Source: a virus. Taken from it: a stretch of 40,732 nt of DNA. A model generated the notes under the pieces. It did not search any database and was not told the origin of the DNA. It was given only the letters and a program-made list of their open reading frames with translations. How positions within the stretch are numbered: position 1 is the stretch's first letter; each line of letters begins with the position of its first letter. Location: IMG/VR virus record IMGVR_UViG_3300045993_000439, positions 1-40,732 of that record, one strand, 5' to 3'. Positions 1 through 40,732 of this stretch are shown here, one piece after another. A program made the translations under genes and the position numbers.

Positions 1-121
1 TTTTCCACTCTACCCCCTTACCATCGAGTAGTTCATTAACACTCTCGAGAGTATATTCAATCCCCTTCATCATCTCATCCTTTGTATATCCCCCGAGTTT
101 TTCGATCAAAAAGTTCTTCAT
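1..121 (-). CDS. partial second copy of the 44-residue hypothetical gene
   Basis: This is the first part of the gene fully present at 40592-40726, cut by the contig end. Its ATG is at 119-121, four bases past the stop of the 157-residue gene at 126-599 in the direction of transcription, so in the circle the two are adjacent and probably co-transcribed. It should be counted once, not twice, in a closed genome. Confidence 0.6.
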   Translation of the reverse strand, partial: MKNFLIEKLGGYTKDEMMKGIEYTLESVNELLDGKGVEWK

Positions 122-127
122 AATTTT
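1..127. repeat. 127-bp terminal direct repeat (circular closure)
   Basis: Bases 1-127 are identical, base for base, to 40606-40732. An exact repeat of 127 bases at both contig ends is what an assembler with a 127-base k-mer leaves when it walks round a circle, so the genome is a closed 40,605-bp circle or a circularly permuted molecule. A genuine 127-bp terminal repeat of a linear virion is possible but the length coincidence with a common k-mer favours the artefact. It overlaps the 5' part of the 44-residue gene at 40592-40726. Confidence 0.95.
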
Positions 128-599
128 ATTGTAATTCTATAATGTCCTTAGTTACTAATGTTAATTTTTGTTGATGTTCTTGTACCCATTTGAACACATC
201 TACTACAGATATAAGATTCATTCCACCTCCATAGTATCCGTTACTTGAGTTCCTAAACGAGAACACTGATGTTACCTCACCGAACTCACCTTCAGTAGTA
301 ATTTGAAACCCATAAAGTTTCAGCTCACCATTATTGATGTATGTTTGCTCAATAGGATTGATGACTCGTGTTGAGTTAAAATCACCTTCGAGTAAGTTTA
401 CTGCTGTAACATTTTTTATCTCACCGTTTTTGAGTAGGTTCTCCACTCCATAGAAGTCGTAGAAGTATGAGTGCGAACAGCAATCACCATCTACACCATA
501 AGCAATGACACCCTTATCTGTTTTAAAAACAAGATACTCTTTGTTCATTTTTATAGCTTCTACTTTGTGTCCTATTAACTCCTTTCCTATTGATGACAT
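126..599 (-). CDS. hypothetical phage protein, DUF7448-like
   Basis: 157 residues, no membrane segment. The central stretch GDCCSHSYFYDFYG (about residues 38-51) resembles a widespread phage family with a D-C-C-(E/S)-H then Y-x-x-D signature that I recall as DUF7448, whose function is unknown; that assignment is from memory and unverified. C-terminal to this lies a strand-rich segment ending in a Gly/Tyr-rich patch (NGYYGGG). The ATG has no Shine-Dalgarno site; an A-rich leader precedes it. It is followed within five bases by the junction-spanning small gene, so it belongs to the minus-strand early-type operon. Confidence 0.8.
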   Translation of the reverse strand: MSSIGKELIGHKVEAIKMNKEYLVFKTDKGVIAYGVDGDCCSHSYFYDFYGVENLLKNGEIKNVTAVNLLEGDFNSTRVINPIEQTYINNGELKLYGFQITTEGEFGEVTSVFSFRNSSNGYYGGGMNLISVVDVFKWVQEHQQKLTLVTKDIIELQ

Positions 600-630
600 A
601 AGCGGTTATTTTATGTTGATAATTCTACCC

Positions 631-1128
631 CTAACTTGCGTTAAGGATAGCTTCTAATTCCTCACGTGTACCCCCGCGATACTGAGATGATACATCTAGG
701 TCTGTAATCTCTGTGATGTTCTTACCGAGTTCTCCTACTGATACGTAGCGCGGTGTCTCTTTAGCATACACTTTCCATGTCGCCATCTGTGAGCCGTTAG
801 GAAGTACCTCGATACTTGCTCCGAGTAATTTAGCACGCTCACTACCTGCTTCGATGAGTATCTGAAGCTTGCGTTCCTTGAGTGCTACCTCACCTTTAGC
901 ATCTCTATCAGCTTTCTCTTCTGGTGATAGAACTTCTCGTGGCTTGCGTTCCTTCATAGCAGTTACATAGTTGTTGAGCTTCTTCTCATGAAGTAGGTCG
1001 ATAGCCATAGCGATTACTCCTGAGCGCGATAGCCCCATTTCGAGGCGTAGCTCGTCGAGTTTTTCGTTCGGCTTATCCTTAAGCGTTATAAGGAATGGCT
1101 TTGGTGTTGTTTTTTCTGTTGTTGTCAT
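631..1128 (-). CDS. ribbon-helix-helix DNA-binding regulator
   Basis: 165 residues from the ATG at 1126-1128. Residues about 12-50 have the RHH (CopG/Arc/MetJ-like) pattern: a strand with alternating hydrophobics (PFLITLKD), a helix (NEKLDELRLEMG), the turn LSRSG and a second helix (VIAMAIDLLHE). The rest is a charged helical region and a C-terminal domain I do not recognise. An upstream in-frame ATG would add 11 residues but would put the coding start inside the promoter -10 region, so the internal ATG is preferred. A sigma70-type promoter whose spacer is an almost perfect palindrome lies just upstream (1151-1178), which fits autoregulation, the usual mode for this family. Likely represses its own operon by inference. 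Confidence 0.8.
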   Translation of the reverse strand: MTTTEKTTPKPFLITLKDKPNEKLDELRLEMGLSRSGVIAMAIDLLHEKKLNNYVTAMKERKPREVLSPEEKADRDAKGEVALKERKLQILIEAGSERAKLLGASIEVLPNGSQMATWKVYAKETPRYVSVGELGKNITEITDLDVSSQYRGGTREELEAILNAS

Positions 1129-1150
1129 AGTTGCGGTTGTTAATATAGTA

Positions 1151-1178
1151 AGTATATACATTCATATGTATATGTCTA
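1151..1178 (-). promoter_or_regulatory. promoter with palindromic operator for the RHH gene
   Basis: Reading the minus strand, TAGACA (1173-1178), a 16-base spacer and TATACT (1151-1156) form a good sigma70-type promoter. The spacer is filled by an inverted repeat, ATATACAT and ATGTATAT separated by TCAT (1154-1173). A second inverted repeat TGTGG-GTAT-CCACA lies just upstream at 1180-1193. An RHH dimer or tetramer bound here would block polymerase. The start codon is 22 bases past the -10 box, so a short leader of about 15 bases is expected. Confidence 0.65.
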
Positions 1179-1196
1179 GTGTGGGTATCCACATTC

Positions 1197-1222
1197 CAGC
1201 AGTCGATTTTGATCGACGGCTG
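1197..1222. other. strong intergenic hairpin
   Basis: CAGC, one mismatch, GTCGAT, loop TTTG, ATCGAC, one mismatch, GCTG: ten base pairs around a four-base loop. It sits between the end of the zinc-ribbon gene upstream and the RHH promoter. No U-tract follows on either strand, so it is more likely an mRNA 3'-end stabiliser or processing site than an intrinsic terminator. Confidence 0.6.
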
Positions 1223-1232
1223 AGTGTAAATA

Positions 1233-1670
1233 CTAGCTCTTGAGTGTTGCTACCTCACAGTCAGCACATTCGCTACAGTACGGTTCATCAGCTTGGTCAG
1301 GGTTAATGTAATCACCTGTCCCCTCTTCACATTCACCGTATGGGTAAAATGTCTCGGTATCTAAGTTGATTCGCTTATCACAATTAGTACACTCTGTGTA
1401 TTCATCACCGTCATGTTCGCTTTGTAGGCGTGCGATAACGGCTCGCTGTACTTCTGCTGGTAAGTCAGGGAAGCATATCATCACCTCATTGCCCTCCATG
1501 TATGGCTCTTCCTCGAGTGTATGGCTGTACATATTCACCCCCTGTGGACTCATAGCGTTCTCGCTCATAGTGAATAAGTCCCAGTATTCATTTTGCTCTG
1601 CGTCTTCGTGTTTGTACACCATTGTGTACCTGTCGATTGTTCTCCCTTTGTTATCGGTAAAATATATCAT
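1233..1670 (-). CDS. phage protein with C-terminal zinc ribbon
   Basis: 145 residues. The N-terminal part, from GRTIDRYTMVY through SPQGVNMY to FPDLPAEVQRAVIARL, matches the pattern of a common phage protein family of unknown function (a D-R-Y-T strand, a S-P-Q-G turn and a L-P-x-x-V-Q-x-x-V helix). The C-terminal part has CTNC, a conserved tyrosine-rich loop and CSECADC, the spacing of a zinc ribbon or treble clef, so it probably binds one or two zinc ions. No Shine-Dalgarno site; the leader reads CTAACAATAAAATC before ATG. It is the third gene of the minus-strand block. Confidence 0.8.
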   Translation of the reverse strand: MIYFTDNKGRTIDRYTMVYKHEDAEQNEYWDLFTMSENAMSPQGVNMYSHTLEEEPYMEGNEVMICFPDLPAEVQRAVIARLQSEHDGDEYTECTNCDKRINLDTETFYPYGECEEGTGDYINPDQADEPYCSECADCEVATLKS

Positions 1671-1687
1671 GATTTTATTGTTAGTTT

Positions 1688-1942
1688 TTAAAGTTCCTCC
1701 TCGTCAGTCCCCACTAGCTCCACGTCTATCCATTCACTGCTTGCACTACCTTCTACTGGAAATGTCCATTCGAAAGTACCACCATCGAGTAGCTCCTGTG
1801 CATCACTGGATGTTACCGGAATACGGATAGACTTGTTGCCTCCCTTCTTTACGTCCTCTAGACTTGCGTCAATGATACCCTCGAGTTCGTGGATGCGTTC
1901 AATAAGTTCACGTGTCCCCCATGAGTTATAATCTTTTGCCAT
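1688..1942 (-). CDS. hypothetical protein, 84 residues
   Basis: Starts MAKDYNSWGTRELIERIHELEGIIDASLEDVKKGG: an N-terminal helical segment with coiled-coil character, then a strand-rich acidic C-terminus (EWTFPVEGSASSEWIDVELVG). No known motif. It ends 18 bases before the zinc-ribbon gene and begins 5 bases after the upstream gene's stop, so it is inside the same operon. No Shine-Dalgarno site; leader CACTAACACT. Confidence 0.7.
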   Translation of the reverse strand: MAKDYNSWGTRELIERIHELEGIIDASLEDVKKGGNKSIRIPVTSSDAQELLDGGTFEWTFPVEGSASSEWIDVELVGTDEEEL

Positions 1943-1946
1943 AGTG

Positions 1947-2264
1947 TTAGTGATTCATTACATAATGCTTACCTGATAATTTTTCGCACTCACAAAATTG
2001 ATGTCCACCACATGAATCACTCCCTAGCTCGCGCTTGTTGCGACACTGGAAGTGTGCACAATACACCATACTCTTGAGTGAGATGCGTGGATACTTTTGT
2101 CTATTAGTTTGTGATGTCTCGTAACCATCCTGCTCGAACATCTTTTCAAGTATTTCCTTTACTTGGTCGAGCTCGAGTACATGATGCTTACCATCTACGT
2201 ACACTTCACACTTTACCCCTCCAGCATAACCAGAAGAGAAAAGGATGTCGTCTTTTGTAATCAT
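1947..2264 (-). CDS. cysteine/histidine-rich hypothetical protein
   Basis: 105 residues from the ATG at 2262-2264. The C-terminal third holds YCAHFQC, CGGHQFCEC and two further histidines, which could bind zinc; the N-terminal part looks like a small alpha/beta fold (MITKDDILFSSGYAGGVKCEVYVDG). An upstream in-frame ATG at 2316-2318 would extend it by 18 residues, but those would be encoded by the 3' arm of a tRNA-like element and by a conserved leader hairpin, so that start is rejected. The A-rich run AAAAAATT precedes the chosen ATG, as in three sibling genes. Confidence 0.7.
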   Translation of the reverse strand: MITKDDILFSSGYAGGVKCEVYVDGKHHVLELDQVKEILEKMFEQDGYETSQTNRQKYPRISLKSMVYCAHFQCRNKRELGSDSCGGHQFCECEKLSGKHYVMNH

Positions 2265-2274
2265 AATTTTTTGT

Positions 2275-2295
2275 CGTGGCTTGTTAGCGTCCACG
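2275..2295 (-). promoter_or_regulatory. leader hairpin with CGCTAAC loop, copy 1
   Basis: Minus strand: CGTGG, loop ACGCTAACAAG, CCACG, then an A-rich stretch of ten bases and the ATG of the 105-residue gene. One of four hairpins (others at 2800-2821, 3089-3109, 3469-3490) sharing the loop core CGCTAAC and a 9-11 base A-rich gap to the start codon. Confidence 0.7.
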
Positions 2296-2299
2296 CTCC

Positions 2300-2395
2300 A
2301 CGTTACAAGGTGTAACATCCCTGTGCCGAATCGAACGGCTTTTTACTTGCGCCAGTACCTCCCGACTGCAAGAGAGATGCTACAGCTTGTAACGT
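2300..2395 (-). ncRNA. tRNA-like element A with a 23-bp closing stem
   Basis: On the minus strand, 2373-2395 pairs with 2300-2322: 20 Watson-Crick pairs, 2 G-U pairs and a single C-C mismatch. It encloses two hairpins. The first (2346-2372) has stem CTTGC/GCAAG and a large loop with AGTCGGGAGG, like a tRNA D arm. The second (2325-2339) has stem GCCG/CGGC around loop TTCGATT, the canonical T-loop. No anticodon arm separates them; only TAAAAA does. It cannot be a decoding tRNA but looks like a tRNA mimic. It lies in the gap between the 126-residue and 105-residue genes, directly upstream of leader hairpin copy 1. Confidence 0.65.
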
Positions 2396-2408
2396 GTGTG
2401 CGTAAAAA

Positions 2409-2789
2409 CTAATCAACGTATGCGCCGTACATTGACGGCTGTGCTATAAAGTCCTCGTATGGCGTGCCGTTTACTGTCTTAGCTTTCATATCCACCACCA
2501 ACGTTGTAAACTCCTCTTCCATAACGTATGGCGCAATGCCGTAACCTGTTACGTCGTCCCCCGCGTCCGCTGTCATATCTGTGAAGATAACACGTGCGAG
2601 ATATGTCTCATCGTCCCATCTGTCACGTGCGCGCTCTAATGAGCTTGCTAGTGTCTCCTCGAGCCCTTCAGCTCCCCAATGTGTATAGAAGTACACACTA
2701 GGCCTATTTTCTGGTACACGAACCATTGTACCTCCGTCTGCTACAGTCTCTTCTTCGTAAATAACTTGTATATTGCGTCTCATTCCCAT
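2409..2789 (-). CDS. conserved phage hypothetical protein
   Basis: 126 residues from the ATG at 2787-2789 (an alternative ATG two codons on, at 2781-2783, is equally possible). The core VYFYTHWGAEG, ASSLERARDRWDD, YLARVIFTDM and GYGIAPYV is a signature I recognise from many unrelated phages, always of unknown function; the pattern suggests a small alpha/beta cytosolic protein. A longer ORF starting at 2870 is rejected because its extra 27 residues cover the repeated leader hairpins and overlap the next gene. Preceded by an A-rich run and hairpin leader copy 2. Confidence 0.8.
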   Translation of the reverse strand: MGMRRNIQVIYEEETVADGGTMVRVPENRPSVYFYTHWGAEGLEETLASSLERARDRWDDETYLARVIFTDMTADAGDDVTGYGIAPYVMEEEFTTLVVDMKAKTVNGTPYEDFIAQPSMYGAYVD

Positions 2790-2799
2790 ATTTTTTTTG

Positions 2800-2821
2800 C
2801 GTGGCTTTGTTAGCGTCCACG
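2800..2821 (-). promoter_or_regulatory. leader hairpin with CGCTAAC loop, copy 2
   Basis: Minus strand: CGTGG, loop ACGCTAACAAAG, CCACG, then an A-rich gap of about ten bases and ATG at 2787-2789. Immediately upstream is a larger hairpin (2825-2849) with arms CTATGCT/AGCATAG and an inner CAG/CTG, almost the same as the one in copy 3. Confidence 0.7.
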
Positions 2822-2824
2822 TTG

Positions 2825-2849
2825 CTATGCTCCAGTGACTGAAGCATAG
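2825..2849 (-). other. upstream hairpin of leader copy 2
   Basis: Arms CTATGCT and AGCATAG enclose a further T-G and CAG/CTG pairing, making about eleven base pairs. The outer bases ACGT on each side can extend the stem, and in doing so use the 5' strand of the following CGCTAAC hairpin, so the two may compete. Confidence 0.55.
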
Positions 2850-2860
2850 ACACGTGATAA

Positions 2861-3079
2861 CTAATTCCACTCACTCACCTCGTCGCCTGCTTCGTTGATG
2901 ATTTGCATCTGGTAGTACGTCCCAAATTCTCCTTGCTCGTTAAATTCCTCGCGGGTCATATTATCAAATTTTTCGCGCGCGATTGCTTCGGCTTGTTCCT
3001 CGTCAATTGCATCTATCTCGTATGAGATAAGTATAGGTTGCTCGATGTTGACTGTGAATTTTTGTGTTGTTGTATCCAT
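2861..3079 (-). CDS. hypothetical protein, 72 residues
   Basis: Sequence runs as a strand (FTVNIEQPILISYEIDA), a helix with alternating alanines (DEEQAEAIAREKFDNM) and a second strand (YYQMQIINEAGDEVSEW). This beta-alpha-beta layout is common among tiny phage proteins; I cannot name the family. Acidic, soluble. The ATG is nine bases past leader hairpin copy 3 and is preceded by AATAAAAAA rather than a Shine-Dalgarno site. Confidence 0.7.
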   Translation of the reverse strand: MDTTTQKFTVNIEQPILISYEIDAIDEEQAEAIAREKFDNMTREEFNEQGEFGTYYQMQIINEAGDEVSEWN

Positions 3080-3088
3080 TTTTTTATT

Positions 3089-3109
3089 CGTGTCCGTTAG
3101 CGGTACACG
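3089..3109 (-). promoter_or_regulatory. leader hairpin with CGCTAAC loop, copy 3
   Basis: Minus strand: CGTGT, a bulged A, CCG, loop CTAA, CGG, ACACG. The stem is longer than in the other copies, and compensating changes (CGTGT/ACACG against CGTGG/CCACG in copies 1 and 2) keep it paired, which supports selection on the RNA fold. Confidence 0.7.
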
Positions 3110-3112
3110 TTG

Positions 3113-3136
3113 CTATGCTCCAAAATTGAAGCATAG
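3113..3136 (-). other. upstream hairpin of leader copy 3
   Basis: Arms CTATGCT and AGCATAG around a ten-base loop, flanked by ACGT on both sides (3107-3110 and 3139-3142) that can add four pairs. It repeats the hairpin at 2825-2849, with a different loop. Confidence 0.55.
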
Positions 3137-3148
3137 ACACGTATAACT

Positions 3149-3457
3149 CTACTTCGCCTTATTGCCCTTTATGAACTCAACACACAATGCTATAAAATGC
3201 TTTGATTCGATGTCGTCGAGCTTTGCCATTCCTGTTACCTTCGGACACTCCACGAGCCCCTTCGTTTCGATAACGTTTATTTTTTGTGATGTCATTGCCT
3301 CTCTGAAACGATAGTCCCCTCCAAATGTCTCTTTGACTGTGTGAGACATGCAATAATTTTGCTTCGTGTCTATCAAGTCAATTTTGAACACTCCATAATT
3401 CCAGTTTGCACCCGATGGATGGTTGTATCCAACACGTGATAATGTGATGATTTTCAT
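3149..3457 (-). CDS. hypothetical protein, 102 residues
   Basis: Taken from the ATG at 3455-3457 (MKIITLSRVGYNHPSG). A start 21 residues upstream is rejected because that stretch encodes leader hairpin copy 4. The protein is alpha/beta with a mixed charge and three cysteines; no motif recognised. It is the first of the genes that carry the hairpin leader, reading from the promoter region at about 4 kb. Confidence 0.65.
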   Translation of the reverse strand: MKIITLSRVGYNHPSGANWNYGVFKIDLIDTKQNYCMSHTVKETFGGDYRFREAMTSQKINVIETKGLVECPKVTGMAKLDDIESKHFIALCVEFIKGNKAK

Positions 3458-3468
3458 TTTTTTATTGT

Positions 3469-3490
3469 TTGTGTCTGTTAGCGGACACAA
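3469..3490 (-). promoter_or_regulatory. leader hairpin with CGCTAAC loop, copy 4
   Basis: Minus strand: TTGTGTC, loop CGCTAACA, GACACAA, seven base pairs, then ACAATAAAAAA and ATG. Stem bases differ from the other copies but remain complementary. Upstream lies another hairpin (3493-3518) with TCTAAA/TTTAGA and GAG/CTC. Confidence 0.7.
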
Positions 3491-3492
3491 GC

Positions 3493-3518
3493 GAGGTCTA
3501 AATTTGACTTTAGAGCTC
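3493..3518 (-). other. upstream hairpin of leader copy 4
   Basis: GAG, one mismatch, TCTAAA, loop GTCAAA, TTTAGA, one mismatch, CTC. It occupies the same place as the CTATGCT hairpins of copies 2 and 3 but has an unrelated sequence, so the two-hairpin arrangement rather than the sequence is conserved. Confidence 0.5.
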
Positions 3519-3528
3519 AATGTATTAA

Positions 3529-3651
3529 CTAACTCAAGACTTTGTGCATGAACTTCTCCGCCTCTTCTCTGGTTGTAAATTCTCCAAGCTTAGAGCCTAT
3601 TGTTACATTTGCCACCACGTACTTTTCACCATCTAAAAAGATAATTATCAT
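3529..3651 (-). CDS. hypothetical protein, 40 residues
   Basis: Small ORF with ATG at 3649-3651 and TAG at 3529-3531: MIIIFLDGEKYVVANVTIG, then a helix TTREEAEKFMHKVLS. The strand-strand-helix pattern and the tight packing, one base after the stop of the upstream membrane-protein gene, support it being real. No function assigned. Confidence 0.6.
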   Translation of the reverse strand: MIIIFLDGEKYVVANVTIGSKLGEFTTREEAEKFMHKVLS

Positions 3652-3652
3652 A

Positions 3653-3817
3653 TTATGCTATTAGAGAGTAAAAGAAGCGGATTGATTGGCTTAACATGTC
3701 GCTACTATCTGAAGCGATGAAGCCCATCGCCACGCCGTAGAGTGTAAAAAGTACGGCGATGGCGTAAGCTGTAAAAACGTATGTCAATAGTGATGTGATA
3801 TTTTTTAAAATAGTCAT
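3653..3817 (-). CDS. small membrane protein, 54 residues
   Basis: ATG at 3815-3817, TAA at 3653-3655. Residues about 9-35 (LLTYVFTAYAIAVLFTLYG, VAMGFIA) form one long or two short transmembrane helices, followed by a polar tail. It is the first gene of the minus-strand block after the AT-rich control region, about 90 bases downstream of a predicted promoter. Early, host-directed membrane protein or superinfection-type protein are possibilities, but nothing in the sequence decides. Confidence 0.6.
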   Translation of the reverse strand: MTILKNITSLLTYVFTAYAIAVLFTLYGVAMGFIASDSSDMLSQSIRFFYSLIA

Positions 3818-3847
3818 TTTGTTATATTTTTATTTTTTAAGGAGCTT

Positions 3848-3938
3848 TTCTATATAATAAAATATATAGGTATATAGTAGTGATATACTTTCTATATCTT
3901 TTCTATATAGTTATATATTATTCTATATGATTCTATAT
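3848..3938. repeat. five TTCTATAT iteron-like repeats
   Basis: Exact copies of TTCTATAT begin at 3848, 3890, 3901, 3921 and 3931; the last two are one helical turn apart. All are in the same orientation within 91 bases. Such spaced direct repeats next to an AT-rich stretch resemble replication iterons or regulator sites; low sequence complexity makes chance recurrence more likely than for a mixed sequence. Confidence 0.5.
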
Positions 3939-3943
3939 GTCAA
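3915..3943 (-). promoter_or_regulatory. sigma70-like promoter, minus strand
   Basis: Minus strand: TTGACA (3938-3943), 17-base spacer, TAATAT (3915-3920). The -35 is consensus. Transcription would begin near 3908 and read into the small membrane protein gene and the rest of the leftward block. Two of the TTCTATAT repeats overlap it. Confidence 0.6.
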
Positions 3944-4023
3944 TAGGCTAGAGTGTGGATATCTTTTCCACTTTTTTTTATGTCTTATATATTTTAGAAT
4001 AATCCTTATGTAATAAGGATTAT

Positions 4024-4065
4024 ATTGTAGTACTGTATTGACTTGTTGTCAAGATGTGGTAAAAT
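4024..4065. promoter_or_regulatory. overlapping divergent promoters
   Basis: Minus strand: TTGACA (4047-4052), 17 bases, TACAAT (4024-4029). Plus strand: TTGACT (4038-4043), 16 bases, TAAAAT (4060-4065). The two -35 boxes are the arms of an inverted repeat, TTGAC-N5-GTCAA (4038-4051 region), so polymerase cannot occupy both at once. They would drive the leftward early block and the rightward small-gene block. Confidence 0.55.
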
Positions 4066-4331
4066 TTTCTCCTTGTACGTAGGTCAATAACTGCTTTATA
4101 AAAAACTTTTTTTTTAATTCCTTTTTAAAATTCCATTTTTCAAAAATACCCCCTAACCATTCTTATACTTTTTTTTTATTTTTTTTTAATATATATATAT
4201 TTATTATAATGTGGGTATTGACCTCTGTAGAGACAAAAATAAAGCCACCTTCTTTCTAATTGTAAAGAGCGAAAGCGCCACAATCCCCGCCCTGTTTGTG
4301 GTGTTGTGTTGTTGCCTGTCAATAGCTACAC

Positions 4332-4359
4332 AAAAAGCCTTGATTTATAAAGCTTTTTT
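4332..4359 (+). terminator. possible weak intrinsic terminator
   Basis: AAAAAGC (4332-4338) pairs with GCTTTTT (4352-4358) across a 13-base loop, ending in a U-tract. The stem is short of G-C pairs, so it would be weak. It could stop plus-strand readthrough from the promoter at 4038-4065. Confidence 0.35.
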
Positions 4360-4714
4360 CTTATTGTCATAAAATAGATATTGTGCGACGTTACAAAAGC
4401 CCTTATATTGCTACTTATTCCCCCCTTTTTGTTTTTTTGATAGGGGTATGACTTTTAAAAAGCTTGCTTTGTTTTTTCTCTGCTTTTATTTTTCTTTGAT
4501 TGATAATAATAGAATCGCTGGGGGGTGTCCCCCTTTGTGGTAACTGTTGCATTTTCGCCTCCCCGCCCGATCTATGGACCAAATTTTTCAAAAAACCATT
4601 CTATTGACAAAAGTGGTATAGTGTTACATCGTATAAACCATCCCCTCCACAAAGAGCTAATGTATAAACGTTGATGTTAGAGAAATGAAAGTATAAAAAA
4701 TATCATCTAATTTA

Positions 4715-4737
4715 TATTCACAATTTTATTGTGAATA
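4715..4737. promoter_or_regulatory. perfect 10-bp palindrome
   Basis: TATTCACAAT, loop TTT, ATTGTGAATA: a perfect inverted repeat, AT-rich, about 130 bases upstream of the first plus-strand gene. It looks like a protein-binding operator or cruciform; it has no terminator tail. Confidence 0.5.
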
Positions 4738-4791
4738 ACATTATGTTATACACACTAACAATCATTCACTAAGGCGTACACTACACCTAGA

Positions 4792-4829
4792 CGTGGCAAC
4801 AAGTGGGAGTAACCAGGCTCCCCGCCACG
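4792..4829 (+). promoter_or_regulatory. nested leader hairpin before the HNH-like gene
   Basis: CGTGGC (4792-4797) pairs with GCCACG (4824-4829); inside, GGGAG (4805-4809) pairs with CTCCC (4818-4822). ACCTAG flanks the structure on both sides as a direct repeat. It ends 24 bases before the AGGAG site of the 73-residue gene, so it is a structured 5' leader. Confidence 0.5.
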
Positions 4830-4863
4830 ACCTAGATCATTTCAACCAAAATAGGAGTTCATC

Positions 4864-5085
4864 ATGAGACGTAAAAGTCGAAAGCACTATGACTGGCACC
4901 ATCGAAAACCTCGCTCGCTTGGTGGTAAGAATGTAGATGAAAACATGTCTCATGTTTCTATCTCGAAACACAGGGCGTGGCACACACTTTTTAGAAACTA
5001 CACCCCACAACAGATAGCTAAGATCATCAACAATATCTGGCTAGATCCTGAGTGGGAATTTACACTTGAAAGGAGAACATTGTGA
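4864..5085 (+). CDS. HNH-like small protein
   Basis: 73 residues. Residues 9-45 carry DWHHRKPRSLGG, a conserved asparagine pair and SISKHRAWHTLF, the H-H, G-G, N and H spacing of short HNH-nuclease-like proteins common in phages and small bacterial genomes; the C-terminal PQQIAKIINN-IWLDPEWEF helix is part of the same family. Whether it cuts DNA is uncertain. TAGGAG lies seven bases upstream of ATG, one of the few clear Shine-Dalgarno sites. Its stop overlaps the next gene's GTG. Confidence 0.75.
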   Translation: MRRKSRKHYDWHHRKPRSLGGKNVDENMSHVSISKHRAWHTLFRNYTPQQIAKIINNIWLDPEWEFTLERRTL

Positions 5086-5255
5086 TCTGCTTTATGTGCG
5101 ACAAACCTGTGATTCCTGAAAAGGGATACTTCAAGACTCAGCTGTGGAACAAGAAGGAAGTCTGCCACGTACAGTGTCAGCCAAAGTTCTACTGGGACAA
5201 CAAACCAGAAGAGAAGGATGACAAACAACCTGAACTGTGGAGGGAGCAGAAATGA
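5082..5255 (+). CDS. small zinc-finger-like protein, GTG start
   Basis: 57 residues, starting at GTG 5082-5084 inside the TGA of the upstream gene (GTGA overlap), with AGGAG eight bases before. MICFMCDKPVIPEKGYF then EVCHVQCQP gives C-x2-C and C-x3-C pairs, a probable one-zinc finger resembling the next gene's. The C-terminus is acidic and charged. The ATGA overlap with the downstream gene supports translational coupling. Too short for a confident function; a DNA- or protein-binding adaptor is possible. Confidence 0.65.
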   Translation: MICFMCDKPVIPEKGYFKTQLWNKKEVCHVQCQPKFYWDNKPEEKDDKQPELWREQK

Positions 5256-5497
5256 AAAAGCCATTCAATCCGGCAATTCCTGACTATACTCCTCGCTCTG
5301 AAAAGAAGAAGGAAGAAGTAGTCAGTCTGTCGTTCAATCCTTGCTGTCACTGTGGTAAGTCAATTACTGACGGATACTATGGCAGGTGGGGGAATGCAGG
5401 CACATGCTCAAAGACATGCGAGAAGGAACAAGAGAAGAAGCCTCGCTACCCTGAATCTAAACAGGGAGGAGTAGATAATGTATCTGTACCTTCGTGA
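5252..5497 (+). CDS. small zinc-finger-like protein, 81 residues
   Basis: Read from ATG 5252-5254, which overlaps the previous stop as ATGA and has GGAG upstream; a GTG five codons earlier is less likely. Residues about 31-60 contain CCHCGKSI and CSKTCEKE, two cysteine pairs like those of the preceding protein, flanked by lysine-rich segments. The two genes look like diverged duplicates of a zinc-binding module. Confidence 0.65.
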   Translation: MKKPFNPAIPDYTPRSEKKKEEVVSLSFNPCCHCGKSITDGYYGRWGNAGTCSKTCEKEQEKKPRYPESKQGGVDNVSVPS

Positions 5498-5660
5498 GAA
5501 GATTCGTTCGCTAGGTGACGATGAAGTTCGTTTCTTCAGGACTGCTTACATGTGGAGATTCGGTAAAGACTATGACTGTATTACAGACGTATGTCAGTAC
5601 CGACTACATGCAATCATTCCAAAATATGTGGTGGAATACATACGCCATCTTCAAAAATAG
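5478..5660 (+). CDS. hypothetical protein, 60 residues
   Basis: MYLYLREKIRSLGDDEVRFF... is a basic, helical protein with two cysteines and no known motif. GGAGG lies ten bases upstream of the ATG, and the gene overlaps the previous one by 20 bases, so it is translationally coupled to the small-gene operon. A strong terminator begins at its stop codon. Confidence 0.65.
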   Translation: MYLYLREKIRSLGDDEVRFFRTAYMWRFGKDYDCITDVCQYRLHAIIPKYVVEYIRHLQK

Positions 5661-5693
5661 GTAGGGACAGTAATGTTCCTACCTTTCTATTTG
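5660..5693 (+). terminator. intrinsic terminator of the small-gene operon
   Basis: GGTAGG, G-U pair, ACA, loop GTAA, TGT, CCTACC: ten pairs (5660-5683), followed by TTTCTATTTG. It separates the early-type plus genes from the terminase promoter. Confidence 0.8.
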
Positions 5694-5709
5694 TACACAG
5701 GTGTAATAG

Positions 5710-5753
5710 TTGACTAATGATGTATACTATTTTATATACTGAAACTATATAAT
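5710..5753 (+). promoter_or_regulatory. promoter region of the virion operon
   Basis: TTGACT (5710-5715) is followed by three -10-like boxes: TATACT at 5723-5728, TATACT at 5735-5740 (19-base spacing) and TATAAT at 5748-5753. It lies just after a terminator and 24 bases before the terminase ATG, so one of these drives the packaging and capsid genes. CAGGTG at 5698 is also seen beside the promoters near 25,510 and 28,440. Confidence 0.55.
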
Positions 5754-5776
5754 AGTACAGTACCGCAACTTTATAT

Positions 5777-6202
5777 ATGCACGACAACTACACAAAATAC
5801 GTTAGATGGTTCTGTACTCCACTAACGGAAAGAAATCCAAAAACATTAGAGGAGCTCATGAGCGTACTCAGTATCTCTAGTTCTGATCTAATTGAATTTA
5901 CAGAGCGACCATCCTTCTATGAGGACCTTAAGCGAGAAGCAAGGAACTGGGGGTACTCGAAACTACCTGAGCTTATTCACCTTGCTTATAAGACAGCGAA
6001 GGACGGAGGGAAGCCAATAGCGATAAAGATATTCAAAGAGCTACTAGAGGAGGAGAAGGGTGGTGGAGGTAACATCAACATCATCAATATCAGTCCTAAC
6101 AGTACACAGTACACGCAGATCGTAGAGCGAGAAGCGAGACGACTAGGTAAGGTGGTGAGCGAGGTCGCACCCTCCCCTGTTCTAATGGAAGAAACACAAT
6201 AA
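5777..6202 (+). CDS. terS: small terminase subunit (putative)
   Basis: 141 residues, directly upstream of the large terminase with one base between them, as expected for TerS, which binds the packaging site and recruits TerL. Residues about 20-38 (KTLEELMSVLSISSSDLIEF) look like a helix-turn-helix; helical oligomerisation segments follow, then GGGG and a C-terminal strand (NINIINIS) that usually contacts TerL. No Shine-Dalgarno site; TATATATG is the start context. Confidence 0.75.
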   Translation: MHDNYTKYVRWFCTPLTERNPKTLEELMSVLSISSSDLIEFTERPSFYEDLKREARNWGYSKLPELIHLAYKTAKDGGKPIAIKIFKELLEEEKGGGGNINIINISPNSTQYTQIVEREARRLGKVVSEVAPSPVLMEETQ

Positions 6203-6203
6203 T

Positions 6204-7706
6204 ATGCCCCCTACCGCACAAATATCACAAGAACAGCTACACTTCCTGATGAATGCAGCACAGGGGAGTCTTCTTAATTTCGCACAGGTGGTAGACAACC
6301 GGTACGAAGTCGAGAGATTCCACGAGATTATTGCGGACAAGCTGGAGGAATGCCTTGAAGCTGCTATACAAAAGAAAAAGAAGCGAGTCATCCTATCAAT
6401 TCCACCACGACACGGTAAAAGTGAGCTGGCGAGTATCAAATTTCCAGCGTGGGGGCTCGGGAAGCACCCGGATCTGCGATTCATTCTGTCTACATACGGT
6501 AGTGAGCTGTCGGAAACGAACGGAATGAAGACACGTGACTTAATAAGTAGCGAAGGATATCATTCGGTATTCCCGAAAGTTCGATTAAAGAGCGATATGA
6601 AGTCAAAAGCGAACTGGATGGTGGAGAACCCAGATCCAAAAGGTAATAACTACATCGGTGGATACTACGCAGTGGGAATCGGAGGGGCCGTAACAGGAAA
6701 AGGAGCGGACATTCTGCTAATAGACGACCCTCACAAGGACCGCGCGGAAGCTGAATCGGAAACCATGCGTAAATTAGTGTGGGACTACTATAGATCTACA
6801 TTACGTTCACGTCTCGAGGGGCACGGTGTGGTTATTTTGATTATGCAGAGGTGGAGACAGGACGACTTGGTGGGTCTTCTAATGGAAGAGGATGAAAAAA
6901 GAATCGAGGCGGGAGAAGAACCGGAAGGATGGGAGATCATCTCACTACCTGCTATCGCAGAGGACGACGAATACTACAAAGGAGAACTCACACGTAAGCA
7001 AGGAGAGCCACTATGGGAGGCAAAATTCCCTATTGAGGTGCTCGAATCAATCAGACAGACATCACCATACTTCTGGGCTTCACAGTACCAACAGAACCCT
7101 ATTCTAGCTGAAACAGCTGAGTTCAAGGCGGAGATGTTCCAGTACTACACAGCAGAGGAAATAAAATATAAAAATCTTAGATACTACACGCTCGTGGATC
7201 CGGCTATCAGCCAAAAAACTGCAGCCGACAACACAGTGGTGCTCACTGTTGCGAAGGAAGTAGACGGTCCGAACTTCTATCGTATACGAGAGGACGCAGG
7301 AAAGTTCACACCACAACAAACAGTGGACCTTATATTCGTACATCAGAAAGAATACAGAAGTGATGTATGGATCGAGACCATTGCATACCAGGAAGCACTG
7401 AAATATCTAGTACAAACACGACAGAAAAAAGATCAGGTGTACTTCGTGGTGCACGACATTAAGTCACGTGTGAACAAGGAGACAAGAATCAGAGGGTTAC
7501 TTGGTCTCTATCAGAACAGAGTGATCTGGCACTTGAAGGGGGCTGACACTTCATACGAGTTAGAGCTCATGGCGTTCCCACGCGGACGACGTGATGACCG
7601 TGCGGACGTGATGTCACAGATTCTACTTGCACAAGAGTCGATGCAGGGAGGAAGCTTTGCAAAACAGTTCAAGAAGAAGTGGAATGGGTACGGTAGATTA
7701 GGTTGA
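6204..7706 (+). CDS. terL: large terminase subunit
   Basis: 500 residues, normal length. The ATPase domain has the P-loop PPRHGKSE (67-74), the adenine-side motif ILSTYGSE, Walker B ILLIDDPH (about 170-177) and the coupling region VVILIMQRW. The nuclease domain starts near residue 325 with YTLVDPAIS, whose aspartate (about 331) is the first metal ligand of the RNase H-like nuclease. It translocates DNA into the prohead and cuts concatemers. Ends with TGA, showing that TGA is a stop in this genome. Confidence 0.95.
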   Translation: MPPTAQISQEQLHFLMNAAQGSLLNFAQVVDNRYEVERFHEIIADKLEECLEAAIQKKKKRVILSIPPRHGKSELASIKFPAWGLGKHPDLRFILSTYGSELSETNGMKTRDLISSEGYHSVFPKVRLKSDMKSKANWMVENPDPKGNNYIGGYYAVGIGGAVTGKGADILLIDDPHKDRAEAESETMRKLVWDYYRSTLRSRLEGHGVVILIMQRWRQDDLVGLLMEEDEKRIEAGEEPEGWEIISLPAIAEDDEYYKGELTRKQGEPLWEAKFPIEVLESIRQTSPYFWASQYQQNPILAETAEFKAEMFQYYTAEEIKYKNLRYYTLVDPAISQKTAADNTVVLTVAKEVDGPNFYRIREDAGKFTPQQTVDLIFVHQKEYRSDVWIETIAYQEALKYLVQTRQKKDQVYFVVHDIKSRVNKETRIRGLLGLYQNRVIWHLKGADTSYELELMAFPRGRRDDRADVMSQILLAQESMQGGSFAKQFKKKWNGYGRLG

Positions 7707-7724
7707 TATACACACCTTGTTTCT

Positions 7725-7752
7725 TTGATATTGACAAAATAAAAGATATACT
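7725..7752 (+). promoter_or_regulatory. promoter giving a leaderless mRNA
   Basis: TTGATA (7725-7730), 16 bases, TATACT (7747-7752). The ATG of the next gene begins six bases after the -10 box (7759), which is where transcription should start, so the mRNA is predicted to be leaderless. A second TTGACA lies in the spacer but is badly spaced. Confidence 0.6.
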
Positions 7753-7758
7753 TGCGTT

Positions 7759-7974
7759 ATGGAACTGAAGATGCCTAAATTTAAAAAGATACCAAAGTCA
7801 ACTCAGCAAAAAACGCTGAGCAAGGTTCAGTCTCAGACAAAGGTGAAGACTATTGTTGATGCAATTAAGAAAGCATCTGATACAGAGCGTAAGAGTGGAG
7901 TAACCGCATCACGGCCAAAAGCTGTAAAATCAGATAATCAAAAATCTGTTAAGGCTTATAAAACTAAAAAGTAA
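7759..7974 (+). CDS. small basic protein, 71 residues
   Basis: Very lysine-rich (about a quarter of residues) with serine and threonine; MPKFKKIPKSTQQKT then KAVKSDNQKSVKAYKTKK. No motif. Between terminase and portal, five bases before the portal gene, so it may be a virion DNA-binding or head-morphogenesis protein. It has its own predicted promoter with no leader. An internal ATG at codon 5 is an alternative start. Confidence 0.65.
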   Translation: MELKMPKFKKIPKSTQQKTLSKVQSQTKVKTIVDAIKKASDTERKSGVTASRPKAVKSDNQKSVKAYKTKK

Positions 7975-7979
7975 TTACT

Positions 7980-9995
7980 ATGTATCATACTGTATCTAAA
8001 CTTAAGAGTGGAAAAATAAGCAAGGCTTATGTTTCCTCTGCATATCAACCTTCAGATAAAGAAAAGGAAGTTACTGAAATGGCACAGCGAGATGCTGCTA
8101 TTGGTCGTGACATTCTTACGAAGCCGTGGATGTGGTACAACGGACGATCAATCATTCAAGAAATTGATTACAACCAAAAACTTTTTAACTCATACATCGG
8201 TCCGAAGAGCGAAGACCCAGATGAATCATGGAGAGCACAGACATCACGTCCTCTTACACGTAACAAACTTATTTCTATTGCTTCACACGTAACAGCTTCT
8301 ATTTTATTCCCGGAACTCTTCGCACAGAACAATCAGGATCAAGAAGACAAGGACGCAGCGATGGTGATGCGTGACCTAGTTGAATGGGTGATTGATAACA
8401 GTGAATACAGAATGACATATATCAAGGCTGTACTAGGAGCTCTAACTGATCCTGCTATTCACATGAAGGCAAGCTTCGCAGAAGTTATGCGTACAGTTAA
8501 GACAATGAAGGCAGATGGAACATACGAGCCAAAAGAAATCATCGACGAGTTCATGAGTGGTTTTCTATTTGCTATTCGTCAGTGTAATGAAATCTATATC
8601 ACGAATGCTAACGAGAACAATGTACAGAAGCAGAGAGCTCTCGGAGAACGACAGCTTATTGATTTCTATGAGGCAGAAGCTAAGTATGGTAAGCACGCTA
8701 ACTGGAAGTGTGTGACTGCAGGTGTACGAACTATTTTTGATAAGGCAAGTAATACTTTCTATAACATTGAGGATACAGACCTCACATCAATGCAGGTAGA
8801 AGAATATACATATCGTAATCGTTACTTCGATCTCGAGGTTACATTCATTAACGGTGTATGTGTAACAGATCCAGAGCGAGCACTTTCACGTAATGACAAG
8901 CGATATCCATTCGCAAAGACAGGTTATGAATTTGTGAACAATGGTAACTTCTATTACTACAAGTCAGCTGCGAATAAGCTTGGTCCAGATCAAGATCTTA
9001 TCGACACAATGTACAACATGGTGATGGACGGAACATTCCTAGCACTCATGAGTCCAAAGGTACTCTATGGTTCAGAGGAAGTGAACTCATCGGTAATGGT
9101 ACCGGGTGCAATCACACAATTCAAAGATCCAAACACAAAGATGGAGGACATCGGACCAAAGTCAGATATCCGTGCAGGACTACAAGCTACTTCTCTAATT
9201 GAGAAGTCTATGAGTGAGTCATCACAAGACGCATTCCAGCAAGGTCTCATGCAATCAGGTGAGAGAACTGCAGAGGAAATCCAAACTATTCAGAAGAATG
9301 CACAAATTGCACTCGGTCTTTTTGGTCGCATGTTACAGGATTTCGTGGAGCAACTCGGATGGCTTATTGTTGGTGACATCCTACAGTACATGACAGTAGC
9401 TGATCTTAATGAGATTGTTGCAGAAGCAGGACGACTTAAGTTCAAGTCATTCATCCTTCCAGGGAAGATTCATAATGGTAAAGCTGTAACAAAGAAAATC
9501 AGATTCACTGATAAGTACTTCAACACACCTGACCCTACACACGAGGACTTAATGAAGCAATCATTCGATCTTATGGGTGAAGAGGATGATATGGGTGGTG
9601 ATACAGTAATCATGGATGTTAATCCTGATGAGTTCCGCAAGATTCGATTCCTCGTTAAGGTGCGTGCAGGTGTACTACAAGAAGAAAGTAAGGCAATGGA
9701 GAAAGCTCTTAACCTTGAGGCATACGACCGTGCAATTCAGAACCCTATCATCTCACAAGACCGTGATGCAATGGAGGCGGTTACTCGTGACTTTATGCTC
9801 GAAATCTACAAGCCGGGTGAGACAGATAAGTACCTACCTAAAAAACAAGAGGCGGGCGCTGCCGCGCCACAGGATATGCAGGGTATGGGACAGGACGCTG
9901 CAGCCGGAATGGTTCCTAATCAGCAGAAGGGAGTCAACAGTAATCTTATTCAACAGATAACTGGTACGACTTCAGCTCGTAAACCAACAAGATAG
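7980..9995 (+). CDS. portal protein
   Basis: 671 residues. Position after terminase and the mixed alpha/beta sequence with WMWYNGRSIIQEIDYNQKLFNSYIG, SRPLTRNKLISIASHVTASILFP and a long central strand-rich wing fit podovirus-type portals. The stretch GAMTQF-like 'MVPGAITQFKDPNTKMEDIGP' followed by a long helix (SQDAFQQGLMQSGERTAEEIQTIQ) matches the portal stem/clip region. The C-terminus is Gln/Ala/Gly-rich low complexity. It forms the dodecameric DNA channel at the head vertex. Confidence 0.85.
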   Translation: MYHTVSKLKSGKISKAYVSSAYQPSDKEKEVTEMAQRDAAIGRDILTKPWMWYNGRSIIQEIDYNQKLFNSYIGPKSEDPDESWRAQTSRPLTRNKLISIASHVTASILFPELFAQNNQDQEDKDAAMVMRDLVEWVIDNSEYRMTYIKAVLGALTDPAIHMKASFAEVMRTVKTMKADGTYEPKEIIDEFMSGFLFAIRQCNEIYITNANENNVQKQRALGERQLIDFYEAEAKYGKHANWKCVTAGVRTIFDKASNTFYNIEDTDLTSMQVEEYTYRNRYFDLEVTFINGVCVTDPERALSRNDKRYPFAKTGYEFVNNGNFYYYKSAANKLGPDQDLIDTMYNMVMDGTFLALMSPKVLYGSEEVNSSVMVPGAITQFKDPNTKMEDIGPKSDIRAGLQATSLIEKSMSESSQDAFQQGLMQSGERTAEEIQTIQKNAQIALGLFGRMLQDFVEQLGWLIVGDILQYMTVADLNEIVAEAGRLKFKSFILPGKIHNGKAVTKKIRFTDKYFNTPDPTHEDLMKQSFDLMGEEDDMGGDTVIMDVNPDEFRKIRFLVKVRAGVLQEESKAMEKALNLEAYDRAIQNPIISQDRDAMEAVTRDFMLEIYKPGETDKYLPKKQEAGAAAPQDMQGMGQDAAAGMVPNQQKGVNSNLIQQITGTTSARKPTR

Positions 9996-9997
9996 TT

Positions 9998-10330
9998 ATG
10001 GCTAAAAAAATCGACTACAACGAAATAACAAAAAATCTTTTTATAGGTACTGACACCAGTGCTCTGATTGTTCAACGTACCGATGGTAAGCTTATCCACA
10101 GAGGAGTGTTGCTAGATAAGTCACAATCACATGCTATACTTGAAATGGCAAGCACTATCAAACAGATTCCTGTAACAACTGATCTCATCGAAGAGGTGAA
10201 GAGAGTTGGAGCAAAGAAACTATATGATGAGTGTAGAAACTTAGAAGATTTATATTTTGCTAAAGGTATTCTCTACGCGATGGATATCTTCGAGCAGAAG
10301 ATGAACAATCTTGCTAGGCAAGCTCAATAA
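9998..10330 (+). CDS. hypothetical head-region protein, 110 residues
   Basis: Starts two bases after the portal stop. Alpha/beta N-terminus (DTSALIVQRTDGKLIHRGVLL) and helical C-terminus (DIFEQKMNNLARQAQ). No recognised domain; its place between portal and scaffold suggests a head accessory role. The structured gap that follows may control genes downstream of it. Confidence 0.7.
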   Translation: MAKKIDYNEITKNLFIGTDTSALIVQRTDGKLIHRGVLLDKSQSHAILEMASTIKQIPVTTDLIEEVKRVGAKKLYDECRNLEDLYFAKGILYAMDIFEQKMNNLARQAQ

Positions 10331-10526
10331 CCGCAGGTGGAGGACACCTTAATATCCAGTGTAGGTTTTTCTGATGAGAACCTTCGGCTGTATATAAGCG
10401 GTTATATATCATACGCGGGTTCTCTTCAGAAAAACTTACAGGAAACTGTAAGTTTTTCTTTACAAAGCCAGCGGGCGGCCAGCTCGTTTAACACGGTAGC
10501 GTATACCTTTAAATACGAATAAATAT
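10331..10526 (+). promoter_or_regulatory. structured intergenic region with terminator/antiterminator
   Basis: Three structures follow the 110-residue gene. A small hairpin AGGTG/CACCT (10335-10349). A 22-bp long-range stem between 10361-10382 and 10418-10439 with one mismatch and one G-U pair, enclosing TATATAA-GCGG-TTATATA (10391-10408). And an intrinsic terminator (10435-10457) whose 5' arm is shared with the long stem, so only one can form. A GTG-started ORF of 61 codons here is rejected. Confidence 0.6.
10435..10461 (+). terminator. intrinsic terminator inside the capsid operon
   Basis: CTTACAG (10435-10441), GAAA tetraloop, CTGTAAG (10446-10452), then TTTTTCTTT: a textbook factor-independent terminator placed between portal-side genes and the scaffold. 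Its 5' arm overlaps the long stem 10361-10439, so it can be switched off by that fold. Confidence 0.8.
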
Positions 10527-11192
10527 ATGGATCCAAAAGAACCGCTAAAAGGAGAAGGAACTCCGGCAAAGGTAGATCAACCTATTGAACCAAATCAACC
10601 TCCAAAGGAAGGAGACAAAAAGCCAGACGAAGTTGTTATTGATCATAAAGCAGAAGCTGAGAAATTGCGAAAGCAACTTGATCAAGCTGAGCATAAAATC
10701 ATTGAACTTAAGAAGGATAAGAAACCAAAAGCCGATGAAGGTGGTGACGATGAAGGAGATGACAAAGGGGTAAGACCTGGTGCTGTCGAACAAATCGTTA
10801 AATCTGTCACAGAACAAATCCGTCAGGATCAGTCCAGTGATGTAGTGAACGAAGAATTGAGTAAGCTTACAAAAGATCAAGATGAATTAGCTCACATCAA
10901 ACTTATTTACGAAAGTAAAATAGTGAAGACTGGTTTTACCAGAGAGCAAATTGCTAAAGATCTAGCAGACTCATTCGCAATTGCAAACGCTCCACGGATT
11001 CAAAAAAATTCTGAAGAGATTGCAAGAGCAGCGATTACTAAAGCACAAACTGAAACAAAAGGTGGATCATCCGCAGCGTCGATAACTTCGGATACACCTG
11101 CTGATACTAAATGGAACGATAACGAAATGGCATTGTTCCAGCAAGTAGCAGTAAAGATGGGAATAACTGTAGATAAGATAATTAAAAAGTAA
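10527..11192 (+). CDS. capsid scaffold protein (putative)
   Basis: 221 residues, highly charged and acidic-then-basic: proline-rich N-terminus (KGEGTPAKVDQPIEPNQPP), a coiled coil about residues 40-68 (AEAEKLRKQLDQAEHKIIELKKDK), an acidic Gly/Asp patch, more helix, and a helical C-terminus ending DKIIKK. Composition, length and position between portal and decoration/capsid genes are typical of scaffolds that guide prohead assembly through a basic C-terminal helix. Confidence 0.75.
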   Translation: MDPKEPLKGEGTPAKVDQPIEPNQPPKEGDKKPDEVVIDHKAEAEKLRKQLDQAEHKIIELKKDKKPKADEGGDDEGDDKGVRPGAVEQIVKSVTEQIRQDQSSDVVNEELSKLTKDQDELAHIKLIYESKIVKTGFTREQIAKDLADSFAIANAPRIQKNSEEIARAAITKAQTETKGGSSAASITSDTPADTKWNDNEMALFQQVAVKMGITVDKIIKK

Positions 11193-11207
11193 TTTAACTT
11201 TAATTCT

Positions 11208-11696
11208 ATGTCTCTAGGAGATTTTTCAATCAAAGATGCAGGTGGACTCTCATGTGTCCCTACTTGGCGATACCGTGTAGCGGCTGGCTCTACCATAATT
11301 AACGCTGGTGAACCAGTAAAGCTCACAGCAGCAGCAGGTGCGTACGTAGTACGTTCAGCTGATGCAGAACCAGTAACAGGAACAGCAACCTTCGTAGGTT
11401 TCGCTGCTTCTACTTCAACACAGACAGCAGGTGCTGATGGTGTTGTTGATGTTTACTTACCAAATCCAAACGTTGTCTTCCGTGGCAATGCTAAAGTTGC
11501 TACAGCAGTTGATACTGATGCAGAACTTATTGGTCTTCTTATGAATCGTGTTGTTGTTGACCTCACAGGAGCAGTCTTCACACTCGATGAATCAGCAGCA
11601 GATGCAGCTACTAACGGTCTCGTTATCGTTGGTGGTGACATCCTAACAGGAAAGGTCGATTTCATTGTTCGTAACTCTGTTCTTTACAGAAACTAA
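11208..11696 (+). CDS. capsid decoration/stabilising protein (putative)
   Basis: 162 residues, strand-rich and Ala/Val/Thr-rich with almost no helix: KDAGGLSC, GSTIINAGEPVKLTAAAGAYVV, GVVDVYLPNPNVVFRGNA. The pattern of a start with 'G-E-P-V-K' and repeated beta strands is seen in head decoration and capsid-stabilising proteins encoded just before the major capsid gene. Sixteen bases after the scaffold stop. An alternative is a head-fibre base protein. Confidence 0.65.
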   Translation: MSLGDFSIKDAGGLSCVPTWRYRVAAGSTIINAGEPVKLTAAAGAYVVRSADAEPVTGTATFVGFAASTSTQTAGADGVVDVYLPNPNVVFRGNAKVATAVDTDAELIGLLMNRVVVDLTGAVFTLDESAADAATNGLVIVGGDILTGKVDFIVRNSVLYRN

Positions 11697-11727
11697 CAAC
11701 TTACTAATCTCTAACTATTAAAACACT

Positions 11728-12666
11728 ATGAATCCTAATAGCGCTTTATCACCAAATGCAGTAAAAACTGCTCTCGACCTCATCTTCATGCAAGAGTTCA
11801 ATGGCGAGCTTGCTCCTAACTACGCAGGTGCGGAAACACCTACTGTGTTCAAGCAATCTTCTACTGACCGTGCGGCTGTGGTTACTGAAGTTTACATGGG
11901 CTCCGGTCTATGGGAACTTAAGCCTGAAGAGAATGATGTCCCACAAGGAACATTCAAATCAGCTAACACTCAGACCTTCCTTGTATCAGAGTTCGCTCGT
12001 TCAATCGACGTTCCTCGTACATTCCAGGCTGATGCTCAGTTCGATCTAGTTTCTAAGGCAGTTGAAGACATGGGTCGCAAGGGTCGTATGACTCGTGACT
12101 CAAACGCAATGGCAATCTACCGTAACGCCTTTGCTGGTGGTGTTGGTTTCAACACAAACGACGGTGTATCACTCGTGAACACTGCTCACCCACTACTCGG
12201 AGGAGGTACTCAAAGTAATCTTCTTACTGCGGTTCTTTCAGAAACATCTCTTAACGATGCAATCGTTGCGATGGCTGAAATGAAATCACAGGACGGAGTG
12301 ATTGCTGGATGTACTCCAAAGGTACTCCTTGTTCCACCAAAGCTTTTCAAGCTTGCTACTGAGATCACTCAGTCTAAGCTTCGCTCTGGTACTGCTAACA
12401 ATGACTCAAACGTTTACTCAGATATCTATGGTATCGAAGTTCGTCAGTCACGTTACCTCGGTACTGCAGCTGGAGGTTCTGATGTTCGTTGGTTCCTTCT
12501 TGGAGACAACCACTCAGTAACTCGTTGGGCTCGTGAAGACATCTGGACAGAAGTAGTTGACTGGAAATACCAGAGAAACAACAACTACATCTACAAGGGT
12601 GGATTCCGCGAAGTTGTTGGTGCGATCGACTACGTTGGTGTAGTTGGTTCAAACGGAACTGTATAA
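11728..12666 (+). CDS. major capsid protein, HK97-like fold
   Basis: 312 residues, a usual length for HK97-fold shells without a delta domain. Features: an N-terminal helix followed by SSTDRAAVVTEVYMGSG, a long helical spine region, the loop TAHPLLGGGTQSN, and the A-domain strands GVIAGCTPKVLLVPPKLFKLATEI and YGIEVRQSRYLG, ending with a beta segment. Codon use is regular, as expected for a strongly expressed gene. It is followed by a cluster of hairpins that may stabilise or uncouple its mRNA. Confidence 0.85.
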   Translation: MNPNSALSPNAVKTALDLIFMQEFNGELAPNYAGAETPTVFKQSSTDRAAVVTEVYMGSGLWELKPEENDVPQGTFKSANTQTFLVSEFARSIDVPRTFQADAQFDLVSKAVEDMGRKGRMTRDSNAMAIYRNAFAGGVGFNTNDGVSLVNTAHPLLGGGTQSNLLTAVLSETSLNDAIVAMAEMKSQDGVIAGCTPKVLLVPPKLFKLATEITQSKLRSGTANNDSNVYSDIYGIEVRQSRYLGTAAGGSDVRWFLLGDNHSVTRWAREDIWTEVVDWKYQRNNNYIYKGGFREVVGAIDYVGVVGSNGTV

Positions 12667-12852
12667 TCTTAGGATTATAATTCTGCTCTCCCCTCAAGGG
12701 AGGGAGTGAGTTATCCGGAAATCCCGGATACCTGACTCCTCCTCTGGAGGTTTAACAAAAACGATATGAAGTTGACTCATCAGATATAGTGTCTGATGAA
12801 GGAACCGGAGCTCGAAACTCTGACACAGATTCATATATAAAGTTTCACTATT
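12667..12852 (+). promoter_or_regulatory. cluster of four hairpins after the capsid gene
   Basis: In order: CTCCC/GGGAG (12688-12702); TATCCGG/CCGGATA (12712-12730) with outer GAGT/ACTC; CCTCC-TCT-GGAGG followed by TTT (12738-12753), terminator-like; and TCATCAGA/TCTGATGA (12777-12799). The loop of the last, ATAGTG (12786-12791), is complementary to CACTAT at 12846-12851, one base before the next gene's ATG context, so an H-type pseudoknot could hide that start. No ORF. Confidence 0.55.
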
Positions 12853-13203
12853 ATGTCTATCACCAGATTCAGTCAAATAGAAATGGGTTTCAGTACAGTA
12901 ACTGGAGCTGCTTCAGCCGTAACAGGTACTGAACAGCATTCAATTGTTACTACTGAAGCTCTTACAACAGCAGCACTTACAAACGTAGCTTATACATTCA
13001 ACAATAAGTTGATTAAAGCAGCTTCAGTTATACTTGCTCAGGTTGTTGGAGGTACATGGACAACAGGTACTCCACTTGTTGCTAACACAAAGGTAACTGG
13101 CGCAGGAGTTGCGACAATTAACCTTAGAAATAATGATGCAGCTGCTGTTCTTAACGGTACTCTTATTCTTTCTGTGCTTATTCTTAACTCAACAGAGAAG
13201 TAA
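12853..13203 (+). CDS. virion-associated beta-rich protein, 116 residues
   Basis: Thr/Ala/Val-rich with repeated strands (TVTGAASAVTGTEQHSIVTTEALTTAAL, GGTWTTGTPLVANTKVTGAGVATINLRNN). The look is of a small jelly-roll or head-fibre type protein. Between the capsid and tail-completion genes. Its start could be masked by the pseudoknot described for the preceding gap. Confidence 0.65.
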   Translation: MSITRFSQIEMGFSTVTGAASAVTGTEQHSIVTTEALTTAALTNVAYTFNNKLIKAASVILAQVVGGTWTTGTPLVANTKVTGAGVATINLRNNDAAAVLNGTLILSVLILNSTEK

Positions 13204-13281
13204 CTCTTTAGGGCGCTCATTATGTGAGCGTCTTATAAGCGTTGCAAGACGCTTTAATTAACCAAATTAACTTATTCACGT
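13204..13281 (+). promoter_or_regulatory. alternative hairpins in a short gap
   Basis: CGCTCA/TGAGCG (13214-13230) and AAGCGT/ACGCTT (13237-13254) can form together. A third pairing, GCGTCTT (13228-13234) with AAGACGC (13246-13252), is incompatible with both. The second hairpin ends in TTTAATT and could act as a weak terminator. Confidence 0.5.
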
Positions 13282-13581
13282 ATGTCATATCATTTAAGAA
13301 ACAATCGCGGAGCACCACATCTTCTACCAGCAAGTAGAGCATTTGCAGTAACTCCTAGTGATACAACCGATCAACTTCAAACAATTGGAGTAGGATCAAA
13401 CGACTTGTTCTCACGAGCATTTCAAGTTCAGTGTCGCGCAGCTGGAGACATCTCAGTTATCACAATCGACGGAGATACACTTACTTTCGTTGCTTGTACA
13501 GTAGGTGAGGTTCTTCCTGTAGTTGTAAAAAGAGTTCGAACAACAGGAACAGTATCAGCTAATATCGTAGGACTTTATTAA
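13282..13581 (+). CDS. small virion protein, spike-base-like
   Basis: 99 residues. FAVTPSDTTDQL near the N-terminus, an aspartate-centred middle (ISVITIDGDTLTFVACTVGEVLPV) and the end VVKRVRTTGTVSANIVGLY match the pattern of small phage/gene-transfer-agent proteins named spike-base or head-completion proteins, from memory. Strand-rich throughout. Expected to sit on the virion surface or at a vertex. Confidence 0.65.
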   Translation: MSYHLRNNRGAPHLLPASRAFAVTPSDTTDQLQTIGVGSNDLFSRAFQVQCRAAGDISVITIDGDTLTFVACTVGEVLPVVVKRVRTTGTVSANIVGLY

Positions 13582-13586
13582 ACATC

Positions 13587-13925
13587 ATGAGTGATCCAAC
13601 CGTAGCAAGCGGAGGAATCTCAGATGTCCTCCTTAAGAGTTATGTGTTACCTCTCTTGGTAGCACTAGCTGGATCAATCGCACAAACAATCAAAATGTGG
13701 CAAAAAGGTAAAATCAAAAGTGTGTTTCAGTTCGTTGCAGAAACTTTTGTTGCATTTATTGTTGGTGCGTCTTCTTGGGCTATAGTAATTTACGGTAACG
13801 ATGCCTTTGTCGGAATGCACCCTGCTGTAATAACTGGTATCGCTGGTATCTTCGGATTCTGGGGAGCGCGAAGTGTTGATATCGCACGTGAAATGTTAGT
13901 TAATTGGGTTAAAATTAAAGCATAA
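13587..13925 (+). CDS. putative holin with three membrane helices
   Basis: 112 residues. Hydrophobic segments at about 14-36 (LKSYVLPLLVALAGSIAQTI), 47-68 (FVAETFVAFIVGASSWAIVIY) and 79-97 (VITGIAGIFGFWGARSV), with a positively charged C-terminus. Size and topology resemble LydA-type phage holins. It is placed among head-tail genes, far from the amidase, so it could instead be a virion membrane protein involved in DNA entry. Confidence 0.65.
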   Translation: MSDPTVASGGISDVLLKSYVLPLLVALAGSIAQTIKMWQKGKIKSVFQFVAETFVAFIVGASSWAIVIYGNDAFVGMHPAVITGIAGIFGFWGARSVDIAREMLVNWVKIKA

Positions 13926-13929
13926 ATAT

Positions 13930-15123
13930 ATGTCACTATACACAGTAGCAGATCTCAAAAGTAGTATCGAGCCAAAGCTCCACGATCAGTCTCTTAACAA
14001 GATGGCTGGTAGTTTCTATGACAAGATTGATGAGTCAGTTCGTAATATGCTTCTTGCTCTCGATATTCGTGAGCTCAAGCGTTATACAGATATTCAGAAT
14101 GCTGTGCATGATGACGTTCATACGTATGTGTCACCGGATGATATCAATGGTGATAGAGCAATTACAATTCGTCCTATTCAAGGAGGAATACTTCGAGACA
14201 AAGTTTACAAGTCACAAGAAGAAGAGATGACACTTTCAGGGAATACTAATCTATTTGCTTTTGATTATGTGTCAGGAATAAAAACACTTAAGCTTCAAGC
14301 AAACGTTGCTTCTGCAAGCACGCTTGTGAACGAAGCAGATGATCTTACTGCAAATGGTACATGGGCGATTATCTCTGGAGCGACTGGATTACAACAAGAC
14401 AAAGTGCAATACATCTCTAGTAGTGCGAGTGTAAGATTTTTACTGAGTGCTGGGACCACTTCATCAATTGATGTTACAGGATTTGATGCTGTTGATCTCA
14501 CCCTCTATTCAGATAATGGAGGATCAATGTTCGCATGGTTATATCTACCAGCTGATACAGTTTCAAATGTTACTCCAATAACTTCTATTCAACTACGATG
14601 GGGACAAACTTCTGCAAACTATAAAGCAGTAACAGTCACACGAGCTCACGACGCTTCAGTATTCAAAGTAGGATGGAACCTTGTACGTTTTGATTTTGAT
14701 TTAACTGGCTCAACCGGATTTCCTACAGACGTTGATGTAACGTACATGAGATTTGTATTCACATACACAGCAATTGCTGGAGGTATAGTTGCTCGTATTG
14801 ATCAAGTAACAGCACGACAAGGTGCACAGTGGGAACTAGGATACTACTCTAATGCAATGTTCAAAGATGCAGTTACAGGAGAGCTAAAAGATAAACCAGA
14901 TGCAGATACAGATATCATTCTACTTGAGAAGGATTCATTCAATGTTCTCTTCCACGACCTATCAGAAGTTCTTGCTCAAGAAATTCAAGGGGAAGACTCA
15001 GCATTTGATGTGAAATACTGGCAAGGAAAAAAGAAGGACTCGTACGACATGTACAAACTAAAATATCCTTCTGAAGCTAAGGCAAAGAAATCAACTTACT
15101 ATAGACAGTTCAGACCACGTTAA
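13930..15123 (+). CDS. tail/adaptor structural protein, 397 residues
   Basis: N-terminal helical region (TVADLKSSIEPKLHDQSLNKMAGSFYDKIDESV), a strand-rich central domain of about 200 residues reminiscent of a galactose-binding-type beta sandwich (GTWAIISGATGLQQDKV, VTYMRFVFTYTAIAGGIVARIDQVTARQG), and a basic C-terminus (KKSTYYRQFRPR). Its place before the tube-like protein fits an adaptor or tail-completion protein. No close family recognised. Confidence 0.65.
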   Translation: MSLYTVADLKSSIEPKLHDQSLNKMAGSFYDKIDESVRNMLLALDIRELKRYTDIQNAVHDDVHTYVSPDDINGDRAITIRPIQGGILRDKVYKSQEEEMTLSGNTNLFAFDYVSGIKTLKLQANVASASTLVNEADDLTANGTWAIISGATGLQQDKVQYISSSASVRFLLSAGTTSSIDVTGFDAVDLTLYSDNGGSMFAWLYLPADTVSNVTPITSIQLRWGQTSANYKAVTVTRAHDASVFKVGWNLVRFDFDLTGSTGFPTDVDVTYMRFVFTYTAIAGGIVARIDQVTARQGAQWELGYYSNAMFKDAVTGELKDKPDADTDIILLEKDSFNVLFHDLSEVLAQEIQGEDSAFDVKYWQGKKKDSYDMYKLKYPSEAKAKKSTYYRQFRPR

Positions 15124-15126
15124 TAC

Positions 15127-16911
15127 ATGAAAGACTTTACACTCACAAAAGAATATCTGGGTTATCAGTCTAAGAAAGACATAACTAATGCTGACCCTCG
15201 ATATCTTGCGATGGGTTCACAGAACGTTCTAATCAATGCTGGAGAAAAGATTGTTTCACGTGATGGTATTTCTCTATATGGACAGGCTGGTACAGTAGGT
15301 GAAAGTATTATTGGATCATACGATTGGAACACTTCTACTGGAGTAGAAAGAAACTTACGATGTAGAGATGATAAAATTCAGTATGGATATACAGTTGCAG
15401 GTGTAACAACATGGAATGATTTAGCTACAGGTTTTGCTGCGGTACGATGGGGATTTGGTGAGTGGTGGTCAGCAACAGAACTCATAGACTTTCTTCTGAT
15501 TGTAAATGGTGACTCAAGTATTCGTATGTGGACAGGAGGTATTACAACTTTTGCATCAGCAACCGTTAACACAATTACTAAGCAAGGTACTAATACATGG
15601 GCTCAGGATAGATTCCTTAAGAATGGAACACGCTCTGTTATTATAAACGGAACAACATATACGTACACCGGAGGAGAAGGAACAACAACTTTAACAGGTG
15701 TAGTACCAGATCCAACACTTGCAGGACACGCAGTAGGCAGTGTTGTTATTCAATCTATAGTTACTACGGCAAGTAAGCCTGGAGCCTCATACCCTAATGA
15801 TATGATTGTGGTACACAAGAATCAAGCATATATAGCATCAATAACACAGCGTACAGTTTATGTTTCAAAGAATACTGATTACACTGACTTTGCTTTCTCT
15901 GCTACACGTGTACCTGGAGAAGGTGCTTTCCTTACACTTGATGGTGCAGTGTCTGGTCTCACTACACAGGAAGATGCTGTATATATTTCTGTTGGTAGAG
16001 ATAACTGGTTCCAAACACAGTTCACTGTTTCATCAGATAATACAAAAGAAAATCTTACTGTTATTAAACTTAAGTCCGGACCACAACAAGCGGCAAAGAA
16101 CCACAATCTTATCTGGAAAATTAAGAACTCTGTTGTATATGTATCAAACGAACCAACATTCGATACTCTTGGTCGTGTAGAAAACATTTCAACACCTCAG
16201 TCTAAACCTATTTCAGATCCTATTAAGTCTGAGTTTATTGAGTATGACTTCACTAATGCTCATGGTATCTACTGGAGAAATCAGTCTTTCATTACGCTAC
16301 CCGCAGAGTCACTTATACTTATCTACGATCATGAAAACTCATACTGGCAACCACCTCAGACGATTCAAGTAAACAGGTTAGCTATTATTAACGGGTTACT
16401 ATATGGTCACGCTTCATCAATAGACGAGACATATAAACTATTTGATGCTGACGTACAGTCTGACTTAGGTAATCCTATTACAAGTATTGCTGCTTTTACG
16501 TACAATAACTACGGTAATAGAACATGGCAAAAGAGATTTGATGAATACTTCTGGGAAGGTTATGCAACACTGGCTACTCAGCTTTTTGCTACATATAAGT
16601 ATGACTTCGGAGGAAGCACACAATATATCAGTGATAAACTTATAGATCTTTCTTTGCCACGTATTCAATTCTTCACATCTACTGATGGTTCTCTCGGTAA
16701 ATTCTCTCTCGGTAAGAATCCTATTGGTTCAGTAACTGATTCAGTAACTGATCTACCAAAATTCAGAACAATTCATACTCTAAACAAGTCAGCTTTTTAC
16801 GAGATGTCAGTACTTATTTATTCTAATGAAGTAGGTTTCAAGTGGGAACTCCTCGCACATGGTCCAAATGCCATGTTATCAACAGCAGACAACGTTGCGA
16901 TTAAGACGTAA
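15127..16911 (+). CDS. tail hub/nozzle-like structural protein
   Basis: 594 residues, almost all beta with many Trp/Tyr repeats, for example LYGQAGTVGESIIGSYDWNT, LLIVNGDSSIRMWTGG and AYIASITQRTVYVSKNTDYTDF. Repeated strands of this type indicate a beta-propeller, as found in podovirus tail nozzles and hubs such as tubular protein B analogues. Follows the adaptor by three bases. It probably forms the short tail tube's distal end. Confidence 0.7.
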   Translation: MKDFTLTKEYLGYQSKKDITNADPRYLAMGSQNVLINAGEKIVSRDGISLYGQAGTVGESIIGSYDWNTSTGVERNLRCRDDKIQYGYTVAGVTTWNDLATGFAAVRWGFGEWWSATELIDFLLIVNGDSSIRMWTGGITTFASATVNTITKQGTNTWAQDRFLKNGTRSVIINGTTYTYTGGEGTTTLTGVVPDPTLAGHAVGSVVIQSIVTTASKPGASYPNDMIVVHKNQAYIASITQRTVYVSKNTDYTDFAFSATRVPGEGAFLTLDGAVSGLTTQEDAVYISVGRDNWFQTQFTVSSDNTKENLTVIKLKSGPQQAAKNHNLIWKIKNSVVYVSNEPTFDTLGRVENISTPQSKPISDPIKSEFIEYDFTNAHGIYWRNQSFITLPAESLILIYDHENSYWQPPQTIQVNRLAIINGLLYGHASSIDETYKLFDADVQSDLGNPITSIAAFTYNNYGNRTWQKRFDEYFWEGYATLATQLFATYKYDFGGSTQYISDKLIDLSLPRIQFFTSTDGSLGKFSLGKNPIGSVTDSVTDLPKFRTIHTLNKSAFYEMSVLIYSNEVGFKWELLAHGPNAMLSTADNVAIKT

Positions 16912-16943
16912 CGCGTTATACTTATAAGTAATAATCATCACAT

Positions 16944-19142
16944 ATGGCACGACTCTACGTACAAGCACAAAAGTTTCAAATAGCAGGCAGCGGTGTAAGT
17001 TCATCAGCTACATCAATCACTCTTGTTTCTTTTAAAATAACTAAACCTGATGGTTCAACTCGTGATATTACAATGGCTGATTTCGGCGATCTTGGTCTCT
17101 TGGTTATTGATCCTGGTGTTGCAAGAAAAGAAGAAACAATCTCTTTCACTGGAGTAACACAGAATGGTGATGGTTCTGCTACTCTTACAGGTGTAACGCG
17201 TGGTATTACTCCTTTCTCTCCGTATGGATCAGATGCTTCTTATGCTTCGGCACACTCTGGATTTGTTACAGCAATACTTTCTAACCCAGCAAAGATGTAC
17301 TCTAACTTTATTGGTCCAACAGATAACGTAACAGTTACTGGACTATGGGCATTTCCTTATCCTACATCTGCAACTTCACCTGCAACAAAACAGTATGTAG
17401 ACGATGTTCTTGCTGGAACAATTGGTACAGCAACCGATACAACAGCTGGTAGTACAAAGGTTACAAAGAACCAGAGTACAAAACCTAGAGCAAAATCTAC
17501 ATTTGTACGTGAACAAAATACTCCTGATATGACTCTTAAAGTAGAATCATTTAAGTTAGCTTTTATTGATTCACTTGTAACTTATGCTGGAGGGAACTCT
17601 CCTTCATTTATCAATCCTGGACTAGGAGGTGATTTAGCTATTGTATCTAATCCATCTAATACTGAGACAGTAACACTTACTATCAATGGCACAGTATGTA
17701 CCTTTACATTCGTTACAGTAATCGGGGCAACACCGGGCAACATACTTATTCAAGGAACTGCGGCTCTTACTCGTGCTGCACTTGCGACATTTATTGCTAA
17801 CCCTGGAACAACAAATGCTAATCAGGTTGCATTCGCTGGAGCTCAACTTACAGCTCTTGGATTAGTTAGTTCAACTGATGATCTTTCTGCAAACTTATTT
17901 ATTCGTGCTAACTCATCAACAGTTACAACTTTTACCGGAGCTGAAACAATGGCTGGTGGTAGTAACACGTGGACAGCAAATACAACAAAGAATCGTATTG
18001 ATCTTCTTGTTCTTAATGGTGGATCTCTTGCAATACGTAAAGGTTCTGAAGCTGTAACACCTACAGCCCCTACACCTACAACTGGTGATACAGTACTATG
18101 TTCTGTATATAATATACCTGGAGAGACAACAATTAAAGACACCACAGCGGCACTTGCTGGATATATTGATCAGTGGTATGACTTGTCTGTGTATAGAACA
18201 GACCTTGCAACATCAGCATCTGTTTCTGCTGTAACAAAGTTCGGGGGTACAGGTACCGACGGAGCACTTAATGTGACATCAGGAACTACAACTATAGATC
18301 TTGGTTCTGCAAACTTTGTAACAAAAAACTATACTTCAATAAATGTTTCTGTTGGAGCAACTCTTGCTTTCAGTAACCCAGCATCAGGAGGAACAGTAAT
18401 CCAGTTGAAATCTCAAGGTGCTGTGACTGTTGCAGGGACTATAGACGCAAGTGGAACAGGAACAGCTGGTGGTGCAGCAGTATCAACAGTTTCTACACCG
18501 GGAAATCCAGGGCAGGCTGTTGCCCCAGCAATTCTTTTTGTTGCAGGAGGTATGACTGGAGGTCTTGGTGGTATTGTTGCGGGAGGTATAGGAGGAGGAA
18601 CTCCAGCTACAAGTCCATATTTCTATATGTCATCTTTAGCATCTCTTAGCTCTGGCATTGGAAGAACATTGATTCCTGGAACTGGAGGAGGAAGTGGATC
18701 TGTCCCTGGAGCAGGAGGTACTAGTGGTGTAGGTGGTAGAGGAGGTGGTGCATTATATATTGAGTGTGCTGGAGCTTGGAATTTTACAGGAACAATAAAT
18801 GTCTCCGGCTTAATTGGAGGTAATGGAACCGGTGGAGGTGGAGGTGGAGGAGCAGGAACATTTCTTGCACTATATAATACACTTACAGCATCTTCTGGTA
18901 CTGTGACAAATAACTCTGGTGGTGGTGGAACTGGAACAAGTGGATCAAACTGTGGCGGTGCCGGAGGTGGTGCTTCAGCGCTAGGAACTGGAGGTAATGG
19001 AGGATTTAACGCTGGTGCTCCTGCCGCACCTTCAAATGGTGGAGGAGGAGGTGGTGGTGGAGGTTTTGGTGGAATATCACCGGGGGCATCTTCTACAAGC
19101 TCACTACTTAGTTTAATAGCTAAGAACGTTTACTTCGCATAA
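16944..19142 (+). CDS. tail adhesin with polyglycine C-terminal domain
   Basis: 732 residues. N-terminus (about 1-160) has the GSATLTGVTRG turn and KQYVDDV helix that anchor many phage tail proteins to the baseplate or nozzle. The middle is beta-rich. From about residue 500 the chain becomes glycine-rich in blocks (GGMTGGLGG, GGRGGG, GTGGGGGGGAG, SNGGGGGGGGGFGG), with short aromatic or Asn turns, like the polyglycine type II helix domains of phage S16-type adhesins. This is probably the receptor-binding part. Confidence 0.7.
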   Translation: MARLYVQAQKFQIAGSGVSSSATSITLVSFKITKPDGSTRDITMADFGDLGLLVIDPGVARKEETISFTGVTQNGDGSATLTGVTRGITPFSPYGSDASYASAHSGFVTAILSNPAKMYSNFIGPTDNVTVTGLWAFPYPTSATSPATKQYVDDVLAGTIGTATDTTAGSTKVTKNQSTKPRAKSTFVREQNTPDMTLKVESFKLAFIDSLVTYAGGNSPSFINPGLGGDLAIVSNPSNTETVTLTINGTVCTFTFVTVIGATPGNILIQGTAALTRAALATFIANPGTTNANQVAFAGAQLTALGLVSSTDDLSANLFIRANSSTVTTFTGAETMAGGSNTWTANTTKNRIDLLVLNGGSLAIRKGSEAVTPTAPTPTTGDTVLCSVYNIPGETTIKDTTAALAGYIDQWYDLSVYRTDLATSASVSAVTKFGGTGTDGALNVTSGTTTIDLGSANFVTKNYTSINVSVGATLAFSNPASGGTVIQLKSQGAVTVAGTIDASGTGTAGGAAVSTVSTPGNPGQAVAPAILFVAGGMTGGLGGIVAGGIGGGTPATSPYFYMSSLASLSSGIGRTLIPGTGGGSGSVPGAGGTSGVGGRGGGALYIECAGAWNFTGTINVSGLIGGNGTGGGGGGGAGTFLALYNTLTASSGTVTNNSGGGGTGTSGSNCGGAGGGASALGTGGNGGFNAGAPAAPSNGGGGGGGGGFGGISPGASSTSSLLSLIAKNVYFA

Positions 19143-19147
19143 AAACT

Positions 19148-20692
19148 ATGGCAACACCAACAGGAACAAAAGCAATAACAATAGATCCATATTCAAGCAC
19201 TACTGGTGCTGGGACTTTGTCCTACTATGCTAACAAGTATGGTACTACTGTCCAGAATCTACAGACTCTTAACCCTACAATAACGAACCCTAATCTCATT
19301 CAGAAAGGTGCTGCACTTAATGTTCCAACTTTCAATCAGCCTGCAGTTGTTACCTCTCAAGCTGGTAATAATGCAATGACAAAAGCTAATGAGACTATCA
19401 ACTCTAACTCTGCTCCATCTAATACACAGACACAGTTATATACTGGAGGTAGTGCCATCAATGATGGTAAGGCTCCTATTGGCTATAAGGATAGTACAGG
19501 TAAGGTAACTTACTATAGTACACCTGATACTGGAGCTGCAACTACTGATAAGACAGCAACACCTGAAGATCCTAATAGTATGAGCTCACAGGTTAATCAA
19601 ATCAATGCTGCCGGACAGGCATATGTAGATAATGCTACAGCTGAGCTTAACTCTTATAAGACTGGTCTCGATAAGCAGACTCAGACAATGATTGATCAGA
19701 TTACTCAGAAGTATTCACAGCGCATTGCAGATCAAACAAAGATTAACAATGGGTATCTAGGTTCAACTCGTGTAGCTGGTATTATGTCAGGACGTGATCG
19801 ATATGCTTCAGAACTTAATGATCAGATTATGTCTAATGAAGAGACAGCTGGACTACAGCGTATTCGTGATCTTGAAACAGAACGTGAATCTCTTATTACT
19901 CAGGCACGTCAGGCAAGTGATGAGAAGTCTCGTTCAGCTACAGTTGATCTCGCTAATAAGCTTGAACAGAATCGTAAAGACCGTCAGTCGGCTGTATCAG
20001 AACTCTACAAGCAATCAATTGACTTCCAGAAGCTATCACTTGATAAGGCAAAGGAATCACGACAGCAAGTTGCAGATAATATTACTAACTCAAAGAACAT
20101 TGCAGACAACATTGCAGGCTCTCTTGTTGATCAGTTTGATACAAACAAACTTGATAAGGCTGCTCAGGATAAGATGATCGAAGAGTATGCGAACTCATAT
20201 GGAGTTACACCTGACTTCGTGGTGAATGCTATCAAAGATTTTAGACGACAGGATCAGACTGCATTACCTGAAGTAATAAAAGAATATAACTATATGAAGG
20301 ATAACTTTGGATACACAGGAAGTCCTATTGACTACCAGCGTACAAAGAAGCAGGCTGTAAGTATTGCTACAGGTAAAACTAATCCGGTTATAAATGCTTC
20401 AGCAATCTCTCGTTACGGTCTACCTAAAACACTTGATGGTATGAGTCAAAAAGAAATCATCCTTGATACACTTGTTTCTAAACCTCCACAGTGGTTCGTA
20501 CAAGCAAAGATTGCTGATAAAACAATTCCAGCCGGAGCTACCACAGATGTAGCACAAGCATCATGGGATACATTCAGAAATAATCCAGACCTTAAGGTAT
20601 TCCAAAATGAACTTGATACAAACAAAGCAGGTAAGGATAACGCAATGACAGATCAGCAGTTGATGGATCAGTTACTTAATGGTGTACAATAA
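19148..20692 (+). CDS. virion protein with N-terminal LysM domain
   Basis: 514 residues. Residues about 15-62 (GTLSYYANKYGTTVQNLQTLNPTI to KGAALNVP) match LysM, a peptidoglycan-binding module. A Ser/Thr/Asn-rich linker follows and then a long helical region with heptads (about 150-310, rich in Gln, Asp and Lys). Such an arrangement suits an internal virion or ejection protein that contacts the cell wall during DNA entry. Codon use agrees with its neighbours. Confidence 0.7.
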   Translation: MATPTGTKAITIDPYSSTTGAGTLSYYANKYGTTVQNLQTLNPTITNPNLIQKGAALNVPTFNQPAVVTSQAGNNAMTKANETINSNSAPSNTQTQLYTGGSAINDGKAPIGYKDSTGKVTYYSTPDTGAATTDKTATPEDPNSMSSQVNQINAAGQAYVDNATAELNSYKTGLDKQTQTMIDQITQKYSQRIADQTKINNGYLGSTRVAGIMSGRDRYASELNDQIMSNEETAGLQRIRDLETERESLITQARQASDEKSRSATVDLANKLEQNRKDRQSAVSELYKQSIDFQKLSLDKAKESRQQVADNITNSKNIADNIAGSLVDQFDTNKLDKAAQDKMIEEYANSYGVTPDFVVNAIKDFRRQDQTALPEVIKEYNYMKDNFGYTGSPIDYQRTKKQAVSIATGKTNPVINASAISRYGLPKTLDGMSQKEIILDTLVSKPPQWFVQAKIADKTIPAGATTDVAQASWDTFRNNPDLKVFQNELDTNKAGKDNAMTDQQLMDQLLNGVQ

Positions 20693-20697
20693 TAACT

Positions 20698-23600
20698 ATG
20701 GGATTTTTCGACGCACTAAAAACAGGGTTCACTGAAACTGTGCAAGGAATAGCTCAGGATCCAAAAGCTTTTGCTAAGGATGTAGGATCGAGCTTCAATG
20801 ATACAGCTAAGTCAATAGTGAAAGGAACTGCTCAGGTTGCACTTGATACCGGAGAGGCTATTCCTCGTGTCATTTCTACAGCTATGGGTAAGGATCAAAT
20901 TGTTGTTCCTCCTACTAGCCTTCCTGGTGTTATTGGTAAGTGGCTCGGACCTATGCAATCTTATTCCTCACAAGTGGTACAAGCACAAAAAGAAGGAAAG
21001 TCTACAGTTGCCCCTATCACAGATTTTGCTATGAATGAACCAGCTGGTATGGCTGCTAAGCCACTATTCTTAGGTGGTGGATTTATATTACGTCAGGGTG
21101 TTGATCGTGGTGCTCCACTCATAAAAGAAATGGCTGATAAGATTGGATGGACAAAAAGTGCTTCTAAAATTAAAGACTATCTCGGTAGTATTTTTGATGC
21201 TACTCCTAAAGACCTAGCTCCACTTGCTAATGAGCTTAAGGGGGTAACTGATCCAGCTAAAGTAGAAGAGATAATCCATAGTAAGGTTACTGATACTAAG
21301 ATACCTACTGCTCCAGAAGGAACAGATATGTTTTCTCATAACCTTAAGAACCTTAATATCCCAACTGAAGCAAAGGATAAAATATTGAATGAGGTTGCTC
21401 CACTAAAAGCATCAATGGAAAAGATAAACGGTACACCGATGACATTCACTGAGGTAGCTGATCAAGCTAATAAAATTAGTCAGGGTCTACAGAATGTTAT
21501 AGGAAAAGAAGAGACAATGAATATGGCTGCACAAGCTCGTAATACAAGTAAGGAACTAGCAAACGTTGCAGAGAAGATGCAGAAAGGTGCTGCTACAAAA
21601 GAAGATATTATAGGTCTATTTGATAATTTCACAAAGATGGATTCATACCGATCTAATGCAGGTAGATTACTTAATGACTTGAAAGACTCAGTATCACCTC
21701 AAGAGTTTAATCTAGTAAATGACATGCTTGGTAAGATGAAAAAAATGGGTACAACAAAAGAAGACTTCCTAAAGATGTCTGAGAAGTACGACCTTAATAC
21801 TCCTGAAGGACAGCTTGCGATGTACCGTGATCTAGTGAAGCCTAATGCTGAACACTGGTTCGATACACTTCGAATGAACTCAATGCTCTCATCACCTGCT
21901 ACTCACTTCTCAAACATCATAGCTAACTATCAGGGTACTGGTATAATGCGACCTATTGTTAAGGGTGTTGAAGGAGCTGTGGATGCTACACGTGCAATCC
22001 TAACTGGTGGTCTACGTACACGTTTTACTGGTGAAGTGCTACCTTACCTTAAGGGATACTATAGTCCAGAGACAATTAAGACAGCGAGTAAGGATGCGTG
22101 GAATGTTCTTAAGGGTGCGATTGATGTAGCGAACGTAGATCTACGACAGATGCCAAAGGTAAAGCCGGGTACTGTTCTTGGTGGTATTGAAAGCGTACTA
22201 TCAGTTCCTATGAGAGCTCTTGAGTCTATGGATATTTTCTTTCAGAGACTCACATCGGCTGGAGAAAAAGCTGCGCTTGATTACCGTATAGCAAAAGGTA
22301 TTAAGCCTTCAGCTGTAGATACTTATGGTGAAGCAATGTATGGAGTAGGAGGTAATGCAAAGAAGGCAGAGGATATCGCAACGAAGGAACTCTTCCGTAG
22401 TAATATCGTACAGCAAGGTGAAGGTAAGCTGGTTAATGCAGTAGGACAGGTAGCTCGAGGACTACAGCACTTTACATACAATGAGAATCCACTTGTTCGT
22501 ATTCCAGCGAAGCTTGTACTTCCTTTTGTTCGTACACCTACAAACATTCTTAAGATGGGCCTTGAATACAATCCACTATCAGGAGCGCTTAATCTTTTTG
22601 GTAATGCAGATAAGACACAACAGATATCTAAGATAATTGTTGGAGCTTCTATGATGGCTCCTATGATTACTAAGGGGCTTAGTGGTGAAGTTACTTTTGG
22701 ATATCCAACTGATCCAGCAGCACGTGAAGCACAACGAGCAGCAAATATTCCTGAGTACTCTGTAAAGATCGGTGATAACTGGTACTCATACGCACGTATG
22801 CACCCATCTATTGCTTTTAACCTAGCAATGATTGGAGCTGTATCACAGGCAGTACATGAGAATAAATACAATGAAGAAAAAGGTACAGCGATTGCTCAAG
22901 CTCTTGCTATTAGTAGTCTTAAGTTCCTATCAGGACAGGCGTATCTTAAGTCACTTGGTAACTTCATGGATGCAATGCAAGGAGATGAGGCTAAGATGGC
23001 ACAGTTCGTATCAAATGTACCACAACAAGCTATTCCTTTTAGAGCTACACTATCATGGGTAAATAGATTGATGAATGAAAATCAAACTAAGATTGATACT
23101 GAAAAAGGATTTGGTAATCAGGTACTTCAGTCAATTATGCTACAGATTCCAGGACTATCAGATGATCTCACACCACGTACTGATATCAATGGTAAGCCAC
23201 TCAAAAATCTAGGAGCTTTTGTTGAGGGTAATAAGTATGAAGCAGTAATGAATGCTCTCGGTATTACTACATCAAAAGTTACTGATGAGGATATGAAGAT
23301 GTATAACTCATATAATGAGGCACGTCTCTATAAGAAGGCTATTAGTACTCAAGCAAAAGAGGATAAGAAAAACCTTGATGCTTTTGTTACAGTGTTCAAG
23401 TCACTTAATAACGCAACAGAAAAGAAGGTTGCGCTTCAGAACTATATGGCAGCGAACCCACAGATGCAGGGTAAGATCATTGATGCACTATCTAATAAGC
23501 CACGTACTCTTACATACGAAGAGAAACAGATTGATAGTATGCCTATCAAGGATGGATCGAGAGCGAAGTATATTCAGGCAAGAATGAAAGCAATGAAAAC

Positions 23601-23727
23601 ACCAGAGGAAAAGAAAGCCTGGCTTGCAAGTCTCTATAAGAATAAGATATTAACTCGTGATGTTCTAATGTCTCTTACATCAACCACGAAATCAGGAGCG
23701 CCGGAACCACAAATACAGGGACAATAA
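20698..23727 (+). CDS. large internal virion/ejection protein (putative)
   Basis: 1009 residues, mostly helical. It follows the LysM protein by five bases and precedes the lysis genes. Sequence shows amphipathic and weakly hydrophobic stretches (ISKIIVGASMMAPMITKGLSG, IAFNLAMIGAVSQAVHE) and no catalytic motif I can identify. The length and position match the big internal core proteins of podoviruses (T7 gp16 type) that enter the envelope. A tape-measure role is less likely, since no other long-tail genes are present. Confidence 0.65.
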   Translation: MGFFDALKTGFTETVQGIAQDPKAFAKDVGSSFNDTAKSIVKGTAQVALDTGEAIPRVISTAMGKDQIVVPPTSLPGVIGKWLGPMQSYSSQVVQAQKEGKSTVAPITDFAMNEPAGMAAKPLFLGGGFILRQGVDRGAPLIKEMADKIGWTKSASKIKDYLGSIFDATPKDLAPLANELKGVTDPAKVEEIIHSKVTDTKIPTAPEGTDMFSHNLKNLNIPTEAKDKILNEVAPLKASMEKINGTPMTFTEVADQANKISQGLQNVIGKEETMNMAAQARNTSKELANVAEKMQKGAATKEDIIGLFDNFTKMDSYRSNAGRLLNDLKDSVSPQEFNLVNDMLGKMKKMGTTKEDFLKMSEKYDLNTPEGQLAMYRDLVKPNAEHWFDTLRMNSMLSSPATHFSNIIANYQGTGIMRPIVKGVEGAVDATRAILTGGLRTRFTGEVLPYLKGYYSPETIKTASKDAWNVLKGAIDVANVDLRQMPKVKPGTVLGGIESVLSVPMRALESMDIFFQRLTSAGEKAALDYRIAKGIKPSAVDTYGEAMYGVGGNAKKAEDIATKELFRSNIVQQGEGKLVNAVGQVARGLQHFTYNENPLVRIPAKLVLPFVRTPTNILKMGLEYNPLSGALNLFGNADKTQQISKIIVGASMMAPMITKGLSGEVTFGYPTDPAAREAQRAANIPEYSVKIGDNWYSYARMHPSIAFNLAMIGAVSQAVHENKYNEEKGTAIAQALAISSLKFLSGQAYLKSLGNFMDAMQGDEAKMAQFVSNVPQQAIPFRATLSWVNRLMNENQTKIDTEKGFGNQVLQSIMLQIPGLSDDLTPRTDINGKPLKNLGAFVEGNKYEAVMNALGITTSKVTDEDMKMYNSYNEARLYKKAISTQAKEDKKNLDAFVTVFKSLNNATEKKVALQNYMAANPQMQGKIIDALSNKPRTLTYEEKQIDSMPIKDGSRAKYIQARMKAMKTPEEKKAWLASLYKNKILTRDVLMSLTSTTKSGAPEPQIQGQ

Positions 23728-23845
23728 GACCGCAGATTAGAATGAAAGCTCGGAGTAATCCTCCGGCTAATTCTGCGATTGCCTTTACTATCTCTACGTA
23801 AGCGGTTAACAGATACCCTGTGAATTGTACTATTTTACTAGTCAT
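23675..23845 (-). CDS. possible antisense small membrane protein
   Basis: ORF from ATG 23843-23845: MTSKIVQFTGYLLTAYVEIV, then a helix and a strongly hydrophobic end (LLRAFILICGLIVPVFVV). 56 residues with one or two transmembrane helices and a credible amphipathic helix. It overlaps the end of the 1009-residue gene by 53 bases on the other strand and lies in the lysis gap. Against it: the opposite strand of an operon and a hairpin (23731-23777) in its middle. Weakly supported. Confidence 0.3.
   Translation of the reverse strand: MTSKIVQFTGYLLTAYVEIVKAIAELAGGLLRAFILICGLIVPVFVVPALLISWLM
23731..23777 (+). other. two-tier hairpin after the ejection-protein gene
   Basis: CGCAGA (23731-23736) pairs with TCTGCG (23772-23777), then TTAG with CTAA, and inside CGGAG (23751-23755) with CTCCG (23761-23765). 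No U-tract follows. It closes the long virion mRNA and may protect or process its 3' end before the lysis promoter. Confidence 0.5.
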
Positions 23846-23865
23846 ACTTAGTGTTATACTATAAT
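23804..23865 (+). promoter_or_regulatory. lysis promoter with possible operator
   Basis: TTTTAC (23833-23838), 16 bases, TATACT (23855-23860), and TATAAT one base frame later (23860-23865). The amidase ATG at 23867 is six bases after TATACT, predicting a leaderless mRNA. GGTTAACAG at 23804-23812 matches nine bases of the 12-bp operator repeated at 28435 and 28532. Confidence 0.5.
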
Positions 23866-23866
23866 C

Positions 23867-24433
23867 ATGCAAATAACACAAGTTAAGTCTCCAAACTTTA
23901 CACCTGGAACACGCAAGAAAATAGGTTTTATTATTCACGGTACGCTAGGTAACTACGAAGGTGCTGTTCAATGGTTATGTACACCACCAGAAGCACGTCC
24001 AGTAGTATCATATTCCTCAGCTCACTATGTGATTGCTAAAGATGGTAGAGTATCACAGCTAGTTCAGGAGAAAGATGTAGCATGGCACGCGGGTAATGTA
24101 TCAAATCCTACAGAGTATGCAAAGAAATATCTACCGGTAGAGAACGGTAAGATCCTTAATCCAAATGAGTCATTTATTGGTATAGAGCTCGAATGGTTCG
24201 TAAATGATGCAATAACCGAGCCTCAATATCAAGCTATGAGCACGTTGATTAAAGGAAGTGGTATCTCTAATCCTGTAATTCTATGTCATAAGGAGGTTAC
24301 AGATTACAAAGCAGACTTCCATCTATCACTTATTGAAGAAGTAAAGAAGAGACTTGTGCAAGTTTCTCCACCTATAGTAGCAACTATAGCGGATAAGAAA
24401 GCACAAATTATAAAGCTAATTAACGAACTATAA
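23867..24433 (+). CDS. N-acetylmuramoyl-L-alanine amidase (endolysin)
   Basis: 188 residues, amidase_2 fold. Zinc-ligand and active-site segments are visible: FIIHGT (His24), SSAHYVIAKDGRVSQLVQEKDVAWHAGN with its histidine pair, IGIELEW with the core glutamate, and the C-terminal CHKEVTDYKADF. It hydrolyses the amide bond between MurNAc and the peptide stem. No signal peptide, so it needs a holin. The C-terminal 30 residues are a short helical tail, not a binding domain. Overlaps the next gene as TAATG. Confidence 0.9.
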   Translation: MQITQVKSPNFTPGTRKKIGFIIHGTLGNYEGAVQWLCTPPEARPVVSYSSAHYVIAKDGRVSQLVQEKDVAWHAGNVSNPTEYAKKYLPVENGKILNPNESFIGIELEWFVNDAITEPQYQAMSTLIKGSGISNPVILCHKEVTDYKADFHLSLIEEVKKRLVQVSPPIVATIADKKAQIIKLINEL

Positions 24434-24627
24434 TGAAACATTTTACACAAAGTAAGATCAACTGGGTAGGTGTTATAACCGTACTTATTGGAACACTAAC
24501 AGCTATGCAACAGCTACCGTTGTCCACAGAGACAATGAGCTATATCTTAGTTGCTGTTGGTATACTTACTACAGTACTCAGAACATTCTTTTCTGGTACA
24601 CCTTTAACATTAACTAACGAAAAATAA
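24433..24627 (+). CDS. holin-like protein, two membrane helices
   Basis: 64 residues. Two transmembrane segments, about 10-30 (INWVGVITVLIGTLTAMQQL) and 36-54 (MSYILVAVGILTTVLRTFF), with a short polar tail. Coupled to the amidase by a one-base overlap. Size and topology are those of class II holins that release endolysin. Confidence 0.75.
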   Translation: MKHFTQSKINWVGVITVLIGTLTAMQQLPLSTETMSYILVAVGILTTVLRTFFSGTPLTLTNEK

Positions 24628-24631
24628 ACTT

Positions 24632-24904
24632 ATGGAATCAAATGCAATCAATTACGAAGTTATCAATAAAGTAACAGGAGATGTGCATGCAGTAACTAGT
24701 ACTGTATTCGATACTACTGATGCTGCTAATCCTATGGTAAAAGTAACCACAGAAATTGGAGAGATCTCATTCACAAATAAAGATCTATCTGGTGATCTTC
24801 AGAACCCTGACTTCGCTATCCGTGAAGTAGGTACTCACCTTGAGGCTGACGGTGTAGGAACAGTAGAAGATGTTGTTCCAACTGAATCAAATGAAGTTGC
24901 TTAA
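24632..24904 (+). CDS. hypothetical lysis-region protein, 90 residues
   Basis: Acidic, strand-rich (YEVINKVTGDVHAVTSTVFDTTD, TEIGEISFTNKDLSG), ending in a Glu/Val/Pro-rich tail. No motif. The last 14 bases overlap the start of the lysozyme-like gene. Lysis regulator or a small virion protein are both possible. Confidence 0.65.
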   Translation: MESNAINYEVINKVTGDVHAVTSTVFDTTDAANPMVKVTTEIGEISFTNKDLSGDLQNPDFAIREVGTHLEADGVGTVEDVVPTESNEVA

Positions 24905-25337
24905 TCAAATATTATTCGGGATTATAATAGCCGCGATATCCTGGATAATACTTTGCCAAAAAGAAACAAAGTCGGTTGAACCGCTGGTCGAAAAACCGGT
25001 ACAAAAATTAACTAATCGCCAGGAAATATACTTAGCCGCGCTTGAGTGGTGCGAATCATATGGAAATCCAGATGCAATCAATCCACACGACAGTGATGGT
25101 AAGCCCAGTTATGGAGCCTTCCAGTTCCGTCCAAGCACATTAAAATGGCTCGCTATAAAGTATGAAATACTTACTGAGAAAGATCTCGATACGGATCAGA
25201 AAGTCATGGAGAAAGTTATGGATAGAGATATCCAAAGAAGCATAGTAACTGAAATGATCTTAGATAATAAGATACAGTTCAGTAAGCAGTTTCCTCACTG
25301 TGTTAACCATAAAATAGGACAACCACCTAGACAGTAA
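24891..25337 (+). CDS. membrane-anchored lysozyme/transglycosylase-like protein
   Basis: Read from ATG 24891 (MKLLNQILFG), 148 residues; a start seven codons upstream is less likely. Residues 5-22 are a single N-terminal hydrophobic helix, a signal anchor. The rest resembles a lysozyme-fold domain: ALEWCESYGN with a candidate catalytic Glu55 followed by Ser56, and SYGAFQF (73-79), the Gly-x-x-Gln-Phe box of lytic transglycosylases. Together with the amidase it would give the phage two different wall-cutting activities. Confidence 0.7.
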   Translation: MKLLNQILFGIIIAAISWIILCQKETKSVEPLVEKPVQKLTNRQEIYLAALEWCESYGNPDAINPHDSDGKPSYGAFQFRPSTLKWLAIKYEILTEKDLDTDQKVMEKVMDRDIQRSIVTEMILDNKIQFSKQFPHCVNHKIGQPPRQ

Positions 25338-25338
25338 C

Positions 25339-25500
25339 ATTACTTTTACTATATACTAAAAGTAATATGAGTTCTGACTAGTGTGCTAGTCACCCTGGGT
25401 GTACACAATTCAGGGTTATGGACAAGTAGGGGCAGAAGAGACTTGATTCGATTGATACTCCCCCCGCAAGGGATGAGTTGATAAAGAGGATGGTCTCTTT
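25339..25500 (+). ncRNA. structured RNA region, four hairpins
   Basis: In order: ATTACTTTTA/TAAAAGTAAT around an 8-base loop (25339-25366); GACTAG-TGTG-CTAGTC (25376-25391); ACCCTG/CAGGGT (25392-25416); and AAGAGAC/GTCTCTT (25436-25499) enclosing ACTC-CCC/GGG-GAGT, ending in TTTT, terminator-like. No ORF longer than a few codons. It ends the virion/lysis operon and may be a terminator complex or a separate small RNA. Confidence 0.45.
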
Positions 25501-25518
25501 TGCATTCAGGTGTATACT
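25500..25518 (+). promoter_or_regulatory. possible promoter elements before the 21-residue gene
   Basis: TTGCAT (25500-25505) and TATACT (25513-25518) are present but only seven bases apart, too close to work as a pair; TATACT preceded by CAGGTG may act with an activator or with an extended element. Another TATAAT at 25541-25546 is too near the ATG to start its mRNA. Confidence 0.35.
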
Positions 25519-25548
25519 ATATATGTACTACTTAAGGTACTATAATCT

Positions 25549-25614
25549 ATGAAAACAAAAGCAAAGAAAGGCAAGAAGTGTAAAGACTGCGGCCGCGTAA
25601 GTTGCAAGTGCTAA
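25549..25614 (+). CDS. 21-residue cysteine-rich mini-protein
   Basis: MKTKAKKGKKCKDCGRVSCKC: a basic N-terminus then C-x2-C and C-x-C, enough for one zinc or metal site. It has promoter-like elements upstream and a bidirectional terminator nine bases after its stop, which favours a real transcription unit. The C-terminal cysteine tail of the neighbouring dNMP kinase is similar. Very short, so provisional. Confidence 0.4.
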   Translation: MKTKAKKGKKCKDCGRVSCKC

Positions 25615-25619
25615 CACAC

Positions 25620-25650
25620 AAAAATACCACTCGTAATGAGTGGTATTTTT
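25620..25650. terminator. bidirectional intrinsic terminator
   Basis: AAAAATACCACTC, loop GTAAT, GAGTGGTATTTTT: a thirteen-base-pair symmetrical stem with A- and T-tracts on both flanks, so it works for both strands. It separates the converging virion operon and the minus-strand recombination operon. Confidence 0.9.
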
Positions 25651-25652
25651 AT

Positions 25653-26285
25653 TTATGGTTTTAGTATCACACATCGGCATCGTTCATCCTTCTCACAGTT
25701 ACCATCCTGGTCTGTACACGTTCCAGCTGATTCAAAGAATGCTCGCTTAAGGAACAGGTTAGATTGATGTACTGCGAGAGCTAGATCTTCCTCCTCAATC
25801 TCGAAGTCTGCATGGATTAGATCCATCTCCATCTCTGATTGATGAGTATCACTATCTCCGACACTAGGTCGCTTGATTCGAATTATCACGCCCCCTAGAT
25901 TTTTAACAGCCATTGCTTCATTCATGAATCGTAGATCATCTACTAGTACAAAGTCTGTACCTAGTGTACTTACATTGTCAGACCACTTAGTAGTCCAGTA
26001 ATTAGGGTCGAAACTCCTGAATAAATCAGTCCCATAATTTTGTAGTAGCTGTCTTATAGATCCTGGCTTATCTTCAAGTAGTTGATCTACTCCAGACATA
26101 CCATATCTATTTGATTCCTGCTCGAGGAAGTCAGGGAAGTGTCCTTTTACCTGATCGAGTAGTGCTTGCTTGAACCCCACTCTTACAGCTGTATACCCCA
26201 TCCCTCCTACCTCAGCAATGAATGCTGCAACTAGCGATGTCTTACCGGATCGCTTCTTGCCGGTGAATGCAATTACTCTAGTCAT
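25653..26285 (-). CDS. deoxynucleoside monophosphate kinase
   Basis: 210 residues. P-loop GKKRSGKTS (9-17), LLQNYGTDLFRSFDPNYW with its Asp/Arg pair, and FVLVDDLRFMNEA (Walker B) are the signature of phage dNMP kinases (T4 gp1 type), which convert dNMPs to dNDPs. The C-terminus ends in a cysteine-rich tail CTDQDGNCEKDERCRC not seen in the family as I know it, a possible metal site. Last gene of the minus recombination operon. Confidence 0.8.
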   Translation of the reverse strand: MTRVIAFTGKKRSGKTSLVAAFIAEVGGMGYTAVRVGFKQALLDQVKGHFPDFLEQESNRYGMSGVDQLLEDKPGSIRQLLQNYGTDLFRSFDPNYWTTKWSDNVSTLGTDFVLVDDLRFMNEAMAVKNLGGVIIRIKRPSVGDSDTHQSEMEMDLIHADFEIEEEDLALAVHQSNLFLKRAFFESAGTCTDQDGNCEKDERCRCVILKP

Positions 26286-26286
26286 A

Positions 26287-26634
26287 TTATTCCTTTGCTG
26301 CCTTAAATAATACGTAGTTGAGCTCCTTACATTCTGCTACACCCTTCGCTTCTTCGTCTGTCTTAACCTCATCAACTCTCTTAATGAGTTCCTGAGTTGC
26401 GATAGAGTACTCATACGAACGTCTCACTCCAACACTGAATACTCCCATAGAAGTCGGTTGCTTGTCGAGTTCGTTCTCAAGCATATACTTAAGAATGACA
26501 CCCTTTGCTCCGTCCTTGAGTTCTTTTGCTTTCTTCTCAAGGGTCTGTGCTTCTGCGTAGTTTCTCATTGCATCTGGAAGAGAGATCTCTTCTTCTGCAA
26601 CGGCGTTTGATTCATCAAATACGTCTACTATCAT
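26287..26634 (-). CDS. hypothetical helical protein, 115 residues
   Basis: Long helix about residues 20-55 (LPDAMRNYAEAQTLEKKAKELKDGAKGVILKYM) followed by a strand region (GVFSVGVRRSYEYS) and another helix. This pattern, acidic N-terminus plus coiled coil, recurs in phage recombination operons beside a RecB-like exonuclease. It overlaps the upstream gene by four bases. A DNA-binding partner or nuclease-inhibitor role is speculative. Confidence 0.65.
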   Translation of the reverse strand: MIVDVFDESNAVAEEEISLPDAMRNYAEAQTLEKKAKELKDGAKGVILKYMLENELDKQPTSMGVFSVGVRRSYEYSIATQELIKRVDEVKTDEEAKGVAECKELNYVLFKAAKE

Positions 26635-27506
26635 AATTGTATAATCTTTTTAGCTACGTTCTCACGCTTAATAACTTTTTTCTCTGAACTGTCGAACCAC
26701 TCAGAGAGTGCCATCGAATGTCTGAAGGTTACGAGTGCCTTATATACTCGTGGTACTTCATAGAGATGGTAGTCAGCTACATCCTTTAGTAGATGGTAGA
26801 TCTGTACGTTCTCTGCACCACGCTGTATCTTAAGTCCACTCATGTCTTCGAACATCTTTTTGTAGATTGCAACCTGCATAGCATAGCTATCCTGAATTGC
26901 ATTAGATGTCTTATGATCACCGAGACAGAGTTCATCACGTTCCATTGCATACACGATTACATCTAATGTTCCTGCGACTCCTTCCTTTTCAGATCCTACG
27001 AGGAGTTCTGTATCCACCGGCCACAACTTCTCCTTAATGAACATCTTTTCTACTCCACGTACCGCGTTCCATACTCGAGGATCATCATACTTGATGAAGT
27101 CTCGTACGTCAGCTGGTCTTCTTTCCTTCTCAATCCAGTCATTGAGATAGTTCTCAATACATTCATGAGCCTTGTGCCCGATATCCCCGGCTTGATCTCG
27201 TACACCTTCGTGTGCAAGTATCGCACCCTTGAGGTAGTCGTCACGTGTTTGAGGAGTCATGCGTTGCCACCTGTCCTCCTGCTCCATCCATTCGAAACCG
27301 ATTCTCACAGCCCACTTAATCAATCTACTCTTATCGGATAGGATACGTCCTGTTACGGACTTAACTCTATCGCCGTTAGGTAAGATGTACCAGTGGCCTT
27401 GATCGTCGTGGTCCGCCTTAATCTTCCCCTCTATCTTTTCCTTGATGATTGCGCGGAACTCACGAGTTCGAAGTATCGCGCGAGCGGTTAGTTCATCATC
27501 GGTCAT
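26631..27506 (-). CDS. RecB-like PD-(D/E)XK exonuclease
   Basis: 291 residues. Motifs of the family appear in order: a histidine helix (HKAHECIENYLND), GTLDVIV (Asp about 182), GDHKTS (Asp about 196, Lys 198) and QVAIYKKMF. These form the Mg-binding PD-(D/E)XK site of Cas4/lambda-exonuclease/RecB-type nucleases. In phages such proteins process DNA ends for recombination together with an SSB-like partner, here encoded two bases upstream. Confidence 0.85.
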   Translation of the reverse strand: MTDDELTARAILRTREFRAIIKEKIEGKIKADHDDQGHWYILPNGDRVKSVTGRILSDKSRLIKWAVRIGFEWMEQEDRWQRMTPQTRDDYLKGAILAHEGVRDQAGDIGHKAHECIENYLNDWIEKERRPADVRDFIKYDDPRVWNAVRGVEKMFIKEKLWPVDTELLVGSEKEGVAGTLDVIVYAMERDELCLGDHKTSNAIQDSYAMQVAIYKKMFEDMSGLKIQRGAENVQIYHLLKDVADYHLYEVPRVYKALVTFRHSMALSEWFDSSEKKVIKRENVAKKIIQL

Positions 27507-27508
27507 AA

Positions 27509-27961
27509 CTAGAATGGTTTGTCTGACTTATTGTCACCCATCTGCTCTGCAAAGAGTGCATCTTCTTCGTATTTCTTTCTCTCTTCTGCTGATAGTGGAA
27601 GATGGAATGGCTGAATAGACTTTGCTGGATGATTACCTTTCACACGTGATGCAATCTCTTCCTTGAAGTGGAAGCCAAGCTTGTCTCCTGCTTGTACCTT
27701 AGCGAGACGTGGACGGAAGAAGTCATTATCCTTCACACCTACGTTCATCTCCGCTTCACTGAAAGCTTCACCATTCATAATTCCTGATACTCCCTTAAGT
27801 AAGAAAGTGATCTGTGCAGGCATTGTTCCTACTGCCTCCTTGTCTCTGCGACTCACTACAATTCCTCCGACCTTATCTCCAACCTTCTCGAACTTAAACC
27901 AGTTCGATGCTGGGATATTATTATCATTAAAAATGTCGTCCTCTGTTGTTGTTTTTGGCAT
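27509..27961 (-). CDS. single-stranded-DNA-binding-like protein
   Basis: 150 residues. Strand pattern WFKFEKVGDKVGGIVVSR, PAQITFLLKGV, VQAGDKLGFHFKEEI and KSIQPFHLPL suggests an OB fold. The C-terminus is acidic and ends SDKPF, echoing the DDIPF-type tip of bacterial SSBs that recruits partners. First gene of the dNMP kinase/exonuclease operon. Start context CATATATACACATATG without a Shine-Dalgarno site, preceded by a long structured leader. Confidence 0.7.
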   Translation of the reverse strand: MPKTTTEDDIFNDNNIPASNWFKFEKVGDKVGGIVVSRRDKEAVGTMPAQITFLLKGVSGIMNGEAFSEAEMNVGVKDNDFFRPRLAKVQAGDKLGFHFKEEIASRVKGNHPAKSIQPFHLPLSAEERKKYEEDALFAEQMGDNKSDKPF

Positions 27962-27991
27962 ATGTGTATATGTTATGTTTGTTATTATTAG

Positions 27992-28152
27992 CCAGCATAC
28001 CGCTGAGTTTTATTTCAGAGATGTGCTGGTGAGGGGTGTAGAATATAAACGGAATCGAACCTATGACCTCTCAGACCTCTCCATGTTGCCATGTCGTGTT
28101 GAGTGCTCTACCTAGCTGAGCTATATACTCATACCCCCCTCACCAGCATACC
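27992..28152. repeat. CCAGCATACC direct repeat flanking the tRNA-like element
   Basis: CCAGCATACC occurs at 27992-28001 and 28143-28152. On the minus-strand RNA, the 3' arm of the tRNA-like closing stem (ending at 28024) can pair with TGCTGG from the first copy (27992-27997) instead of with its own 5' arm, so the leader has two competing folds. Confidence 0.55.
28024..28148 (-). ncRNA. tRNA-like element B with a 13-bp closing stem
   Basis: Minus strand. A tRNA core at 28040-28130: acceptor GAGTATA/TATATTC (seven pairs), TA, D arm GCTC-AGCTAGGTA-GAGC, and T arm with loop TTCGATT. It is wrapped by a 13-bp perfect stem, 28024-28036 with 28136-28148. The T stem has only three good pairs. Between the D and T arms are 39 bases with no normal anticodon loop; they hold CATG-GCAA-CATG and a duplicated GAGAGGTC (28065-28081). 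CCA is not encoded. It looks like a tRNA mimic rather than a decoding tRNA. Confidence 0.65.
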
Positions 28153-28275
28153 TACAGATGTACTATTGCGGGGCTACGCATATACAGGTATTTTCTCACT
28201 AGCCCTAGGAGCTTAAGTGCACGGAGAGCGACTCCGACTTCCCATACATATATGTTAGATCCCCCAGTAGTACAC
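28149..28275 (-). other. non-coding leader between HTH gene and tRNA-like element
   Basis: No ORF above 15 codons. Contains a hairpin CGGAG-AGCGA-CTCCG (28222-28236) and AT-rich spacers. If transcribed from the promoter at 28422-28449, the leader of the SSB-like gene would be over 300 bases long and highly structured. Confidence 0.5.
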
Positions 28276-28413
28276 CTATTTCAACGCCTTAAGAACCATC
28301 GTCCGTGATATATTGAATATCAAAGAGATCTCACGAAGAGATAAGTCCTCAACGTGTCGCAAGTATTTTATAGCTTTGTTTCTTGCGGTTATGTCGATTG
28401 TTTTCTTCTTCAT
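28276..28413 (-). CDS. 45-residue helix-turn-helix regulator
   Basis: ATG at 28411-28413, TAG at 28276-28278. After a basic start (MKKKTIDITARNKAIKYL) comes LSLREISLIFNISRTMVLKAL, a clean helix-turn-helix of the resolvase/sigma-region-4 type (helix, S-R-T turn, recognition helix). AAGG lies four bases before the ATG. Its promoter carries one of two identical 12-bp operator-like repeats, so it may repress itself and the divergent primase promoter, Cro-like. Too small for an effector domain. Confidence 0.7.
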   Translation of the reverse strand: MKKKTIDITARNKAIKYLRHVEDLSLREISLIFNISRTMVLKALK

Positions 28414-28421
28414 TACCTTCG

Positions 28422-28449
28422 AGTATACACGATTGGTTAACAGGTGCAA
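28422..28449 (-). promoter_or_regulatory. leftward promoter with operator repeat
   Basis: Minus strand: TTGCAC (28444-28449), 16 bases, TATACT (28422-28427). The operator-like CACCTGTTAACC (28435-28446 on the plus strand as GGTTAACAGGTG) covers the end of the -35 box and half the spacer. The HTH gene's ATG starts eight bases past the -10, so the mRNA is almost leaderless. Confidence 0.7.
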
Positions 28450-28543
28450 CTGGAGGGGTGTGTATAACTACGTGTAGTAGACGTTACAGCGGACGGAATC
28501 TTACAGTTATGCACACCCAACACCTTTACAAGGTTAACAGGTG
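28435..28543. repeat. two 12-bp operator-like repeats GGTTAACAGGTG
   Basis: Exact copies at 28435-28446 and 28532-28543, 97 bases apart, one in each of the divergent promoters and at the same place relative to the -35/-10 spacer. GTTAAC in the centre is itself palindromic. A third partial copy, GGTTAACAG, is at 23804 beside the lysis promoter. Likely binding sites for a phage regulator such as the 45-residue HTH protein. Confidence 0.7.
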
Positions 28544-28554
28544 TGAGGTACACT
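28525..28554 (+). promoter_or_regulatory. rightward promoter with operator repeat
   Basis: TTTACA (28525-28530), 18 bases, TACACT (28549-28554). GGTTAACAGGTG (28532-28543) fills the spacer. The ATG at 28562 lies seven bases after the -10, predicting a leaderless mRNA for the primase-like gene. Confidence 0.7.
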
Positions 28555-28561
28555 CTAAGAC

Positions 28562-29260
28562 ATGTTATCACCAGGATTCAACATTATCACAGAAAACGAC
28601 AAGTTCTACGGCATTATGGATGCTTACAGCTTAGACGAAAATCATCTGCCACTTCATCACACGACTCTATCGTACGATGTTGTGGCTAATTTTATTCGTC
28701 GCGTTCATCAGGATAAAACACCCGGTGCGTGGGTATGGGATAGTAATCAACGCGCTATCAACAGCATGTCCACACAGTTGCAAGTAGTAAAAAAGTTCCT
28801 CAGATCTAATATAAAATACACAAAGGACTTCACTCGTAATACTATAGAAGAATACTCCAACAACATCAATCGCTTGATCGTATACAAGCGCAGTGTTGTC
28901 AATCAAATAGATCGTGATATGTACGATGACTTAATTCACGAGCTCGTTACAGAGAAAAGAAACTGGGAAACAGTACTCAAAAGTTTTTCATATAAGAAAA
29001 GTAGCGACTCGCTCATCACTGAGCAAGACGTACTCAATGCAAAGATGTATCCAGTTACCGATCTCATCAAGTTCAATAGTCAGAATTTTGCTAAGTGTCC
29101 GTGGCACAGTGAGAAGTCAGGTTCTCTTAAGTTATACAAACAAACAAACACTGTCCACTGCTTCGGCTGTGGGAAGTCGGGGGATACAATCGAAGTGGCT
29201 CGTGCTCTCTTTAACGAGTCGTTCATACTAGCAGTAAAGAGGCTTACTAATAAATTATAA
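28562..29260 (+). CDS. CHC2 zinc-finger primase-like protein
   Basis: 232 residues. The C-terminal part has Cys179-P-W-His182, EKSGSLKLY, and Cys200-F-G-Cys203-GKSGDTIEVARALF, the CHC2 zinc finger that DnaG-type primases use to bind template DNA. No TOPRIM catalytic domain follows, and the N-terminal 170 residues, helical with many Asn/Ser, match nothing I know. It may load or prime together with the downstream ATPase, or serve as a primase whose catalytic part is supplied by the host. Confidence 0.75.
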   Translation: MLSPGFNIITENDKFYGIMDAYSLDENHLPLHHTTLSYDVVANFIRRVHQDKTPGAWVWDSNQRAINSMSTQLQVVKKFLRSNIKYTKDFTRNTIEEYSNNINRLIVYKRSVVNQIDRDMYDDLIHELVTEKRNWETVLKSFSYKKSSDSLITEQDVLNAKMYPVTDLIKFNSQNFAKCPWHSEKSGSLKLYKQTNTVHCFGCGKSGDTIEVARALFNESFILAVKRLTNKL

Positions 29261-29263
29261 ACT

Positions 29264-30736
29264 ATGGAGAAAAGAACATTACAAGGTTTCAAAGACCTCT
29301 ACTGCAAGTACTTCTACCTCGAGAAAGCTGAGGTACTTGATATGATAATTGCACTAGCAGTATCCGCTAAGGCTCCGACAGATGGTATATGGATGATGAT
29401 TGTTGGTGCACCTTCAGGAGGTAAGACTGAAATGCTCAACACTATTTTTGATGTAACTCATAACCACGTGATCTCTAACCTAACTGCTAACACATTCCTT
29501 TCATCTATGAAGGGTGCAGCTGGATCAGAGAACTCACTCCTCCATCGTATCGGTCCTCGAGGACTCCTTACCTTCAAAGACTACACCTCACTCATGAGTC
29601 AGCGTTCAGAAGTACGTGAAGAAATCCTAGGCCAGATGCGTGAAATCTACGACGGCTTCCTTAAGAAGGAATCAGGTAACGGTAATCAGCAAGTATGGAA
29701 GGGTAAACTCAATGTTCTTATTGCTGTAACAGATGCTATCTATACATCAGAGGGGAATAGTGCGGCGATGGGACGACGTGTTCTTATGTATGAGCTACCG
29801 GTTATGGATGATGAGAACCGTGTGAAGATGACACGTGCGGCTATGAAGAATCGTGTGAGTATCGAGGCTATACGTGAGGAGCTACGTATCTATGGGAAGG
29901 AACTTGTAGATCAGTTGATTAAGGAGTTACCACCTCCAGAGAAGATGATACCTATTAGTGATGATGAACTAGAGAGTATCATTGAGTTAGGTAACTTCAT
30001 AACACGTGCGCGTACTGGAGTAGAGCGTGATTATAGGGGTACCCTCACCTTCGTAAATGAGCCTGAGCTCCCAATGCGTACGTGTGGTCAGCTCTCTAAC
30101 TTGGCGCAGTACATCATGTACTGTAGAGGTGATGAGCATCTAGCACAAGAGACACAGGAGTTTATATTCAAGGTAGCAATCGACTCTATCCCGAAGCAAC
30201 GACGACAAGCTATCTATCTACTCTCTAAGTATCGTGAACTTACTTCTAAGGGTGCAGCTACAAAGATAGGTATGCCAACTGAGACGATGCGTATGGCTCT
30301 CGAGGAGCTCAACGTGCAAGGTATCTGTGAACGTTATATTAAGAACGAGGGAGCGAGTGACTTTTGGAAGATCAAAGATAAGTGCAGACTTGTGATGGAG
30401 AAGTATGCAGGTATCGGTTATGAGGATGAGGAACTAACAGACGACGATGAATCAGTAGGAGCGTACTCAATACCATCCTTTATGAGTAGTGCGATGGGTA
30501 TAGCAAAAGGATATAGTGATGATCCAGGGGAAGCAAGAATCCAGAAGCAAGTAGAGAAAGAAAAGAACGATGCGTTCGTAAATGACTTAATGAAAACAGG
30601 GCACGAGTATACAAAAGAGAATAGAATCAAGGAGTTACAAGGGTTATTGATGAGAGGTAAGAATCCACTCAATCACGTACTCGAGGCACAGCTAGATGAG
30701 AAGTACACAACTGAGCTAGAGGAACTACTTAAGTAA
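29264..30736 (+). CDS. AAA-type ATPase, replicative helicase-like
   Basis: 490 residues. P-loop GAPSGGKTEML (48-58), Walker B-like region GLLTFKDYTSL, and sensor/arginine segment MGRRVLMYELP place it with the phage AAA ATPases paired with CHC2 proteins. A helix-rich winged-helix-like C-terminus (TSKGAATKIGMPTETMRMALEELNVQGICERY) may bind DNA. Starts three bases after the primase-like gene. With no DNA polymerase in the genome it likely recruits the host machinery. Confidence 0.75.
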   Translation: MEKRTLQGFKDLYCKYFYLEKAEVLDMIIALAVSAKAPTDGIWMMIVGAPSGGKTEMLNTIFDVTHNHVISNLTANTFLSSMKGAAGSENSLLHRIGPRGLLTFKDYTSLMSQRSEVREEILGQMREIYDGFLKKESGNGNQQVWKGKLNVLIAVTDAIYTSEGNSAAMGRRVLMYELPVMDDENRVKMTRAAMKNRVSIEAIREELRIYGKELVDQLIKELPPPEKMIPISDDELESIIELGNFITRARTGVERDYRGTLTFVNEPELPMRTCGQLSNLAQYIMYCRGDEHLAQETQEFIFKVAIDSIPKQRRQAIYLLSKYRELTSKGAATKIGMPTETMRMALEELNVQGICERYIKNEGASDFWKIKDKCRLVMEKYAGIGYEDEELTDDDESVGAYSIPSFMSSAMGIAKGYSDDPGEARIQKQVEKEKNDAFVNDLMKTGHEYTKENRIKELQGLLMRGKNPLNHVLEAQLDEKYTTELEELLK

Positions 30737-30740
30737 AAGA

Positions 30741-30778
30741 AAAACCACCCGGGAAAATTATGAAAACCGGGTGGTTTT
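30741..30778. terminator. bidirectional intrinsic terminator
   Basis: AACCACCCGG (30743-30752) pairs with CCGGGTGGTT (30767-30776) around a 14-base loop, with A-tracts before and T-tracts after on each strand. It separates the converging replication operon and the long minus-strand block. Confidence 0.9.
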
Positions 30779-30783
30779 TTCGT

Positions 30784-30834
30784 GGTTCGAACCTAGTAAA
30801 AAAACTAGACTGTGTGGCACATTACCTCCACACA
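30784..30834 (-). other. hairpin trio after the resolvase gene
   Basis: Minus strand in order: TGTGTGG/CCACACA around a 10-base loop containing AGGTAATG; CTAGT/ACTAG around six Ts; and GGTTCGAACC, self-complementary and resembling a T-loop. Order and motifs recall D, anticodon and T arms but there is no acceptor stem, so a tRNA remnant is only a possibility. Confidence 0.4.
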
Positions 30835-30842
30835 ATTATAGT

Positions 30843-31232
30843 TTACAACTCAACTTCATATTCGGCAAGTGAACTACACTCTTCTATGGTGATACTTTTT
30901 TTATCTGCTTTAGCTCTGTACCTCTTCCATGAATCTATGTTAATCATATAGAGAGTCTTAAGCTTGCGTGGCTCGTAAAATACGATTCCTACGTAAGCTT
31001 TACATCCCGACCAGACACATATATCAAATGGCTTCTGATCGAACCCTACATCAGGGATTTTGTACATCAGGACACGGTTCTTAGCAGCGAATAGGTTAGC
31101 TTCTTGATGCTCCTTTACTTCAGAGTACGGTAGAGACTTGCTCTTCGCTATCTTTAGCTCAATAACACAGGTGTGTTTTACATTGTTGCGGATCCAGTCT
31201 TTTACTACCGGATATAAGGTAGCCTCACGCAT
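30843..31232 (-). CDS. RecU/Holliday-junction-resolvase-like nuclease
   Basis: 129 residues. Glu25-Leu-Lys27 in CVIELKIAKS, then SLPYSEVKEHQEANL and KIPDVGFDQKPFDICVW match the PD-(D/E)XK family that includes phage RecU-like resolvases, in which Asp, Glu and Lys bind the metal and the Q-helix contacts DNA. It would resolve recombination intermediates before packaging. Last gene before the bidirectional terminator. Confidence 0.75.
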   Translation of the reverse strand: MREATLYPVVKDWIRNNVKHTCVIELKIAKSKSLPYSEVKEHQEANLFAAKNRVLMYKIPDVGFDQKPFDICVWSGCKAYVGIVFYEPRKLKTLYMINIDSWKRYRAKADKKSITIEECSSLAEYEVEL

Positions 31233-31233
31233 A

Positions 31234-32700
31234 CTAGATGAATCTTCCTTTAATAAGTACAGTTCCTCTTAGGATCTGTGCAGCTGTTGCCGTGCCTACA
31301 GGAAGAGTAAGGATAACATGTACGAAACGTCCTGATTCTACTACTTCCGGAGTAACAAAGTTAACATCCAACGTAGGTGCTACTGCTTCGATAGCTGCTC
31401 CAATAGCGAAAGACTGATGTCCTACTTGTCTACGAACTATGTTAGCTGTTGCGAGAGATACTGCTGATGAGTTAAATCCCATAGCCCACTCAAGAGTTGA
31501 TGCTGTTACAGCTACTGCTGCTCCAGTGTTTCTTGTGTTGATAGTTATACCTTCACATATAAACTTAGATCCTGCGGGTACAGTGAATCCGAACAGTGCG
31601 AAGTCAGTAACAGCTCCTGCTGCTGCCGCGAACTGGAACTTACCACCTAGTGTTGTATAACCTGCTGCGATGTTTGAAAGCGTTGCTGATACTGGAGCTG
31701 TTGAGTTCGTGTGGTTCTCTATCTGTGCACCTGTAAAAGGGTTGCGTCCAGCACTCATACTTAAGTTACCTGCTACCTGTGAAGCATCCATCTGTGTACC
31801 AACGTCCATTGATAGAACCTGAAGTTCTGTGATGATGTTAGTAGGGAATGAAGCAGGTGCGGTGTTGTTGTATACACGAGAGTAGACAGGAAGACCTGTT
31901 GATCCCCACATCTTCTGGTATCCAATCGGAACAGGAAGTGATAAGTAACCAACCATTTCACCAGTAGATGTATTCTGAATAGTAAAGATTGCATTGTCAT
32001 CATCAATAACAATATCGTATACGAAGTAGTTAGCTGTGTAGTAAGCGTTACTCATATTAAGGTTACCTCCCACTGTATTACCATTAGATGCAACTTTAGA
32101 GATTATATTTGTAATAGCAATTTCAACGTTGTTATAAGTTATAACTCCCTGAATTACCCCTGAGTTAGTCATACGGAAACATGTTCCGTTTGGTACTAGA
32201 AGAGTAGTAGTAACAGGTACTCCAAATCCAAAGTCAGCAATAGTTCCTGATACCATTGAGTGTCGGTATCTTTTTTTGAACTGTAAAGGAACACGTACCA
32301 TCTTATAGAAGAGTCTCTGTGACTGTAGAATACTTACAGCAGATAGTGTGGTGAGGTTCGTAGAGTTGAATATATACCCAGCAAGTGTTGACTGTACTGG
32401 TACGAATGTAGTTGAAGCAGGTGTCCACTTCTGTACGTTTACTGTTGCACCTTCGAACATTTCAATAAGCTCAGGAATATAGTTACCTGTGATTAGGTTT
32501 CCTTTTCTATCTGTACGAATCATCGTAGCAAAGTCATCATTCTTACCAGCCATAAGTAAAGCTCCCTGTGTTGCAGGAAAGAACTCTCTGTTTGTTTTTG
32601 TAACGTAGTTACCTGAAACATCAATGAGGTGTTGCCATAGACCACCTGTTGTTGAATTACCTTTTAATTGTCCCCCCCCTAAAAAATCTATTAGTGCCAT
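31234..32700 (-). CDS. virion/tail protein (putative), 488 residues
   Basis: Starts MALIDFLGGGQLKG and is beta-rich and Ser/Thr/Asn-rich throughout, with a jelly-roll-like centre (FVYDIVIDDDNAIFTIQNTSTGEMVGYLSLPVP) and a C-terminal sandwich (GRFVHVILTLPVGTATAAQILRG). No enzyme motif. Beside a tail fibre gene, so probably a receptor-binding or fibre-base protein, unusually on the strand opposite the other virion genes. An extended -10 TGATATAAT lies just upstream. Confidence 0.6.
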   Translation of the reverse strand: MALIDFLGGGQLKGNSTTGGLWQHLIDVSGNYVTKTNREFFPATQGALLMAGKNDDFATMIRTDRKGNLITGNYIPELIEMFEGATVNVQKWTPASTTFVPVQSTLAGYIFNSTNLTTLSAVSILQSQRLFYKMVRVPLQFKKRYRHSMVSGTIADFGFGVPVTTTLLVPNGTCFRMTNSGVIQGVITYNNVEIAITNIISKVASNGNTVGGNLNMSNAYYTANYFVYDIVIDDDNAIFTIQNTSTGEMVGYLSLPVPIGYQKMWGSTGLPVYSRVYNNTAPASFPTNIITELQVLSMDVGTQMDASQVAGNLSMSAGRNPFTGAQIENHTNSTAPVSATLSNIAAGYTTLGGKFQFAAAAGAVTDFALFGFTVPAGSKFICEGITINTRNTGAAVAVTASTLEWAMGFNSSAVSLATANIVRRQVGHQSFAIGAAIEAVAPTLDVNFVTPEVVESGRFVHVILTLPVGTATAAQILRGTVLIKGRFI

Positions 32701-32720
32701 ATATGTTTGTTATTTTATAA

Positions 32721-34475
32721 TTATATCACCTGATAATAAATGCTCCTCTTACCTACCATTAAGTATGGGGATAAGACCGCAACTGTGAACTGTCCAGTCC
32801 CAGCCTTTGCTGAGAACTCAGCCATGTCCAGCTCCCAGTCATCACCCACTCTACCTGTTGCGGTATCAGGATTTTTGAATACAAGTATTTTATTAGTACC
32901 AGTGATACTTGCATCTATAATAGTAAAAGTATTTGATGAGATAGGAGTAGTTCCAAAATCAATTTCTGCTGCCGTCACAGATACACTACCAGCACTAGCA
33001 GAAGGTGTACCGTGAGTATGATCTGCTCTAGCGTAGTCTGTACTTACACCAACAGCAGGAGCCTGTCCAGCTGAAGTCTCACTTACTACAGCAGTTGCAG
33101 GTGTTCCTCCTCCAGAAATAGTTATATCACCACTCCCTAGAACTGATCCACCATTTATTGTCTTAATATTTGTACCACTCACAAGAGTATCCTGCTTCCC
33201 AGTAATAAGTGCAGCAACTGATGCAGCGAAGTCAGAGATAAATCCAGATGTCTTTGTTCCTGATAGATCAGCAGCACTTCCTGAGAATGCGATAGCTGAC
33301 AGATCATTGAAATACTTTTGAACTTTACCGAATGCTAGAACGATAGAGTCAGTAGAAATTATTGCTGCTCTTGCTCCAGCAATAGCGAACCCTGATAGAA
33401 GTTTACCCATGATTGAGGCACTGGATACAGCTGTAGCAAGGTCACTATCAAGAGCATACTGTGTATGTGGGTCAGCTGCAGCAACGTGCGCCGCATCTAA
33501 TGAAGCAGCAACTCCAGTATTTTCTTTTCCTGAGAGTCCAGTAGTAAGGTCAGTATCAAGCGCATACTGTGTATGTGGATCTCCGGCCGCAACGTGAGCT
33601 ATCACAGGGTCTACTGGTGTACCGTGTGTGTGGTCCTGCCTTGCATAGTTCGTTGAACTTCCAACTGCTTTCGCAATACCAAAAGTTGTTTCATCTGTAA
33701 CAGATGTAGCGGGTGTTCCACCTCCACCTCCAGAAGGGCGAGCAGCTAACTCATCAAGAGCTCCTTGAACATTAGTAGAAGTGAGTCCACCTGTAGGTGT
33801 ATACGTAATCTGACTGGAATTATAGTCCCCAGCAACAGCAACAACTGGACCGGAACGACCGAACACAGAGGTAACGCCGATAGTCATACTCTGATCACCC
33901 CCTCCACGATGGATAGGTACTTCTTTCTTCTTCTTCCACACGTCGATCTCTTTTGCTAGGTCATCTATGTGCGCCTGTAGTACAGGTACTTCATCCTCCA
34001 CCTTACGGACACGTAGCTGTAGCTTAACCACACTCTCCTTTGTCGCATAACCCTGTAATTCACCGGCAATTTTAGCAACCTGTCTCTGAATTGAATCAAA
34101 GATTTCAGTATTAAAGGTTTCCTTAATAACTTCTGTCTTAGTAATAGTAACCGGAGTGACTGGCCTATTAACCAGCTCAATCATGTCTGTACGTAACCCT
34201 TGTATGTCAGTCTTAAGGGAAGAAATTACGTCCTTGAAAGGCGCTGTCTCCAGTGTGTCGTTGAAGTCCTCAAGTAAAACAACAATGTCCTCGAGTGTCA
34301 TCTCCTCAGCAAGCTGTGGATTCTCGAGGAACATCTTTACCTTACTCTGAATATCTAGTTCGCTATCTGTTTCAGTGTCCACCTCAGAACCAAAAAAGAC
34401 GCTCATCCCCTTGATGAACGTTCTCATTTGGTTGACTAGCTGTATCTTTAGGAGGTTGACATTTTCGATAGCCAT
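32721..34475 (-). CDS. tail fibre protein
   Basis: 584 residues. Helical N-terminus with coiled coil (about 40-175), then repeats: DPHTQYALD twice (about 300 and 336) with AHVAA before each, and YAR-x-DHTHGTP twice (about 283 and 487). The DHTHG motif is the metal-binding HxH of trimeric phage fibres and the DPHxQY repeat is the phage tail-fibre repeat. The start has AGGGGA upstream, a clear Shine-Dalgarno site. Likely a trimeric fibre that contacts the host. Confidence 0.8.
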   Translation of the reverse strand: MAIENVNLLKIQLVNQMRTFIKGMSVFFGSEVDTETDSELDIQSKVKMFLENPQLAEEMTLEDIVVLLEDFNDTLETAPFKDVISSLKTDIQGLRTDMIELVNRPVTPVTITKTEVIKETFNTEIFDSIQRQVAKIAGELQGYATKESVVKLQLRVRKVEDEVPVLQAHIDDLAKEIDVWKKKKEVPIHRGGGDQSMTIGVTSVFGRSGPVVAVAGDYNSSQITYTPTGGLTSTNVQGALDELAARPSGGGGGTPATSVTDETTFGIAKAVGSSTNYARQDHTHGTPVDPVIAHVAAGDPHTQYALDTDLTTGLSGKENTGVAASLDAAHVAAADPHTQYALDSDLATAVSSASIMGKLLSGFAIAGARAAIISTDSIVLAFGKVQKYFNDLSAIAFSGSAADLSGTKTSGFISDFAASVAALITGKQDTLVSGTNIKTINGGSVLGSGDITISGGGTPATAVVSETSAGQAPAVGVSTDYARADHTHGTPSASAGSVSVTAAEIDFGTTPISSNTFTIIDASITGTNKILVFKNPDTATGRVGDDWELDMAEFSAKAGTGQFTVAVLSPYLMVGKRSIYYQVI

Positions 34476-34487
34476 ATCCCCTATAGT

Positions 34488-34946
34488 TTACTTCTTTTTA
34501 GCCATAATATCAAAGAAGGCCTGTGCATAGCTGAACCCCTTTCCGTACAGTCCACCTGTTAACGCGTGAGCTAGATTCTTTGCGAATGTTTCAGCTGTAT
34601 TCCTATCATATCTATCAGCTATGAACTTGTGCTGGATGCGGTACGCATCGAGCTCTTGCGCGTACCGGAACTTCTCATTGTTAGCATACTCATCCCACCA
34701 TCTACGTACCAGTGATAGGTCTGTACCACTACCTTGTTGATGGAAGTGCTGGCACTCATGCACCAGTAAGTCCTGTGACAGTGGTCGTTTGGTATAGATA
34801 TAAGGGGCTACGGTGATTACAAGGTCATCTGGTAGCTCGTGCCTTCCTTTTCTAGTAACCTTCTTGATTGTTTCCTCAACAAAAGGTGGCACTTCTGTTT
34901 CTGGATCTCCTTCTATCCACATTACGATTATTGGTAGTGTACTCAT
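34488..34946 (-). CDS. HExxH metallopeptidase-like protein 1
   Basis: 152 residues. VHECQHFHQQG gives HExxH at 63-67, the zinc site of metallopeptidases; a downstream glutamate in QELDAYR could be the third ligand. The rest is helical (a typical Gluzincin-like half). No signal peptide. It could be a virion or host-protein processing enzyme. It overlaps the next gene by four bases, which carries its own HExxH. Confidence 0.65.
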   Translation of the reverse strand: MSTLPIIVMWIEGDPETEVPPFVEETIKKVTRKGRHELPDDLVITVAPYIYTKRPLSQDLLVHECQHFHQQGSGTDLSLVRRWWDEYANNEKFRYAQELDAYRIQHKFIADRYDRNTAETFAKNLAHALTGGLYGKGFSYAQAFFDIMAKKK

Positions 34947-35383
34947 AGTTTCTTAAGTTTCTTAATTGAATTTGGTAATAGCCCATAGACTGCATTACAC
35001 GTTCGCTGGGTCTGTTGCTCTCGCACCACGTTCAGATGATCGTTGAGTGCTGGTGCACACAGATCGTACGCCATAACGTAAAGTGGCTCAGTAAGCACAT
35101 GGCATAGCTCGTGAGTCAGCGTCTCCGCTACATCATCGTACTGTCCGGCGTTGAACTTCCTTTCAAGTGCTGGATATATTGTAACATCGAAGCGTATGTA
35201 TGATACCTGTGTCTTGATCTCTGCCATTACGAACATGTCTGGTCCGGTCTGCTTATCCTCCTTTGCCCACACAATACTGTACGTCCACTCCTGTAGGTAC
35301 ATATGTCGCTTCACTTCCTTGAGTACACGCTTCACATAGTCCTGAAACTTCTCTGTCTTCTTTTTGATTACCTTCTTCTTCAT
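34943..35383 (-). CDS. HExxH metallopeptidase-like protein 2
   Basis: 146 residues. THELCHVL puts HExxH at 91-95; the N-terminus is basic (MKKKVIKKK) and a strand-rich core precedes the motif. The SprT-like arrangement, HExxH in a helix after an N-terminal beta segment, is possible. Sequence-unrelated to its neighbour outside the motif, so they are two different metal enzymes sharing an operon. Confidence 0.65.
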   Translation of the reverse strand: MKKKVIKKKTEKFQDYVKRVLKEVKRHMYLQEWTYSIVWAKEDKQTGPDMFVMAEIKTQVSYIRFDVTIYPALERKFNAGQYDDVAETLTHELCHVLTEPLYVMAYDLCAPALNDHLNVVREQQTQRTCNAVYGLLPNSIKKLKKL

Positions 35384-35384
35384 A

Positions 35385-36242
35385 CTAGAAATTTCCCTCG
35401 TTTACCTGGAACACAGGAAGGCCATTATCTCTCCACATACGTACCACTGAGTCACGGTCATCGAACACAGCAAGAACATTGTATCTACCTTTAAGCCATG
35501 TATCATATATCTCCTGCTTGATGATGTAGTCAGGTCTCTTATCTCCAGTCTCTCTCATAAATAGACTTGTACAAGTGAGACTTGTCTTATCGTGTATCCA
35601 CTGACGTGTTATCTCTTTACAAGAATCATCTCTACCTGATACAACAATTATATAACAGTCATTCTCTTCAGCTTTAATGAACCCTCTAACAGCACGTTCA
35701 ACTGACTGGTTAACTATATCAACACCAACCTTACTGAAGTCATAGATATCACGATCACCTTTGATTGCTAGTGTTCCATCCATATCTACGATGATACAAC
35801 TAGGTAGTGAGTGGTCGTATTCAACTACAGGTATAGGCTTCACAAACTTACGGTACATATCCATGATCACTGCTTCACCAACACGTTCAACACGGTTACG
35901 ATCACGCTTGAGACATTCTTCTAGTGGTACATCAAGTAAGCTAACAATCTCGATGTCAGCTTTATCTCCGAACTTCTCACGTATAGTTGCCTCGTGTTTC
36001 GGATGGAGGTTAGTGTCATCAACGATTACGTTGTAGTTTTTTGATAGCAGTGTACCTATAGCGAAGTCACGCATCTCTAGTACCGCGTTCTCCTTACTGT
36101 TAGTGAACGTACCCCCGAGCATCTTACGAATATCGTCCTTGTTGAGACGTACAGTATCGCTTGAGTTCTCTATCATATTACGTGCGAGAGTTGATTTTCC
36201 GCAACCTGGCAATCCCTTCATTATGTATATCTTTTTCTTCAT
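35385..36242 (-). CDS. pseT: polynucleotide kinase / 3'-phosphatase
   Basis: 285 residues, bifunctional. N-terminal kinase: P-loop GLPGCGKST (10-18), TVRLNKDDIRKML and DDTNLHPKH with their metal and phosphate ligands, and an Arg-rich lid (RDRNRVERV). C-terminal phosphatase, HAD type: VDMDGTLA (about 152-160) with the nucleophile aspartate, then VSGRDD and FDDRDS. This is the T4 Pnkp layout: it heals RNA or DNA ends so that ligase can seal them. In T4 it repairs tRNAs cut in the anticodon loop. Confidence 0.9.
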   Translation of the reverse strand: MKKKIYIMKGLPGCGKSTLARNMIENSSDTVRLNKDDIRKMLGGTFTNSKENAVLEMRDFAIGTLLSKNYNVIVDDTNLHPKHEATIREKFGDKADIEIVSLLDVPLEECLKRDRNRVERVGEAVIMDMYRKFVKPIPVVEYDHSLPSCIIVDMDGTLAIKGDRDIYDFSKVGVDIVNQSVERAVRGFIKAEENDCYIIVVSGRDDSCKEITRQWIHDKTSLTCTSLFMRETGDKRPDYIIKQEIYDTWLKGRYNVLAVFDDRDSVVRMWRDNGLPVFQVNEGNF

Positions 36243-36244
36243 AC

Positions 36245-36436
36245 TTAGAACTTTTGTTTTAGATCATTAAATTTTGATAACCTTGCTATGTATACATCAT
36301 GATGTGATGGATACTGAAGCATATTTTCATACTCACCTTTTTCATCTTTGATATTCTCAGTAGCACATGTTACTTCTATTGCTCCGTCATCATGTACTTC
36401 ACAGTCTATCTCGATGGTGTACTTTATTTTCTTCAT
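36245..36436 (-). CDS. hypothetical protein, 63 residues
   Basis: Strand-rich N-terminus (KKIKYTIEIDCEVHDDGAIEVTCAT) and helical C-terminus (DVYIARLSKFNDLKQKF). Overlaps the previous gene's stop by four bases. No motif. Lies between kinase and ligase genes and is probably co-translated with them. Confidence 0.6.
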   Translation of the reverse strand: MKKIKYTIEIDCEVHDDGAIEVTCATENIKDEKGEYENMLQYPSHHDVYIARLSKFNDLKQKF

Positions 36437-36639
36437 TGCTTAATTGTTATTACTAATCCATCGTACCTCTGCTCGATGTTCGCCCACTTAGATACCTCGA
36501 TCGCTATCTGTGCAGTACGAGTCTTCATCTTTGATTCGTACTCCTTAGTCATCTCTACAACGAGTGACTCAGAGTATTTCTCAAGCTCCCCCTCAAACAT
36601 TTTTCGTAGCGCTTGCACTACATTTTCGTTAGGGTTCAT
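36433..36639 (-). CDS. hypothetical helical protein, 68 residues
   Basis: One long amphipathic helix (NVVQALRKMFEGELEKYSESLVVEMTKEYESK) and a short strand end (YDGLVITIKQ). Coupled to the 63-residue gene. No family recognised. Confidence 0.6.
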   Translation of the reverse strand: MNPNENVVQALRKMFEGELEKYSESLVVEMTKEYESKMKTRTAQIAIEVSKWANIEQRYDGLVITIKQ

Positions 36640-36640
36640 A

Positions 36641-37702
36641 CTATTTATCTATGTCTACTTTATAAGTTTTATTCCCATGAGGGCGAAGTAACCTAGCTAT
36701 TTGAACCCACATATCACTTCTATCTAAGAAGCCAAAAGCGATTCCCGGATACTTACACTTCTTAATTACTTCAGCTTGCTCCTTTCTTGTTTCGAACTTC
36801 TCAGCTTCATGAACAGCATCCCATGCTTCAGATCCTATCTTACACATTTGATCTTTTATAGTACCTGCGATGTTATCGAACCAACATAACATCTCTTCTG
36901 GTACAGATGCGCGTAGAGTATCATCTGTCTTATCTCTCACTGCTTCCCATACTGTAATCTCATTAAGGCCTGTCATAATTCGGTGCAACTTAACATAGTC
37001 ATCGAACTTAATCTTGTAACGTACGTTTGATACTGGATAGTAAACCACGTAACCCTCTTCGTTCTTCTTGTTGCGTGCCTTCATCTCCTTAACATCTACC
37101 GGATTGATTTCGAACATCGGCATCCCTACCGGTGAGTCAAGGAACGGAAGCATATCTATCACCATAGTACCGGTGTTGATCTCAATGGAACCTAAGTACA
37201 CGAGCCCATCCCATCCTTCGTAATCAACTACGATACGGTTCTCAGGGTAGATGATCTCGAATACATGAGTGTACCCTTCTTTGTTCTTGATGTTAGGGCA
37301 GTTCTTTTGAAACCACTCTGTTGCGAACTGTGCCTGATCGCTCTTGAAGCTACCACGCGTTGCGATCATCGGCTTACCACCAATAAAGTACAGGATACCT
37401 AGTGATCCATCATACTTCTCCATCACAAAAGGAACTTCCCCTGCGATACCAACGACCGGTAAGTTCTTCTCAATGAGCTCTTCATAGTTGAAGAACTTAT
37501 TATAACTACGTGCTATCACTTCACCATCGCTTGTTTTAACGATGAGTCCACGGCACATGAGTGTTACCTCGTCCCACGCCTGAGAGTATTGACACTCCTT
37601 AGTGTAGTTGAAGATAGACAGTCCTGCTTCTGCATGATGAACACACTCAGTAAGTAATCCCTTAGAAACGTATTCACGAATTGCGGTTACGTCTACTTTC
37701 AT
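36641..37702 (-). CDS. rnlA: Rnl1-type RNA ligase
   Basis: 353 residues. Motif I MEKYDGSLG with the AMP-accepting lysine near 95; RGLIV upstream; EEGYVVYY (motif IV) and YKIKFDDYVKLHRI (motif V), in the order and spacing of T4 RNA ligase 1. The first 90 residues match the Rnl1 N-terminal strand pattern around CRGLIV. It seals RNA ends healed by the kinase-phosphatase next door, typically restoring tRNAs cleaved by host defences. Confidence 0.9.
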   Translation of the reverse strand: MKVDVTAIREYVSKGLLTECVHHAEAGLSIFNYTKECQYSQAWDEVTLMCRGLIVKTSDGEVIARSYNKFFNYEELIEKNLPVVGIAGEVPFVMEKYDGSLGILYFIGGKPMIATRGSFKSDQAQFATEWFQKNCPNIKNKEGYTHVFEIIYPENRIVVDYEGWDGLVYLGSIEINTGTMVIDMLPFLDSPVGMPMFEINPVDVKEMKARNKKNEEGYVVYYPVSNVRYKIKFDDYVKLHRIMTGLNEITVWEAVRDKTDDTLRASVPEEMLCWFDNIAGTIKDQMCKIGSEAWDAVHEAEKFETRKEQAEVIKKCKYPGIAFGFLDRSDMWVQIARLLRPHGNKTYKVDIDK

Positions 37703-37703
37703 G

Positions 37704-37988
37704 TTAGTGGTTAGCTTTGATAAGTTTCATAATGATAACTCGCTCTTCGTCAGTGATGTCCCTAAGTGGAATACCTCTACTGATCTCATGGTTCCTGAAT
37801 GCTGACACGATATCACCCGAGATACTATCCATAGTACTAAGCGTCTTCTCACTAAGGTTCTCACGTAGGTGGATAGTATTACCGTACTCAAGTAATGACC
37901 ACCATACATCGTTCCAAAGAACTCTCTCATCGAGAAGTCTCTGCTTAATAAAGTAAGTTCTTATTGATTTGTAGATTTCTTTTATCAT
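37704..37988 (-). CDS. hypothetical protein, 94 residues
   Basis: Helical, basic (KEIYKSIRTYFIKQRLLDERVLW) with a conserved-looking middle STMDSISGDIVSAF. Two bases after the ligase start on the coding strand. No motif. Confidence 0.65.
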   Translation of the reverse strand: MIKEIYKSIRTYFIKQRLLDERVLWNDVWWSLLEYGNTIHLRENLSEKTLSTMDSISGDIVSAFRNHEISRGIPLRDITDEERVIIMKLIKANH

Positions 37989-37997
37989 GTTGTTTGA

Positions 37998-38336
37998 TTA
38001 TTTTTTACCTGCAGCCCTCCTTCTTGCGACAAGAGAGTCGACTAATGAATTTGATAAATTTGCAACTTTATAGTTATAAGCATCTGTCATCTTTTCAAAA
38101 GACTTAAGTGCCTTATGCTCTTCTTGTGTTACTTCTTCCCACCCGACAACCCTTCTTTTAGAGAGAGCTGGTTTTTGTAGCAAACATCTGTATGTCTCGA
38201 GCTCCCACCTGTAATCGTCACCATATTTACAGATAGCCTTTAAAAACCATATATGACTGCCTTCGATATTTATTATCTTTATCCACCCTTCTCTGTCATC
38301 TAAAATTGTTCCTTCTAAGTATTTTGTTTTTTTCAT
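37998..38336 (-). CDS. hypothetical protein, 112 residues
   Basis: Mixed alpha/beta (KYLEGTILDDREGWIKIINIEG, RWELETYRCLLQKPALSKRR) with a basic helical tail (VARRRAAGKK). Two bases after the helicase gene on the coding strand. Could be a helicase partner; nothing in the sequence proves it. Confidence 0.6.
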   Translation of the reverse strand: MKKTKYLEGTILDDREGWIKIINIEGSHIWFLKAICKYGDDYRWELETYRCLLQKPALSKRRVVGWEEVTQEEHKALKSFEKMTDAYNYKVANLSNSLVDSLVARRRAAGKK

Positions 38337-38338
38337 AA

Positions 38339-39694
38339 TTATATTACATCTTCTATATATTCACTTGGTAATTTTTCCCCTTTGTATTGTTCACCGTAGA
38401 TCGCAAAGTGGAAGTCCTGCTTCTTCATGATGCAGTCATACACATCACGGTCCACACCTTCAGCCACTAAGTATATGTACTTGTTCTCTTCGAGATGGTT
38501 GATACGTAGGTTACGACCTATCATCTGTATGTGATCCGTATGTGCGAATGACATTGAAGCGAACACCATTGTGCGGAATGTTGGAAGCTCGTAGCCGGCG
38601 GAGCATGAAGCTTGTACGAGAAGCACACATGTCTTCTCAGCATTAGCTCTATCAATCACCGACTGCTTATCTTTACTATTACCATCAAGAATATATATAG
38701 GTTTCTCATCAAGCATCCTTCCTATCTTATCTGCATAATACTGTATCTGTGCTTTGTAACGGCACACTATGATGATTTTCGGCTCAGTACGCGCTAACTC
38801 GACGAGCCGTGCAACCTTATTGTTCTTGTATGTTTCAAGTAATCCATCCTTATTGAACTTCCCCATGTACTGAAAGCCGTTCTCGATCTGGTGCTTCTTC
38901 GTCCACCTCACTATGAACTGTGGATCGAATACCTCCTCGATCGCTGCCGACTGCTCATCGGTGAGCTCCACTGTCTCCTTTCCATACGTCTGCTCCGGTA
39001 CCACTGCTACCTCCTTCATATCCACCGTCGTACCTATTAGTTGTACGAGCTTCGCTACCTCCCCCTCCATATCCGGTCGTAGTTGTGGTATCACACGTCC
39101 TCCCATATTTATCTCATAGAAGAACTTGTGCTTGAAGTTCACGTAGTTCCACTTGTACCCTAGATGTTTCGCTAGGGTAAAGATATTGAGTGGTGATGAT
39201 AGATATGGTGTCGCTGTCGCTAAGTACCTGTACTTAATGTCATGCTTCTCCATATACCAAAAGAGTGACTTCGCTAACTGTGACTTCATTCCCGCAAAGT
39301 AATGCGCCTCATCCACGATGACTGCATCGTACCGGTCGAGGAACTTCACTTGCTTCTTGAACTCTTCCTTACTGATAACAGATACATACATCCCCTCAGC
39401 AATATACTTCTCGATCTCTCTTGCCCACTGCACTACGTTTGTCTTCGGACAGACTACTAAGACGGTATCACAATCTTCCTTGTTGTTAACAAGGGAGATT
39501 GCTGTTATTGTCTTCCCCGTCCCAGTACTGAAGGCGAGGAGGTGCTTGTCCGGTGAGCTGTCTACCATACGCTGTTGATGAGCGTATAGGTTTACAGGGT
39601 TAGGGATACGCTTCTGTACGTACTCACCCCAAACACCCTTGTCATCGAATGACCAGAGAGTTAGTTCTTTTGCTGTTGATGTTGTTTTAGACAT
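38339..39694 (-). CDS. DEAH-box SF2 helicase
   Basis: 451 residues. Motif I FSTGTGKT (about 54-61), motif II DEAH (about 126-129), motif III TATP, and motif VI QMIGRNLRIN with VQASCSAGYELP before it. All SF2 signatures are present. Likely a DNA helicase/translocase used in replication or recombination. The start overlaps the 59-residue gene by eight bases. Confidence 0.85.
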   Translation of the reverse strand: MSKTTSTAKELTLWSFDDKGVWGEYVQKRIPNPVNLYAHQQRMVDSSPDKHLLAFSTGTGKTITAISLVNNKEDCDTVLVVCPKTNVVQWAREIEKYIAEGMYVSVISKEEFKKQVKFLDRYDAVIVDEAHYFAGMKSQLAKSLFWYMEKHDIKYRYLATATPYLSSPLNIFTLAKHLGYKWNYVNFKHKFFYEINMGGRVIPQLRPDMEGEVAKLVQLIGTTVDMKEVAVVPEQTYGKETVELTDEQSAAIEEVFDPQFIVRWTKKHQIENGFQYMGKFNKDGLLETYKNNKVARLVELARTEPKIIIVCRYKAQIQYYADKIGRMLDEKPIYILDGNSKDKQSVIDRANAEKTCVLLVQASCSAGYELPTFRTMVFASMSFAHTDHIQMIGRNLRINHLEENKYIYLVAEGVDRDVYDCIMKKQDFHFAIYGEQYKGEKLPSEYIEDVI

Positions 39695-39866
39695 AGGTTA
39701 TTAGTTTACCTTCCTCCTCCACTATCGTGATACCTTTCGGTGCGAAGTGTGAGACGGCGAGGACTTTGAGATGTGATTTGGTTCCCGGATTGTGCTTTAC
39801 TTTACACCTGATAGTCAGCTGTATTTCCTGCATCGGTTCCCCTTCGTTGTATGTTCCGTCGTTCAT
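39687..39866 (-). CDS. hypothetical protein, 59 residues
   Basis: ATG at 39864-39866 and TAA at 39687-39689. MNDGTYNEGEPMQEIQLTIR then KVLAVSHFAPKGITIVEEEG: an OB-like strand pattern. It overlaps the helicase start by eight bases and shares one base with the next gene (TAATG), so it is translationally coupled on both sides, which supports it despite its size. Confidence 0.6.
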   Translation of the reverse strand: MNDGTYNEGEPMQEIQLTIRCKVKHNPGTKSHLKVLAVSHFAPKGITIVEEEGKLITYV

Positions 39867-40063
39867 TAATTCTTCTTTAACACCTTCTTAACTGGTTGCT
39901 CCACGATTTTGTATTCTTCTATCTGTGATAGTCTTCGAACAATACGTGTCTTCATATCTGACATACACATAATCATAAACTCGCTCACAAAAGACACATC
40001 ATTTACGTTTTCAACCTTCTCCTTGCTACCGCCTGAAGCGGTAATTGTTACGATGTATGACAT
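39866..40063 (-). CDS. hypothetical protein, 65 residues
   Basis: MSYIVTITASGGSKEKVENVND with a strand start and a Lys/Arg-rich helical rest (VRRLSQIEEYKIVEQPVKKVLKKN). Coupled to its neighbour by a TAATG overlap. No motif. Confidence 0.6.
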   Translation of the reverse strand: MSYIVTITASGGSKEKVENVNDVSFVSEFMIMCMSDMKTRIVRRLSQIEEYKIVEQPVKKVLKKN

Positions 40064-40064
40064 A

Positions 40065-40430
40065 TTATTTCTTTGTTGTCTTCTTAGCTTTTACTACTGG
40101 CGCATCGACTGCACGCTTTGGAACTGACTTACTTACCTTCTTCTCAGCACTTGCACGTAGTTGCTTAAGGTTATCAACCGTATCTAATTCGAATGCTTTA
40201 TTACGCTCTGATTCATCAATAGCTTTGGCGAATGCTTTAGCGTCGAGTCCTGTTAAGCGGGCGATACCGAGTAGCATGTCCTGTGTTACCTTCATCCACG
40301 CCTGCATCCCTGCGATGTCCTGCGTAAGCTTCTTGTTCGCATTGTTAAGATGCAAGAGTGCTTCCTGCTCTGCTGTCACCTTGATAGGTGACTTCACTAA
40401 TTTTTTTGATGATGTTTTTTTTACTGACAT
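40065..40430 (-). CDS. hypothetical helical protein, 121 residues
   Basis: Basic ends (MSVKKTSSKK and KAKKTTKK) around a helical core (ALLHLNNANKKLTQDIAGMQAWMKVTQDMLLGIARL). Ala- and Lys-rich, perhaps nucleic-acid binding. Part of the same block; six bases after the 58-residue gene's stop on the coding strand. Confidence 0.65.
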   Translation of the reverse strand: MSVKKTSSKKLVKSPIKVTAEQEALLHLNNANKKLTQDIAGMQAWMKVTQDMLLGIARLTGLDAKAFAKAIDESERNKAFELDTVDNLKQLRASAEKKVSKSVPKRAVDAPVVKAKKTTKK

Positions 40431-40436
40431 ATATAG

Positions 40437-40613
40437 TTAGTTATTTTTTGTAGTGTCTGACTTCATGATTGCTTTACGCTTTGTAGAAGTCTTCCTTGAT
40501 GCACGCTTCTTAGCAACTGGCTTCTTGTCTTCAACTGGTTCGCTCTTAACGTTCTTGTTGTAGATATCACGAATCTTACTGAGCACTGAGTCTAGTGTAA
40601 TTCTCTTTTCCAC
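40437..40613 (-). CDS. small basic protein, GTG start, 58 residues
   Basis: GTG at 40611-40613, TAA at 40437-40439. VEKRITLDSVLSKIRDIYNK then a Lys/Arg/Ser-rich tail (VAKKRASRKTSTKRKAIMK). AAGGGGG sits seven bases upstream. The first 22 bases overlap the end of the 44-residue gene in another frame. No motif; the tail suggests DNA or RNA binding. Confidence 0.5.
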   Translation of the reverse strand: MEKRITLDSVLSKIRDIYNKNVKSEPVEDKKPVAKKRASRKTSTKRKAIMKSDTTKNN

Positions 40614-40726
40614 TCTACCCCCTTACCATCGAGTAGTTCATTAACACTCTCGAGAGTATATTCAATCCCCTTCATCATCTCATCCTTTGTATATCCCCCG
40701 AGTTTTTCGATCAAAAAGTTCTTCAT
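40592..40726 (-). CDS. hypothetical protein, 44 residues, spans the junction repeat
   Basis: ATG at 40724-40726, TAG at 40592-40594. MKNFLIEKLGGYTKDEMMKG then VNELLDGKGVEW: one helix and a short end. It is the next gene downstream of the 157-residue protein once the circle is closed. Overlaps the following GTG gene, a sign of coupling. Confidence 0.5.
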   Translation of the reverse strand: MKNFLIEKLGGYTKDEMMKGIEYTLESVNELLDGKGVEWKRELH

Positions 40727-40732
40727 AATTTT
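40606..40732. repeat. 127-bp terminal direct repeat, right copy
   Basis: Identical to bases 1-127; see that entry. Removing one copy gives the circular genome. Confidence 0.95.

Follow-up and report, generated by a model that had tools for sequence, protein, structure and literature searches.

Introduction

The mRNA of phage lambda cIII can adopt two alternative folds near the gene start, in a system that concerns one gene and is controlled with RNase III. Stable mRNA structures located right after the stop codon, named ribosome termination structures (RTS), are found in spacers of at least 25 nt and are depleted in shorter ones; in a synthetic operon in E. coli they reduce re-initiation (Chemla et al., 2020, PMC7518266). 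Cluster K mycobacteriophages carry the SAS and ESAS sequences in multiple copies before many small non-structural genes: the SAS, 13 bp of invariant sequence (GGGATAGGAGCCC), directly precedes the start codon, and about half of the copies have upstream inverted repeats, 17-bp long and of fixed consensus (Pope et al., 2011, PMC3203893).

Four related spacers of an uncultured phage bear on how ribosomes move between the genes of operons that lack Shine-Dalgarno sites. We read them, with a probability of about 45%, as copies of a cis-acting mRNA element that would fill the spacers of co-transcribed early genes and gate the translation of the next gene by termination on the upstream one.

Results

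The phage and its small-gene array

The stretch of DNA analyzed (hereafter the window, 40,732 nt) is a 40.7-kb IMG/VR virus record of a tailed phage, with terminase, head proteins and an internal virion protein, as well as a DnaG-type zinc ribbon, an exonuclease, a polynucleotide kinase-phosphatase and an RNA ligase. The kinase-phosphatase and the ligase, which is T4 Rnl1-like, are near neighbors on the minus strand (35385-36242 and 36641-37702) and likely constitute a tRNA-repair pair against host anticodon nucleases. An Rfam tRNA match (38 bits, 91 nt) at 28040-28130, minus strand, was not called by ARAGORN and is possibly an unusual tRNA. Alignments of the terminase and of the family of the gene at 3149 had zero matches in 84,980 bacterial and archaeal genomes searched for a host, and in tblastn against known phages the matches were limited to remote terminases and to two small genes with homologs in actinophages.

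The leftmost 4 kb of the window hold an array of small genes on the minus strand, with sigma-70-like promoters upstream (4052-4024 and 3943-3915). Four of these genes are preceded by the element described below:

1947-2264, minus strand, gene led by copy 1, 105 aa, start supported by a homolog in phage G003 (L149)
2409-2789, minus strand, gene led by copy 2, phrog_31860
2861-3079, minus strand, gene led by copy 3, 72 aa, no family
3149-3457, minus strand, gene led by copy 4, 102 aa, same start residue in homologs from four other phages

The sequence-only reading had remarked that these leaders lack a Shine-Dalgarno site and had suggested that hairpins replace it in loading ribosomes. The lack is real in the four leaders but not special to them, as SD-like leaders precede only 9 of 52 genes (3.5 expected). 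They are found before 6 of 31 genes in G003 and 12 of 13 in L132, another kind of phage, while in the window phage and in its relatives G001, L158, L159 and L160 most genes are without Shine-Dalgarno site and most are also without such a hairpin. The absence being genome-wide, the four led genes are not singled out by it and no hairpin has to be invoked to account for it; a loading role is not supported, and the G003 ortholog of the copy-1 gene starts without such a hairpin. To our knowledge, moreover, the conserved 3' terminus of 16S rRNA in bacteria does not contain GUUAGCG, the complement of CGCTAAC.

A compensated hairpin before four start codons

Four minus-strand hairpins with CGCTAAC in the loop, each followed by an A-rich gap of 9-11 nt to the ATG, were confirmed in the window. 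We call them hairpin B (p-values are against shuffled tails):

2275-2295, minus strand, hairpin B copy 1, CGTGG-acgctaacaag-CCACG, 10 nt to ATG, p 0.028
2800-2821, minus strand, hairpin B copy 2, CGTGG-acgctaacaaag-CCACG, 10 nt to ATG, p 0.008
3089-3109, minus strand, hairpin B copy 3, CGTGT-accgctaacgg-ACACG, 9 nt to ATG, p 0.0015
3469-3490, minus strand, hairpin B copy 4, TTGTGTC-cgctaaca-GACACAA, 11 nt to ATG, p 0.0085

The copy-2 gene may instead start at its second ATG (2781-2783), in which case the spacing would be 16 nt. The stems vary by compensation, as had been claimed. No core pair is lost in any copy, and two of the five change on both sides: a G-C pair has become U-A in copies 3 and 4, and a C-G pair U-A in copy 4. 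Three copies have a bulged A. Pairs were counted by explicit position, the automatic alignment of the copies having put the 3' arm wrong. Across the four copies the hairpin exceeds shuffled tails with a Fisher p of 4e-6. The heptamer CGCTAAC alone is not rare (7 occurrences in the window vs. 3.2 expected), while a loop heptamer common to four start-proximal hairpins was reached in 0 of 300 shuffles of the 59 leaders, and one common to three in 16. As a general start signal, CTAAC showed a modest enrichment only (9 leaders vs. 3.7 expected) and was discarded.

Comparison with other known elements gave no assignment. In the left arm no Rfam family, riboswitches included, reached the gathering score, and a scan at weak E-values returned chance-level matches only. 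Hairpin B is followed by runs of A and not of T, and no intrinsic terminator lies within the elements on the minus strand, where one weak terminator match was found at the end of an upstream gene (2427-2414). Bypassing of the T4 gene 60 type was rejected, the codon before the stop recurring before the next ATG in copy 2 only, and so were hairpin promoters of the N4 type, the large proteins of the phage including no virion RNA polymerase of N4 size (the largest reading frame, 1009 aa, is an internal virion protein).

Two folds within the spacers

Hairpin B is half of a larger element, in spacers of 69-144 nt that run from the upstream stop codon to the next start codon (z-scores are from folding against shuffles; energies are for 37 C and no ribosome):

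2265-2408, minus strand, spacer 1, between the TAG stop (2409-2411) of gene 2409-2789 and the ATG at 2262-2264, MFE -63.0 kcal/mol, z -7.1
2790-2860, minus strand, spacer 2, MFE -25.4, z -4.9
3080-3148, minus strand, spacer 3, MFE -23.9, z -4.8
3458-3528, minus strand, spacer 4, MFE -16.2, z -4.2
2299-2396, minus strand, hairpin A copy 1, inverted repeat 2299-2322/2373-2396, 24-bp stem, 88% complementary
2825-2849, minus strand, hairpin A copy 2, CTATGCTTC...GGAGCATAG
3113-3136, minus strand, hairpin A copy 3
3493-3518, minus strand, hairpin A copy 4, GAGCTCTAAA...TTTAGACCTC, short
2397-2411, minus strand, 5' strand copy 1, UAGUUUUUACGCACA, including the upstream stop codon; long-fold partner of the hairpin B 5' arm and loop CUA
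2850-2863, minus strand, 5' strand copy 2, stop codon TAG at 2861-2863
3137-3151, minus strand, 5' strand copy 3, stop codon TAG at 3149-3151
3519-3531, minus strand, 5' strand copy 4, stop codon TAG at 3529-3531; p 0.007 with the stop codon kept

In copy 1, hairpin A contains two inner stem-loops, one of which (GCCGTTCGATTCGGC) resembles a tRNA T-arm, with no tRNA called there. A strong structure (z -6.6), without CGCTAAC, also occurs in the spacer at 1132-1232, minus strand, which precedes a ribbon-helix-helix-like gene.

The upstream hairpin that had been said to compete with hairpin B exists in a more specific form than claimed, as a long fold anchored on the stop codon and drawing on a shared strand. 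Instead of closing hairpin B, its 5' arm together with the loop CUA(A) can pair with 13-15 nt at the beginning of the spacer, where the UAG stop pairs CUA; since this segment has two possible partners, we refer to it as the switch strand. The long hairpin so closed encloses the upstream stem-loop, hairpin A being present in both folds. The minimum-energy fold is the long hairpin in copies 1-3 and hairpin A plus hairpin B in copy 4; in the latter hairpin B is dominant (P 0.88), and the sequence cut after CTAAC takes a long form like that of copies 1-3.

Such long hairpins bring to mind a role in mRNA processing, in which an RNase III-like enzyme would cleave the long hairpin, a structure of about 20 bp interrupted by internal loops, and hairpin B, into which the downstream fragment would refold, would protect the new 5' end. 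Long irregular hairpins between early genes do resemble processing sites of the T7 type, early promoters stand upstream of the array (4052-4024, 3943-3915) with no terminator inside the spacers, and processing would need both folds, in sequence; copy 4, with its short hairpin A and disfavored long fold, argues against it, and we consider processing improbable. For the switchable element that we prefer, what matters is whether both pairings of the shared strand are kept.

At positions 1-5 of the switch strand, counted by position in the four copies, 20 of 20 cells are paired in both folds. Position 1 holds C in copies 1-3, with G as the partner on both sides, and U in copy 4, with A on both sides. 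At position 5, copies 1-2 have G and copies 3-4 have U; opposite it, C is replaced by A in hairpin B, and U by A in the 5' strand. Against shuffled 5' strands with the stop codon kept, the long fold has a p of 0.002, or 1.6e-4 when the related phage L160 is included, and taken one by one three of the four tests reach only p 0.07-0.11; these values, like the Fisher p for hairpin B, are optimistic and overstate independence, because the copies are few (four, in one phage) and copies 2 and 3 are largely alike in sequence. The upstream genes of all four copies end in TAG, a stop used by 18 of 61 genes (p 0.008). A three-strand descriptor matched 4 of 10 window spacers, 1 of 5 in L160, 0 of 286 from other contigs, mostly of unrelated phages, and 8 of 1430 shuffles, and, as it was written after the positives (the copies and L160) were known, it measures rarity and is no discovery. 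The folding pattern is well supported, and conservation of both folds is shown as far as four copies and one independent phage allow.

In six phages pooled, post-stop structure was much stronger in spacers of 40-260 nt than in gaps below 25 nt (p 1.5e-8), and the lowest 40-nt energies in spacers 1-4 were -12.6, -19.2, -18.3 and -9.6. The elements could accordingly be static ribosome termination structures, insulating each gene against run-on re-initiation, with the second fold a by-product of nearby repeats. Strong structure after the stop, seen in spacers longer than 40 nt but not in those shorter than 25 nt, matches the published pattern, and the related phages L158 and G001 have long hairpins in spacers with little or no competing hairpin B. 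Static insulation, however, needs neither a compensated hairpin B at a fixed distance from the ATG, as in the four copies and L160, nor a common loop, and we deem it unlikely.

Related phages

Homologs of the led genes were found in five phages (L160, G003, L158, L159 and G001, the last also numbered L161). Three pattern scans of viral contigs, exact-motif scans from which the source record or near-identical ones may be left out, found no CGCTAAC leaders in a second phage, a result that for the first scan holds among the matches listed. The matches in L140 and L145 were set aside as unrelated; these viral contigs have perfect hairpins with a C(UAAC)G loop just past stop codons, whose stems differ by compensation.

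In L160 (5473-5544) the three-strand plan of the window copies recurs in unrelated sequence and in a single copy. Its long fold pairs UAAUUCUUACA with UGUGAGAGUUA around a stem-loop (-23.0 kcal/mol), while in the alternative fold GUGAG pairs with CUCAC, 10-11 nt before the ATG (-17.3). The stop UAA stands opposite a loop UUA, where the window counterpart is UAG opposite CUA.

G003 carries, between 2087 and 4990, seven near-identical 82-nt spacers that run, cassette-like, from the stop codon of a small gene to the next start and consist of a hairpin A, a hairpin B and an A/T-rich leader. Their B stems change in step (CTGATT/AATCAG, CTGTTT/AAACAG, CTGTTA/TAACAG). Competition is weak (4 bp), as a 5' CAGU can pair with ACUG at the start of hairpin B. 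L158 has three long stop-proximal hairpins with a common 3' strand and a hairpin B-like structure in one copy only, and L159 has no such element. Upstream of the homologous gene in G001 (4700-5000), GTTAGTTAGTACATTGA is kept relative to GTTAGTTAATACATTGA at 3519-3531 of the window, the rest of the leader being different; further downstream, AAGCAATAA is repeated on both sides of a long hairpin.

The copy-1 gene ortholog in G003 starts without the element, which hence goes with the array rather than with the gene. Repeated spacers of this kind might serve as joints for DNA recombination that shuffles small genes, the RNA folds being secondary. The elements span from stop to start codon, the near-identical G003 copies adjoin unrelated genes, and the element can precede a gene in one phage and be missing before its ortholog in a second, yet compensating stem changes would be superfluous for recombination sites and integron-type ends (RYYYAAC...GTTRRRY) are absent; we regard such a role as very improbable. 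Integron attC sites were likewise rejected, since the 5' end shows GTTA/TTAG and the 3' end CGCTAAC, the opposite order to RYYYAAC...GTTRRRY.

Phage coat protein and RegA operators are the models for another possibility, that a phage or host protein would bind hairpin B and its CGCUAAC loop and repress or activate the four genes together. An invariant loop on a variable stem, at a fixed site before the ATG of four genes in one array, is consistent with an operator. The loop nonetheless has another explanation, because its CUA pairs the upstream UAG and the L160 spacer, which starts with UAA, carries UUA; in addition, the plan is kept in related phages with other loops (AGUUAACCAA, GAC, GAAA), and no candidate binding protein was identified. 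An operator seems to us quite unlikely.

Discussion

The spacers may best be seen as bistable relatives of ribosome termination structures, that is, as intercistronic RNA that would set the passage of ribosomes from gene to gene. Three strands would take part: the 5' strand, beginning with the upstream stop codon; the switch strand, formed by the hairpin B 5' arm and CGCUAAC; and the 3' strand, that is the hairpin B 3' arm. The switch strand can form with the 5' strand the long hairpin closed on the stop codon, and with the 3' strand hairpin B, 9-11 nt before the AUG. The 5' strand measures 13-15 nt, counted from the first stop-codon base, which is about the footprint of a terminating ribosome, so that termination should favor hairpin B. 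Hairpin B would then hinder ribosome entry, while the long fold would leave the A-rich leader open, and the element would insulate each gene, or gate its translation, depending on termination at the end of the preceding gene. This direction, with hairpin B restrictive and the long hairpin permissive, is the weakest step, and the opposite sign is possible.

A broader proposal is that a family of phages employs repeated RNA switches, anchored on stop codons, as the standard joint between early genes, in which termination would flip the folds and set the next initiation, the plan being conserved across phages and the sequence not; we put it forward tentatively and hold it to be rather doubtful. 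A natural repeated element with the stop codon in the pairing offers a concrete design, open to testing, for control by sensed termination, and a part that synthetic operons could take over as it stands. Spacer RNA of uncultured phages can keep its plan but not its sequence, and such cases are missed by sequence searches.

Among the known systems, SAS and ESAS resemble the window elements as multi-copy sequences before the starts of small phage genes. The 13-bp SAS sequence, however, is absent from the four leaders, which have an A-rich sequence in its place, and where the 17-bp inverted repeats would stand each copy has a hairpin A, with three different sequences in four copies; in the window the stems vary by compensation and only the loop is fixed. 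Lambda cIII shares two folds near a gene start in a phage mRNA, but it has neither the stop-codon anchoring nor the family of copies that characterize the window elements. Translational coupling and attenuators are alike in that a ribosome at the end of a reading frame masks one strand and decides the fold before the next start (PMC12548453), although classic coupling hides the next ribosome site in an inhibitory fold, whereas here the start codon and the A-rich leader are free in both predicted folds.

The likeness is close with RTS, a class that the window elements fit by position and energy, including the pattern of gap lengths. RTS are, however, a statistical class of static structures, already known as such, while the elements of the window form a repeated family in which the stop codon is paired and a mutually exclusive second hairpin lies beside the next start.
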